A stretch of DNA of 64,000 nt from positions 1,936,001 through 2,000,000 of the forward strand of contig WPIO01000041.1 of assembly GCA_009760855.2 (NCBI GenBank), written 5' to 3'. The stretch comes from Cristatella mucedo. Lineage: Eukaryota; Bryozoa; Phylactolaemata; Cristatellidae. Position numbers and translations under genes: made by a program. This document shows positions 1 through 64,000 of the stretch, piece by piece (position 1 is the stretch's first letter; the number at the start of each line of letters is the position of its first letter). The notes under the pieces were generated by a model that made no database searches, was not told where the DNA came from, and saw only the letters and a list, made by a program, of their open reading frames with translations.

Positions 1-114
1 AGAGGCTGTTTAATCAGCTAGGATTTGTTTATTTATTTAAACGCCAACGATGGGCAGTAATTGCAATGCTGCTGAACAACCGACAGCCTGGACTGCTTGC
101 TCCTTGGGTCTGAG

Positions 115-268
115 CCAGGAGGAGGTAACCTGCTTGCTCATCGCGACCTCGGGGGTCGACATTCGAGTCCTGCAGTGGGCGATCCTCCATTGTCCGCTGT
201 GCAAGCAGTGGTTATAGTCGTAAAAGCGACTCTGCTTCTATTAAATGAGGCTGTGAAATCAGCTTACC
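115..268 (+). mobile_element. SINE-A copy, diverged
   Basis: The copy reads from the tRNA-like B-box region (cattcgagtcctgcagtgggcgat) through the body to 'gaggctgtgaaatcagctta', which matches the better preserved copy at 54392-54562. Bases 1-27 are the 3' end of another SINE-A copy on the same strand. Confidence 0.75.
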
Positions 269-301
269 TTTTTTGTAGCTGGTGCTCCTAGAGTAACTCA
301 C

Positions 302-530
302 ATATCGTATAATCTGTGAGCTGCAATCTAGCTTGCCGACCCTTGCCTCTGCTGCCAGCACGGGCTGTTGATTTGCCTGGCATTCGTCGACAGAAAGTAA
401 AGTGTCATCGTAACTAGGATACTCGAAAATTCGTTTCACTTTCCATAGCCTGATGCCTTCACAATTGCCCGAGAGTGTGATCGTTATCTTTGAGTTTGGC
501 TCATAGCGATCATGATTCTGTGTTTCATTT
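302..530 (-). CDS. candidate internal exon, unknown protein
   Basis: An open frame of 76 codons on the minus strand is bounded by a plausible splice acceptor (ttccttgcccag, ending at 531) and a donor (GTGAGT, 301-296). It enters with one base finishing a codon and leaves at a codon boundary. The protein is low in repeats and mixed in composition (segments such as GNCEGIRLWKVKRIFEYP and SYDDTLLSVDECQ), unlike the LINE and SINE reading frames around it. I do not recognise the family. No partner exon was found on the minus strand, so this may be one exon of a gene running out of the window, or chance. Confidence 0.33.
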
Positions 531-807
531 CTGGGCAAGGAACAGGCCAGCTCTAAGCAGCCTTGAGCTCTGGTCTACTGTCTTCTCCTCTTGTTTGTGC
601 CCAGAATTTAATGCACCTGGCATCCCACCCAGCGAACTGAAATGGTGTGTACACGCAGGCGCCAGCGCACCCACGTTGCCCCTGCGTATTACTGAGGTAA
701 GGCGCTTATGCTCTCGACGAAGTTCGCTGCATGTCTCGTAGTCCCAGCCATCTTGAGCAGCTACTTCCATGCTTTTCGACTGCCCACCTGACTCAGCTAG
801 AAATAAA

Positions 808-975
808 TAAATACTGGCTGATTTAACAGCCTCTTTTTGTATAGCGACAGAAGGGCCTTTACGACTATCACCACCGCTTGCATTGGCGATGAAGGATCGC
901 CCACTGCAGGATTCGAACCCACGTCCTCGGGGCCGAGGTCGTGCAAAGCAACTGCCTTACCTAGACGGCTCACCC
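808..975 (-). mobile_element. SINE-A copy
   Basis: Read on the minus strand the copy starts with a tRNA-like head (gtgagccgtctagg, B-box gggttcgaatcc) and ends in 'aaaagaggctgttaaatcagc' with an ATTT-rich tail (TATTTATTTATTTC) at 801-815. It abuts a LINE-B fragment. Confidence 0.85.
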
Positions 976-1140
976 TCAGAGAACTCAATCTCTTTCTAGG
1001 CGCTTTGCATTTGTTGCAAAGGAACCGCTATCGAATGGTGAGTGGTATCATGTTTGATAAACAACATGAATAACATGGTTCGGAGTAACATGCACAGCTA
1101 TGCATCTCACTTTCGGTTTGTCGTGTGGTGTGAAGTGTGT
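976..1140 (-). mobile_element. LINE family B 3' fragment
   Basis: Contains the family-B terminal motif in reverse (ctcagagaactcaatctctttctaggcgctttgca) followed by the usual 'ggttcggagtaacatgcacag' segment. There is no coding capacity. Confidence 0.8.
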
Positions 1141-1149
1141 TAGCTACCA

Positions 1150-1275
1150 TTTGAGCACCGAAAGCCGTTCATGCATTGTGTGTGCTGCAGACAACTCTCC
1201 TGCGTAACACCCAGTTAGTCCATGTGGCTTTGTGGAGTTTTAGGCCGAGTTGCACTGCATTACATTATATAAAAA
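1150..1275 (+). mobile_element. LINE family A 3' end, degenerate
   Basis: Matches the family-A terminal region (accgaaagccgtt, ctcctgcgtaacaccca, gtggctttgtggagtt), ending near 'cattacattata'. The rest of 1276-2360 holds short open frames on both strands that I do not regard as genes. Confidence 0.7.
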
Positions 1276-1743
1276 TGAGACTTTTGAATCAGCAGATTTT
1301 TGCTTTGGTTTTGTGGCCTGACCAGTGGCCAAGAGAGCTAAACCACGTGCCTTCTTCTGACTGGAAGCTGGAAGCATTGCTTGTAAACAAACATTCGCGA
1401 GTTTGTGCTATGCAGAACCTTTCCTTGACCCACTAGCGACGCACAGCGACCGATCATCGAGAGTGGCCCGTGTGTACTCACTCACTGCTGTACTGTTTGT
1501 CCCCCTCATTCTGGAACTTCAACCGTTGCTTTGGCATCAATTCGGATCGCAGGAAAAAGAAGCTTCTCAATGTCGAAAAATGCAGGTTTGGCAGGGGAGA
1601 CTTCTCAATGTCGGTCGGAATATTTCCGTCGTTCGGCTTTTTGCGATCAGTTCTTTTTGCAGGACTGCCACACTGGTTGCCATGGTTACGGGTTGAACGT
1701 GGCGGCACGGAAGCTGAACGACGAGCTCGTCGTGCTGTGACCC

Positions 1744-1785
1744 TGACATTCTTCCTAGTTGTTCTCCCAACTAAGAAGAATGTCA
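1744..1785. repeat. inverted repeat (hairpin)
   Basis: Two 18-base arms, TGACATTCTTCCTAGTTG and its near-perfect complement (17 of 18), are separated by six bases. Function is unknown. It could be the core of a small foldback element. Confidence 0.6.
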
Positions 1786-2360
1786 CGAGTCAGAGCTCTT
1801 TAATCTGATACCCACCTGTTGCGCTACTGTGCAAAGTTCTTGAGCCAAAGGCTCTGACCCAGGGTGAACTCTGGGCCATGGGTTTCGCAAAATTGTAGTC
1901 ACCGTATTCGTCAGCTATCACACTTTGTGTGGCCTGTTGGTGCCGTCACTGCTCGTGAGCTTGAGACAACTAGCGGAAGCAGTTCGTTCGGTGGAGGTCA
2001 ATCGGCGGTGTTTCACTCAGCTCAGCTTATCGCACAATATAGTGCTCAGTATCCCTCGACTGCGCAAAGCAAAAGCTCGCTTTTAAATCAAATTATGAAT
2101 ACTTTGCCTATCAATTACTCTCAGTTACTAGTCATGTTTGTTGCGGAGATGGGGCTGAAATTTTTAAGGGAAGTCTCGACCGTCACCACCTTGCCATGCA
2201 TAGGCGGCCATTGTAGGCAGCCAGCAAGCACCCTCCTGGTGGCGTGCCACCCGGTGAGAGCTGACCGCTTGCTTTCGTGACGCTCAGTGACGCTCGGGCT
2301 CTCGCTCGGCCTTCGTCCCTCGTCGTCGGTCGCTGGCAGCTCGTCGCTGGCCCTTTGCAG

Positions 2361-3368
2361 CTGTGTCCTCGCCGGGGGAGAACAAGGAGAACGTACCACT
2401 CCGAGGTGACCTCGCCGCTGACTTCCAGCCACCTGGTTCGGGCGCCTCCTCGCCTGCTGCTACCCCCAACGGCGGTGCGCTGCCCGGGCCGCCCGTGGGA
2501 AGCCTAGCTGGCCAGCAGCAGCAGAGCCTCGGCTTCGGCTGGTCCGGGGCGGCGACGCCAGACGGCACCGCTGGCTGTGGTGACACAGCCGAACAGCAGT
2601 GGTCGCCCATCGTGCCCACGGCTGCCTCCACGCCGGTCGCGCCCAGCCCGCTCGCCTCTGACGCCATGGCTGCCGCCGTAGACTCACTGCTGGATGGCAG
2701 CCTCGGTCTGCCGCCCGCTGCCTGCTACAGTCCGACGTCGCCGAGAGCAGCAGCCGGTGGCGGCGCCGACGTCACCTGCGACTCTGAGCTCGGCCTAGAC
2801 CCCGCGCTGGCAGCCTCTCGCCGCCGCTCGAGCACCCGGAAGCTCAGCTGCGCCGGAAACGGCACGTTCTGCATCGACGACGTTAGCCCAACCCGAAGCA
2901 GAGGCAGCAGCGCAGCTGCCGATTGTCTGAGCGGTGCAGGTCAAGGACGTGACCTTGCCGACTTTGTTTCGACGAACTCGCTGCTGCTGCGAAGGCGGCG
3001 CACATTCGACAAAGCCGACGACACACTGCCGAGTGGTGCAGGCGATGCTGCCCTGCTGCCCAGGTGCAGCCGCGAGGCGCTCGACGCTGACGATGGCGCG
3101 TCAGCGAGAAGACTGCGCAGCAGCAGCAGCGGAAACCGTGCGTGCACATTGGGTGCGGCGCAAGCCTCGCCGGATCTGCCGAAGCAGCGGCTGCAGCACG
3201 GCAGCAGCGTGCCAGGAAGGTCGACCGATGCCGTGGCGGCAGCGGAGGCACGAGCGGACGGCGGAGGAGACGACTGCGGCCTGCTGAGCAGCATGAAGCA
3301 GGAGATGAGCGACAACGAAATGAAGGCTAGCCTGCTGGCCGCTCTGGACCGGAAGGCTGAGCAACGGC
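2361..3368 (+). CDS. NUSAP1: NuSAP-like exon, low-complexity N-terminal region with KEN box
   Basis: The acceptor ccctttgcag ends at 2360 and the donor is C|GTGAGT at 3368/3369. The frame has no ATG before about 2666 and a stop at 2288, so it must be joined to an upstream exon rather than start here. The 336 codons are GC-rich and rich in Ala, Ser, Gly and Pro, with several S/T-P sites (SPIVPT, SPTSPR, VSPTR) that could be CDK targets. The KEN tripeptide is at 2384-2392. The end (MKASLLAALDRKAEQRR) is charged and helical and runs on into the next exon. Confidence 0.75.
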
Positions 3369-6300
3369 GTGAGTGATCGCGTGGCTCGCGGGGGCAGCCC
3401 GCTTCCGTGGCTCCTCGCCGGCGCTCGTTTTTGCCCAGTGAGTTTTTTGTCGGACTGGCGCGAGAGCGATCGGCATCTTGTGACGGTTTCCTGTTCGTCT
3501 TTAGCGTATGGCCTTCGGAGCCCCTGAATAATCTTGCTTTCGATCGACCACCACCACGTGCTGGCTAGTAAAGACGTGCCTAGCTGAACTGCTGCATCAG
3601 TTTCGGGCCTGTTCGTGCCCTCAGGTCCTGTGTGGAAAATAAATTAGCTTAAAGACCGTTGGGCGACAGAAGCTTTAGCTCTGCAGGTCCTAGACTGTGG
3701 AACTCGATTCCACAATTCTTACGCAATGACAACTACTCTCCTACTGCCGACTATGGCTCATCCTTTTCAGCGGTCCTGAGCTGCTACTTCCATACTGCTC
3801 ACTACCTCAACTGCTCTCCTGACTCTGCTATGCTTCCCACTTTCTCTTTGTTTCGTGAGACGAAGTCTGTTGGCCACCGAAAGCCGCTTAGCCTGTGAGT
3901 GGGCTATACAAAACACTCCTGCGTAACACCCACGTGGTCTTTATGACTTTGTGGAGTTACAGAAGGAGATACATGCATATATACATATACATGCATACAT
4001 ACATACATACGTGGCCGGAGCTGCTAGCACGTATTGCTTGCTCACCTCTCGCCGCCTGACTGGTGGTGCTCACCTCTAGAAGCTTGCTCTTTGTGCATGC
4101 TAGCTCGAGGGCCTCTCCTCTCCTGATTAAGCTGCTGCCATTCATTCGCCTAGGCGTCCAATAAAGCGTTGAATAGCCAGTGACAGTTGTTAGGTCAGGC
4201 AGTCGTAAGATTAGCTTCTTCAGTGTGGTGTTCGATCTCATGGTCGGCAGGCTTCTCGAGAATCACCGTCTCTTGGTTTAAGCAAAAACCAGTCAAATCC
4301 TCATCTGCTGCATAGTTTGGGCTAAAATAAATAAATAAATAAAAGTATAAAATCTGAAGCTCTTCCGATTGACATGCATTCGCCGACCTTGGTACTTGCA
4401 ATGCAGTCAGCCCTTGTAGTAGACTATTGGGACGGGACCCATTCTGGTATGTAATCATATTAACTAATTAGATGCTTCAGATATAACGACTGTGTCATGG
4501 ATTGCACTAACACGGGAGATCTGCTGGGTCGACTGTAGGAAGTTGCTCACTGCTAATCAGGACATGCCACCGTTTCTCGCTTTGATGTGGCTGCTTGCTG
4601 TGCTGCTCCGCCCTGGTCCCCTGCAGCAGCCCAAAGGATGCTGCACTTTTCTGAGTTTTTCAGCATTGTCTCTGATAGAAATCTGCTAGTGTGTTAAACA
4701 CGGGCTCGAACTTGTTAGCCTGAATGTTATCATTGCAATCGCAGATGCCTCGGCATGTTATTCATATTGTTTATTCAGCATGCTACCACTAACCATTCGA
4801 TCGTGCTACCTTTGCAGCAAATGTAAAGTGCCTAGAAAGAGATTGAGTTCTCTGAGGGCTCTATATCTAATGTATTATTATTATTACTATTAGTATTGGG
4901 AAGTGCAAGCACCTTATTCCTGGGCGAAGACCTAAAGGTGTGCAAGTTCACTGTGAAGAATGACTAGACGAATTAAAAGCTAGCAAGGGGTCTGCAGACG
5001 AACCGCTTCCCGGTAGTTGCTGATTAACAGCTATGCTCGGAATTATATAAAATAGCGTTTTTGGTCTAGAGTTTTTATCCTTCTCGTCTGACTGTGCCGA
5101 CTAGTCTGCTGTTCCTGCTGCGTCCGGATTCTCGGCGCATTCGCTCGTGACTACCAGTACCTCCTGAGGCCCCTCCCTACCAGTGCTTCGTCTTCCGGTC
5201 ATTGTCTCTCCACCGGGCCCCAGCATCTGTGGCCACTGCTCACAGATGCAATCATCTGCTAGTGCGAAATGTCCTCGCAACTGGTTGCATACTCGAGAAG
5301 CTGGAGTGAGACCAGTGCGAGTGGGTACCAGGACTGTGAGCACTGTCTGGTGCAGTGTCTTTCTGTCTGCTCTGCTGCATCAGAACTAGCACTGCCATGG
5401 ACGGCCATGTTGTATCAGATGGCTCTCTCTCTCTCTCTCACCCCCCCCCCCCGTGTCTATCGCGAATTTGTTTTATTGATTTTACTTTGATTTCCCTCCC
5501 ACCCTTTTATTCCACCAAGAACCCTAACGAGACAGCGCTTATATATAAAACAAAATCAAGTAGCTCCTTACTTCCGTCTCGGCTTGATTATTGTAATTTT
5601 CTTTGGTTGGGCTACCAAAGAAAAAGCCACTAGGCCACTGCAGCAGGCCTTGAATATGGCAGCAAGGCTAATCTTCAAGTCCCAGAGGTTTGACCATGTG
5701 TCTCCTTTGCTTAAAGATTTAGGATAGATGGCCGGTCGACCAACGGATTCAGAGCCAAGTTCTTACGCTGACCCACAAGGCCCGCCACGGCTTGGCTCCT
5801 TTGTACCTAGCTGAACTGCTGCATCAGTTTCAGCCTGTTCGCGCCCTCAGGTCCTGTATGGACAATAAATTAGCTGTTCCATTCTTCCACTTAAAGATCG
5901 TTGGTGACAAGCTTTAGCTCTGCAGGTCCTAGACTGTGGAACTCGCTTCCACAATTCTTGCGAAACGACAACTACTCTCCGGCTGCCGACTATGGCACAT
6001 CTTTGTCAGCGGTCCTGAGCTGCTACTTCCATGCTACTCACTACCTCAACTGCTCTCCTGACTCTGCTATGCTTCCCACTTTCTCTTTGTAGCGTGAGAT
6101 GAATTCTATTGCTATCGAATGAGTACCGAAAGCAGCATAGGCTGTGAGTGCGCTATACAAAACTGTCCTGCGTAACGCCCACATAGTCTTTATGACTTTG
6201 TGGAGTTACAGGTGGAAATATATTACATTACTTTACATATAATAATAATAATAATAATAATGCACTTAATAAAGCGCCCTCAGAGAACTCAGTCTTTTTC

Positions 6301-9300
6301 TAGGTGCTTTACATTTGCTGCAAAGGGATATCTGAGTTCATGAACAGCACTGGGGCTCATGGGGAGGGAGAACGCGGTTGCAGCTGCTGTTCGAGGACCA
6401 TCATAATTAGCATCAAAGCGCATCGAAAATGGCAGCAGTAGCAAAGCCAGCTAGCATCACCACCACCACCCCCTCCCTGCCCACACTGGTGTGTACTGCA
6501 CTGCATTTAGCATTGGGTTGTTTTCTACTGCTCTTTTTGTTGTTTTTTGTAGAAGCCGAGATTGCCGAGAGGCTGGCCAAAGTGCGGGCCGCGCAGGATT
6601 CGGGCGCCAAACAGCTGTTAAAGGATCGTGGAGGAGCCAGCAAAGGCAACACTCCAAGTAAGTTTCGATTTGTTTGGAGTTGCTGCCGACTTTTATGCCT
6701 GAGAGTATCACTGTCGGTAACACCAAAGATCTAATAGAAACAGGGCTTCGTTTGGGTCATTGTGGAGTGCCCGCGCATGTGTGAGCTCGTGTGCCCCAAG
6801 CTAGTTCGTGTGTACGTCTGTGTGCATGCATGCAAGATCACGGGCTTGCAAAAACGCCTCTGTGCAAATGTGCAATTGCATACGGTTGCATAAGTTGCTG
6901 TCGAGAAATCTGATGTTTGTGTATGTGATTGTGTGTGTGCATGTTCTTTGTGCATTTATTCCTACTCTTCTGGTTTGGCTATGCTAGAATGCTGTAAGTT
7001 CGTTCTGTAGCAAGTGGGCTTCTTACACTGCTAGACACACTGAAGTTACCCGAAGCATAAGAAAGTATTTATTGCTAACGCAATAACAAACACCTGTGCT
7101 GTTGGTATGTATGTATTTAGTGTGGCATCGTCCTAGCACATTTCATTATGCCCTCCCTTATTGGAGAGGAATAGAGACTACCTGCTTCGGCTTCATGCTG
7201 TCTTTTCTTCTTTAGCACATTTCAAAGAGCTTGTGTTTTACGGAAAAGGCGAAAACTCGTGGTGAAGGCCAAACACCCGACCTCTGCCGCCTGTCGATAT
7301 TGCTCGATAGCAACTGTATAGGGTTCAAATCAGGCGGCTGGCTGAGCTGCTGTGCTGCTTCCCTAGTACCAAATAAGGATTACTAGCCTGGTACGGGTGT
7401 GGTTTTGATAGGTAGGCTGAAGCCAGAGACTGAAGGGAAAATAAATGAGTGATGCTGCTTGATTGGGAATCAGTGCGTGTCGGCATGAAGTGGTGTGACA
7501 TGGCAACTGCTCGCGCTCACGACAGGCAAGTCTAGCCACCGAGTTTTGCACCAACTGTAAGCGAGTGATTGCATTTGCCGGCATCTGCCTGCTTCCTCAC
7601 CAGGGTACATTTCTCTGCATGTACTTCGGCAACCGACTCGTCCTATGCGCATGCCAGCGATATGAGAATAACTGCAGGACATCTTATGGTGGACGGTCTT
7701 TGCCAAGTTTGACTGCTAAACCTGCCTGCCCTTACATGTTTATTTATGGCCATGAGTGCATGCAAGCCACCTGGTAATTTATCGGGGATAGTAATGCCCT
7801 TTCCGGGAAGTATGGAAGCTCGCTTAAACTTATGATGCCGCCTTCACACTCATTTCACCTGCTTCCTTTGCAGCAACACCTGTAGTCTCCACAAGCCAAG
7901 TCGGCTGCAAGACTTGGCCCCCAAAGATGACCGTACTCGGTGTTCACGTGATCGGCGAGGGCTGAGAGCCTTCAAGGCCTCAAACGCATTTATAAAGGAG
8001 CATCCATAGCTACATAGATTCAAGTGAACATGTCTAGTTACCGGTGTGTACACAAGTGTGACATAGCTGTCGGACCAAGACCATAGTTAACTGTGGCTGA
8101 CTCGTGCTCTGCGCGCTCGTTGACCACGTGACCGCTTTCGAATGTGCCCCCTTTCTTTTCTACATTGTTTACATTAGCAATCTTGGTCACAGTAAATATA
8201 AACGAATGAATGCCGGCAGTTGCTCCTTGCACAGCTTTCCCTCGCCAGAACCACGAATGTGGTGGCACTTTTTCCTCCTTTCAAGCACCATGGGGCAGAC
8301 AACGTTTGCAAACAAATTTACATCAAAGCTTGCCTCTAAACAAAGAGGTTCTGTGGACTGCATGCTTTGCCCGTGATTAACTGCGCTAAGCTCTGCGCAG
8401 CTTCAAGCAGCAGAGTGGCACCGGACATCTGGGAGCGATCACAGCCCCCTCCCTGTAAAGGGGGGCGGGGGTCTGGCGATGTCCCCCAGCTCGTGCAGCA
8501 AGTAGAAAATTGGCCGGCATGGCTAGTCGGTCAGCCATTTGTCAGCTGTAGAGTGCAGTGCCTGGTCAAGGATGCAGCAGCTGGCTGCCCGACCACGTGT
8601 CTGACTCGGCTCACACCTACCAGGCCTGCCAGCGGGGTGTAGCAGCTGCCACCCATGCCTGCCACCCCCAGCTCCCCCCCCCTTGGCTCGGCCTCTGCTG
8701 ACGGTGTATTGGGCTTCTGCGTCCCGATGTCTGTCTACGCCCAAGAAGTCTTCTTTCTTTTGTACACCGCTTGTAGATGGGACATTGCGTGTTCTGTTGC
8801 AGATTTTGCGAGCATCCATGCAAAACATTTTGCCAAGATGGAGTCTATCCAATCATACCTGGCCAGAAAGCGCCAGAAGCTAGAAGATACCAACCTCGTG
8901 CTTGGCCTGTCGTCGCCTCAGCTGCAGAAGTCCTCAGTTGACCGTCAAAAAAATGTGTCGGGTCGGGCTTCGGCGTCCAAGGATGCCAAGGCAATGGCGT
9001 CCGCGTCACACATGGCAACGGCTACCATCACTCCAGGTGTTGTTTTCGCCTTTGGCTCGAAGCAGCCGTCGTCCAATGCAAATGGATCTGCCTTTTCCAG
9101 CAGCTCGTCGTTTCAGCAGCAGTCAGCAGCTTCCAGTGACGCTTCGTCGCGAACTTTGCAGGTGACTTTGCCTCTTTTGCTGTTCTCAAGCTTGTTCGTG
9201 TCTACCAGCTCTGCTCTGACCATTCCACCGCCATAGCCTAAAAAAAAGGAAAAGTAAAAAGTAGAAAAATCAGTACAGCTCAGCTTATATGACAGCCTAG

Positions 9301-12300
9301 TTTTGCATTTAGCGCAGGCAGAAGTGCCATTGCGGCCATCACTTGCAGTGGGCGATAAAAATTGCCTTCTGCAAGACTCGACGCTGTGAACTTCCTTTAG
9401 TGCCCGCTTGTGATGTAATGCCACCCACGCCTCAATATGACTCTTCTTTTCCCGTAGGCCCCCCTCCGGGCAGCCAGCTTCTAGCCGGTCTAGCTCTCTA
9501 GCTCGGCTGCAGCAGAGAGAGGTTGCTGCTAAGGACGACGTTGCATCCCACGATGCCTATCGCGATGCTACGGTGTGATCCCATCGCAGCTACGATGCGA
9601 TACCATCACAGCTACCATTTGATCCCATCGCAGCTACCATGTGATTCCATCGCAGCTACGATGCGATCCCATCGATGCTACGATGCGATCCCATCGATGC
9701 TACGATGCGATCCCATCGAAGCTACGATGCGATCCCATCGAAGCTACGATGCAATCCTATCGCAGCTACGATGCGATCCCATCGCAGCCTGCTTCAAAAG
9801 CCGTCTCCCAAGCCTCTTGGCACTCGAAAATCATCCTCGTGGCGCTCATCGACAGATGCTAGCGGCTGTGTCTCGAGGCTGCCCGTGCCGCATCTTGGCA
9901 TCGCCGCCTGTCGGTAGCCGACCGCTTCACGGCAGCCATGCGCCTTGTTTGCAGGAGCATCGGCTCGGTGGCGGCGCTCGCATCGTCAAGCCCGTTCGAG
10001 GCGGAGCTGCGCACGTGGCTCGCGGTTTGGCGAGAGCGGCTGGTTCAGGCTCGGTCGTGACGATCAACAAGACGTCAGCAGCTCAGCATTCGGTCCGGCC
10101 GTCGTCTGCTTGCCCGCCTGCTCAAAAGCGTCCAGGCATGGGCGGTGAGCGGCAGCACCGGCTTGCACTCCTTGCACTCATCCTTGACAGCCATTGCATT
10201 GCTGCATCGCCAGCAATGCTGCGAATCCTGGCACGCCGCTATCATTGAGACCTCCATAGAATCGTGTGGCAATGCAAATGACTCGGCCTCAACCCCCTAG
10301 AGGGTGTAGGGGCGCTCACCGTAGCAATTTACGTGGAGAAACAGGCCCCTGCATTCGCAGATGACGACCCAACTGGTGCTGGGTGCACCCGCCGACCAGA
10401 GACGCGATTTGCCACTTGCGTGCAGCTGTGCAGGTGCCGCCTGCTGGCCACCGCTAGATGCAGCAGCGTGCTCCGAACGATCGTCGTTGAAGTAAAACTT
10501 GCTCCGCTGTTCCAGGTGCCTGGATGCCGTCGAGCTCAGCTGGCCGTAGCAGGCCGGGCCATTCTTTGCAGCCTAAAAGCTCGGCAGCCGCAGCCAAGCA
10601 GTCTCTCTTTGGCGAGGGTGCGGCAGCTGCAAGTCGGACGACGTCCACAACCGGCATTGCTTCATCGGGTGCGTGTCATCCCGGCAAGAAAGCATGCGGC
10701 ATGTAGCTAGCATTGCCTTTTGCCTCCACCTTGCTTTAAGATACTGAGTAAGGATTCCTTTTTCTATTTTTTTAATTCCATTAGAGATAATAATAGATTT
10801 AATCCCATTGGAGATCATAATAGATTTAATCCCATTGGAGATCATAATAGATTTAATCCCATTGGAGATAATAAGAGTAGATTGTTTATAATGATAATAA
10901 TAGTAATAATAGAACACTTGATAAAGCACTCTCAGAGAACTGAATCTCTTCCTAGGCACTTTACATTTGTTGCAAAGGAAGGACGATTGAGTGGTTAGTA
11001 GTAGCATGCTCAATCAACAACAGCAATAACATGTTTAGGGGTGATATGCACAGGGTCAGCATGCAAGTGTGGTTAGTGGCACCATGCACAGTGTCAGTAC
11101 ACATAGACACATAAAGGACAGATCACAGGGACCCACTAAATGCTATCATAAATAGATGCGTTTTAGTTTCATTTTAAATGTGGACAAGTCAGGAGATGTC
11201 GTGACGGAAATCGGGAGTGAGTTCCAGGCTCTGGAAGCATACGAACTAAAGGCACTGCCTCCAAAAGATTTGAGATTTGCACGAGGTATGGGTAAACGGT
11301 TAGATTCCGAAAAGCAGGTGGTACGATGCTTAGCCTGGTCGGGATGTAGATCCAATAGCGGGACCCAAATGAAGGGACTTAAAAGTCAGCGACAAAACCT
11401 ATAAGTTGCTTGACTGAGAGCCAGTGCAGGTCGGCAAGAAGTGTTGTGATGTGGCAACTGCGACTCTCACGACAGACAAGCCTAGCTGCAGAGTTTTGCA
11501 CCAGCTGTAAGTGCCTGATTGCACATGCCGCAAGGCCAGCAAGCATTGGGTTAGAGAAGTCACAAACGGGCGGGGTGTCACAAATGTCACTGGCGGTATG
11601 TTGCAAATGCATGGACCAACTTAGATGCGGTATACCTATCTAAATAAGCCTGAATTTTAGCAATATTATGTAGCTATAAGTAAGTAGACTTGACTGTGGA
11701 GCTAATGTGATATGACACCTAGATTTTGTGCAGATTCAACAGATGTGCTGGCAGAGCCGATTTTGAGCCTTTCAATTTCTGAATCACACTTGGTTTACCC
11801 ACAACTAGTAAGTTAGTTTTATCAGCATTCGATTTAAGAAAGTTTGTTGCCATCCTTTTGCTGATGTCATCAATACATGCAGCAAGGGAGTTGAGAGAAT
11901 TCGACGTGCTGGAGGGCTGGGAGGGATCAAAGCAAAGGTACAGCTGAATGTCATCAGTAGAATCAGCAGTGAAAGCCTCGATTGATGTTCAGTGTATGAC
12001 CGAGCATCAGGCATGTTACTATGACAAGTTTTCTCGTTTGTTAGTGCGTTCGACTATGACTTGTAGGATGTGCTGTCGACCGAGCATCGAGCATCCTAAA
12101 TACGACGTTCACCATTTCCCGGGGAGCATTCGATCCACAGCAAACCGGTCACGTCAAAAACGCTGCTGTTGCTTGTGAGCAACCTTGCGGCGGGCCTGCT
12201 AAGCCCACCGATGTCTACAAGAAGCCAGTCCTGAAGACAAGGTAGAGTCGTACACACTGTGTCGTTTGTACCTGTTCGTTTGTCTTTCTTTCCTTTGCTG

Positions 12301-13844
12301 GGAGTTTAAGCTATGTGGGCACTACACTTGCTGCCGGTAGCTGGCAAGTTTGCCTTTGAAGCTGCTGCTTGCTTGCCCGATCCGACAGCCAGCGCATGTT
12401 GCTGCGTGGAGCAGTGACCCCGAACTCAGCACATCTCGCACTCGCGTCAGGTGGCTCAACTTTAGATCTGCTGGGCGTCATGCAGCGCGTTTTACAGTAG
12501 CCTTCTCGAGCCGCAGCTTCCCTGCTTGATGTGGATTTGAATGCCTCCTTTGTTGAAGTAAAAGATGATCGCTGATTCGACAGCTTCCTTTTTAGAATGG
12601 TCCAAAGAGCCACACAGGGCTATAGCTGCCATCTCTTCTCACTTTCGGTGGGCAGGAAAGGAGGATCGCCTGCTGCATTACTTGAACCGTGACCCGGGTC
12701 GTGAAGGTCGAGCACCTTGCCCCTAGGTTTAAGAGTGGGCTGCAGCTCAACTGACGGATGTGGCAAATGATGGCTTGCTCGTTTCTACAGCGCCCGAAAT
12801 GTATAAATATGCGCCGTGCAGGGAAGGCATTAGTTAGTCTCGTGAGATTTTTGCTTATTTGCTGTGTGGCCAGTTGGGAGGTGGTTTTCAAACGTTGTCA
12901 AATGGAGAAGAAAATCTCTGCCGGGGTATTCAAGTGGCATCCAAGGCAACTTGTTATAAGACCTGTGCTCACTCTCCAGCTTTTTTGTGAGCTGTCTCCC
13001 AAAGTTTGGGAAATCTGGCCAAAAGGATAGCTTGGCCTATTTTCATGCTAGGCGTTGCTCTGTGCGGTTTTTCGCTTCCTTGAGGCCTCTATTAACCTGA
13101 GATTAGCTCGGTTAGTATCCTTTGCAAGTAGTTCGGGCCCAGTTGTTCCTTCCGGAGGTTGTTTTCTCGGTATCGCATTTACCATCACGGAGAGTGCCGG
13201 AAATCACTTTGTTACACGTAGTGAATAATTGCTGTAAACTTGGAAGATTGTATGCCAAAGGGGTGAACCTTCTGTGTGCATTCTGAGAGAGAGAGAGAGA
13301 GAGAGAGAGATTATTTATACTAGCTATCCAGTAGCTGAATGAAGATTAGGGGAGAAAAGGGAGACCGATGGATGGACAGACAGACAAAGATGTATGGAAG
13401 TCGGAGAAAGCTGAGGTGCCACTTTATTTAGTGTAATGATTTCCAGTATTGCTCTGACTATACTTTGTGCACAGCAGTAAAAGCAAAGGCTGTATGGCAA
13501 AGGCTATTGTCGCGTACTGCATCCGCCCAACTGAAGACAGATACTGCCACGTGCAAGCTTGCTTTCATTGAGCATGTGAGCGGCTTCTTCTGTACATTGT
13601 ATATACAGCCCTGCTTTAACCTTTGCCCTCTTATCCATTGCTCTGCTGAGCTGTCTGCGAGCGTCGGTTTGGAAACTGCAGTCTGAGAGCCTATGCTTCG
13701 GCGTGCATGAACTTTTAGTTCATCTCGTAGCTCCTCGGCTTCTTTTGCTCTCTTTGCAGAGACCAGCGGAGAGCTGAGGTACTGGCCTCCGGCAAAGACA
13801 AGCGGCTGGGTGCTCTGATGCAGCGACGTCTAGCAGACGACTAG
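2361..13844 (+). CDS. NUSAP1: NuSAP-like mitotic microtubule-binding protein, 5' partial, spliced
   Basis: NuSAP binds and bundles microtubules around mitotic chromosomes and in the spindle. I join 2361-3368, 6553-6657, 8803-9161, 9474-9521, 9955-10144, 10516-10668, 12067-12241 and 13760-13844, all with AG/GT borders and compatible phases; the sum is 706 residues plus a partial first codon. Family recognition rests on 'NFASIHAKHFAKMESIQSYL' across the 6657/8803 junction, matching the NuSAP F-x3-H-x3-F-x-K-MESI signature, and on a C-terminus with VYKKPVLKTRDQRRAEVLA, like the charged helical C-terminus of vertebrate NuSAP. A KEN box near the start (2384-2392) fits a protein destroyed by APC/C. 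The vertebrate protein is about 440 residues; this one is longer through a low-complexity Ala/Ser/Gly-rich first exon. The SAP-domain exon was not found. The 9474-9955 part of the model is uncertain. Confidence 0.82.
3640..4013 (+). mobile_element. LINE family A 3' end
   Basis: Encodes the family-A C-terminal remnant (FSSAGPRLWNSIPQFLRND) and runs to 'gtggagttacagaaggagatacat', followed by an (ATAC)n microsatellite at about 3972-4010. It lies in the first NuSAP intron found. Confidence 0.85.
4740..4895 (+). mobile_element. LINE family B 3' end
   Basis: Ends with 'tttgcagcaaatgtaaagtg', a 'cctagaaagagattgagt' block and a (TTA)n tail, the diagnostic terminus of family B. Between 4014 and 4740 I see no gene, only weak repeat remnants. 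From 4896 to about 5560 there is nothing recognisable except a short (CT)n/C-run at 5424-5452. Confidence 0.8.
5560..6240 (+). mobile_element. LINE family A 3' part
   Basis: Decayed C-terminal coding remnant (SRLDYCNFLWLGYQRK, then FSSAGPRLWNSLPQFLRND in another frame) ending in 'ggtggaaatatattacatta'. Frameshifts and stops show it is dead. It is intronic in the NuSAP gene. Confidence 0.85.
6238..6345 (-). mobile_element. LINE family B 3' end
   Basis: Starts with (AAT)n and 'gcacttaataaagcgccct', the reverse complement of the family-B terminus. It is inserted directly behind the family-A copy. Confidence 0.8.
6553..6657 (+). CDS. NUSAP1: NuSAP-like exon, charged helix
   Basis: A pyrimidine-rich tract and acceptor (gttttttgtag) end at 6552, and the donor is A|GTAAGT at 6657/6658. 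Phase 1 at both ends fits its neighbours. It encodes a charged helical segment beginning AEIAERLAKVRAAQDSG and ending SKGNTP, just before the MESI-containing exon. Confidence 0.8.
7355..7600 (-). mobile_element. LINE family B internal fragment
   Basis: Antisense remnant of the family-B C-terminal coding region (LQLVQNSVARLACRERE on the minus strand). The flanking intron stretches 6660-7350 and 7600-8800 show no gene or clear repeat apart from short TG/AC runs near 6780-6950. Confidence 0.75.
8803..9161 (+). CDS. NUSAP1: NuSAP-like exon with the MESI signature
   Basis: The acceptor tgttgcag ends at 8802 and the donor is CAG|GTGACT at 9161/9162. The first codon is completed by the A of the previous exon, giving NFASIHAKHFAKMESIQSYL, the most diagnostic motif of the family. 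It is followed by a basic stretch (ARKRQKLEDTN) and a Ser/Ala-rich region with TPGVVFAFGSKQ. An Arg/Lys-rich segment after MESI matches the position of the vertebrate microtubule-binding region. Confidence 0.85.
9474..9521 (+). CDS. NUSAP1: NuSAP-like short exon, uncertain
   Basis: Splicing at ccccctccgggcag (ends 9473) opens a phase-0 frame (PASSRSSSLARLQQRE) that fits both neighbours if the weak donor GAG|GTTGCT at 9521/9522 is used. The stronger-looking acceptor at 9456-9457 gives an immediate stop in phase 0. An alternative coding stretch (QKPSPKPLGTRKSSSWRSS) lies at about 9795-9860, so the true exon pattern around the minisatellite is unsettled. Confidence 0.4.
9549..9790 (+). repeat. 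22-bp minisatellite in a NuSAP intron
   Basis: About 11 copies of a 22-base unit of the form GATGCGATCCCATCG(A/C)AGCTAC. The unit is partly self-complementary (CGATGCGATCCCATCG). Copies vary by point changes, most strongly at the 5' side. Confidence 0.9.
9955..10144 (+). CDS. NUSAP1: NuSAP-like exon, Arg/Gly/Ala-rich
   Basis: The acceptor cttgtttgcag ends at 9954 and the donor is GGCG|GTGAGC. The exon is phase 0 in and phase 1 out. It encodes a basic low-complexity stretch (EHRLGGGARIVKPVRGG, then VVTINKTSAAQHS). It is assigned to this gene by position and phase, not by similarity alone. Confidence 0.65.
10516..10668 (+). CDS. NUSAP1: NuSAP-like exon, Ser/Lys-rich
   Basis: The acceptor gctgttccag ends at 10515 and the donor is G|GTGCGT. 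Phase 1 in and out matches both neighbours. The content (SAGRSRPGHSLQPKSS, KQSLFGEGAAAASRTT) resembles the basic Ser-rich middle of vertebrate NuSAP in composition. Confidence 0.7.
10768..10872 (+). repeat. 27-bp tandem repeat
   Basis: About four copies of a 27-base AT-rich unit containing 'gatttaatcccattggagat', next to the (ATT)-type tail of a reversed LINE-B. Confidence 0.85.
10885..11990 (-). mobile_element. LINE family B, 3' half
   Basis: Starts with the reversed family-B terminus and carries antisense coding remnants ([36 protein letters not shown]). It has several frameshifts and is intronic in the NuSAP gene. Confidence 0.85.
12067..12241 (+). CDS. NUSAP1: NuSAP-like penultimate exon
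   Basis: The acceptor gacttgtag ends at 12066 and the donor is AAG|GTAGAG at 12241/12242. It is phase 1 in and phase 2 out. It ends KPTDVYKKPVLKT, like the xxFYKKxxxxPxLxTK segment before the terminal charged helix of NuSAP. An internal acceptor at 12140 gives the same frame but does not fit the previous exon's phase. Confidence 0.75.
12555..12740 (-). mobile_element. SINE-A copy, diverged
   Basis: Minus-strand SINE-A with recognisable ends (gctgattcgacagcttcctttt at the tail, gtgacccgggtcgtgaagg in the head) and many substitutions. It lies in the last NuSAP intron. Confidence 0.6.
13287..13310 (+). repeat. (GA)n microsatellite
   Basis: An uninterrupted run of about 12 GA units in the last NuSAP intron. 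Confidence 0.95.
13760..13844 (+). CDS. NUSAP1: NuSAP-like terminal exon
   Basis: A strong acceptor (ttgctctctttgcag) ends at 13759. The first base completes AGA from the previous exon, giving RDQRRAEVLASGKDKRLG and ending LMQRRLADD before TAG at 13842-13844. The highly charged tail and its length match the end of vertebrate NuSAP. Confidence 0.8.
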
Positions 13845-14433
13845 GTTTAGTGCCATCGTGCCCAGTGCTCCAGGGTGCCCATTATGCGTTCGTGTGCTCC
13901 CCTGGCCGATGCTGCCCTGCCTGTTGAGCTGCCGGCGACTGTAACGTGGGTGGTCGAATGTTGTTTGACGGTATTGTGACGTCAGCTCGTGACTGAAGCA
14001 ACCGAGCAGGAGTCAGAGAGCTGTGGCAGCTGCTGCACCTGCTGCCATGTCACTTGCTCTTTTTATTTATGTATAGTTGTGACCTGTCGTCCTGACTGTG
14101 AATGGCTGCTTACGTATGGATTCGATGACGGTGCTGACGATATAGTCTCCCCCTTTGCCTAGCAGTCATGCTACGACCCTATCGAAAGCACTTCCGTGTT
14201 CTACTGAGTGCACACGGTGCTGTACTGCACGGACTGCAAACAAGTGTTTATATTTACCTTGCAGTATTTGGCAGCTACCCCCTGAACTAATCGGCAACCA
14301 AGCTAACCTCGTGTTGTACCACCCCACCCCCCACCCGAATGCAGAGGTGCATGTCAATCCAACTCTTTAGTTTAATCAATATGTGGTGCACATGTTTGGA
14401 TGAGGTGCGAAACGCTTGAACTCGATTCAGAAA

Positions 14434-14439
14434 AATAAA
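14434..14439 (+). terminator. possible polyadenylation signal of the NuSAP gene
   Basis: The first canonical AATAAA after the stop, about 590 bases downstream. There is no independent support. Confidence 0.4.
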
Positions 14440-14689
14440 TATGCTGAGCATAAACCGGATGCTTGCCACTGCTGCTGCTGCTGCACACTGATTGTTGTTA
14501 TTTCCATTCCAGCTGTCGGTGAACATTCCGTGTGCCACTTGATTCCTGATTGAGCTAGCAGCAGAAAGTCTCGGGCTCAGACATGACCGAATTCAGAGTT
14601 ATAGATCAGAATTCGCCACGATTTTTATCCTACTGCATGATCCCATTTTCCCTCGAGGCCTGGCAGAACTTATAAGTGGTTTTGTCGCG

Positions 14690-14890
14690 GCAGCGATCTT
14701 GAATGATATATAGCTCCTTTAGTAAATTAGATCGCTCTTTAGGTGCTTTCCATGTGCTGTAAAGAAAGCATGTAAATTGGTTAGTGCATAATTGCAGCAT
14801 CCACCAGCACACAGTGGATAGTTCAGATGGATAGTGCATAGGCTGTGAGGACCAGGTAGGTGTTTAGCTTCTTTTTAGATGTCGGTCAAT
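14690..14890 (-). mobile_element. LINE family B 3' end, degenerate
   Basis: Reverse-oriented family-B terminal motifs (ttaggtgctttccatgtgctgtaaag) with many changes. The stretch 14891-15060 shows nothing recognisable. Confidence 0.6.
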
Positions 14891-15059
14891 ATGTAATCAC
14901 TAATCAGTGGCTCTATCATTTTGAACATGCATTAGGTACCTTGAAGTAAATTTACTTTTCGTAGGATGCTATAACAATTGTATTGGTAGAATTATTATCG
15001 CGATCGAAATGCGTTATATAAGTAATTAGTGATAGCGCAGAATAAGCTAAAAACATGTA

Positions 15060-15295
15060 TGTTTATCACAGCATTTAGTGGGTACATGTGATTCGTCCTT
15101 TGTGTGCTTATGCATGCTGACACTGACCATATTTGCATGCTGACCCTGTGCATGTCACCTTAAACTATGTTATACACGTCATTGAGCATGCTACCACTAA
15201 CCATACGATCATGCTTCCTTTGCAGCAAATGTAAAGTGCCTAGAAAGAAATTCAGTTTTCTGAGGGCGTTATAATAAATGTATTACTATTAGTAC
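15060..15295 (+). mobile_element. LINE family B 3' end
   Basis: Runs from 'tttagtgggtacatgtgattcgtc' through the untranslated region to 'aaatgtaaagtgcctag' and the TTATAATAAATG-type end. A SINE-B-like tail fragment follows at about 15505-15600. Confidence 0.8.
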
Positions 15296-15624
15296 TGCTT
15301 CTCAGCCAGGACACCATACGATGGCACTTAAGCTGATTGGCAATTCTGGCGGTACTAGCAGACGTAGTTTCGACGATCGGCCATATTCTGCTGATAGGCT
15401 TTACGATGCACTGCACAAATGCAGGCCTGGTCCCAATGATCTGTGGGATCCACGTCGTAATGGATCCCTGGTTTTGGCCATGGGGTAAGGTGTCTTTTAA
15501 GACTGACGGCATGGCTCGAGCCCTTTGGCATATTATGTGAAGCACCTGGATAGAAATTAAATTCTTATAGGGTGCTATTCTAACGAAATGCCATAATAAT
15601 ACATATGCAGTGACGCTTAGCCAT

Positions 15625-15666
15625 CTACTCTCTACCCTAGCGATGATCGACTAGGGTGGAGAGTAG
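15625..15666. repeat. inverted repeat (hairpin)
   Basis: 16-base arms (CTACTCTCTACCCTAG and its complement, 15 of 16) flank a 10-base loop that is itself near-palindromic (CGATGATCGA). Function is unknown. Confidence 0.65.
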
Positions 15667-16311
15667 GTTGTAGTCACACCAATTGGTTGGTGATAGTATG
15701 GGCAATGTCAGCTCTCATCAGCACGCCGAGGACAATTTACGCACTGACTCCGAAGATGCACTGTTTCGGAATAGGCCACACTGTATGTCTTGTGGTAGCG
15801 ATTGAAGCCTTCAGATGTCACCCGAACGGGTCGTGTTCAGGATTCAGTCATGTCCCGTTGACCCGGTACTGCTACTAATCAGCGCCGTGGACCTACTCCG
15901 ATGCACCCAAGCTGTCTATATAAGCGATCACCTGTGCTGCTTCGCGGCGCTTCATTTCCCATTAGAAAATTAATTGCTTACGAATGCTTTTGCGTAAGCG
16001 GCCTTTCACTCAAAAGAATATTGCATGCCCAGCCAGTGCTGGACTTTTTAATACAATACCGGTCGTCAAAGGTGCTGAGCTCTGCTGCTTTTTTCGTTAT
16101 TTTATATTTACCTGCAACTTCAGTTCTGCTTTACCGTAAAATCTACCGGCCGACAATCTCTTCGGCTTGTCTTTTGCGCTGGGAGTCGCTGTCTCTAAAC
16201 GTTATTTTGTTATTTTCAGCTCTTTTGGCATCTTACTTATGCTTGTGTTCTGCTACTCCTGCTTGGAGCTCTAACACTGACCGTTTCAGAAACAAGACCG
16301 GCGATCTGTCA

Positions 16312-16410
16312 TCGAATTGCAGCAAATGTAAAGTGCCTAGAAATATATTAAGTTCTCTGAGGGCGCTTTATCAAATGCATTGTTATTATTATTATTATTA
16401 TTATTATCGA
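16312..16410 (+). mobile_element. LINE family B terminus
   Basis: 'gcagcaaatgtaaagtgcct' to '(TTA)n' tail, truncated to the last 100 bases. It lies about 290 bases upstream of the TMED start codon. Confidence 0.85.
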
Positions 16411-16701
16411 AGCAACACTCCACCAAGCCCACTAGCTCTGACGGTGGCAGCCGGCAGGCACCTTTAACAGTGCATCATGCTGTGCAAAAAAACCTAGGAA
16501 ATACTGCATCCACCCATCCTAAGCAGTTTTTTCTGTATTTCTTACGCACGATATTTCCATCGCACACTGCGCTACAAGCACTTGACGGTTAATGGCCGGA
16601 TACTACAGCGACACCAGCCGGAAAACGACGCTTGGCTACGTATTTGCATAGCCGTAGACAACTTCCGGTACCGGCTGTGTTTGCCCTATACCCGGTTGAC
16701 C

Positions 16702-16866
16702 ATGACTTTAAACCATTTGGTGCTGCTGCTCTGTCTCGTGAGCCTCGAAATAACGTTGACAATCTCCGCTGATTTGACATTTGAACTACCAGACCACGAG
16801 AAGTTTTGCGTCTACGAGGACATAGGAAATGATCAAAGAGGACTGAAAATTCTAATGGACTATCAG
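16702..16866 (+). CDS. TMED7: TMED7-like exon 1
   Basis: The ATG follows 'ttgaccatg'. The hydrophobic signal peptide ([10 protein letters not shown]) is followed by the GOLD start ([14 protein letters not shown]). The donor is CAG|GTTAGT at 16866/16867. Confidence 0.93.
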
Positions 16867-19800
16867 GTTAGTTTCTCGGGCTCCGCCGCTGGCGACCTCA
16901 CGAGTCAGCCACGAGCTTTCTAAGAGAAGCTTGAAGACAAATAATTTCTGCAAGTTCTGCCTTCCGACGCGCGTGTACCCGGTGTACCGCAGGTTGAAAA
17001 GTGCTTCTATCGTATCTGAGTTCTTGCGATATGTTAAATGCAGGCTCGTTACGTCGCGTGGGCGTAGAAATAGCACCTCGCTTGGCCCTCTTTGTGTGCT
17101 GTGCTTACCCGTGAGTTCCCAATATGGATCGCGCCAGCCTTTCAAACTCCGCAAAACTGCCGCAGCACCTGCGTTTGCTATAGCAAATTCTCATCAGTTT
17201 CTTCGAAGCTCGCGAGTGGTTCAGTTCCTAATTTGCCTTTCCAGCCAGGTCTTCCTCCGATAGGCATCTGGCTTGTATAATAATAATATTATTAATAAAA
17301 GTAATGCATTAAAAATTCGCGCCAAAATCTGCCTGCTGCTGTTGTGGGTTTCGAGTACAGCTTATCAGGCTGCTTCGGTGGTTAGTTTCTCCTCTGCCCG
17401 CTGGGTTCTTGCCTAAATACACTGTGACTCTTATAATAATGACAATATAATAATAATGCATTTACCATAGCCCCCTTATAGAACTCAGTCTCTTTATAGG
17501 CACTTTAAATTTGCTGTAAAGGAAACATGATCGAATGGTTACTGGTAGCATGCTCAATGAACAACAAGCATAACATGGTCAGAGGTTACATTAACAGAGT
17601 CAGCATGCAAATATTGCGTAGTGGCAGCATGCACAGTTTCAGCACGCATAAGCTCACAAAGGACGAATCAAGTGGACCCGCTAAATGCTGTGATAAATAT
17701 GTGCGTTTTTAGCCGACTCTTCTGTCAATGAGTCCGCCATATTATTCTGCATACCTTATTATATCGGCTTGCTCGTTTAATCTTGCTGCTAACGTAGTGA
17801 AATGCTCGTGCGGGCTGTGCCCTTTGCTTTAAGCAATTCGCCTAGTCGGCCGAACGAAGGAGGCTCGTCTATCGGGCGATACCGATCAGTTTGGTCTGCT
17901 GCTTCGTAGCTCAGTGCGATGCGTCTCCGTCTGTAACTCCACAAAGTCATAAAGACCGTGTGGGTGTTACGCAGGAGAGCTTTGCATAGCCCACTCACAG
18001 CCTAAGCGGCTTTCGGTACTCTCCTGCTGCCGACTAGGGTTCATCCTTTTCAGCGTTTCTGAGCTGTCACTTCTATGCTACTCACTAGCTCAACTGCTCT
18101 CCTGACTCTGCTATACTTCCTACTTTCTTTTTGTTGCAGGAGACGAAGTCTGTTGGCTACCGAATGCGAACCGAAACCCGCTTTGGTTGTGAGTGCGCTC
18201 TACAAAACTCTCCTGTGTTACACCTACATAGTCTTTGTGGCTTTGTGGAGTTACAGACGAAGATACATTACATTTATATAAAAGTGTCAAACTGACTCGT
18301 GGCAGCAGTTTTTCGAAACCACTATTTCTGATGAAATGATAGCAGGCAATAAGATGAGAGCATTAATGGCTCACGAGCACATAATGGCTCGCAAGCACAT
18401 AATACCTTGCTAGGGCACGGTGGCAGCTCTGTGTAATAATAATAATGATAGTGCACTTGATAAAGCGCCCTCAGGGAACTCAATCTCTTTCTGGGCGCTT
18501 TACATTTGCTGCAAAGGGAAACGCGATTGAATAGCGAGTAATATCATGCTTGATAAACAACATGAATTACATGGTTAGGGGTGACATGCACAGGGTCAGC
18601 ATGCAAGTGTGGTCAGTGGCAGCATGCACAGTGTCAGCACACATAGGCACATGAAGGACGAATCACAGGGGTCCACTAAATGCTGTCCTAAATAGGTGTG
18701 TTTTCAAGTTCTTTTTAAATGTGGTCAGGTCAGGGGATGTTCTGACGGAAGTCGGGAGGGAGTTCCAGGCTTTGGGAGCACACGAACTGAATGCACGGGT
18801 CTCCAAAGGATATGAGGTTTGTACGAGGTATTGGTAAACTGTTGTATTCAGAAAAGCGGGTGGTACGATGCTTGGCCTGATGGTGGGGTAGTAGATCTGA
18901 GAGATAGGCTGGAGCCAAAGAATGAAGTGACCTAAAAGTGAGGGACAAAACCTTGAAGTCGATCCGTTGCTTGACTGGTAGCCAGTGCAGGTCGGTGAGA
19001 AGTGGTGTGATGTGGCAACTGCGATGCTCACGGCAGACAAGCCTAGCTGCAGAATTTTGCACCAGCTGCAATTGCCTGATTGCACATGCCGGTAGGCCGG
19101 CAAGCAATGAGTTACAGAAGTCAAGACAGGATGTCACAAATGCATGGACCAACCTAGACGTGGTATCCTTATCTAAACAAGCCCGAATTTTAGCAATGTT
19201 ATGTAGCTGAAAGTAGACAGATTTGAGTGTGGAGCTGATGTGGTCGTCTAATGAGAGGTCACTTGGGAACATGACTCCTTGATTTCGAGCTGATTCAACA
19301 GGAGATATGCTGGCAGAGCCAATTTTGAGCGTCAGCCTTTCCAATTTCTGAGTCACGCTGGGTTTGACCATAACTAGTAAGTTAGTTTTATCGTCGTTTA
19401 CTTTTAGAAAAATTGCTGATTGTGTAAAATTGGCAAAGCTCGGCAAAAAGGCAGGCATGAAGGAATAATAATAATAATAATAATTCACTTGATAAAGCAC
19501 CCTCAGAGAACTTAATCTCTCTCTAAGCGCTTTACATTTGCTGCAAAGTGAAAGTGGAAGGTCGCGTGGCCAGCAGGATTGCTAAGTTATGTGCATTTGT
19601 TGAGAGCAAGTGGTATAGTGCCCACCTGCTGTTCGGGCGTCGTACTCCTGAAAAGGGTGGTCATTTAATTCTGGTCGGGAGGGATGACGTTGGCATCCTG
19701 ATGCCAGTATGCCCGGCTGCCTTTGTGTAACACTGGAAGCTACTTCCTGGCACACTTTCGGAAATCATTAGCCCAATTATGGCCTATTTTACTTGAGTTG

Positions 19801-22800
19801 CTCTTCCAAAAAGCAGGGATTGCAAGCTGCTCCATCCAGAAGGTGTAATAGTAGTAACAATGATGTACACTCGATAAAGCGCCCTCTGAGAACTCAAATC
19901 TTTTTCTATGCACATTACGTTTGCTGCAAAGGAGTGAGAATGACGTCGGCTTATCTCAAGCTGTTGCTTACCGCAATAAGACCCTTGGCTGTATCGGGTG
20001 TTGTTTGCAGCACGATGTGATTGGCAGGGTAAAAAACTACTGTCGACCTGCTGCATGTGCGTGTGGATGTCTGTTCCTACTATGCTTGGATATGAACCAG
20101 CTGGTCGTTATTTCCTATAAGGTGCTGGTTTTTTCGGCAAGCCTTCGGCTAAGACTTTCAAGTGGATGTCGTCTCGACGGCCCTGACGTTTACTGTGTGA
20201 CGGTCGTTTGCCAGCGTGGCACCCTCCGTTGTATGCAACCTCCACTGTGCTTGTTCTTGCTCTAGCCACCGGTTCATTTTTGACTCAGGTGATTCACGGT
20301 GGCAACTACGATGTGGACGTGGAGGTGAAATCTCCCGACGGACGTACCCTGTATAGGGAGACACGAAGGCAATATGATTCGGTCACCGTCACGGCTGAGC
20401 TGCCTGGCCAATACGAGTTCTGTTTTAGCAATGAGTTCTCTACTTTTTCTAACAAGTTAGTGTACATAGACGTTCAGGTGGGCGAGGAGAAGCCAATCGT
20501 GCCACACATGGCCGAGCATGCCACCGCTCTCACCCAGGTGAGTCACTTTGTGAGCCAAGATCCACGTGCGCACTCTAGCGACCTCATATTAAACTTCATC
20601 TCGAAGTCTATGATAGCCCCGGGTCTTAGCTCTGGAGTAAAGTGCTCACTCTTCACGACCCGAGTCGTGGATTAATGTCTTGCAGTGGGAGATCCTATAT
20701 TGCTCACTGCAAGAAGTCGTGATCGCCACTAAGGCTCTTCTGCTGCTATATAAATGAGGCTGTTGAATCATCTAACCTTTTTTTAAGAAGACTAATTGCC
20801 CTCCAGGCCGTATATCTACTGATCTCCACTGAGATGCTTGGATTCGCTGCAGCCCTGCATAACTAACTAATAAATATGTCCTGAGCTTTGGGTATTGTCC
20901 GTGTAACCATCAAAATGGCTGTTGTTAGACCACTCAAGAAGGCCACACTAGACCGGGAGACTTTAAGCAGCTTTTGCATAGACGTCCCTACTGCAGTTCT
21001 TATAAAAGGCACTAGAACAGGTAGTGGCAGACCATCTAAACTTCAGACCTAGCAAGTAAGTAACTTTCAGGTTTTAGAGCTAATCACTCCACAGAGTCAG
21101 ACAGAGTGAGTATATGACCTCTTCAGAAAGGCAGGCTTTGGTAATAATAATAATGCACTTGATAAAGCGCCCTCAGAGAACTTATCTCTCCATGGGCGCT
21201 TTACATTTGCTGCAAAGGGAAATGCAATTGAATGGTGAGTAAAATCGTGCGTGATAAACAAACAAAATGAATAGTGTCTCTCTGCTTGTTTTGCTGTACC
21301 TTTCGGCAACATTTATACTATTGATCACTAAGTTTTTGAGTACCTGTCACCTTGCGTTGACATCACTGGCACGGTACTGAAGCGGTACTAGCTCAATGAG
21401 GGATTTCAAGGAACTGAATTCAATAGGCAACAGTCATCCAAGGAAGCTCTAATGAACGGGGTAGGCAGAGATCCGTATATAATATGCTTCTTTTCACAAT
21501 GTATACTCTCCCATTGCTAAGCTCAAGCTATGCTTTCATTCTCATGCAGATGACAGCTGTACATGTGCTTTGATCCGTTGCTGCCTTCCAGCACTTAAAA
21601 CTCTCTTAACACCCTTGCAGAATGTATTGAATATTTGCACTAGGATGGCAGCAAACTTTCTAAAATTGAATGGCGATCTAACTAACCTATTACTTATGGG
21701 AAAACCTAGTGTCACTCAGAACTTGGAAAACGTAACCCTCAAAATAGACGAAGCCAGTATATCTCCTATAGCATCTGAACTCAATATGGATGTCCTGTTC
21801 TGAAGTGACATTTCACTAGACGATCTTATCAGCTCCGAAATCAAGTCTGCCACTTTCAACCGATAAGCATTGCTAAAATTATAACCTGCCTAAACAGGGA
21901 TGCCACATCCAAGTCTCTATGTCGTATGCGACTTGCATCCCAACTAGTCGAACCTTAGTAGATCCCTGTATATGGGTGAAGCCTGGTGAGGTACATTCTT
22001 GTGACTTGTATACACCTTTAGCTTCAGTATAGCTTGATGCCTTGTAAATTCTATAACTCGGCTAATAGTAAACGTATCAGAGTGATATTAAAATACGACT
22101 TCAGCTCTGCTTGATTTACATAATTCTAGAAACAATGTGGATTTCGATTGGAGTAGCATACCATCTGGCATAATGTCAAGCTGTCCTGCAAATATGAAGC
22201 GGTACTTTGTCTACCAGGAACATGGTCTGTCAATCAGGCCTGCTCAGAAGGTGTTTTTTTACTCAGAAATTCCTTGGCGACTCCGGCTTCAAGCAGCTGT
22301 CGGATCTCATTTTTTCTCAGCTCTGCTTGTTTTACACGAGTCCGGAAAACTTCTGATTTTGGTTGGATAGATTTTGCTGTATACTTCGTCAAACGTCCTG
22401 GAGTTTTATTTTCCGTAATCGTGGACATTAGAGCAAAGTGTATCCAACCGAAATGAGAAATTTTCCAGACTCGTAAAAACAAGAGAGCTGAATGTTTCAA
22501 ATTTCACTCCGATACGTGAAGTATTAGCTGAGTTATGGAATTCACAAGGCACCAACCGACCCTGGAAATGAAGCTGCATAAAAGTCACAAGAATGCACCT
22601 CAACCAGATTCAATCATGTAGTGCGATCTAGCAAGGTTCGACAAGTTGGGATACAAGTCGCATATGATGCAGCGATCGGTAGACGCTTTATTTGTCAATT
22701 TGTTCGTTCTATTTTACATCCAGGTTAGATGTGGTTTGCATAACCATTTTTTCTTTCATGCGGAAGTCGTCAGAACTTCCAATCCCAGTTCTAACACATT

Positions 22801-25262
22801 TGTCTTTCGAAAGGTGCTCCAAACGCATATTTGATTGTCGGACAAATTTAATAAGTATTTTCTTGACATTCCCCTTACTTCCTTAAGCTTATTGGTGATA
22901 AGACCAACCTAGCAGTTATCTGCAAACCTAGTGCCACACAAAAGTTGGAAGGCCTCACCCGTAAGCTAGTTTCGTCTAGCACCACCCCCTCCCCCTGACG
23001 TCTGACTACAATCTGGGTACCCTATTCAAAAACCATTTACCAATAAAGGAGCACATTTCCTCTACTGTCTCTTCGGCCTACTTTCAACTTAACTTCATCA
23101 AAATCAGGGCCAGCTTAGACCTGAGTCGGACTGTCAAACTAGTTCACACGTTTGTGACAGCCCATCTAGATTACTACAATTCTCTTTATTCAGAACTCCT
23201 GTCGTAGGCCCTTAATCGTCTGAAACTGCTGCAAATCTCAGAGGCTCATCTGGTATGCCGTCAGCTGCATTACTGCCACATCACACTACTTCTATTTATG
23301 TAAAGTGCCTAGAAAGTGCTAAAGTTCTCTGGGTGCTCTATACAATTATTTTATTATAATTATTATTATTATATCTGAGCTTTGCTGGCTCCCTATGAAG
23401 CATCCAACCGATTTCAAGATCCTCAATATGGCTTACAAGTCCCTTTTGTAATTAACTGCGTGCTGGTCTAGCGGCTTGTGCAATCAGGCACTTACAGTTG
23501 GTGCACATATCTGTAGCTAGGCTCGTATCTCGTGAGCATTGCAGTTGTCATATCACACCAACTTCTCGCTGACCAGTATATCGACTTCAAGGTTCTGTCA
23601 CTTACTGTTAGGTTCCTTCTTTCTCTGGCTCCAGCCTACCTATTAGAACTACTCCACCACCTAGTCCACTGCATCATACAAATCCACTGTCCTGACTCAA
23701 CTCGTTATCTGTCCCACGTACGAACCTCAAATCCTTTGGAGATCGTGCCTGTACTTTAAATGCTCCCAAAGCCTGGAACTCACTCCCGACTGACATTACG
23801 ACATTCCCTAACATGACGAGGTTTAAAAAAAGCGTAAAACATGCTTGTCTGTTACAGTATTTAACGGGTCCTTGTGATTTGTCGTTTGTATGCTTGTGCA
23901 TGCTGACAATGTGCCTGCCGCTACTAACCATATCTATATGTTGACCCTGTGCATTTCTAAAAAAAATTTATGCTTGATGGCATTGCAAGTGTTACCACTA
24001 ATAATTTGGTAATTTTGCAGCATCTATGCAGTGTCTAGACAGAGATTCAGTTCTCGGATGGCGCTATACAAATATGTTACTGTTGTTTTATTGCTATTTA
24101 CTTCACTCTGCTTGCTCCAGCCTGCCTATTTGATCTCACTGCTCCTCCAGTATGCTCTTGCGCCACCTGCCACGCAGCATCTAGTTATCCTGCCGTGCTA
24201 TGCACTAGATTGAATGTTGTGGGTCGAACCTTCCTATGGTATGCTCCCAAAGTCTGGAATGCACTTCCGGCTACGATCACGAGCTCCAATCAACTTGCAT
24301 CATTGAAGTCTCATCCAAAGACAGTTCTATCGATTTCAGTGAGCTATCCCTTTGCCCTAGTGAACTCGTCTTCTTTTTTTAGGTGTGCTTTATACCTTCG
24401 GCTATTACTTCTGTACTTACTTACGTGTGCAAAATCCAGTTACAGGCCATAGGTCCTACTAATCCGTGGCCCCTTGTGTCTTCTTGTGCCCTATACCATG
24501 CTGGCCTAAGCATGATGCTTGCTTGCTTTAGAACGGAGTCGTGGCATCTTACACTGCATATCATTAACCTTGGTTCTTGAATCTCTTGCAGGTAATTGTA
24601 AAGTGCGTGACTTAAAATTTAGTTTCGTTGGGCGTTATGCAACCGAACTATTTTTATTTTTATTAGTATTGGGATAATGGTTATTATCTTGCATGCAGCC
24701 TGACTAGATTTTGATATCATGGCCTGAATAGATTGCTATTGTTAGAACTCCATGTCTTCTTGCAGCTTGAGCAGATGCTTTGCAGGCTGCTATCTAGTTC
24801 TGTGTATCAACATCATGCTGGTTACCTGTTACGAAACATGCATATAGCTCAGGGCACGTTCATCGTGTAGCCTCCCACATAAGTCGTCACCGTTCAACAT
24901 ATTGGGCATCATTTGATTGCATGTCGAATTGGTGGCTATCAGCGAGTATCTGTAGCTTTTGTCTGCATGCTGCAAGCATCTGCTGACCGTGGCCTGTTTT
25001 CTGTTCCGTCGTACAGTTAGAGACCTCGGCCGTGACGATCCATGCTAATTTCAAGGCGGTCGAGGACTATCAGACGCACCACAGGCTGAGGGAGGCCTCT
25101 GGCCGTTCGTTTGCTGAGGACATTAACGAGCGCGTTTTAATCTGGTCTGCAGTTCAGCTGGTGTTAGTCGTAGCCGTCAGTGTGGGCCAGGTGCTCACCC
25201 TTCGAAGCTTCTTCACTGATAAGAAAACAAGCAAATCGTCTCGGCTGGGCTTGTCTACCTGA
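16702..25262 (+). CDS. TMED7: p24 family cargo receptor, gamma (TMED3/7-type), complete
   Basis: p24 proteins cycle between ER and Golgi in COPII/COPI vesicles and help select cargo. Exons 16702-16866, 20289-20537 and 25017-25262 join at phase 0 to 219 residues, the usual p24 size. Visible in order: a signal peptide (about 1-23), a GOLD domain with the paired cysteines C36 (EKFCVYED) and C100 (YEFCFSNE), a coiled-coil linker containing YQTHHRLRE (156-164), one membrane span (about 179-200) and a short cytosolic tail with FF (203-204) and KK (207-208). The tail and linker match vertebrate TMED3/TMED7 best, so I call it gamma class; whether it is the ancestor of both is not decided here. Introns are 3.4 and 4.5 kb and full of LINE copies. 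Confidence 0.95.
17430..17715 (-). mobile_element. LINE family B 3' part
   Basis: Reverse family-B tail ((AAT)n, ttatagaactcagtctcttt) and untranslated region in TMED intron 1. A separate (AAT)n-like run sits at 17278-17298. Confidence 0.8.
17885..18015 (-). mobile_element. LINE family A 3' end
   Basis: Reverse-oriented terminus (gtctgtaactccacaaagtc ... cctaagcggctttcggta). It meets an opposite copy head-to-head at about 18016. Confidence 0.85.
18016..18285 (+). mobile_element. LINE family A 3' end
   Basis: Forward terminus from 'tctcctgctgccgacta' to 'gttacagacgaagatacattac'. With the preceding copy it forms an inverted pair that could fold. Confidence 0.85.
18430..19463 (-). mobile_element. 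LINE family B, C-terminal coding half
   Basis: The longest readable family-B remnant. On the minus strand it reads [56 protein letters not shown], then SFGDP, a conserved layout for CR1/L2-group LINEs after the reverse transcriptase. A frameshift near 18780 breaks it. Confidence 0.9.
19464..19550 (-). mobile_element. LINE family B terminus
   Basis: A second reversed terminus with its own (AAT)n tail, inserted into or abutting the longer family-B copy. Confidence 0.8.
19845..19935 (-). mobile_element. LINE family B terminus
   Basis: Short reversed end (tcgataaagcgccctctgag ... acgtttgctgcaaagg) with an AGTAACAATG-type tail. Confidence 0.7.
20289..20537 (+). CDS. TMED7: TMED7-like exon 2, GOLD domain
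   Basis: The acceptor tttttgactcag ends at 20288 and the donor is CAG|GTGAGT. It holds [15 protein letters not shown] and [15 protein letters not shown], the conserved core of the GOLD beta-sandwich. Confidence 0.95.
20635..20790 (+). mobile_element. SINE-A copy, diverged
   Basis: From 'gagtaaagtgctcactcttcacgac' to 'gaggctgttgaatcatctaacc' with a T-rich tail. It begins about 100 bases into TMED intron 2. Confidence 0.75.
21139..21260 (-). mobile_element. LINE family B terminus
   Basis: (AAT)n then reversed family-B end (gataaagcgccctcagagaa). Between 20791 and 21138 there is no gene. Confidence 0.8.
21545..21990 (+). mobile_element. LINE family B coding fragment
   Basis: Reads [20 protein letters not shown] and [13 protein letters not shown], the post-catalytic part of the reverse transcriptase region. 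It is truncated by stops. Confidence 0.8.
22317..22493. mobile_element. foldback (long inverted repeat) element
   Basis: Arms of about 60 bases (left 22317-22378, right 22432-22493) are inverted copies of each other with some mismatches; they share blocks such as GTTGGAT and CAGCTCT. The centre is about 53 bases. A weaker match extends the arms outward. No transposase and no certain target duplication were seen. Confidence 0.65.
22850..23365 (+). mobile_element. LINE family B, degenerate
   Basis: Carries family-B coding traces ([12 protein letters not shown]-like, then the RAS/LARG-like strand 'actagttcacacgtttgtgac') and ends 'tgtaaagtgcctagaaagtg' with (TTA)n. Confidence 0.75.
23366..24090 (+). 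mobile_element. LINE family B 3' half
   Basis: Second tandemly placed copy: 'cttacagttggtgcacatatc', 'ctcactcccgactgacattacga', and the end 'gcagtgtctagacagagattcag'. Confidence 0.75.
24095..24670 (+). mobile_element. LINE family B-like 3' half, diverged
   Basis: Third copy in a row with coding trace [20 protein letters not shown], matching the AxxxWNSLP block of both LINE families, and a family-B-like end near 24600-24660. Confidence 0.65.
25017..25262 (+). CDS. TMED7: TMED7-like exon 3, coiled coil, membrane span and tail
   Basis: The acceptor tccgtcgtacag ends at 25016; the stop TGA is at 25260-25262. It encodes the linker, the single membrane helix ([19 protein letters not shown]) and the tail RSFFTDKK. 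Confidence 0.95.
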   Translation, partial: LETSAVTIHANFKAVEDYQTHHRLREASGRSFAEDINERVLIWSAVQLVLVVAVSVGQVLTLRSFFTDKKTSKSSRLGLST

Positions 25263-25424
25263 CAGCCTGCATGCTATATAAGTGGTTTGTTGCAAGGTGC
25301 ATAACTTTTCCATATGTATGTAAATGTGATATTGCCATATAACACGTATGTTGTTATCACTTGTTTTAAGATTTGTCATGTGCGGTTCACCTTCGTCATC
25401 CGTAACTGCTTTCCCTCAAGAAGA

Positions 25425-25430
25425 AATAAA
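25425..25430 (+). terminator. polyadenylation signal of the TMED gene
   Basis: AATAAA 163 bases after the stop codon, just before a LINE-A insertion that begins near 25464. Confidence 0.75.
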
Positions 25431-25463
25431 ACTGCCAGCCTGCCGGTGTGAGCATCACAGCCC

Positions 25464-26925
25464 CGGCTAATGTAATGTAATGTATCTCCGTCAGTAACTC
25501 CACAAAGTCATAAGGACCATGTGGGTGTTACGCAGGAGAGTTTTGTATAGCGCACTCGCAGCCTAAGCGGCTTTCGGTACGACTTCGTCTCACGCAACAA
25601 AGAGAAAGTGGGAAGCATAGCAGAGTCAGGAGAGCAGTTGAGGTAGTGAGTAGCATAGAAGTAGCAGTTCAGGACCGCTGAAAAAGATGTGCCATAGTCG
25701 GCAGTTGGAGAGTAGTTGTCGTTGCGTAAGAATTGTGGAAGCGAGTTCCACAGTCTAGGACCTGCAGAGCTAAAGCTTCTGTCGCCAACTGTCTTTAAGC
25801 AGAGGAATGGGACAGCTAATTTATTGTCCACACAGGACCTGAGGGCGCGAACAGGCTGAAACTAATGAAGCAGTTCAGCTAGGTACGAAGGAGCTAAGCC
25901 GTGGTGGGCCTTGTGGGTCAGCTTAAGAATTTTGCTTTGTATCCTTTGCTCAACCGGTAACCATCCCAGCTCTTTCAGCAGAGGTGACACGTGCTCAAAC
26001 TGCTGGGACTTGAAGACCAGCCTTGCAGCCATATTCATAGTCAGCTGTAGTGGCATAATAGCTTTCTTTGGCAGCCCAGCCAAAAGTGAATTACAATAAT
26101 CAAGCCGAGACAGAACTAAAGAGCTAGTTAAATTTTTTACATGCCACTGTGGGAGATGGCTTCTAATCTTGGATAGGGATCGGATGTGATGGCTAGCTGT
26201 AGAGGCAGTCTTCTGAATGAAGCTTTTGAAATTGAGGCAGCTGTCGAACACGACACCTAGATTACGAGTACGTGGTGAAGGTCGCACAATAGCATCACCT
26301 ATTAGAACAGCAAAGCCTTTTCATCCAGCCACACGCTTAGGGTGTCCTATGAGCAGCAGTTCGGTTTTATCATCATTTAACTTCAGGAAGTTTTCCGACA
26401 TCCCGGATCGAATATCGGCAAGGCAAGCATTCAGTTTCTCAGTTGCTGCAGCAGATTCCGACGGTTTACATGACAGATACAACTGAGTATCGTCAGCATA
26501 GAAGTGATGTCCTATTCCATGGGCCTTAATCACTTTTCCCAGAGGTTGTGTATAAATGGAGAACAGCAAGGGACCGAGTACAGACCCTTGAGGGACTCCA
26601 CAGGTGACACTTCTCATGTCTGAGACCTGAACCCCACACGACATGGATTGAACACGATCAGACAAGTATGATTTAAACCCCGCCAGTGCTTCGTCTGCCA
26701 GACCGATCGTTGTTCTCAATCGTTCAAGCAGAACTTCGTGATCAATGGTGTCGAAGGCAGCAGACAGATCTAGCAGAGCTAGGGCAGTGACATTCCCGTC
26801 GTCGTTGCCACGTAGAATGTCATTGTTAACACGGAGGAGAGCAGTTTCAGTAGAGTGCTGCCTCTTGAACCCTGATTGAAATGTTTCTGACATTCCATTA
26901 TTTTCAATGTGTTCAACTAGCTGCT
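25464..26925 (-). mobile_element. LINE family A with reverse transcriptase, 5' truncated
   Basis: Minus-strand CR1/L2-group reverse transcriptase remnant. It has GFKRQHSTETALLRV, LDLSAAFDTIDHEVL, GVPQGSVLGPLLFSIYTQPL and the catalytic box FYADDTQLYL, then the C-terminal region ([20 protein letters not shown]). It is about 90% like the copy at 34609. A TGA after KRVAG and a frameshift kill it. The 3' end is a short run of ATGTAATGTA, the reverse of the family tail. Confidence 0.93.
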
Positions 26926-27919
26926 AATGACCCCTGTAAGGGCACGCGTAACGCCACTCACACACTCGACTGCATTAGACTTTGCGATTGCTTCTTTGAC
27001 ATATATGGGCATAGTGCCTTATCGCCAGTGTTCTCGCATACTTCTGCCCATTCCTGGTAAGTTGTGCAAAGCTATTAGCTTAAAACTACGTCTGTCGTAC
27101 CTGTAATTCGTGTGGCATTAGCCGGAAAACATTTAACTAGGGATGTGAATATAGAGAAACCATGGAACACACACAAAAAACCTAGATCAGAGCAGAGATT
27201 GCTCTTGAACCTTGCTTACGTCTGCGAAGTGATATATGGGTGGAGACCCTTACTTACAACCATCACAAGACGAAGGTCAGCTGATCAGCTATTCTCGCTG
27301 GGGAAGGACACCTAATCCACTCTCTTACGAATCAAGCCGGCTCGTAATGTTAGCATTCGGGTCGCACCTCGGCGAAGCAGCCCTCACAAGATCGGTGCAT
27401 TGAATGTTGTTGAACCCTCGTTCCAATAGTGATAGGTAGATCGTAAACAAAAAAGGTAGAACACTGGAGAGAGTTAAGGCGATCCTGAGCCAAGTGTGTG
27501 ACCGACGTCGAGGCGACCGCTCGAGAAGCATGGCTTTGGGCCACAGACAGTCACAATTTCTCTGACTCGTGTACATAGAAAGTTACGGCGCTGAAATGCC
27601 TTGGATGTGCGATTAAATAGTTAGAGGTAGGGTGCACAATGTCATCAAGCTCGGCTTGAGGTGACATGCACAGTGTCAGCATGTAAAATATAGTTACCAA
27701 TGTATAATCCTTACTATTATGACTGGTTTTTCTACGCCTCGCACTGGCATCGTGCGAAAATAAAGTCTGGCTGCTTTAGCGACACACACACGGCTATGAA
27801 GAGTATAGAAGGTCGTATTTCCTTGGGAGTTATCCGCCATAGGCTGGTCTAGCTCATTCGTTAGCTAATCAGCGCTAGGTCTCTGCTTGCTCATGCAATT
27901 GGAAAGCTGCAGCTGGTTT

Positions 27920-28198
27920 TGTAGTTTGACTGTATGCCGGCTCCTCTAATGAGCCTGTGATGTGGCATGGACACAGGCCGGTAACCGCTGGTGGCCAGAT
28001 GGTGGATTCACCATCAGGGTCGGCCGCTGCACAGTTGTGGTCCTCGATGAATCATCGGGGTCAACCAGAGGAGTGGAGGAGGAGAGACTCGAGTGTGAGA
28101 AGGGGGCGAAGGCAGTCGTGCGTCTTGCTGCTCCGTGCCGCCGTGTGCAATAAACCGTTGGCGTTGTTCTGGGCCAGCGTTCCGTATGCCGAACCACA
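27920..28198 (+). repeat. 5' LTR
   Basis: 279 bases, TG...CA, with AATAAA (28149-28154) about 45 bases before its end, which also fixes the sense strand as +. Confidence 0.92.
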
Positions 28199-28225
28199 AG
28201 CTATTTCGTGGGATGGAGCCGATGA

Positions 28226-28510
28226 CGCCCTTGCGCAGCGTCCCTAGGCTTCGACGGCTTCGGAGACTTCATTGGCTGGCTGCTGAACTTCGAGAGGGAG
28301 ATCGATAAAAGTGGCTACGAACAGAGTGAGTGCCACTTGTTTTTGCTCCTTGCGATGCAAGGCGGGGCCTTCACGTTTGCCTCGGGGCTACCGCAGGAAG
28401 TTCAGGATGACTATGCCAAGCTTCGTGAGGCCCTAGTGAGGGCATTCACCTCGCCGGCCGGTAGAGCACGATTGCTGCACGCTAATCGGGTAAAGGCTGG
28501 TCGGACTTAA
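28226..28510 (+). CDS. Gag-like domain (Ty3/gypsy type) of the LTR element
   Basis: 94 codons after an in-frame TGA, ending at TAA (28508-28510). Visible landmarks of the Ty3/gypsy Gag capsid region are FDGFGDFIGWLLNFEREI, then a helix with LFLLLAMQGGAFTFASGLP, then QDDYAKLREALVRAF. The start codon lies further upstream or is lost; the first in-frame ATG is internal. Across the stop the same frame stays open to 29662. No CCHC zinc knuckle is seen. Confidence 0.75.
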   Translation, partial: RPCAASLGFDGFGDFIGWLLNFEREIDKSGYEQSECHLFLLLAMQGGAFTFASGLPQEVQDDYAKLREALVRAFTSPAGRARLLHANRVKAGRT

Positions 28511-28642
28511 AGGGCCGACAGGAGCGACCGGAAGCGGCAGCAGCGATCACCGACTGTGTGCCATGCAACAGAGGCTTGTCAGGCTGCCACCCCGTGGTGG
28601 CAGGCAACGGCTATCAAAGCGGTGACGGTTGGTCAGGCTGCG

Positions 28643-29662
28643 ATGGTGTTCCACGAAGCAACGGCGTTGTGCGAGGCAACGGTCAGCGGTGTGGCTGAGG
28701 CGACGGAGAGTGAGACGGTGCACGGAGAGGCAGCGGTGTCCGCGTGGAAGGCGGCGACGTCTGTGTGGAAGGCGGCGGCGTCCGCGTGGAAGGCGGCGGC
28801 GTCTGCGACAGAGTCGGTGGCGTCTGCGACAGAGTCGGCGGCGTCCGCGACAGAGTCGGAGGCGGCTTCCACGACAGAGTCGGCGGCGTCCGCGACAGAG
28901 TCGGCGGCGGCGTCCGCGGCAGAGTCGGCGGCGGCGTCCGCGGCAGAGTCGGCGGCGGCGTCCGCGACAGAGTCGGCGGCATCCGCGACAGAGTCGGCGG
29001 CGTCCGTGACAGAGTCGGCGGCGTCCACGTGGAAGGTGGTGGCACCCGCGAGGAAGGTGGCGGCGTCCGCGACAGAATCGGCGTCCGCGTGGAAGGCGGT
29101 GGCGTCCGCAACAGAGTCGGCGGCGGCGTCCGCGTGGGAGGCGGCGGCGTCCACGAGGAAGGCGGCGGCGCCCGCGACAGAGTCGGCGGCGTCCGCGATA
29201 GAGTCGGTGGCTGCGTCCGCAGCAGATTTGGCGGCTTCCTCCAGAGAGGTAGTGGCCGGCGATGCAGCACAAGCCATGAAGGTGACGCTGGCCTGCGACC
29301 AGCCGGTGGGCTGTGACGCGGCACAGGCAGGAGAGTGTGTGCAGACTCTTCGGTCTGCACAGGCCGGAGAGACTGTGCAGGACGGAGAGGCTGTCCAGCA
29401 GGGAGAATTTGTGCAGGCCGCAGAGACTGTGCAGGCCGGAGAGACTGCTCAGGTTGGAGAGGGTACGCAGGACGGAGAAGCAGCTGCGTATATCGGAGAC
29501 GCTGCGGAAGAATCGGCAGAGGCGGATGGAGCGACGGCGGTTGGTGTCCGGAAAACAGTGGCCGTGGACGTCAGCTCGATGACGATGGTCGGCGGCTCAC
29601 ATTGCCGGCTGGTCGCAAAAGGCCGTGCACCAGCTCGCCTCTTGCGATCAGCCGTCAGGTAG
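28643..29662 (+). CDS. repeat-rich ORF downstream of Gag, same frame
   Basis: From the first ATG this frame runs 339 codons; it is open all the way from the codon after the Gag TAA. It contains 21-bp units giving Ala/Ser/Thr/Glu heptads (ASATESA-like, some ASAWKAA) at about 28735-29230. After these come 18-bp units giving VQAGET-like hexads at about 29330-29480, and then a unique tail ending in ARLLRSAVR. Because units are multiples of three and lack stops, all frames stay open inside the arrays, so an intact frame there means little. What supports coding is that the non-repeat flanks are open too and share the Gag frame. No function can be assigned. Confidence 0.5.
   Translation: MVFHEATALCEATVSGVAEATESETVHGEAAVSAWKAATSVWKAAASAWKAAASATESVASATESAASATESEAASTTESAASATESAAASAAESAAASAAESAAASATESAASATESAASVTESAASTWKVVAPARKVAASATESASAWKAVASATESAAASAWEAAASTRKAAAPATESAASAIESVAASAADLAASSREVVAGDAAQAMKVTLACDQPVGCDAAQAGECVQTLRSAQAGETVQDGEAVQQGEFVQAAETVQAGETAQVGEGTQDGEAAAYIGDAAEESAEADGATAVGVRKTVAVDVSSMTMVGGSHCRLVAKGRAPARLLRSAVR
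28735..29235 (+). repeat. GC-rich 21-bp minisatellite inside the LTR element
   Basis: About 20 units related to GCGTCCGCGACAGAGTCGGC, some with GTGGAAGGC in place of GACAGAGTC. The period is 21 with occasional 18- or 24-base units, all multiples of three. Confidence 0.9.
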
Positions 29663-29838
29663 CCTGTGGGGTCAGCTATTGATGTTAGCTGCCATGTCGA
29701 GGATGTGTATGGTCTAGTTTGCATCGTTCATAGATAGGCTCGTTCATTGCTGCTTAGATAGGCTCGTTCATGCTGCCCTGTACGTTGCAGCTACGTGTGT
29801 TGGTGCTGCAAACTTGTGACCTTAAGGTCAAGGGGGCG

Positions 29839-30113
29839 TGTAGTTTGACTATATGCCGGCTCCTCTAATGAGCCTGTGATGTGGCATGGACACAGGCCGG
29901 TAACCGCTGGTGGCCAGATGGTGGATTCACCATCAGGGTCGGCCGCTGCACAGTTGTGGTCCTCGATGAATCATCGGGGTCAACCAGAGGAGTGGAGGAG
30001 GAGAGACTCGAGTGTGAGAAGGGGGCGAAGGCAGTCGTGCGTCTTGCTGCTCCGTGCCTTGTACAATAAACCGTTGGCGTTGTTCTGGGCCAGCGTTCCG
30101 TTTCCGAACCACA
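29839..30113 (+). repeat. 3' LTR
   Basis: 275 bases, nearly identical to the 5' LTR; differences include GTGCCGCCGTGTGCAA versus GTGCCTTGTACAA and TATGCC versus TTCC near the end. Confidence 0.92.
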
Positions 30114-30159
30114 GGTTTGAGCGTTCTTAAGCTGCGATTACACGGCAGACTTTCCTTCT

Positions 30160-30474
30160 TGTCGTTTGGTTCGCACAGCAGAGCCAGCCGATGAACAACG
30201 CCAACAGTTTATTATGCGACGTACGGAGCCGAGGGTCGCACGACTCCCTTCTCCCACTCGACTCTCCTCGACTGGCCCTGTGCCCTGGCCGACCCCAATG
30301 ATTCATCCGAGGACCACAGTTGTGCACAGGCCGACCCTGGTGGTAAATCCGCCATCTGTTCACCAACTAGGTTACCGGCCTGTGTCCATGCCACATCAGA
30401 GGCGGACAACAGCTGTGCACCGGCCCCTCTCGGCGATGCTCCTAACAGCTGTTCACCAGCGGTTTTAGCAGAGT
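30160..30474 (-). mobile_element. related solo LTR, 5' truncated
   Basis: Minus-strand relative of the LTR above: its 3' end reads CGAACCAAACGACA at 30160, with AATAAA upstream and the shared blocks 'ggcatggacacaggccggtaa' and 'ggtgaacagctgttagga'. The 5' end is lost near 30474. No target duplication was found. Confidence 0.75.
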
Positions 30475-30482
30475 ATGAGTAT

Positions 30483-30622
30483 AGTATAATTCATTTATAT
30501 AGCGCCCCAAGAGAACTTAATCTCTATTCAGGCGCTTCACATATGCCTCGGGGCTCGAGCCCACGACCTCAGTCAGACCTTGGTCGGGGCGAGCACCTTA
30601 ACCGCTAGACCAAACCAGTACC
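30483..30622 (-). mobile_element. SINE-B copy
   Basis: On the minus strand: A-box-like TGGTCTAGCGG, B-box-like GGGCTCGAGCCC, then a tail (gcctgaatagagattaagtt ...) that matches the LINE family B 3' end. The next 700 bases (30623-31327) contain no recognisable gene. Confidence 0.85.
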
Positions 30623-31689
30623 GGCCTGCATATAACTCAACTACACTTCTGACAGACTTTCCTCCTAGTTACGACATATACGCTACAGATCTAGACCAGC
30701 CCGTGACAGATTTGGTGGCCGAGTTAGTCCAACCCACAGCCCATGCTTTAATCGGGGAGGCTGGTATGAAAGAGGTCCCCGGAAAGACGCCTAGCCAACA
30801 CTGGCAGAAGTTGAGTTAGCCGCTGCAGTCATCATTGTAAAAGAGTATGATAAAAGGAAGACAAGTATTTTTTAAAGATTTTACGGGAAAGGGAGCAGTA
30901 CCAAGTAACGTTCACCGCAACTGGTGTACATTGGTAAGTAATGTTCGCGTCACGAGTTAGTTGAGGAATTTGATTACAGATGCATGGGGTATTCTATTTA
31001 GAAAAGGCTCAAAAATGTGCTACAACCCATAGGCTTCCAACATTCAAGGACTTGCTCTGACCGCCTCAGTATATTCGAGCCTACGAACGTCATCCATTTT
31101 TATTTCGGCAGTAAGGTGTATGAGACAAGCCCCGGAGTTTGATTGGTCGGCTGGACCAACGAGGAGCCAAAAAGTTGACAGATTCTCCTTCTGATGAGTC
31201 TGCAGACTTGGCTCCTCCCCAAATGTTGTTACCTATTATGACGTTTTAGCCCAAATCTGTGGGAAATCAGTCCAAAATCTATGGGAAAGTCTGCCTTGTT
31301 AACGCAGCTTTAGTCTGTCGTATTCTCCAAGGCTTCGCAACAAGACACTGTAGACAAAATATACTGCAATATATTGGCTACAATATATTATGCTGATTGG
31401 TTTGACAATACTAATATATTGTACGGGATTGGTTGGCAATGCCAATGTATTTGACAATATATCGTAATATATTAAGGTATTATTATAAAACCTAATTCGT
31501 CTTGGCCCCGTGAAACCTAATACTTAAAAATACATAAATTGACTTCACATTTGTAAAGATCAAATTAAAGTCATATCCAGACATTTATCCGTAGGAATCT
31601 TTTTTATCCAAACACAATTGTCTAAGTGCACAGTCGTGTACCATTATGGTGGTGCCATTTTTTGTCTCAGAGGCCGCCAACTTTGATGT

Positions 31690-33150
31690 CGAGTTCAAGT
31701 TCTCGTCTTACAGTCCCACTTGACAACAAGACGGTCTGTAAGCTTTACTCTGGCGAGAATCCTGTTGGTTCTGGAAATGCACTTTTGGAACTGTTCGCCA
31801 ACAAAACATTAAGCTCGGCTACACAAATCTGATATCCAACATCAAGCAGAAGCACCCGAATCATCTAGAAATGTTTCACTTGGCAAAACAAGCACGTGGA
31901 AACGGCCAATCCGAAACAGCAAATGTCATCACCGGAACTAGAAATCAGTATCTGTGTGATTTTATTTAATTGATGACACTGCCCCTGATCGCTGTACGAG
32001 TGGGCTGTGACAATCGATGCGGTAAGCAGCCCGGACGTGCTAATAATGGTTGTTTTGACAAGGGAGTCGGGGGGGACTCCGGTGGGCGAGAGGGGCGAGG
32101 AGAGTCGTGCTTCGCTCTGCTCCGTGTGGAGGGAGAATAAACTGGTGGTGTTGCTCGTCGGCTAGCGCTCTGTGCCATTCGCGACGATAATTCAGACTGC
32201 AATCTGGAAAGACCACCTTGGAATACATGCTTGAGAATCGATCAACCAATGTATTCAAATGGCTGGAATGGAACGTCATGGATGAACTCAAATTGATCTT
32301 CTGCGAAAAAGAGCTCACCCGAAGCAATACGAAACTGGGACCGATCTCTGTCAAAACACTGAAGAAATATATGCTCAAGCTGGTGGAGGCGGTGGAAAAA
32401 AATCTGTCAATGTCGCTACTGCTACCTCTTTCACTCTTTCGTTTGATGGCTGGTCTTAGAACTTGACACACTCCGTCTTTTTATCATCTACCCTGGCATG
32501 GAGCATGCTGCTGATCCTGAAATTCATCTGTTCGCCTCCTCCTCACCTCTCTTTGACGAGACAAATTGTACTGCCGAGAACCATGTGAATTTCATCATAT
32601 CGATACTGTAGTGGTTCTCATTGTCTCTCAACCCCCTTTTCGGTTTAATCGGGGACGTCTGCTCAACCAACAAGGCAACAGCGGGCCTTCTTGGTGTGCC
32701 ACATCTGGGATGCCGCAGTTACCGTTTTAACTTGGCTGTTGAGGCATACACTAGCACATTCCTCACAACTGCATCGGAGTTGATAGGAAAGATCATGTCA
32801 AAGTTGTCAACACTCAAACAATTAGGTCGATTGCGCTTTATGCCATCCCTGCGCCCAGTCAAGCGAAACGTGATCCGCTGGACAGGCGTTCCAAATATGT
32901 TCAGCGCTTCGAAAGACTCCTTCCAAATCTTGACGAGGCAGACGATGAAATAATGGACCTTGCTCCCACAGCTGGGCAGAAAAGGAATACTCGGGATCGC
33001 AAGCAAGCATTGGCACATTAAAAATCTGTTTCGATAGCGCGCTGCAGCAATGCGACATGTCGTTGAAAGAATCGCACGTTTTATTCCGATCGATCATTGA
33101 CTCGTACCCAGAGTTTGCCTCCAACCACTGCCTTGGCAAAGATTCATAAA
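31690..33150 (+). pseudogene. hAT transposase remnant
   Basis: Pieces of one transposase in shifting frames. A BED-finger-like end (GYTNLISNIKQKHPNHLEMF) lies near 31820-31880; FKWLEWNVMDELKLIFCE, LTRSNTKLGPISVKTLKKY and a Leu-rich helix lie at 32250-32460; DETNCTAENHVNFIISIL, LIGDVCSTNKATAGLLGVP and YRFNLAVEAY lie at 32555-32750; KLSTLKQLGRLRF and LRPVKRNVIRWTGV lie at 32800-32890. GDVCSTN-x-A and the C-x4-FNLAV block belong to the RNase H-like core of animal hAT transposases. Stops, frameshifts and the LTR insertion rule out function. Confidence 0.85.
31971..32194 (+). mobile_element. solo LTR inside the hAT element, diverged
   Basis: Shares with the other LTRs the blocks 'gggagtcg', 'gctctgctccgtg', AATAAA and 'ggtgttgctcgtcggcta'. 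Edges are approximate. TAATT occurs at both edges (31967-31971 and about 32188-32192) but does not line up cleanly with TG...CA ends. Confidence 0.6.
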
Positions 33151-33407
33151 CCATCCACAGCAAAGATTTGGAAACGGCTATCGTCAAGATACAAGCAAAA
33201 AAGGAGACCAGTCTTAAAATTCTTAAAGAAGGTGCTATTGAACCATTGTTGATATTTGCAGCTCAGGACTCGGAAGAAGCTGTAAATGATGACGCTCAGC
33301 TTCGTCTTTTGCTGAGCAAGCACTCAAGCTACAGCATGTTGAAGAGAAGAATTCATGCAGCGAGTACATCAACACGCGCTTCTTGCTTCCAACATCACTG
33401 AAAGAAA

Positions 33408-33590
33408 GTACTAGCTGATTGAATGGCCTCTTTTTATATAGTGACAGAAGAGCCTTTACGGCTATCACCGCTTACATTGGCGATAAAAGATCGCCCACCG
33501 CAGGAATCGAACCCACGACCACGGGACCGAGGTCGTGAAAAGCAACCGCCTTACCTAGTGGGCCATCACGACTCACCAAGCGATAATGTG
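33408..33590 (-). mobile_element. SINE-A copy inside the hAT element
   Basis: Minus-strand copy with all landmarks: tail 'tagctgattgaatggcctctttt', body 'gcctttacggctatcacc', B-box complement 'ggaatcgaaccc', head end 'catcacgactcacc'. It splits the 3' part of the hAT element. Confidence 0.9.
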
Positions 33591-33974
33591 AGGTGGGGAA
33601 ACTTTTCTCCATGGCAAAGCGAGTGTCCTCAACGTCGTAGTTTGCAACTCAGATCATTGAAGACGCTGCTTTTTCTGAATCAAAACAAATTGCTGTGGAA
33701 TTTGACTCTGGTCACCTTGATAGCGAATGAAAAGGATTCAGATACAGCCGGTGATAGCGAAGAGAAGAAGAATATGAAGAAGTTTGTAAAATCACAGAAA
33801 ATAAATTGCAATATGTGATTGTAAGATGCGAAATATATTGCATTGGTGGCATAGAATATTGCAATATACTGAATTATTGGAACTGAATATTGCAATATAT
33901 TTATTGTTGAATATCAAAACGTTAAATACGATAACAGTATTAATGTGCGAAGCCTTGGTAATCTCTTAATTCAA

Positions 33975-34048
33975 ACATCTGTGAAGAGCCTAGAAACCGG
34001 TTCAGTTTGCTATGGGTGCTGTAAAAATTATTATAATTATTATTATTA
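33975..34048 (+). mobile_element. LINE family B terminus, diverged
   Basis: 'gaagagcctagaaaccggttcag' with a (TTA)n tail, just outside the hAT element. Confidence 0.65.
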
Positions 34049-34158
34049 AACAGCAGTATTGCAGTACCGTAACAATATAACATTTTTATCTTTGAAGTAA
34101 TTTTAGTGTGATCTAATAAATAGTATAATATTAGTAAGATCCCACTCATGTACGTATG

Positions 34159-34231
34159 GTTTCTATGGTGTAGCGGTTATCACGTCTGCCTCACACGCAG
34201 AAGGTCCCCAGTTCGATCCTGGGTAGAAACA
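34159..34231 (+). tRNA. trnV-CAC: tRNA-Val (anticodon CAC)
   Basis: Full 73-nt cloverleaf: acceptor GTTTCTA pairs with TAGAAAC plus discriminator A; A-box TGGTGTAGCGG; anticodon stem TCTGC/GCAGA with loop CTCACAC and anticodon CAC at 34192-34194; T arm CCCAGTTCGATCCTGGG. No CCA is encoded and there is no intron. A T-run (34233-34238) just downstream fits a Pol III terminator. It differs clearly from the SINE heads and looks like a working gene. Confidence 0.95.
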
Positions 34232-34547
34232 AGTTTTTGCTGTTAATAACTTTTTCTTACCTGATACTGTAGCTCCATAGACCAAAGGGCGTGAGTATTT
34301 TCCCTCTTAAGCCGCCAGCTGAGCACTCAGGTGACTACGTAACCAGAATCACGTCGGCATACCAAAACAGCAATTTCTACGAAGACAGAAATGCATTCTC
34401 TCGTATGCATTTGGCCAAAGCTAAACACACTCCGTACCGATAGAATAATTAAACGGGTGCAATCAAGTATTTTGCCGGCCTATTACTTCGAATACTTTTT
34501 GCGAAAGACAGGTGGGTAAGGGCTTTTTGGTTTTGTAAAGAAACTTA

Positions 34548-34608
34548 AATGCCGTGATAAATAGATGCGTTTTTAGTTTCTTTTTAAATGCGGTGTCAAG
34601 TCAGAAGA
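34548..34608 (-). mobile_element. LINE family B fragment
   Basis: Short antisense piece (aaatgccgtgataaatagatgcg ... aagtcagaagatg) cut off by the following LINE-A. The stretch 34240-34547 holds nothing recognisable. Confidence 0.7.
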
Positions 34609-37310
34609 TGTCTCTCACTGTTGCGATATACCGGCCTCATTCTGGCTGTCTAAACTTGTTAACAGAGGAGTTTTCAGAGTTCCTCGCTAAAATATTTGTG
34701 TGTGATAGGCCGTTACTGATTGTAGAAGACTTCAATACTCGCGTTGACAACCCTAGCAACAGCCAGTCCCGCTCATTTCTTGACTGTCTGGAGAATTTCG
34801 GTTTGGTCCAACCACCCACGTCGGTGGCCACATTCTAGATCTCGTGATCACTAAGGTTGTCCTTCCCACTGACCTTGTGGTGTGCCCACTGACCTTCTCA
34901 GGTCATTGTTCGGTCTCGTTTACTGTTTCTGCTCCCTTGTACGTACAGGGAAATGTCGAACTTGTCAAACGACGTAACTTACAAAGCATTGACATGGACA
35001 AGTTTTTGAAATATTTTTGTGATGCAGGTCTTCTTGATCTGCATTCAGACTCGACCGGCAGCCTCGATACCCTCACTAATGCAGTGAAAATGACACTCGG
35101 GAGTGCTCGTGATAAGAATGCCCCGTTCATTCTACCCGTGTTCAAAGCCGTGGAGATTCATTTCAATTTACAAAGAAACTCCTAAATGTGCGCCGGGTTT
35201 AGCGCAGGCTTGAACGTCGTTTCAAGAAATCGGAGTCTCATGCAGATCTAGTCAATTTCAAAGACTTCCTTCGAGTTTACACCCGAAAGCTTAAAAAAAA
35301 CCAGGGCTTCTTTTTTCATCCGAAAGCTGAATTCCTGCCAGTCGGACCCTAAACAGATTTATAAGATAGTAAACCATTTACTGGCCAATGCTGTGAGGTC
35401 TGACTGCCCAGATATTAAGGGCTCAGCCGAAAGGTTTTCAGCCTTCGTTGCTGAAAAAATTGTGCACATTCGTGCCTCCATTAAGTCCCCTCCGACTAAA
35501 GCAATCGCGGTTCCACAACCTGTGACTTTCCTTAAAAGGTTCTCTGAGGTTTCTGCATGAGATGTGGCTACCTTAATAAGGTCTAGCAAAATGAGCTCGG
35601 CACCTGAAGACCCTATACCTTCATCTCTGTGGTCTTCACTGACAGACCAACTTAGCCCTGCCATAACCAAGATTCTTAAGGCTTCTCTGGGAAAAGGGGT
35701 CGTCCCCAAGTCCTTCAAATCGGCAATCGTTAGAACCATACTTAAAAAGCCTGGATTAGATACAGAGGTCCTTGTAAACTATCACCCAGTTTCACTTCTT
35801 CTTTTCTTGTCAAAGATTCTTGAAAGAATTGTTGCTAAGCAGCTGTTTGAACACATTGAAAATAATGGAATGTCAGAAACATTTCAATCTGGGTTTAAAA
35901 AGCAGCACTCTACCGAAACTGCTCTCCTCCGAGTTAAGAATGACATTCTTCGTGGCAATGACGATGGGAATGTCACTGCGCTAGCTCTGCTATATCTGTC
36001 AGCTGCCTTCGACACCATTGATCACGAGGTTCTGCCTGAACGATTGAGAACAATGATCGGTCTGGCAGATAAAGCACTGGGGTGGTATAAATCGTACTTG
36101 TCTGATCGTGTTCGATCCATGTTGTGTGGGGGTCAGGTCTCACAAACGAGAAGGGTAACCTGTGGAGTCCCTCAAGGGTCCGTACTCGGCCCCTTGCTGT
36201 TCTCCATTTATATATAACCTCTGGGAAAAGTGATGAAGGCCCATGGAATAGGATATTACTTCTATGCTGATGATACTCAGTTGTATTTTTCATTCAAACC
36301 ATCGGAATCTGCTGCAGCAACTGAGAAACTGAATGCTTGCCTTGCCGATATTCGATCCGGGATGTCGGAAAACTTCCTGAAGTTAAATGATGATGAAACT
36401 GAACTGCTGCTCATAGGACAACCTAAGCGTGTGGCTGGATTAAAAGGCTTTGCTGTTCTAATAGGTGATGCTATTGTGCGACCGTCACCACGTGCTCGAA
36501 ATTTAGGTGTCGTTTTCGGCTGCTGCCTCAATTTTAAAAGCTTCATTAAGAAGACTGCTTCTGCAGCTAGCCATCACGTCCGATCCCTATCCAAGATTAG
36601 AAGCTGTCTTCTACTGTAGCTTGCAAAAAATCTAACTAGCTCCTTAGTTCTGGCTCGGCTTGATTATTGCAATTCCTTATTGGCTGGGCTGCCAGAGAAA
36701 GCTATTAGACCACTGCAGCTGACTATGAATATGGCTGCAAGGCTAGTCTTCAAGTCCCAGCGGTTTGAGCACGTGTATCCTTTGCTAAAAGAGCTAGAAC
36801 GACTGCCGGTTGATCACTGGATACAGAACAAGTTCTTACGGTGACCCACAAGGCCCACCACGGCTTGGTTCCTTCGTACCTAACTGAACTGCTGCATCAG
36901 TTTCAGCCTGTTCGCGCCCTCAGGTCCTGTGTAGACAATAAATTAGCCGTTCCTTTCCTCCGCTTAAAGACCGTTGGCGACAGCAGCTTTAGCTCTGCAG
37001 GTCCTAGACTGTGGAACTCGCTTCCACAATTCTTACGCAACGACAACTACTTTCCTACTGCCGACTATGGCTTATCCTTTTCAGCGGTCCTGAGCTGCTA
37101 CTTCCATGCAACTCACTACCTCAACTGCTCGCCTGACTCTGCAATGCTTCCCACTTTCTCTTTGTTGCGTGAGAAGAAGTCTGTTGACTACCGAATGCGT
37201 ACCGAAAGCCGCCTAGGCTGTGAGTGCGCTATACAAAACTCTCCTGCGTAACACCCACCTGGTCTATATGACTTTGTGGAGTTACAGACGGAGATACATT
37301 ACATTACATT
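34609..37310 (+). mobile_element. LINE family A, longest copy: endonuclease plus reverse transcriptase
   Basis: Begins inside the endonuclease domain (SLTVAIYRPHSGCLNLL, LLIVEDFNTRVDNPS, FSGHCSVSFTV) and continues into the reverse transcriptase: FKSAIVRTILKKPGLD, FQSGFKKQHSTETALLRV, LSAAFDTIDHEVL, GVPQGSVLGPLLFSIYI, YYFYADDTQLYF. The CR1/L2-type C-terminal region follows ([54 protein letters not shown]). It ends with 'gagatacattacattacattac', a short repeat instead of poly(A). At least five stops or shifts (for example TAA after FSIYI) make it inactive. Confidence 0.95.
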
Positions 37311-37314
37311 ACAT

Positions 37315-38130
37315 GTCGTATCGTCAGCCGTAAGTGAGTTCCTGGCTGAGGGAGAATGCCGACTAAAGGCATGGTCTCCAGAGGATTTGAGATTCGTGTG
37401 AGGTCGAGGTAAACGATTAGATTTCTAAAGGCGGGTGGTACGATGCTAAGCCTGGTGGTGGAGTAGAGCTGATAGGTGGATAGATAGCTGGGGGGGGGAG
37501 TAGAGCCGATTGCTGGAGCCAGAGAAAGAAGGGACCTAAAAGTCAGCAAGAGAACCTTGAAGTGGATGCGTTACTTGACTATGAGCCAGTGCAGGTCAGC
37601 AAGAAATGGTGTGATTTGGCAACTTCGACGCTCACGACAGACTAGCCTAACTGCAGAGTTTTGCACCACCTGTCAGTGTCTGATTGCACATGCCAGTAGA
37701 CCAGCAAATAGTGAGTTACAGAAGTCAAGACTGGATGCCACAAATGCATGGACCAATTCAGATGTGGTATCCCTGTCTAAGCAAGCCGAGTTATAGCAAT
37801 TTTACATAGCTGAAAGTAGGCAGACTTGATTGTGGAGCCGATGTGGTCGTCGAATGAAAGGTTACTTTTTAACAGGTCGCCTAGATTGCATGCAGATTCA
37901 ACAGGACATATGCTCTAAGAGCCGATTGTGAGCGTTAACTTTTCCAATTTCTGGATCACATTTGGTTTTCTCATAACTAGTAAGTTGTTTTTATCATCGT
38001 TAAATTTAAGAACGTCTGCTGCAATCCATGTGCAAATGTCGTAAATACATGCAGCAAGGGAGTTGAGGGATTCGACTTGCTCAAGAGCTAGGAGGGATCA
38101 AAGCAAACGTACAACTGAGCTTAAGTTTTG
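37315..38130 (-). mobile_element. LINE family B internal fragment
   Basis: Antisense coding remnant: 'cctggtggtggagtag', 'gtgagttacagaagtcaagac', 'ttctggatcacatttggttt'. It joins the LINE-A tail directly. Confidence 0.85.
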
Positions 38131-38224
38131 AAATTTTGTTAAGAAAAATGCCTGCTCAGTCAGCCATCGAGCCCGCTCTCTGCGTGAGATTAGAAACAAC
38201 CTACCATGGTGGTTAGATAGAAAT

Positions 38225-38885
38225 CCAACTAGCTCCCTGGTTATGCTTAGGCTAGACTATGGGAGTTCCGACTTGGCTATGTGGGCTTTTAAAAAAAGTG
38301 ACTAACCCTTTGCAGCTCGCGATAAACATGTCTGCAAGGCTAGTCGACAAATTTCAGAGGTTCAGCCACGTGTCCTCTTTGCTGAAGGTGGTGAAAAGGC
38401 TCAGCGTCGATCGACTGATGCAAGGCAAAATTTGTACGCTTACCCCCAAGGTCAGACTTGCCTTGGCTTCGTCATACTTAGCTGAACTTCTGAACCAGTT
38501 TCAGCCTCCTCGTACCCTCAAGTCCTCTACGGAAAGTAAATCAGCCGCTCTAGTCTGACGCTTAAAGACCGTTTGCGACCGAAGCTTTAGCTTTGCAGGT
38601 TGAAGACTGCAAAACTCGCTTCCACAATTCTTCCACAAGTGACGATATATATTTTTCTGCTGGCGACTGTGGCACATCTTTTCCAGTCGTCCTGAGTGGC
38701 TACCGCCGTGCTGCTCACTTCCTCGTTGCTCGAGATGAAGTTCGTCGACAGCCGAATGCTCACCAAAAGCCGTGCGCTATACAAAAGAGTGCGCTATACA
38801 AAACTCTCCTGCGTAACACCCACATGGTCTTTATGACTTTGTGGAGTTACTGACGGAGATACATTACATTACATTACATAACATG
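38225..38885 (+). mobile_element. LINE family A 3' part, diverged
   Basis: Starts at the LDYGS/LLKKVTNPLQLAINMSARL block and ends 'gacggagatacattacattaca'. It is older than the 34609 copy by its number of changes. Confidence 0.85.
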
Positions 38886-38989
38886 CAATTGCAAAACTTG
38901 GGCTCAAACTCAGGGAAGAAGACCACAGATAAGTGTTTGTGACATTCTTGATATACTGCTGTAAATTTGATGACGATTAAACGAACTTA

Positions 38990-39115
38990 CCAGTCAGAGT
39001 AAAACCCAGAGTGGCTCAGAAATTAAATAGCTTAACGCTAAAATTCGGCTCTGCCTACATATCTCATACTGCATCTGCACGAAATAAAGAAATCCTGTTC
39101 CGTAGTCACATCGGA
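38990..39115 (+). mobile_element. LINE family B fragment
   Basis: Coding trace RVAQKLNSLTLKFGSAYIS in family-B order. Beyond it (39116-39420) a GC-richer stretch has an open minus-strand frame without recognisable similarity. Confidence 0.65.
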
Positions 39116-39470
39116 TAAGGAGTGATCTCGACGAGGCCACTCGCTGTCATTGCCTCTTGCTCGAGATAAAACGCGTCTGCGTGTAGCCGGGAGGTGAAGA
39201 TTTCCAACTTTCCACGTGGCTTCACGATCGCGCGATAGACCTCGAGCTCCAGCTACCGCCAAGGTCATTCCGGTCACACCTGGTATTCCGCCCCGAAAAC
39301 GGTGCGGCACGGCGTTGCTTTGCTGCGCTGCGCCATCAGAGGCATTGCTTCTCTTTACGTAAGCCACGAAAGCTGAGGCCAGGAAAAGCCTAGCAGGGAA
39401 AGCAGGTAAGGCAGCCAACTCAATATTAGCTGCAGTTTTCAGCTGCTGCTCGTGACGTTTAACCCATTTA

Positions 39471-39476
39471 GTTTAT
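39471..39476 (-). terminator. polyadenylation signal of the DTX3-like gene
   Basis: AATAAA on the minus strand about 250 bases after the stop codon. Confidence 0.55.
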
Positions 39477-39722
39477 TCATGAAAACGAACCGAGACCATA
39501 TACAAATATAGACCTACAGCTGACCAATTCCTGAAAAGTATGGACATGACCGCCTAAATCTAACAAGCTACGCCCACGGCTTGCAGGGCTGTGGAATACT
39601 TCTGCTGAAGCTTCCCGGCAGCCACCGTGAGACCTTTACGTTGCGTCGTTGCTTAGTCGACGAGGGCGCACAGCAGCGCCGTGCTTCAGCCGGTGGACGA
39701 AGTCGAAATGCTGCACCCGCGT

Positions 39723-45103
<5,381 letters not shown>

Positions 45104-45227
45104 GCGCTGGCGCACTTAAGAAGTATTCACGCAGTCCCGAATTCAATTGCGACGCCGCTTTGTCGCTTTCTCTGTCGCTCTGAAAATTCAAGTCGCTGCA
45201 GTTGAAACGAGAAGAAAATCGTAAATC

Positions 45228-45454
45228 ATGATGTATGCTATATTATATATTTATTATGCTAGCATAGTTACATATATATTTATTATATCATTACATATAT
45301 ACATATGCTATATAATATCTATTGTATATATATATATATATATATATTATATAATCATAATTATTACAATGTATACATCAGTATGTCATTATCATTATGA
45401 TAATTATAATACACATTGTGATTACATAATTTTATCATAATATATAATGTAAGC

Positions 45455-45494
<40 letters not shown>

Positions 45495-45620
45495 GTTATA
45501 TATTATATATATAACTCGATATATGCATATATCTATATACATATATATATCATTACATATATACATATTTAAATTACATATACAGATATTATTTACTATC
45601 ATTACATATATATTTATTTA
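45228..45620. repeat. AT-rich low-complexity block
   Basis: Nearly pure A/T with (AT)n runs at about 45324-45346 and 45460-45490 and repeated 'catatata' motifs. It starts about 125 bases upstream of the DTX3-like start codon. No gene is present. Confidence 0.9.
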
Positions 45621-46048
45621 GCCCGCATGAGCACAATGGAAAGCCGCGCCGAAAAACGTGGAAGGAGAGCCCAGTTTAGAGGGAACCGGCAGACCGAAGT
45701 GTCACTGTGGCGGTGCCGGTATCGCTTTCTTGTCGTCAGCTACCTCGAAACGCTAGGCAAGCATAAAGACCACCACACAGAGCAGTCCCTAATAAAAAAA
45801 AATGCATAGGCAAGGAGATGCACCATAAACTGCAGAAACAGCCACGTTAACGACGGTAGATAGACTCTCTTATTGATGCCCAAACTCAGAGTTTTGCATG
45901 CCACTAATACCGGTTTTTTCAGGCCACGCTTGCTAGTATTCTGGGAGCACTGAGCCACATCACGTTGTCACGAGCCGTACCAAGCTGTCTGGAGTGCTAT
46001 CAAGCTAGCTAGATCCCTAGCAAGCTCTCTGTCTCTGTCCCACTCCGT

Positions 46049-46553
<505 letters not shown>

Positions 46554-46555
46554 GT

Positions 46556-46830
46556 TGAGCCCTATCATACAGACTCTCACCCTATTTCTCCCCATTCTGA
46601 ATATCGTACTGTTTCAAATTGTTTTAATCTCTGCTGTATCGAGGTCTCTCATGCTGTCCCGAGCCACGTTTTGCTGTCCCGAGCCCTGTCATATTGCGCT
46701 CAGCCAAGTCATGCTGTCTCGAGGTCTACCAACAGTCTGTTTCGAGAGCCCAGCAGTCACGAGCCCTTTCACACTGTCTCTACCCTAATCATACTGCCTT
46801 GAACCCAATCTAGCTGTTTCAAGCAATGCT
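46556..46830 (+). repeat. degenerate short tandem repeat
   Basis: About ten loose copies of a 20-25 base unit of the type 'ctgtctcgagccctatcata'. Similar units occur before the (CT)n block at 45968-46010, so the microsatellite seems to have grown inside this array. Confidence 0.6.
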
Positions 46831-46854
46831 ATCTCTGGTCACATAAAAAACAAC

Positions 46855-47003
46855 ATTTGTACAGAACCCCAAGAGAACTTAATCTCTATTCAGGCGCTTC
46901 ACATATACCACAGGGCTCGAACCCACGACCTCGGTCATCGAATGCAATAACTTTTACCTCAGTCGTTTAAGGGAGCACCTTAACCACTGGGCCAAACCAC
47001 CAC
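46855..47003 (-). mobile_element. SINE-B copy
   Basis: Reverse copy: LINE-B-like tail (agagaacttaatctctattcagg), then 'gggctcgaacccacgacctcgg' (B-box) and 'ccactgggccaaacca' (A-box side). A 20-base insertion separates the boxes. Confidence 0.82.
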
Positions 47004-47234
47004 GGTTCAAACTGTATATTTATACTTACTGCCTCGAGCCCAATCAGGCAGATTCAACCCCTCTGTAGCTCCGTACCAACCGAACGACGCTATGGACGGT
47101 TCGAGAGTAGCTCAGCTTGAGGCTTGACCATTTCTGGCTACGGCCTACTTCCTAATCACCCGACTTTGATGTACATATTTAATATTTTGCCCAAGCAGAA
47201 GCAATTAAAAACGGCTCACGCGGCACGATTATAA

Positions 47235-47523
47235 TCATTCTGCGTACGCGAGTCTTTCAGAGGTCACGGCTATGCCCAAGGTATTTTCAGCTCCGAATAA
47301 TATATCCGAACCTGTAGGCAGGTGCTCGCGAGCTTTACTTTTGATAAACGTCAGCATCAAATCGGCAATTGACGGAGTCGACCGCTTGCGGACCCCGTAG
47401 AAGCTGTTGGAGGAACTTGGTCCTACCAAGGACCTCTCCATATGCATAGTTGTGGTCGTGGTAAATGCTGAAGTAACGGGAGCTCTGTAAGCCTCGAGGG
47501 GGCCTTAATGTTTTTCTCAGCAT
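47235..47523 (-). pseudogene. possible broken coding sequence, unknown
   Basis: Two overlapping minus frames give continuous-looking protein if shifted once near 47400: RGLQSSRYFSIYHDHNYAYG then KRSTPSIADLMLTFIKSKAR. Composition is protein-like and not LINE-derived as far as I can tell. No family is recognised. Confidence 0.25.
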
Positions 47524-47570
47524 TTCACCTAGGCTGAAAAGAAAAGTGTCCCCGGGGTATTGGTGTAGGA

Positions 47571-47970
47571 TAGAGGTCGGCAGACTTTGGCCTCTAGGCC
47601 AGATATGGACTACCTAGTACTCCAGTCCGGCCTAACGTTCGCCTAGTTATTTATTGTAATATCCGGCCTAATTAAATTGTCTGGGTTCTGTTCCCCTTTA
47701 ATATTGCCGGTTGCCGCTGTGCCCCGTGTTTATTTTTACAACTGATGTCGGGCACGTTTACAAAACAGAGGCGCCTTACCGGGAGGTATGATAAATGTCT
47801 ACCCCAATAACTACTGCGTCGTCTGTGCATCTGCACCGATTGTTTATTTGTTCGTCCAGCCACGCCCACTCTGCACTTGCCCGACGAAGTAGGCGTGATT
47901 TCTTCTGAACTACTGTGCCTTGTTGACCTCTTGAAATTACCTACTAGTCCGTAAAGTTTGCCGACCTCTG
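47571..47970. mobile_element. hAT-like non-autonomous element, about 400 bp
   Basis: The ends are inverted repeats of about 18 bases: TAGAGGTCGGCAGACTTT at the left and the complement of CAGAGGTCGGCAAACTTT at the right. This start is typical of hAT-type short elements in animals. Flanking 8-mers GTGTAGGA and CTCTAAGA are only partly alike. The interior is non-coding and repeats 'ccggccta'. Confidence 0.72.
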
Positions 47971-48114
47971 CTCTAAGAAAAGTTAGCACTATTACGATGA
48001 CCCAACAAAACCCCATATATGGCCTAATGTCGTCCACTTGCTGATTCATTTTCTCTTAAGGCTCAAGTGCATGGCTCCACAAATAAAAAGGGCCGGTCAA
48101 TAACAAGTAAAAAT

Positions 48115-48290
48115 AAAACTCGGCTAATTCAGCAGCCTCATTTATATAGAGGCAGATGAGCCTAGGTGAATATCACCCAGCTTGCAGGGGGTTATATGTA
48201 ATTGCTTGTAGCGAGACTGGAGCCCTCGGCCTGGGTCGTGCAGTTCGAGCACCAGGGCCAAGACCCGGGAACAATTGTAAGCACAGCGAG
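48115..48290 (-). mobile_element. SINE-A-like copy, very diverged
   Basis: Tail side 'gctaattcagcagcctcattta' and head side 'cctgggtcgtgcagttcgag' remain; the middle is hard to align. Confidence 0.45.
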
Positions 48291-48587
48291 CTTTGAGACT
48301 CGTGAGTTAACATATCTAAACTTTGGCTCAAAATGGCACCAATCACATCGTGCAACTTAGTTACTGTCCCCCCAGTGTCTTCTTGTATAGCTCCGCCGAC
48401 TGATAGCCTAAAAAGCATCACCGAATTGATTTTGAACACTCGCTGCACCTGTGTGTTAATAAGCATCCTTCAGAAAACGTTTCCAGCTTGTGCTGGCTTC
48501 ATCTTTTTCCAAAGAACCATAGTTTACACATTGACACTGGGAATGTTACCTCAAACCATGTCACGCGTGATTGAAATTGTGCATGCA

Positions 48588-48772
48588 TTAAATCATTTGA
48601 ACCCTATCAGACAGACTCTCGCCCTGAATCATTTGAACCCTATCATACAGGCTCTCGCCCTAAATCATTTGAACCCTATCATACAGACTCTCGCCCTGAA
48701 TCATTTGAACCCTATCATACAGACTCTCGCCCTAAATCATTTGAACCCTATCATACAGACTCTCGCCCTACC
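48588..48772 (+). repeat. 34-36-bp minisatellite
   Basis: Five and a half copies of a unit reading 'aatcatttgaaccctatcat' followed by 'acagactctcgccct'. The last 20 bases recur at 46556-46580 beside the (CT)n block. Confidence 0.92.
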
Positions 48773-48789
48773 GCTACCGCTAAGCATTT

Positions 48790-48945
48790 AATCATGCTTG
48801 CGTCTTCACCTCTATTTCATGCTTGATGACATTGTGCGTGCGACTGCTGATTATTTGATCCTGCTTTCCTTACAGCATATGTAAAGTGCCTAGGAAGACA
48901 TTCAGTTCTCTGAGGGTGCTATACAATGTATTACTTTTATAACTA
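48790..48945 (+). mobile_element. LINE family B terminus
   Basis: 'catgcttgatgacattgtgcg' to 'tgtaaagtgcctaggaagac' and a (TTAT)-type tail. Confidence 0.8.
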
Positions 48946-49205
48946 TTATTACGCATGGTTTTCCTATACCTCGTACCGGCACCGTGCAGAAATCAAGACT
49001 GGCTGCTTTGGCGAACTCTTGATCGCAGAGATACTATCTGAGCTGGAACAGAATCACCATGCACGACTGCTACCCGAAGCCCGCGTGTATTACGTCATCT
49101 CAGCCCTGCTTTTTAAAGTAGGCTTTCGAAAAATGTAACTGCCACACTACATCACTTCTCATCAGACTGCACCATCAACCGGCCCTAGCAGGTAGTTTAA
49201 TTCAA

Positions 49206-49206
<1 letters not shown>

Positions 49207-49275
<69 letters not shown>
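49207..49275 (+). repeat. (CT)n microsatellite
   Basis: About 34 CT units followed by a LINE-B fragment (49310-49410, 'accgactgacgtcac'). Confidence 0.95.
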
Positions 49276-49277
<2 letters not shown>

Positions 49278-50451
49278 GGTTCTTTTATTATCTTGCTCTG
49301 ACCGGTAATCACCACCGACTGACGTCACTATATCAATTAACTTGACGACGTTTAAAAAGAAGCTAAATCCCACCGATTCTTCGTGCCATTTGCTTCATCC
49401 GCAAGATTTTGGATTTCACTTTGAGTGCTTAAGTCTTACGTCTGTGCATTTTTGTGAGGGAACATGACTTTGCAGTCTTCGGAGACCCTATGAGGGCTCT
49501 CAGAATACCAAAGCAGCCGCAAGCTCACGACCGGTGGAAGGGCAGACGATGACTCGGCAGATGACTTGGCAGTCCTGCCCAAATCCATGCATTGGTGGCA
49601 TCTGTGGGGACATCCATCTACCACTAACCGTTCCGAATCCGCCAGCTGTCGGGCGGGTTCGGAACGAACAATGGCCCGACAACACGAAAAACAACACACG
49701 CATGAAATATAATGGCTGCCGAAGGAGTTCAACGGGAGGGGAGGGCGAGATCCCTCGACGCCGGCAGCCGTGCCTGATGACAGGTCGTTCGGATGGCTGT
49801 AGCAAATTTCAACTAAGCAATCGGCACGCTTCAAATCCAGGATATGAAAGTGCCTAGGGGGGAGAGATTTATTTCTCGCAGGATTCTACGAAAGAGTCTT
49901 ATTTTCTATCATTGCTAGTATAATTAACAGGAAACGCCTGCGTGAAACAGGAAATCCTAGTAGTAAGCTGACTGGCGTGTGAAATAACTACAATACCGAT
50001 CTAAGAGAGAGGTTCTTAGACATGGCAGTGATTTCAACGATTAAATAAAGTTTTTATACAACATTGAATGCATCAGCATTACAACTGGACGCAAAAAATC
50101 GGGATTACCTTTCACAGAGCCGGCGTTTAGAGTTGTCGCCTGCAGTTGCAGGTAAAGCTCTTCAGCCTAAAAGTCAGTACCGGCATTAGACATCCGGCAG
50201 TTGCACATGCTTCAATGTTTTACATCCACCAACAGCTCGTTTACTGATACTAAGCAATCACCAACATATCATTCGCCTGCACACAGCTCAGACAGAGGGC
50301 GCCACAAACTAGCAGCGCCGAGCCATTCATCCATCAGTAGAAGCAGGCATGATGAGCCATATTCGTTTGGCGAAGATTTCTGCCATGATCAGGATTTCAG
50401 TTTACGCTAATAATTGCATGCGTAGGGAACACCGGCACAATTTTGTTGCAG

Positions 50452-50820
50452 AGACAGATCGACGTGAGGATTCTGAACCCTGACGCTGAAACGGTCACAT
50501 TTTTCCTCAAAGCGAAGCCAGAAAAAAAAGACGCGTCGCGTGTCTTTCCTCTTAAGCGGAAACTGAACCTGCCGTCAGATGAGCAGCTGCTGCAGACCGT
50601 GCGGCTGGCTTCGAGCGTAGCTTTTACCAGAGTAGCTGACGCCGTGCAGTCTGAGCAGATGCAAATCGAGCCACTGCAAGCTTTGCTTAGACGACGGTTA
50701 CTGCAGCACTCGCCGAGTCACTGCATCCGGGCTCTTAGCATTCTAGCTAGAATCTACACGAGGCCACGAACAAGGAACGCGAAGCAAAGTGTAAAGACCA
50801 ACGGGCATAGAGAGGCATAG
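50452..50820 (+). CDS. candidate coding exon, unknown protein
   Basis: The acceptor ttttgttgcag ends at 50451. The frame then gives RQIDVRILNPDAETVTFFLK, FPLKRKLNLPSDEQLLQTVR and an amphipathic region LQALLRRRLLQHSP, ending at TAG (50818-50820). Composition is protein-like and not from the local repeats. A second open stretch, 50201-50407 (SFTDTKQSPTYHSPAHSSD ... YSFGEDFCHDQDFSLR), might be an upstream exon, but a joining donor is not clear. I do not recognise the family. It could be the last exon of a gene whose other exons were not found. Confidence 0.38.
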   Translation, partial: RQIDVRILNPDAETVTFFLKAKPEKKDASRVFPLKRKLNLPSDEQLLQTVRLASSVAFTRVADAVQSEQMQIEPLQALLRRRLLQHSPSHCIRALSILARIYTRPRTRNAKQSVKTNGHREA

Positions 50821-51375
50821 AGAGAGCGTATACAGAGCGCATACGAACAGACAGCCCGGACATAGATATATAGACATACGACAGCCCGGACATAGACAGA
50901 GACACAGACAGGCATGGGCAGCATGGGGTCTCCTGACTCAGGTCATTCAGTTGTGCCTTGAACTAACCTTGAATTATTTGAAGACCGTACCTTTAGTTTG
51001 TCGCTATTACAGCTCGAAGCTCACTCCCGACTGACGTCACGAAATTTTATGACTGACTTGACGGCATGCAAACAGAAGCTAAAAGCGAAACTTTTCCTCG
51101 GCGCATTTGCTGGGTCCGTGCGAGCTGTCCTCTGTCTGTGCGTGTTGACACTGTGCACGCTATCACAAAGCAAATTGACATGAGTCCCTTACAGTAAACG
51201 CTAAGTCCCGGAAAAGAGATTTATTTCTCTCAGGGTGCCATGCAAATGTCTTATTATTATTACTAATATTGTTAGGCATGAACAACTCAGACACAGACCG
51301 TACAGGCATAGGCAGCAGACAGACAGCACAGACACGGACAGAACGGGCATAGACAGGTCAGGCGTGGGCAGCACA
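50821..51375 (+). repeat. degenerate ACAGAC-rich repeat split by a LINE-B 3' fragment
   Basis: Loose tandem copies of 'gacagcccggacatagac' and 'cagacaggcatgggcagca' at 50821-50930 and 51285-51375 surround a family-B 3' end (50985-51270, ending in (TTA)n). The LINE probably inserted into the array. Confidence 0.55.
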
Positions 51376-51394
51376 ATATAAATATAATGTAAAT

Positions 51395-51530
51395 ATGATT
51401 CATTTATATAGCGCCCTAAGAGAACTTAATCTCTATTCAGGCGCTTCACGTATGAAACAAAGCTCGAGCCCACAACCTCGGCAAGACCTTGATCGTCGGG
51501 GCGAGCACCTTAAACACTGGACCAAACCAA
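51395..51530 (-). mobile_element. SINE-B copy
   Basis: 'ttcatttatatagcgcccta' tail, 'gctcgagcccacaacctcgg' B-box and 'cactggaccaaacca' A-box side, all reversed. Confidence 0.85.
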
Positions 51531-51749
51531 CGCTGGCAATACTTGTAGGCCTTCGTGCCAAACTGCAGAACGACTGGAGGCCGTCAGCCGAGGTGCTGAG
51601 CGCCGAGACACAGCTTCGACTAGATCTGGAGACGACCCCACCTCCTGGGTTACCAGATTGCAGAGCTCTAACCGATAGAGCTACCAGTTGACCTTGACCC
51701 TTACTACGGTGTTCATTCAAAATAAGGCTATACAATCTCGACTTTACAG

Positions 51750-52060
51750 TCGTAGCAACACTCAGCAGCTAAGCTGATCTGTCGTTCATGTCGAAACTGT
51801 CACGTTACGCCGATGCTAACAAATCTGGGCTGGCTGCCTATCAAGCAGTGTATCGATTTCAAGATTCACCTTTAGGTCCCTCCCACTCTCTTGCTCCTGG
51901 CTGCCTATCAGAATTAGGTTTAGGCTTCCAATCGCACCACCGTCTCATCTGAATCTGGTCTATTAGGTCGAGTGCTTCCTATCTAAACTCTCTTGGAGGC
52001 TGTGCCTCCAGCTACTATGCTCCCACATTGCAAAACTTGCTGCAGGCTGATCACTTGACG
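51750..52060 (+). mobile_element. LINE family B coding fragment, diverged
   Basis: Forward traces of the [13 protein letters not shown] block (tgggctggctgcctatcaagc) and the following untranslated part, heavily mutated. Confidence 0.6.
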
Positions 52061-52194
52061 GTGGTTAGCTTTTGGGGTGGCGTCGGCCACCGACCTTTGA
52101 CGCTCTACACAGCCGTGCGGGTGTTGCCAAAGTAACATGCCTTCATTTCTTTACGGTGCCAGTGCGAGGCATAGGAAGGCTACACATAATAATA

Positions 52195-52660
52195 ACAACA
52201 ATACATTTGTATAACGCCCTTGGAGAACTGAGTCTCTTTCTAGGCAGTTGACATATGCTGTAAAGAAAGCATGATCGAATGATTAGTGGTAGCACGAACA
52301 ATGTCATTAAGCATGGCATGGTTAAAGGTGAAGACGAAATAAACCATGATTAAATACTTAGTGGTACCACTCACAATGTCATCAAGCATGACACGGCTTG
52401 AGGTGACATGTGCAGTGTCAACATGTAAAATGTGGTTACTGGTAGTATGCAGCGTCAGCACACGGAAGCACACTAAGAACGAATCACTAAGACACATTAA
52501 ATGCTGCGATAAACAGGGGCCTTCCTTTTAAACGCCGTCAAGTCACGGGATGTCGTGACGTCAGTCGGGAAGTAGTTTCAGGCTTTGGGAGCATATACAC
52601 TAAAAGCACGGTCTCCAGAGGGTTTGAGGTTTGTACGAGATGTAGCTATACGATTTGCAT
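52195..52660 (-). mobile_element. LINE family B 3' half
   Basis: Reversed end (taacgcccttggagaactgag), then an internal duplication of the 'gtggtagcacgaacaatgtca' segment, then the 'gtctccagagggtttgaggtt' block. Confidence 0.8.
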
Positions 52661-52974
52661 TGAATCCAGCTGGGGTCCGTCGGCCTGTTAGTAGCATGCT
52701 AGCTGCTCTTCGCCCTCCCTCCCTCTCTCACTCTCTCTCTCCGCTTCTTTCCTATTCAATTTACATTTAGGCTTGTGCTGTTCGATCTACATCTACTAAT
52801 AAGTCTTAGGCTGATAGAACACCTGGGATTAGCAAAGTCCAATGTCTACGTATCCACTAGAACTCCCCAAAAACGCTTAATGCAGCAGGCCGGGCGGTTG
52901 GTGAAGGTTGGATTGGCAGTTATTCAGAGGGACGCCCACCTCTGCTCGACTAAGCCTAGCCCTGATTTCGCAAG

Positions 52975-53095
52975 GGCCTAAGGTGCTCACCTTTAGTGAC
53001 CAGGGTCGTGGGCTCAAGCCCTTTGGCATATGAAAAGCGCCTGATTAGAGACTAAGTTCTGTTATGGCACCATGCAAATGAGGTATTTATTTATG
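52975..53095 (+). mobile_element. SINE-B copy, forward
   Basis: 'ctaaggtgctcacctttagtg', B-box 'gggctcaagccc', tail 'gcgcctgattagagactaag' ending with TATTTATTTATG. Unlike the other copies it lies on +. The stretch 53100-54180 has no gene I can support; a very diverged reverse SINE-A lies near 53620-53720. Confidence 0.65.
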
Positions 53096-54184
53096 TAAGA
53101 TTATGGACTCACCCCTACATGGATACCACGGTTGGCGGGAGAGAGGGAGTCTCCGAAGGACTCCCGACTTTATCTCGGCTCAACCACACCTCAATCCTAG
53201 CGCTCCAAGCAGACAAGACAATGCTAAGCGCCTGCACAGCGGCAGTGGTGCACGAAATTCGCCAGGCGGTACTTGGCCTTTAATTTCCCTAGCGGTCCAC
53301 GGCGTTTCCGTGACGATTCAGGCCTATGGTAACAAGTCCAACCTGATGGTCATCTCTGTTTTTCATCCATCCACCATCGTTCTTCTCAATCCACCGTCGT
53401 TCCGCCATCGCTCCTGTCATCTACCCCTGCATCTAGGCGGTTCTATGATAGCTCTTCCAGTTATCTGTTCGTGCATTACAACTCTCGTACGTCTGCACCT
53501 AAGTTGACTCTACTTGCAACAGTTTTCTTCCTGATTTATTACTAACCGCTGGAGTGCCACTGGCTATTGGTCTTGTTGAATTTGCTTCAACTTCTTCGGG
53601 AGGGGAGGACCCTTCGGTCCACTTGCTACCACCACTGCTTGCGATGGACAATAAAGGATTGCCCATTGCAGGGATCAAACCGGCGACCCTGCAGTTGTGA
53701 GGATGCGAGCATCTTACTCCTGGACGGAGATCCACGCACAGGAAGAAATGATGCTTCAAACAGGATATCAACAAGAGAAGGGAAATGTTGAGCCATCATT
53801 ATTGCTATCACAATTCTGGTGATAAGAAATTGTGGGATGTCTCGGGGCACCTTCACTCCCTTGTCAACAGGAACACATAGCCGGTAATGTCCTCGGGGTG
53901 AGAAGGTCAAAAGACACAAAGGACAATGAGGAGCTACTAATGAGAAGCAGCCAGTGGGTTTATTACACCTTGGTTTAACAGCAGCCCTTTAACGGTCAAG
54001 TCTAGACGGAGAGCAAGGTAGTGCAGGCAAGCCAGCAAGTGACTACCTAGGTACAGGGTGAAGCTGACTGTCTCTCTTAAGCTATCGGTGAGTACCTCGG
54101 TGCAAAGATGACATGGATACGCCGGAAGTCCGGTTAAGCCCTGGGTCTGACAAGAGAACACTACAGGATGTGCCTGCAGGCGCA

Positions 54185-54350
54185 TCGTGTCCAGCGGTCC
54201 TGAGCTGCTACTCCCAGGCTGCTCACTTCATCGACTGCTCTCTCCTGACTCTGCTTTGCTTCTCACTTTCTCTTTGCTGCGTGAGACAAAGTCTTTTGGC
54301 TTACAGCCCATGCGTGCACCGTAAGCAGCGCAGCGAAGCTCAGGCTTTGA
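54185..54350 (+). mobile_element. LINE family A 3' fragment
   Basis: 'agcggtcctgagctgctactcccaggctgctcact' through 'gcgtgagacaaagtctttt'; truncated before the usual end. Confidence 0.75.
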
Positions 54351-54391
54351 TGTGCTGCGGAAAAACTATCTTGCCTAGCAGGAACTTGTGT

Positions 54392-54562
54392 GAGCCGTGA
54401 TGGCGCAATAGGTGAGGCGGTTGCTTTCACGACCTCGGTCCCGAGGTCGTGGGTTCGATTCCTGCGGTGGGCGATTCTTTATCGCCACTGCAAGCGGTGG
54501 TGATAGCCGTAAAGGCTCTTCTGTCGCTATACAAAAAGAGGCTGTTTAATCAGCTAGGATTT
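54392..54562 (+). mobile_element. SINE-A, best preserved copy
   Basis: tRNA-like promoter: A-box TGGCGCAATAGG (54401-54412) and B-box GGTTCGATTCC (54452-54462), 51 bases apart as in tRNAs. The body 'cactgcaagcggtggtgatag' and end 'aaaagaggctgtttaatcagc' are followed by a run of T. About 170 bases long. Confidence 0.93.
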
Positions 54563-54572
54563 TTTTTTTTTA

Positions 54573-54755
54573 GGTGAGCCGTGATGGCGAAATAGGTAAG
54601 GCGGTTGCTTTTCACAACCTCAGCCCCGAGGTCGCGGGATGGAATCCTGCAGTGGGCGATCCTTTATCGCTGCTGCAAGCAGTGGCGATAGCCGTAAAGG
54701 CTCTACTACTGTCGCTATAAAAAAGAGGCTGTTAAATCAGCTAAGTATTTATTTA
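54573..54755 (+). mobile_element. SINE-A copy, tandem to the previous one
   Basis: Same orientation, starting 'ggtgagccgtgatggcgaaat' straight after the T-run of the previous copy, ending 'gctgttaaatcagctaag' with a TATTTATTTATTC tail. Confidence 0.9.
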
Positions 54756-54779
54756 TTCATTTATTTACGAACTTGTTCT

Positions 54780-54932
54780 TCTAACCATGTTATCCATTTT
54801 GTTTGTTTGTCAAGCATGATATTACTCACCATTCAATTGCATTTCCCTTTGGAGCAAATGTAAAGCGCCTAGAAAGAGATTGAGATCTCTGAGGGCGCTT
54901 TATCAAGTGCATTATTATTATTATTATTCGTG
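54780..54932 (+). mobile_element. LINE family B terminus
   Basis: 'gcaaatgtaaagcgcctaga', 'gagatctctgagggcgcttta' and (ATT)n; about 150 bases. Confidence 0.88.
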
Positions 54933-55059
54933 GCTTTTCGGAGTAACATACCGAGATGCATTCCACTAGATCACAGGTAAGTGCCTAGGTGCAATGCAGA
55001 TGCCGAGTGTCTCTCAACTAGCTCCACGGGATATCTCGGCTCCTTTGAATCACCGAGTC

Positions 55060-56608
55060 CTTTTTGAGAGCACTTATCACCCTCGCAGAGCATCGTTTTC
55101 ATCACGGTAGCATCCCAGTGGGCCTAGCTATGCCTCAGCAGTTAGAGATTTCAGATGTCAGGAGCCAGTCGTGGTCCTTTGAACGTTTAAATCATAGGAT
55201 ACCGGAGGGATCTGCTCATGCATGGTCCACTTCTGCATCTAATTTAAACGTTACCTCTTACCGAATCATATAACACCCGAGCTAAATCTGCTCTGCTTTA
55301 ATTTTATGTAGATAGCAAACAGCTTTCGTTATGCTTTGATCCGTCCCTGCCTTCCAGAAGGTCAGACTCTCTCAGCTACCTTGCTGCTTGGATTGCTGAT
55401 ATCCGTTCTAGAAAGGCAGCAAACGTTCTCAAACGTAATGACGATGCAACCAACTCCCTAGCTCTTGAAAAAGCTAGTCTTAGTCAGAAATTGGAGAGCC
55501 TAACCCTGAAATGGGCTCAGCCAGCAAATCTCCTTCTGAATCTGGACAAAATCTGAGTCCCCTGCTCCAAAATGGCCGTTCACTAGATGATCACTTTAGC
55601 TCCACAGTCAAGACTGCCTGCTTTCATAATTGGTAGCATCACAAAAGTTCGAGCTTCCTTGGCTAAGAATAGCGCAGCCGATTCGTGAATAGCCAGAATA
55701 GCGGAGCTGATTCATGAAGTGCCAGCATATCTCCTGCTGGATCTGCGCCAAACTTAAGTGTCATGTTCCAAAGTGACCTTTCGTTAGACGACAGCACCAG
55801 CGCCACAATCAAGTCTGCCTACTTTCAGCTATATAACGTTGTTAAAATTCGGGCTTGTTCAGATAAGGATACCACATCTGCGTTGGTCCATGCATTTGTG
55901 ATATCCCGTCATGACTTCTGTAACACTCTGCTTGCTGGCCTACCGGCATATGCAATCAGGTGCTTACAGCTGGTGCCAAACTCTGCAGCTAGGCTTGTCT
56001 GTCGTGAGCATCGCAGTTGCCACATCACACCACTGCTCGCCGACCTGCACTGGCTACCAGTCAAGCAACTGATTAACTTCAAAGGTTTTGTCGCTCACTT
56101 TTAGGTCCCTTCATTCTATGGCTCCAGCCTATCTATCAGATCTACTCGCCCACCAGGCCAAGGATCGTATCACCCACTTTTCAGAATCTGACAGTTTAAC
56201 CGATACCTCGTACAAACCTGAAATCCTTTGGAGACCGTGCTTTTAGTTAGTTGCTTTTAGTTCGTGTGCTCCCAAAGCCTGGAAATCACTCCAGACTTCC
56301 GTCACGACATCCCCTGACTTGACCACATTTACAAAGAAATTAAAAACGCACCTATTTAGAACAGCATTTAGTGGGTCCCTGCGATTCGTCCTTTATGTGC
56401 TTATGCATGCAGACACTGAGCATGCTGCCACTAGCTACACTTGCATGCTGACCCTGTGCATTTCACCACTAACCATGTTATTCATGTTGTTTATCAAGCA
56501 TGATATTACTCACCATTCAATCGCGTTTCCCTTTGCAGCATATGCAAAGTGCCTAGAAATAGATTGAGTTCTCTGGGGGCCCTTTATCAAGTGCATTATT
56601 ATTATTAA
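55060..56608 (+). mobile_element. LINE family B, RT C-terminus to 3' end
   Basis: The most extended family-B copy. It shows a decayed RT motif (LNHRIPEGSA, cf. GVPQGSVLG), the RKAANVLKRNDDATNSLAL block, SFRQ-like 'LSLDDSTSATIKSAYFQLYN', [36 protein letters not shown], and [17 protein letters not shown]-like text, ending in (ATT)n at 56595-56608. There are many stops. Confidence 0.88.
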
Positions 56609-56949
56609 GTTGTGAAAATAACAACAACAAGAGCAAGACATTTGTCAACAACAACAACAAGAGAACCACAACAACAACAACAACAATAAGACCCCAAAGA
56701 GAACCAAATCTCTGTATTGGCACTTTGCACATGCTATTAAGGAAGCGTGTCCGTCGTTCAGTTTAATTTAACAATTTATTCTCTCCTTGCTGCTGAAAAT
56801 TCGGGCTTTCATTTCTCTATAGATATACATATCTGTACCGTGGTTTTGATTCCGCCTTTCAGTGCTTCAGTACACCACCTCAAACTCTCGTAATTTTCTT
56901 GCAGCTTGCTTTGCCACAATGTTCACTTGGATTGCGGAAAATTGTATCA

Positions 56950-57370
56950 AATTAATTGTTAGAAAAGCAAGCAGCTTAGAGCAAGCCCAAAATAGCTCAG
57001 AAGCTGGAATGCCTCATTCTTGAGATTGGATCAGCCAATGAAATTTCGCTCCTCTGCAGCCTCTGCCCTAAAATGAGGTACCCTGATTCAAAATGGCTTT
57101 TGATGGGTGACCACATCCGGTTTACACTTGAATCTTCCTACTTGTCAGTTTCAAAATATCGCCAAAACTCTAGCTTCCTTATGAAGGGTAGACCACCACC
57201 ACCAAGCATTGCACACATTGACCACACCAGATCAGACATTGTCGACTTTCTTTTTGAAAATCTTCCCGGCAGCAAAACTCATTGCTAGCAGATGATGCAA
57301 AACTTTGCAGCTAAAGTAGTCTATCGCGACCGGTGCAACTGTCACATCACACTACTTCTTCATACTGATA
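56950..57370 (+). mobile_element. LINE family B, very diverged
   Basis: Order of blocks (AQKLECLILEIGSANEIS-like, then 'ctgattcaaaatggcttttgatg') follows the family-B coding region. Short CAA runs (56620-56690) precede it. Confidence 0.6.
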
Positions 57371-57404
57371 ACCAATCTCCATTCCTTTAGAGACCATATA
57401 TAAT

Positions 57405-57543
57405 TATACACAATTCATTTGTATAGCGCCCCAAGAGAGCGTAATCTCTATTCAGGCACTTCACAGATGCCTCGGGGCTCGAGCCCACGACCTCAGCCAG
57501 ACCTTGGTCGGGGCGAGCACCTTAACCACTGGACCAAACCAGC
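57405..57543 (-). mobile_element. SINE-B, best preserved copy
   Basis: On the minus strand: A-box TGGTCCAGTGGTTAAGG, B-box GGGCTCGAGCCC, then 'tgcctgaatagagattacgc' and an end like that of LINE family B. About 140 bases. Confidence 0.9.
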
Positions 57544-57944
57544 TGTTTTAGTTATCTACAAACAGAGCCTGGAGCTTTCTACCGACTGACCATACATCAC
57601 CTGACTCGACGGCATTTATCAACAAAGCAAAAAAAAGCAATACCTTAGATCACGTTCTTCATCTCCTTCTATCAATATTTATCAAAGCAAGCGTTTTGAA
57701 ACAGCACGTGTTTATACCACTAATCAATTGACATGCATCTTTCCAGCACATGCAAAGGTCCAAGTAAGATTTTAGGTTCTCTCAAGGCGAATGCCTTGCC
57801 TTCAGCACAGCTGAACTATGAAAAACCATGGGTATGCATTTCATATGAATCTGCATTTCTGATTATTAGGACAATCTGGTAAGTATTCACTCATTAACTT
57901 CAGTTTCTCTTAAAATAGACGTCTATGAATAAAAGAAAAATTCT

Positions 57945-58113
57945 AGCTGATTAAACAGCCTCTTTTTGCATTGCGACAGAAGAGCCTTTTTAGGGCTATC
58001 ACCACCGCTTGCAGTGGTGATAAAGAATCGCCCACCGCAGGAATTGAACTCACGACCTTGGGACCGAGGTCGTGAAAGCAACCGCCTTACCTAGTGTGCC
58101 ATCACGGCTCACC
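57945..58113 (-). mobile_element. SINE-A copy
   Basis: Full-length reverse copy with 'gctgattaaacagcctcttt', 'ctatcaccaccgcttgcagt', 'ggaattgaactcacgacctt' and 'gccatcacggctcacc'. Confidence 0.92.
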
Positions 58114-58184
58114 GTTCTTACTGTACAAACTGGTGTCACCACAACTTCAAGCATGCTAGGACAGAGTGGCTGATACGATTTCTT

Positions 58185-58540
58185 AACAGTAATAATAATA
58201 ATAATACGGTTGTATTGGACCATAAGATAACCTTATCTCTCTCCAGGCATTTTACATGTAATGTAAAATAATCATAATCACGTGGTTAGTGGTAGCATGC
58301 ACAATGCCAACAAGCATAATATGGTTAGAGGTGACATGCCCACTGTCAACATGCAAAAGCGGTTAATGGTGGCATTCACAGTGTCAGCACGAATAAGCAC
58401 ACAAAGGAGTAATCACAAAGACCCACTAAATGACGTTTTAAACAGGTGCGTTTTAAGCTTCTTCTTATGCGCCAAATCAGTGGATGTCGTGACGCCAATC
58501 GGGAATTACTCGATTGTCTCTTTTTGTCAAACTAAGCTGC
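58185..58540 (-). mobile_element. LINE family B 3' part
   Basis: (AAT)n, then reversed terminus with changes (agataaccttatctctctcc) and the 'gtggttagtggtagcatgcac' region. Confidence 0.8.
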
Positions 58541-58849
58541 AGAAGCGTTAAAATTTTGGGCTGCTGGCTCGAAGTGCCACCCTTCAAAATTAACAGACCG
58601 ACTAAAGTCACCAAAATAACGACTCGCTAGCATGGTGAAGGCAAGAATATGTCAACCCTCCCCCCGCCCCGATTTCAGTACAACACGCTTTTGCATAGAT
58701 AGGGGAAGCACAGCTTTTGACTCACTCACTCAAGCTGCACATCTTGATATCTGCGTCCGGATCGGCTGCTTCACTCAGCACCCAGTTACCGATGTACCCA
58801 TCGACTCATTTATCCCTCCTCTCATCCACCGATTCACCCCTGCATCCAT

Positions 58850-59624
58850 TCACCTCTACGACCACGGCCTGCAGCCCTACGGCTAGCCACCAGCTCGCCA
58901 GGTCTGCCGTTTTCTGCATGCCTCCTGCGAGCCTTGCCATCGATAGTTCCAGCACTTCCTGCCCGGCCGCCAGGCCGAAGTTCAGCCGCGAAGCGTCTCC
59001 GGTATAGGCGAGCTAGGGCTATTAACCTCTAAACGTCAGCACTAAGCACGCCACCCACCATCTCACCTAGCTGCTGCTTAGCAATACGCTTTCGTAGAAC
59101 TCCAACGCGGGGCTCTTCTTCATCGTGAGGAGGCAGTGCGGGCTCGAGTGCCCTATTGACCTCCTGACTTCCGGTCGATGGCCGGAAAGGGTGACCGACC
59201 GAGCAAACGCCGGCAGATCGGCTGGAAACGCCGACCGACTGCGGTTCAGGCTCTGATCCAGCTCTGGTCTCGCACGTCCTCGACAGAGCTCGGCGCCCAT
59301 GCCTTGACTGCGCTCTCCGCGTCCCCACCCTTCCCTGACTTCACAGCGCCTCGGCGCCTGCCCCTAGACCTCGCTATCGTCGTCCTCCCTACGACGGGGC
59401 TAGGCGGCGCCCTCAACAGCCCAGCTTGGTGCCCGCCCCTCGACCAAGTGCACCTTGCCCGCCCCTCGACAGTATGCTAGGTGCCCGCCCCTCGACAGCG
59501 ATTGGCGCCCATGGCTCGACAGCAGCGCCCCCTCTGCTGTGCTCGCCAGACCACATCCGGGCTAGCTGTACCAGTACTTAGGGCATCAGCAAGATACCGC
59601 TGCACCCGTGCAAGTATTGCATCG

Positions 59625-59690
<66 letters not shown>

Positions 59691-61050
59691 CGGGCGGCGG
59701 CCGACGTGGGCTGATGGTGCACGACTTGGTGGCGACCAGCTCTGCAACGATTCGCCCTCGCGTGCTCGCCTGCACAGGGAGCGAATGCACGACAATACAC
59801 GGAACTCTCTACTGTATGCATAACAATACAGTGAACACGTGACTGTACTACCAGGAAAGCACGACTTCGACGACCGACAATTCAAACAGGCGCCCCCCAT
59901 TAATTTGTATCGCTACGCAGAAGGGGGCGAGCTCTGCGGACATGGTGCCCCATTGTTGTTGACTCGCTCGCACTGCGAATCCTGACGGGAGCTCCCTTTT
60001 CCTTTCCCTTTTTTGTCTCTGCGATCAGCCGCCTCGGCCTTTTGGCGCCGAAGGCCGCTCGCCAGCACCCTTCGCTCGGGCCACCTGCCAGCTCGGGTCA
60101 GCCAATCGATCTGTGCGTCGTGCTCGACCCACCTCGTCTATATCTGCTGCTCAGCACTGGGCTCCAGCCTGCCAACCTGCGCCGCCGACGCTATCGCTTT
60201 CCTCACTACCGCTTCCACCTCGAGGCCGCCGCCGCCGACTCGACCTTCAGCCAGCACAGGCGCTACGCGCGAGCGAGGCAGCGAGCCGCGAGAGCAGGCC
60301 GCCGCCGCCGATGCACTCGCGCCGGCTCTCCGCGCCGCTGTCAAGCTGCTCTCTTCTTACAGCTCGTACGCGCGTCTCTTTTCGTCATAGATGCGCCCGC
60401 GAGTCCCCCCCCGCCCGCCCGCCAGCCCAACAGCCCTGCGCGCGCCCACAGGCGTACGCCTCGCACAGACGCCAAGCTCTAAATGTCACTAATGAAATAG
60501 AGCGGCGGAGAGATCCCGTCGTCGGCGACGCGAGCGCATCTTCTTACAGTGGAGAGCGCCTGTTTTGGCTTACCTTCGAGTCAGTCGTCCGAAGACGCTC
60601 GCGGGAAGGGAAGTTTGACAGGTCGTCAGAGTCCATCTGTAAAAGAAAATTCATCGTGCAGTGGTTTCTGGCCGCAGCTTTTGTCCGAGAGCTTGTACTA
60701 TTAAATTGTTATCGCGCGTCGCCGTCGTCACCGCCGCTCTCCACTCCCGCGAGATTGTCGCAAACGCACGTGCTTAACATCGACGGTCCATGGGCTGGCC
60801 GACTAACAACAGTAATCTCTAAATAATGCCTCTAAATAATCTGTGGATTTTTAAAGTATCCCGGAAGCCCTTTTGTTGTCTAGTCACGTATAAGAAGCAG
60901 GCAGCGCTGCGTCAAGCTCTGCTATGCACCGATACACACCGGGCCTCCCTAGAGCGAGTACCTACTGCCGACGTACCGCGAAGAACAGAATGTGGCAGCA
61001 CACTTCCGGCCAAGCCCGAACACTTAGCGACTCCGTTTTTACTCTACTTC
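58850..61050. promoter_or_regulatory. CpG-rich block, possible promoter region
   Basis: GC- and CpG-rich unlike its surroundings, with GC-box-like runs and almost no repeat elements apart from a (CA)n. Several overlapping frames are open on both strands (for example + 60113-60826, - 59029-59328) because stops are rare in such DNA. A good donor (CTAG|GTGAGA, minus, at 59067/59066) follows a charged stretch PHDEEEPRVGVLRKRIAKQQ, which may be a real exon. No family is recognised, so I name no gene. Confidence 0.45.
59626..59686 (+). repeat. (CA)n microsatellite
   Basis: About 30 CA units inside the CpG-rich block. Confidence 0.97.
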
Positions 61051-61639
61051 TTACCACCTCGCCATCTTGTTTGCTCTTGGCGACGCTTTCGTCCATCTTG
61101 ACTCATCTCCCCTTTTCCCCTACGTCTACTACTCTAGAACCGACCGTCGTCGCATATTTGGATTTTAATGCACGTCCACTATACCAGCCATTTCGGCGCT
61201 TACCGTCCGGCTAGCCAACGTCAAGCCCACCCCGAGGAGCGACTTAGGCAAGTCGCAACGTATCCACGGAAAACAGAGTATTTTTCAAAGGTCAAGGTCG
61301 AGAACACGTTTCCTCATCATTCCGTCCAAGCTAAAAATTTAACAACTGAAATAATTTTGCGGCCAACTTAATAAACAGGAATTAAATTAGTCATAAATTA
61401 TCAAAGTAAAGGCACGGGCACTGCTTAGGAGATTTAGTTGGCAAGACGTTACCTTCATCAAGCACTTTCCTTCACTTAGCCGTCTGGTAAAAGCATAATG
61501 CCCGCCAAACTAGTTCTGTTAGCGGCGCAGTAGCACGGTACTAAAATGTGTACCAATTGCAATCCCGCCGACCGCGTATAATAATTTCGAGGGACCAAAA
61601 ATAGCCACGAGCACGACTTTCAAGAGCACCTCTCTGTCT

Positions 61640-61818
61640 AATGGACTCGCCTGGGCTGCTGCTGCTTCCATTCCTGCTCTCTGCCTCAACTGCACTCCTG
61701 ACCTGGCAATGCTTCTCGCGTTCTCTGGGTTGCGTGAGGTGAAGTCTGTTGGCTAGCCCATGCTTACCGAAAGCTTCTTATGCTGTGAGTGAGCTATAAA
61801 AAAAAACTCTCCTGCGTA
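61640..61818 (+). mobile_element. LINE family A 3' fragment
   Basis: 'ggactcgcctgggctgctgct', 'gcgtgaggtgaagtctgttgg', 'actctcctgcgtaag'; cut by the following LINE-B tail. The stretch 61050-61640 holds no recognisable gene. Confidence 0.75.
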
Positions 61819-61821
61819 AGA

Positions 61822-62218
61822 ATAATTTGATAATACACTTGATAAAGCACCCCCAGAGAACTCAATCTCTTTCTAGGCGCTTTGCATTTGCTGCAAAGGG
61901 AAATGCAATTGAATGGTAAGTAAAATCATGCTTGAAAAACAAACGAAATGAATAACATGGTTATGGGTGACATGCACAGGGTCAGCATGCAAATGTGGTT
62001 AGTGGCAGCATGCACAGTGTCAGCACGCACAAGCACATGAAAGACGAATCACAGGGACCCACTAAATGCTGTCCTAAATAGATGTGTTTTTAAGTGCCTT
62101 TTAAATGTGGTCAGGTCAGGGGATGTTCTGACGCAAGTCGGGAGGGAGTTCCAGGCTTTGGGAGCATACGAACTAAATGCACGGTCTCCAACGGATTTAA
62201 GGTTTGTACAAGGTATAA
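61822..62218 (-). mobile_element. LINE family B 3' half
   Basis: Reversed terminus (tgataaagcacccccagaga), untranslated region and the 'gggagggagttccaggctttg' block; truncated at about 62218 where a second copy begins. Confidence 0.88.
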
Positions 62219-62315
62219 AAATTCATATAAATGTGCGTTTCTACTTTGTTTTTGAATGTGGTCAAGTCAGCAGGTGTTGTGACGCAAGTCGGGAGTGAGT
62301 TCCAGGCTTTGGGAG

Positions 62316-62730
62316 TGTAGTTCGTATGTATGTATTGTATGCAGGCTCCTCTGATAAGTCACTGGTGAGCTGTTAGAAGCACCACCGAGAGGGACCGGTG
62401 CACTGCTGTGGTCCGCCTGTGATGTGGCATAGACACACGCAGGTAACCAGCTGGTGGCCAGATGCTGGATTCACCATCAGGGTCGGCCAGTGCACTGCTG
62501 CGGTCCGCCTGTGATGCGGCATGGATCAGCTGGTGGCCAGATGGTGGATTCACCATCAGGGTCGGTCGGTGCACAGTTGTGGTCGATGAACCATCGGAGT
62601 CGACCAGGGGACAGGGGAGTCGTGTGAGAGTAGGGGCCGAGGGGAGCCGTTCGCTCTGGGGCTCCGTGCGTTGGGAATAAACTGTCGGTGTTGGGCATCG
62701 GCTGGCTCTCTGCTGTGCGACCAAACTACA
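62316..62730 (+). mobile_element. solo LTR, 415 bp
   Basis: TGTAGTT...AACTACA ends are perfect inverted 7-mers. AATAAA is near 62679. Flanks are GGGAG (62311-62315) and AGGAG (62731-62735), a 5-bp target duplication with one change. A 100-base segment ('ctggtggccagatg...gtcggccagtgcactgctg') is duplicated inside, which makes it longer than the 279-base LTR at 27920. Confidence 0.88.
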
Positions 62731-63049
62731 AGGAGCACGAACTGAATTCACGGGACTCCAAAGGATTTCATGTTTGTATGAGATATTGCTAAACTGTTAG
62801 ATTCCGAAAAGCGGGTGGTACGGTGCTTGGCCTGGTGGGGCAATAGATCTGACGGGTAGGCTGGGGCCAAAGAATGAAGGAACCTAAAAGTGAGTGACAA
62901 AACCTTGAAGTCGGTTCGTTGCTCGACTGGGAGCCAGTGCAGGTCGGCGAGAAGTGGTGTGATGTGGCAACTGCGATGCTCACGACAGACAAGTCTAGCT
63001 GCAAAGTTTTTCACCAGCTAAGCGGTTGATTGCACATGCCGGTAAAAAA

Positions 63050-63208
63050 AACCTTAGCTGATTAAACAGCCTCTTTTTGTATAGCGACAGAAGAGCCTTT
63101 ACGGCTATCACCACCGCTTGCAGTGACGATAAAGAATCGCCCACTGCAGGAATCGAACCCACGACCTCGATACCAAGGTCGTGAAAGCAACCGCCTTACC
63201 TAATGTGA
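63050..63208 (-). mobile_element. SINE-A copy nested in LINE-B
   Basis: Full reverse copy: 'gctgattaaacagcctcttt', 'ggaatcgaacccacgacctc', 'gcaaccgccttacctaatgtg'. An A-run (63042-63049) marks its tail junction. Confidence 0.92.
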
Positions 63209-63485
63209 GCCAGCAAGCAGTGAGTTACAGAAGTCAAGACGGGATATTATAAATGTATGCACCAACTTAGATGTGTTATCCTTATCTGAACAAGCCCGAA
63301 GACCAGCTTGATCCTTGCGGCTGAGTTAGAAACGGAGACACGCTATACTGCAGTAACTTAGGGTAGCCCGCTACCTGTTGCGAAAACTGGCAGCCTGCTT
63401 ATCGCGAGCTCTTTAAAATAATACCAATGTATTACTCTATTAATATATATGGTACAATCAGCGAGAGGTTCCCTATTCCTACATC

Positions 63486-63597
63486 ATGACTCACGGCACG
63501 ACGAAGCTCTCTAGCCCGGTGGGCTTGGTGGCCTTGGCCACCGAAACCCGGCCCCCACGACCTGGTCCCAAAAGGCCCCCTGGCGACGGCGAAGAGT
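63486..63597 (+). CDS. candidate first exon, unknown protein
   Basis: ATG at 63486 opens MTHGTTKLSSPVGLVALATE, then a Pro/Arg-rich stretch RPPRPGPKRPPGDGEE. A strong donor, GAGT|GTAAGT, lies at 63597/63598 (phase 1). Any second exon lies outside the window. The region downstream is GC-richer than average. No family is recognised. Confidence 0.35.
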
Positions 63598-63924
63598 GTA
63601 AGTTAAGCAATGTCTCGACACTTTTCTCGCGCTTGCGATTTTATGGAGGCCGGCGCAGCTCAGTAGCCAGAGCCGATCCCGGCAGCCGTTAGGAAGAGGG
63701 AGGCTCTTCGTCAGAGCCTGCTTCACCGCCAAGGGGGGATGATTGCATGACCGAGGTCGGCTAGCAAAGCAGAGACCACGCTGGGGCTCTGACGCGGACA
63801 AAGCTTTAAGGATCGCTGCGTTCGTCGCCAATTTCTTAGAGAGCCGGCTCGGAAGGACAGCCCGCGACGTTGCAAGCAATCGGTGCAAGCCGCACATCGC
63901 CGGGTCAAAGTTGGTCTGGTGGGC

Positions 63925-64000
63925 TTTGTATGCATCTCCGTCTGTAATTCCACAAAGACTCTGTGACTGCTACGCAGGAGAGTTTTGTACAGCGAACTCA
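63925..64000 (-). mobile_element. LINE family A 3' end, running off the window
   Basis: 'gcatctccgtctgtaattcc' and 'acgcaggagagttttgtaca' are the reversed family-A terminus. Confidence 0.8.

What the first reader, a model, noticed from the sequence alone, without database searches (positions are those of the whole stretch)
28226..29662. Gag domain followed in the same frame by a long Ala/Ser/Thr/Glu repeat protein inside a young non-autonomous LTR element
Seen: the frame of the Gag-like domain is open from 28226 to 29662 except for one TAA at 28508. The downstream part holds 21-bp units (heptads) and 18-bp units (hexads), and its non-repeat flanks are also open. Known: Ty3/gypsy elements normally follow Gag with protease, RT and integrase, all absent here. 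Inference: this could be a Gag with a repeat-expanded C-terminal extension kept as one ORF (or read through the stop), carried by a parasite of autonomous relatives. The heptad period suggests an extended helix. I know of no described element with this layout, but I could not search.
Basis: partly seen in the sequence, partly recalled or inferred. Interest (0 to 1): 0.78.

Follow-up and report, generated by a model that had tools for sequence, protein, structure and literature searches.

The report
Gag-only retrotransposon with repeat-coded protein tail
This is a dead copy of a common jumping gene, probably of an animal, that carries only a shell-protein gene ending in a long, variable repeat, and that probably moves by borrowing enzymes from a larger relative found in the same genome.

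Summary
An LTR element (27920-30113, TSD GGTTT) has one frame open from 28226 to TAG at 29660, broken only by TAA at 28508. This copy also lacks 11 nt of leader, including the Gag start codon of its sisters, so it is dead. Array length is 60-745 nt, in frame in 40 of 45. Gag and the unique C-terminal part show signs of purifying selection; the array shows none. Gag and tail co-occur in relatives down to below 70% Gag identity. A related long element (L080, one copy read) carries a homologous Gag, zinc knuckles, protease, RT, RNase H and integrase, and shares LTR ends, a 14-nt LTR-leader junction, PPT region and TSD length. Best reading: a semi-autonomous element, TR-GAG- or Quinta-like, mobilised in trans. 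Its protein keeps only a CA-NTD-like domain; a minisatellite-coded Ala-rich extension stands where CA-CTD and zinc-knuckle NC usually lie. New variant of a known kind; function of the extension untested.

The parts
27920..30113 (+). whole non-autonomous LTR element (2194 bp)
   Evidence: LTR pair and exact 5-bp TSD; the Gag-region DNA query has 383 first-look candidates in the genome, 40 scored
27915..27919 (+). target-site duplication GGTTT, left
30114..30118 (+). target-site duplication GGTTT, right
27920..28198 (+). 5' LTR
   Evidence: 1799 first-look candidates in the genome, 40 scored
29839..30113 (+). 3' LTR
28194..28207 (+). LTR-leader junction CCACAAGCTATTTC (putative primer-binding region), shared with the autonomous relative
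   Evidence: 75 exact copies in the genome against 0 of the pattern read backwards; also in L080
28199..28228 (+). leader, 11 nt shorter than in most sister copies; the Gag start codon of the sisters lies in the missing stretch
28226..28507 (+). Gag piece (CA-NTD-like domain from about 28250)
   Evidence: 40% identity over 67 aa to the Gag of a gag-pol element; coding frame 5 stops in 43 copies against 176 and 217 in the other plus frames, piece 28262-28507
28508..28510 (+). TAA in the Gag frame
   Evidence: of 48 other copies aligned, 1 has a stop at this codon, 2 a gap, 45 sense
28511..28727 (+). linker with Arg-rich stretch; same frame
   Evidence: mean dN/dS 0.32-0.67 against four relatives
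28728..29240 (+). 21/24-bp units, Ala/Ser/Thr/Glu heptads
   Evidence: array 60-745 nt among copies, 40 of 45 a multiple of three
29241..29358 (+). unique stretch between the two arrays, same frame
29360..29478 (+). 18-bp units (hexads)
29486..29662 (+). conserved C-terminal tail ending in TAG
   Evidence: protein query: 235 candidates, 150 scored, 153 matches; mean dN/dS 0.38-0.57 against four relatives
29663..29838 (+). 3' untranslated part with polypurine tract before the 3' LTR
   Evidence: 90% over 83 nt to L080
62316..62730 (+). solo LTR of the autonomous relative's family, in the same window
   Evidence: 92% to both LTRs of L080 over 412 nt; ends placed by eye

Best explanation
The window holds a dead copy of a semi-autonomous LTR retrotransposon. 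Intact sister copies encode a single protein. It has a short N-terminal Gag capsid domain, an Arg-rich linker, a variable number of Ala-rich heptads coded by a 21-bp minisatellite, a short hexad array and a conserved basic C-terminus. Shown: the architecture, the one-ORF state in sisters, signs of purifying selection on the Gag and unique C-terminal parts, and a Gag-homologous gag-pol element (L080, one copy read) with the same LTR ends, LTR-leader junction, PPT region and 5-bp TSD. Inferred: reverse transcriptase and integrase come in trans from that family; the short element's protein joins the particle or acts on its own RNA (otherwise its ORF would decay); and the extension takes the multimerising and RNA-binding roles that CA-CTD and the zinc-knuckle NC have in ordinary Gag. 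Array length probably changes by slippage or template switching (inference); unit lengths that are multiples of three keep the frame.
For: Sister ORFs. In-frame array lengths, 40 of 45. Stops in the coding frame 5 in 43 copies, 7 in 44, 2 in 45, 1 in 41 for four pieces, against 22-217 in the other plus frames. Singleton versus shared changes: Gag N/S 61/22 against 17/18, p 0.011; C-terminal unique parts 151/61 against 52/41, p 0.012; no p below 0.05 in the other two plus frames for either set. dN/dS and shuffles. Gag places with a listed tail downstream: 47 of 54, 27 of 37, 18 of 28, 8 of 31 by falling Gag identity. Partner. No zinc-knuckle, protease or RT-integrase piece of L080 matches any of the 79 other held loci, so the short family is pol-less where I could look.
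Against: No match to a Pfam Gag family for the window piece, and none for L080's Gag piece either; L080's is called Gag by its place before the zinc knuckles. No usable fold match in PDB or viral libraries. Without CpG sites the C-terminal polymorphism test is weak (128/46 against 31/19, p 0.12), and no single C-terminal piece but the last is below 0.05 for shared against single (linker 0.31, mid 0.34, tail 0.04). Some pairwise tests show no constraint (Gag of L077, L078, L079; linker of L076, L078). dN/dS among the four relatives in the tail is 0.66-1.69. The array shows no amino-acid-level constraint. On the minus strand the mid part and one tail frame are also poor in stops. No expression, particle or mobilisation data. 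LTR identity to the partner is 90% over 100 nt and 74% over 213 nt, so a closer, unseen partner is possible.
Confidence: 0.72

Rival explanations
1. The ORF is a relic: the short element is a plain parasite whose protein does nothing, and frames look intact because copies are young and descend from a coding ancestor.
For: 26 of 39 copies are not complete (one of them, L024, only because its contig ends). Singletons look near neutral (N/S 61/22 in Gag). Stops and frameshifts are common.
Against: Shared changes are poorer in nonsynonymous ones, in frame only. Tail dN/dS is 0.38-0.57 against four relatives with 68-85% Gag identity. The architecture is kept across that range.
Confidence: 0.14
2. 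The short protein is an interfering Gag: a truncated capsid domain that enters or blocks particles of the autonomous family to favour the short RNA or to limit copy number.
For: It has only the CA-NTD-like part, no zinc knuckle, and an unrelated extension. Truncated Gag inhibitors exist (Ty1 p22, recalled).
Against: No functional data; the same features fit a helping Gag.
Confidence: 0.09
3. The repeats are a non-coding minisatellite; the open frame is only GC-rich repeat sequence without stops.
For: Several other frames are open across the array; no amino-acid-level constraint inside the array.
Against: Unique flanks on both sides are open in one plus frame only across copies and show constraint in that frame; 40 of 45 array lengths are multiples of three, though the unit lengths themselves favour that.
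Confidence: 0.04

Closest known systems
RLG_Quinta with partner RLG_Cereba, wheat centromeres (PMC11302176, passages incl. abstract)
   Same: Non-autonomous LTR element with one ORF for Gag plus a domain of unknown function; autonomous partner shares PBS and LTR ends, and PPT by the abstract.
   Different: Plant pair at centromeres; here the host is an animal (inferred), only the first capsid half is recognisable, and the extra part holds a variable minisatellite-coded repeat.
TR-GAG elements (Chaparro 2015, not held; known from passages of PMC8704663 and PMC10552921)
   Same: LTR pair with a single Gag ORF and no pol; an Arabidopsis TR-GAG was seen to transpose (PMC8704663).
   Different: Told of plants in the passages read; no repeat extension was mentioned there.
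pol-less Athila families with Gag under purifying selection (PMC2410132, passages incl. abstract)
   Same: Whole families without pol keep ORFs under negative selection.
   Different: Plant; passages read tell of Gag and Env, not of a repeat tail.
Ty3 Gag (PMC6525542, passages)
   Same: Ty3 CA-NTD is a bundle of four helices; the AlphaFold model here has four main helices and one short one.
   Different: No CA-CTD or zinc knuckle found in the short element; no fold-search match.

Membership tests
TR-GAG | LTR pair with target-site duplication | tested here: met
   16 of 23 copies with two comparable LTRs have an exact 5-bp TSD at the predicted ends
TR-GAG | single ORF coding for Gag, no pol | tested here: met
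   13 of 39 copies; no zinc-knuckle, protease or RT-integrase match of L080 in the window or 79 other loci; Gag by homology to L080
TR-GAG | Gag with zinc knuckle (usual in Gag; not said to be defining in the passages read) | tested here: not met
   homology to L080 Gag ends after 67 aa; no Pfam zinc knuckle in the window pieces or the L076 ORF
Quinta/Cereba-type pair | PBS region shared with an autonomous family | tested here: met
   14-nt junction identical; primer tRNA not identified
Quinta/Cereba-type pair | LTR termini and PPT shared with an autonomous family | tested here: met
Quinta/Cereba-type pair | extra part fused to Gag | tested here: met
Quinta/Cereba-type pair | centromere targeting | not tested
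   no centromere map
Ty3/gypsy (partner L080) | protease, RT, RNase H, integrase in that order | tested here: met
   Pfam gag-asp_proteas in one piece; RVT_1 29-105 (E 1.7e-4, below its cut-off), RVT_3 272-316, rve 461-549 in the next; no RT tree made
Ty3/gypsy Gag (short element) | match to a Gag family or capsid fold | tested here: inconclusive
   no Pfam Gag, no fold match, but homologous to L080's Gag piece
TRIM | very short, no coding capacity (recalled) | tested here: not met
   1.8-2.4 kb in 23 copies with a long ORF in 13 of 39

The most novel reading that the evidence does not exclude
An animal LTR retrotransposon lineage has split in two. The short member supplies a re-engineered Gag in which the second capsid domain and zinc-knuckle nucleocapsid have been replaced by a length-variable Ala-rich helix and basic tail. 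The long member supplies the enzymes. The two co-assemble or compete, and the short one has persisted through a wide range of divergence with the extension under selection.
Probability: 0.3. Interest if true: 0.68.

Novelty: new variant of a known kind. Interest (0 to 1): 0.47.

Why it matters
Gag-only partners are known in plants; this looks like the same strategy in an animal, with an added twist. A coding minisatellite sits inside a Gag gene, so the protein changes length from copy to copy while both its ends are conserved. That gives a natural series (about 3 to 35 heptads by array length) to test what a Gag extension does, and whether capsid proteins can work without the usual second domain and zinc knuckle. 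It also suggests how a short element can be kept coding by selection rather than being a mere passenger.

Tried and rejected
Read-through of the TAA: not needed, as most copies have a sense codon there. Chance openness: rejected by stop counts in six frames across copies. Selection inside the array: tested and not found; lag-21 single-site changes give S/N 360/718 in the coding frame against 355/674 and 145/790 in the other plus frames, stops 7 against 22 and 3 (in that script the coding frame is offset 2). Indel phase outside the arrays: too few shared indels to say anything. A partner was first sought with this element's own LTR (40 of 1799 candidates scored): of 20 loci fetched, 8 show parts of the short family and 12 only an LTR within about 2.5 kb on each side; none holds zinc-knuckle, protease or RT-integrase pieces like L080's. 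The partner was found with the LTR at 62318-62729. A PBS from a tRNA 3' end was looked for by eye: no TGG directly follows the LTR; resemblance of AGCTATTTC to the complement of the 5' side of tRNA-Phe is recalled, not tested. Fold searches gave nothing usable (model pLDDT 76; single-sequence model 58). IMG/VR scan with the Gag piece: no relative confirmed. PDB sequence searches: no Gag. Paper searches for a gag-only, TR-GAG or repeat-tailed element: no animal gag-only or repeat-tailed Gag element seen in the listings; listings only, and most subscription journals are not held.

Full report
Observation. In window 28226-29662 one forward frame is open except for TAA at 28508 and ends in TAG at 29660. 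It lies in an LTR element of 2194 bp (27920-30113) with LTRs of 279 and 275 bp, 4 substitutions between them over 275 sites, an exact 5-bp TSD and a purine tract before the 3' LTR. Two tandem arrays are present: 21/24-bp units (28728-29240) and 18-bp units (29360-29478). Array openness alone is weak evidence, because several other frames are open there too.

State of this copy. Besides the TAA, this copy lacks 11 nt of leader that hold the Gag start codon in sisters. The distance from leader motif to Gag is 63 nt here. Of 50 other copies given to the script both landmarks matched in 39: 74 nt in 36, 75 in one, 83 in one, out of range in one. At the TAA codon, of 48 other copies aligned, 45 have sense codons, 1 a stop, 2 a gap. 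So the copy is dead, and intact copies exist.

Sister copies. The host genome is 572 Mb in 688 contigs. The Gag-region DNA query has 383 first-look candidates, of which 40 were scored, all 94-100% identical. I fetched the 39 others. A tail match lies downstream of Gag in 38 of 39; L024 is cut by its contig end, and in some (L023, L012, L040) only part of the tail is matched. In 13 of 39 the frame runs from ATG to the shared C-terminus and TAG (339-475 codons after the start); a fourteenth (L039) carries a tail motif but ends out of frame. Seven more copies from the LTR search (L056-L060, L066, L072) were added to later counts where their pieces aligned; L070, with part of a tail only, was left out. 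The array is 60-745 nt long in the 45 copies where both sides could be placed, and a multiple of three in 40. LTR pairs could be compared in 23 copies, this one included: K2P 0.004-0.084, median 0.030; 16 of 23 have an exact TSD.

Coding evidence. Stops summed over copies in the coding frame: Gag 5 in 43 copies, linker 7 in 44, mid part 2 in 45, C-terminal tail 1 in 41. In the other plus frames they number 176/217, 53/94, 136/46 and 40/22. On the minus strand the mid part (2, 5, 0) and one frame of the tail (8) are also poor in stops. Variants seen once (mostly after insertion, by inference) against variants shared by two or more copies: Gag nonsynonymous/synonymous 61/22 against 17/18 (Fisher p 0.011; without CpG sites 57/18 against 8/11, p 0.010). 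Unique parts of the extension: 151/61 against 52/41 (p 0.012; without CpG 128/46 against 31/19, p 0.12). By piece, all sites: linker p 0.31, mid part 0.34, tail 0.04. In the other two plus frames no p is below 0.05 for Gag or for the joined extension parts. Copies count, not events, so relatedness inflates these numbers.

Against four more distant copies (L076-L079, chosen for divergence and long frames) mean dN/dS in frame is 0.35, 0.50, 0.62, 0.89 for Gag, 0.66, 0.37, 0.67, 0.32 for the linker and 0.40, 0.44, 0.38, 0.57 for the tail (29486-29659). In frame it is the lowest of the three plus frames in 9 of these 12 comparisons. For the longer stretch 29243-29659, hexads included, it is 0.49, 0.51, 0.51, 0.77, the lowest of three frames in 3 of 4. 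Between the four themselves the tail gives 0.66-1.69, which is against my reading, though on about 50 codons. In shuffles that keep base and CpG class (12 family copies drawn for each, 150 shuffles each), the synonymous count was reached by a median of 0.7%, 57%, 28%, 78% (Gag); 36%, 3%, 59%, 4% (linker); 2%, 2%, 3%, 16% (tail). So constraint is clearest for the C-terminal tail and for Gag at the largest distance. Within the array there is no sign of it.

Depth of the architecture. A Gag protein query scored 150 of 816 candidates, identity 100 down to 55%. A tail query listed 150 of its 153 matches (150 of 235 candidates scored). Of Gag places, 47 of 54 (90% identity and over), 27 of 37 (80-89), 18 of 28 (70-79) and 8 of 31 (below 70) have a listed tail 0.3-2.5 kb downstream on the same strand. 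The fused layout is therefore older than the young copies.

Partner. The LTR at 62318-62729 of this window (full extent about 62316-62730) gave, among 40 scored of 2100 candidates, LTR pairs about 3.6-4.2 kb apart at five places. One, L080, was fetched. Its two 412-bp LTRs are identical, TSD TATCC. Between them lie a Gag piece, zinc knuckles (zf-CCHC, 2.3e-8, two stretches), an aspartic protease (1.3e-7), RT (RVT_1 1.7e-4, below Pfam's cut-off), RNase H-like and integrase core (rve 1.9e-11). Its Gag piece itself has no Pfam match and is called Gag by its place. This copy's frames are interrupted and were searched piece by piece. Its Gag matches the window Gag at 40% over 67 aa (E 6e-13 for a single comparison), ending near where the window protein turns into the linker. 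Neither linker nor tail matches L080. LTR blocks match at 90% over 100 nt and 74% over 213 nt, and the PPT region at 90% over 83 nt. LTR starts (TGTAGTT), LTR ends (AACCACA) and the first nine leader bases are the same. The 14-nt junction occurs 75 times in the genome and the pattern read backwards never; at least 55 of the 75 lie beside a Gag place. Zinc-knuckle, protease and RT-integrase pieces of L080 match none of the 79 other loci held nor the window, so no closer partner was seen in what I fetched.

Reading. This meets the kind of criteria that the Einkorn study used to pair RLG_Quinta with RLG_Cereba (PMC11302176, passages incl. abstract): shared PBS, LTR termini and PPT, with the short member coding only Gag plus an unknown domain. 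TR-GAG is the plant class of gag-only elements; one was seen to transpose in Arabidopsis (PMC8704663, passages incl. abstract). Pol-less Athila families keep ORFs under purifying selection (PMC2410132, passages incl. abstract). What differs here: the host is probably an animal (NUSAP, p24 and Deltex-type domains; that these point to an animal is recalled); only the first capsid half is recognisable; no zinc knuckle was found; and a coding minisatellite of variable length sits inside the ORF. An Arg-rich stretch after the capsid part is kept in the four relatives and a basic C-terminus is readable in them; they may bind RNA, which is inference. AlphaFold with 22 rows gives four main helices and a short one (pLDDT 76); Ty3 CA-NTD is a four-helix bundle (PMC6525542, passages). 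No library match supports the fold.

Verdict. It is a new variant of a known kind, not a new kind.

Noticed in passing
62316-62730: Solo LTR of the autonomous relative's family, flanks GGGAG/AGGAG by eye (4 of 5 alike). 2100 first-look candidates for this LTR in the genome, 40 scored.
   Followed up: yes
30120-30470 (-): A third related LTR type, 77% over 225 nt to this element's LTR; 2307 first-look candidates, the best 39 other places 81-86% alike.
   Followed up: partly
32075-32173: A further LTR-like piece, 71% over 101 nt to this element's LTR.
   Followed up: no
L009 344-658, in the orientation: A second 3' untranslated piece abuts the 5' LTR, as if elements were arrayed sharing an LTR.
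   Followed up: no
28199-28207: Leader has no TGG directly after the LTR; AGCTATTTC resembles the complement of the 5' side of tRNA-Phe (recalled), so priming may be unusual in both families.
   Followed up: no
25862-26923 (-) and 35561-36217 (+): Two fragments with LINE-like RT; 163 nt of them are 91% alike in opposite orientation.
   Followed up: no
8643-9233, 20187-20672, 44486-45112 (-): Likely host exons: NUSAP, EMP24/p24 and RING with Deltex C-terminal domain, pointing to an animal (recalled).
   Followed up: partly
46025-46553: 529-bp CT-rich microsatellite.
   Followed up: no
9567-9788: About ten 22-bp units GCTACGATGCGATCCCATCGCA, each partly palindromic by eye.
   Followed up: no
34159-34231: tRNA-Val (CAC) gene, about 4 kb from the element.
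   Followed up: no
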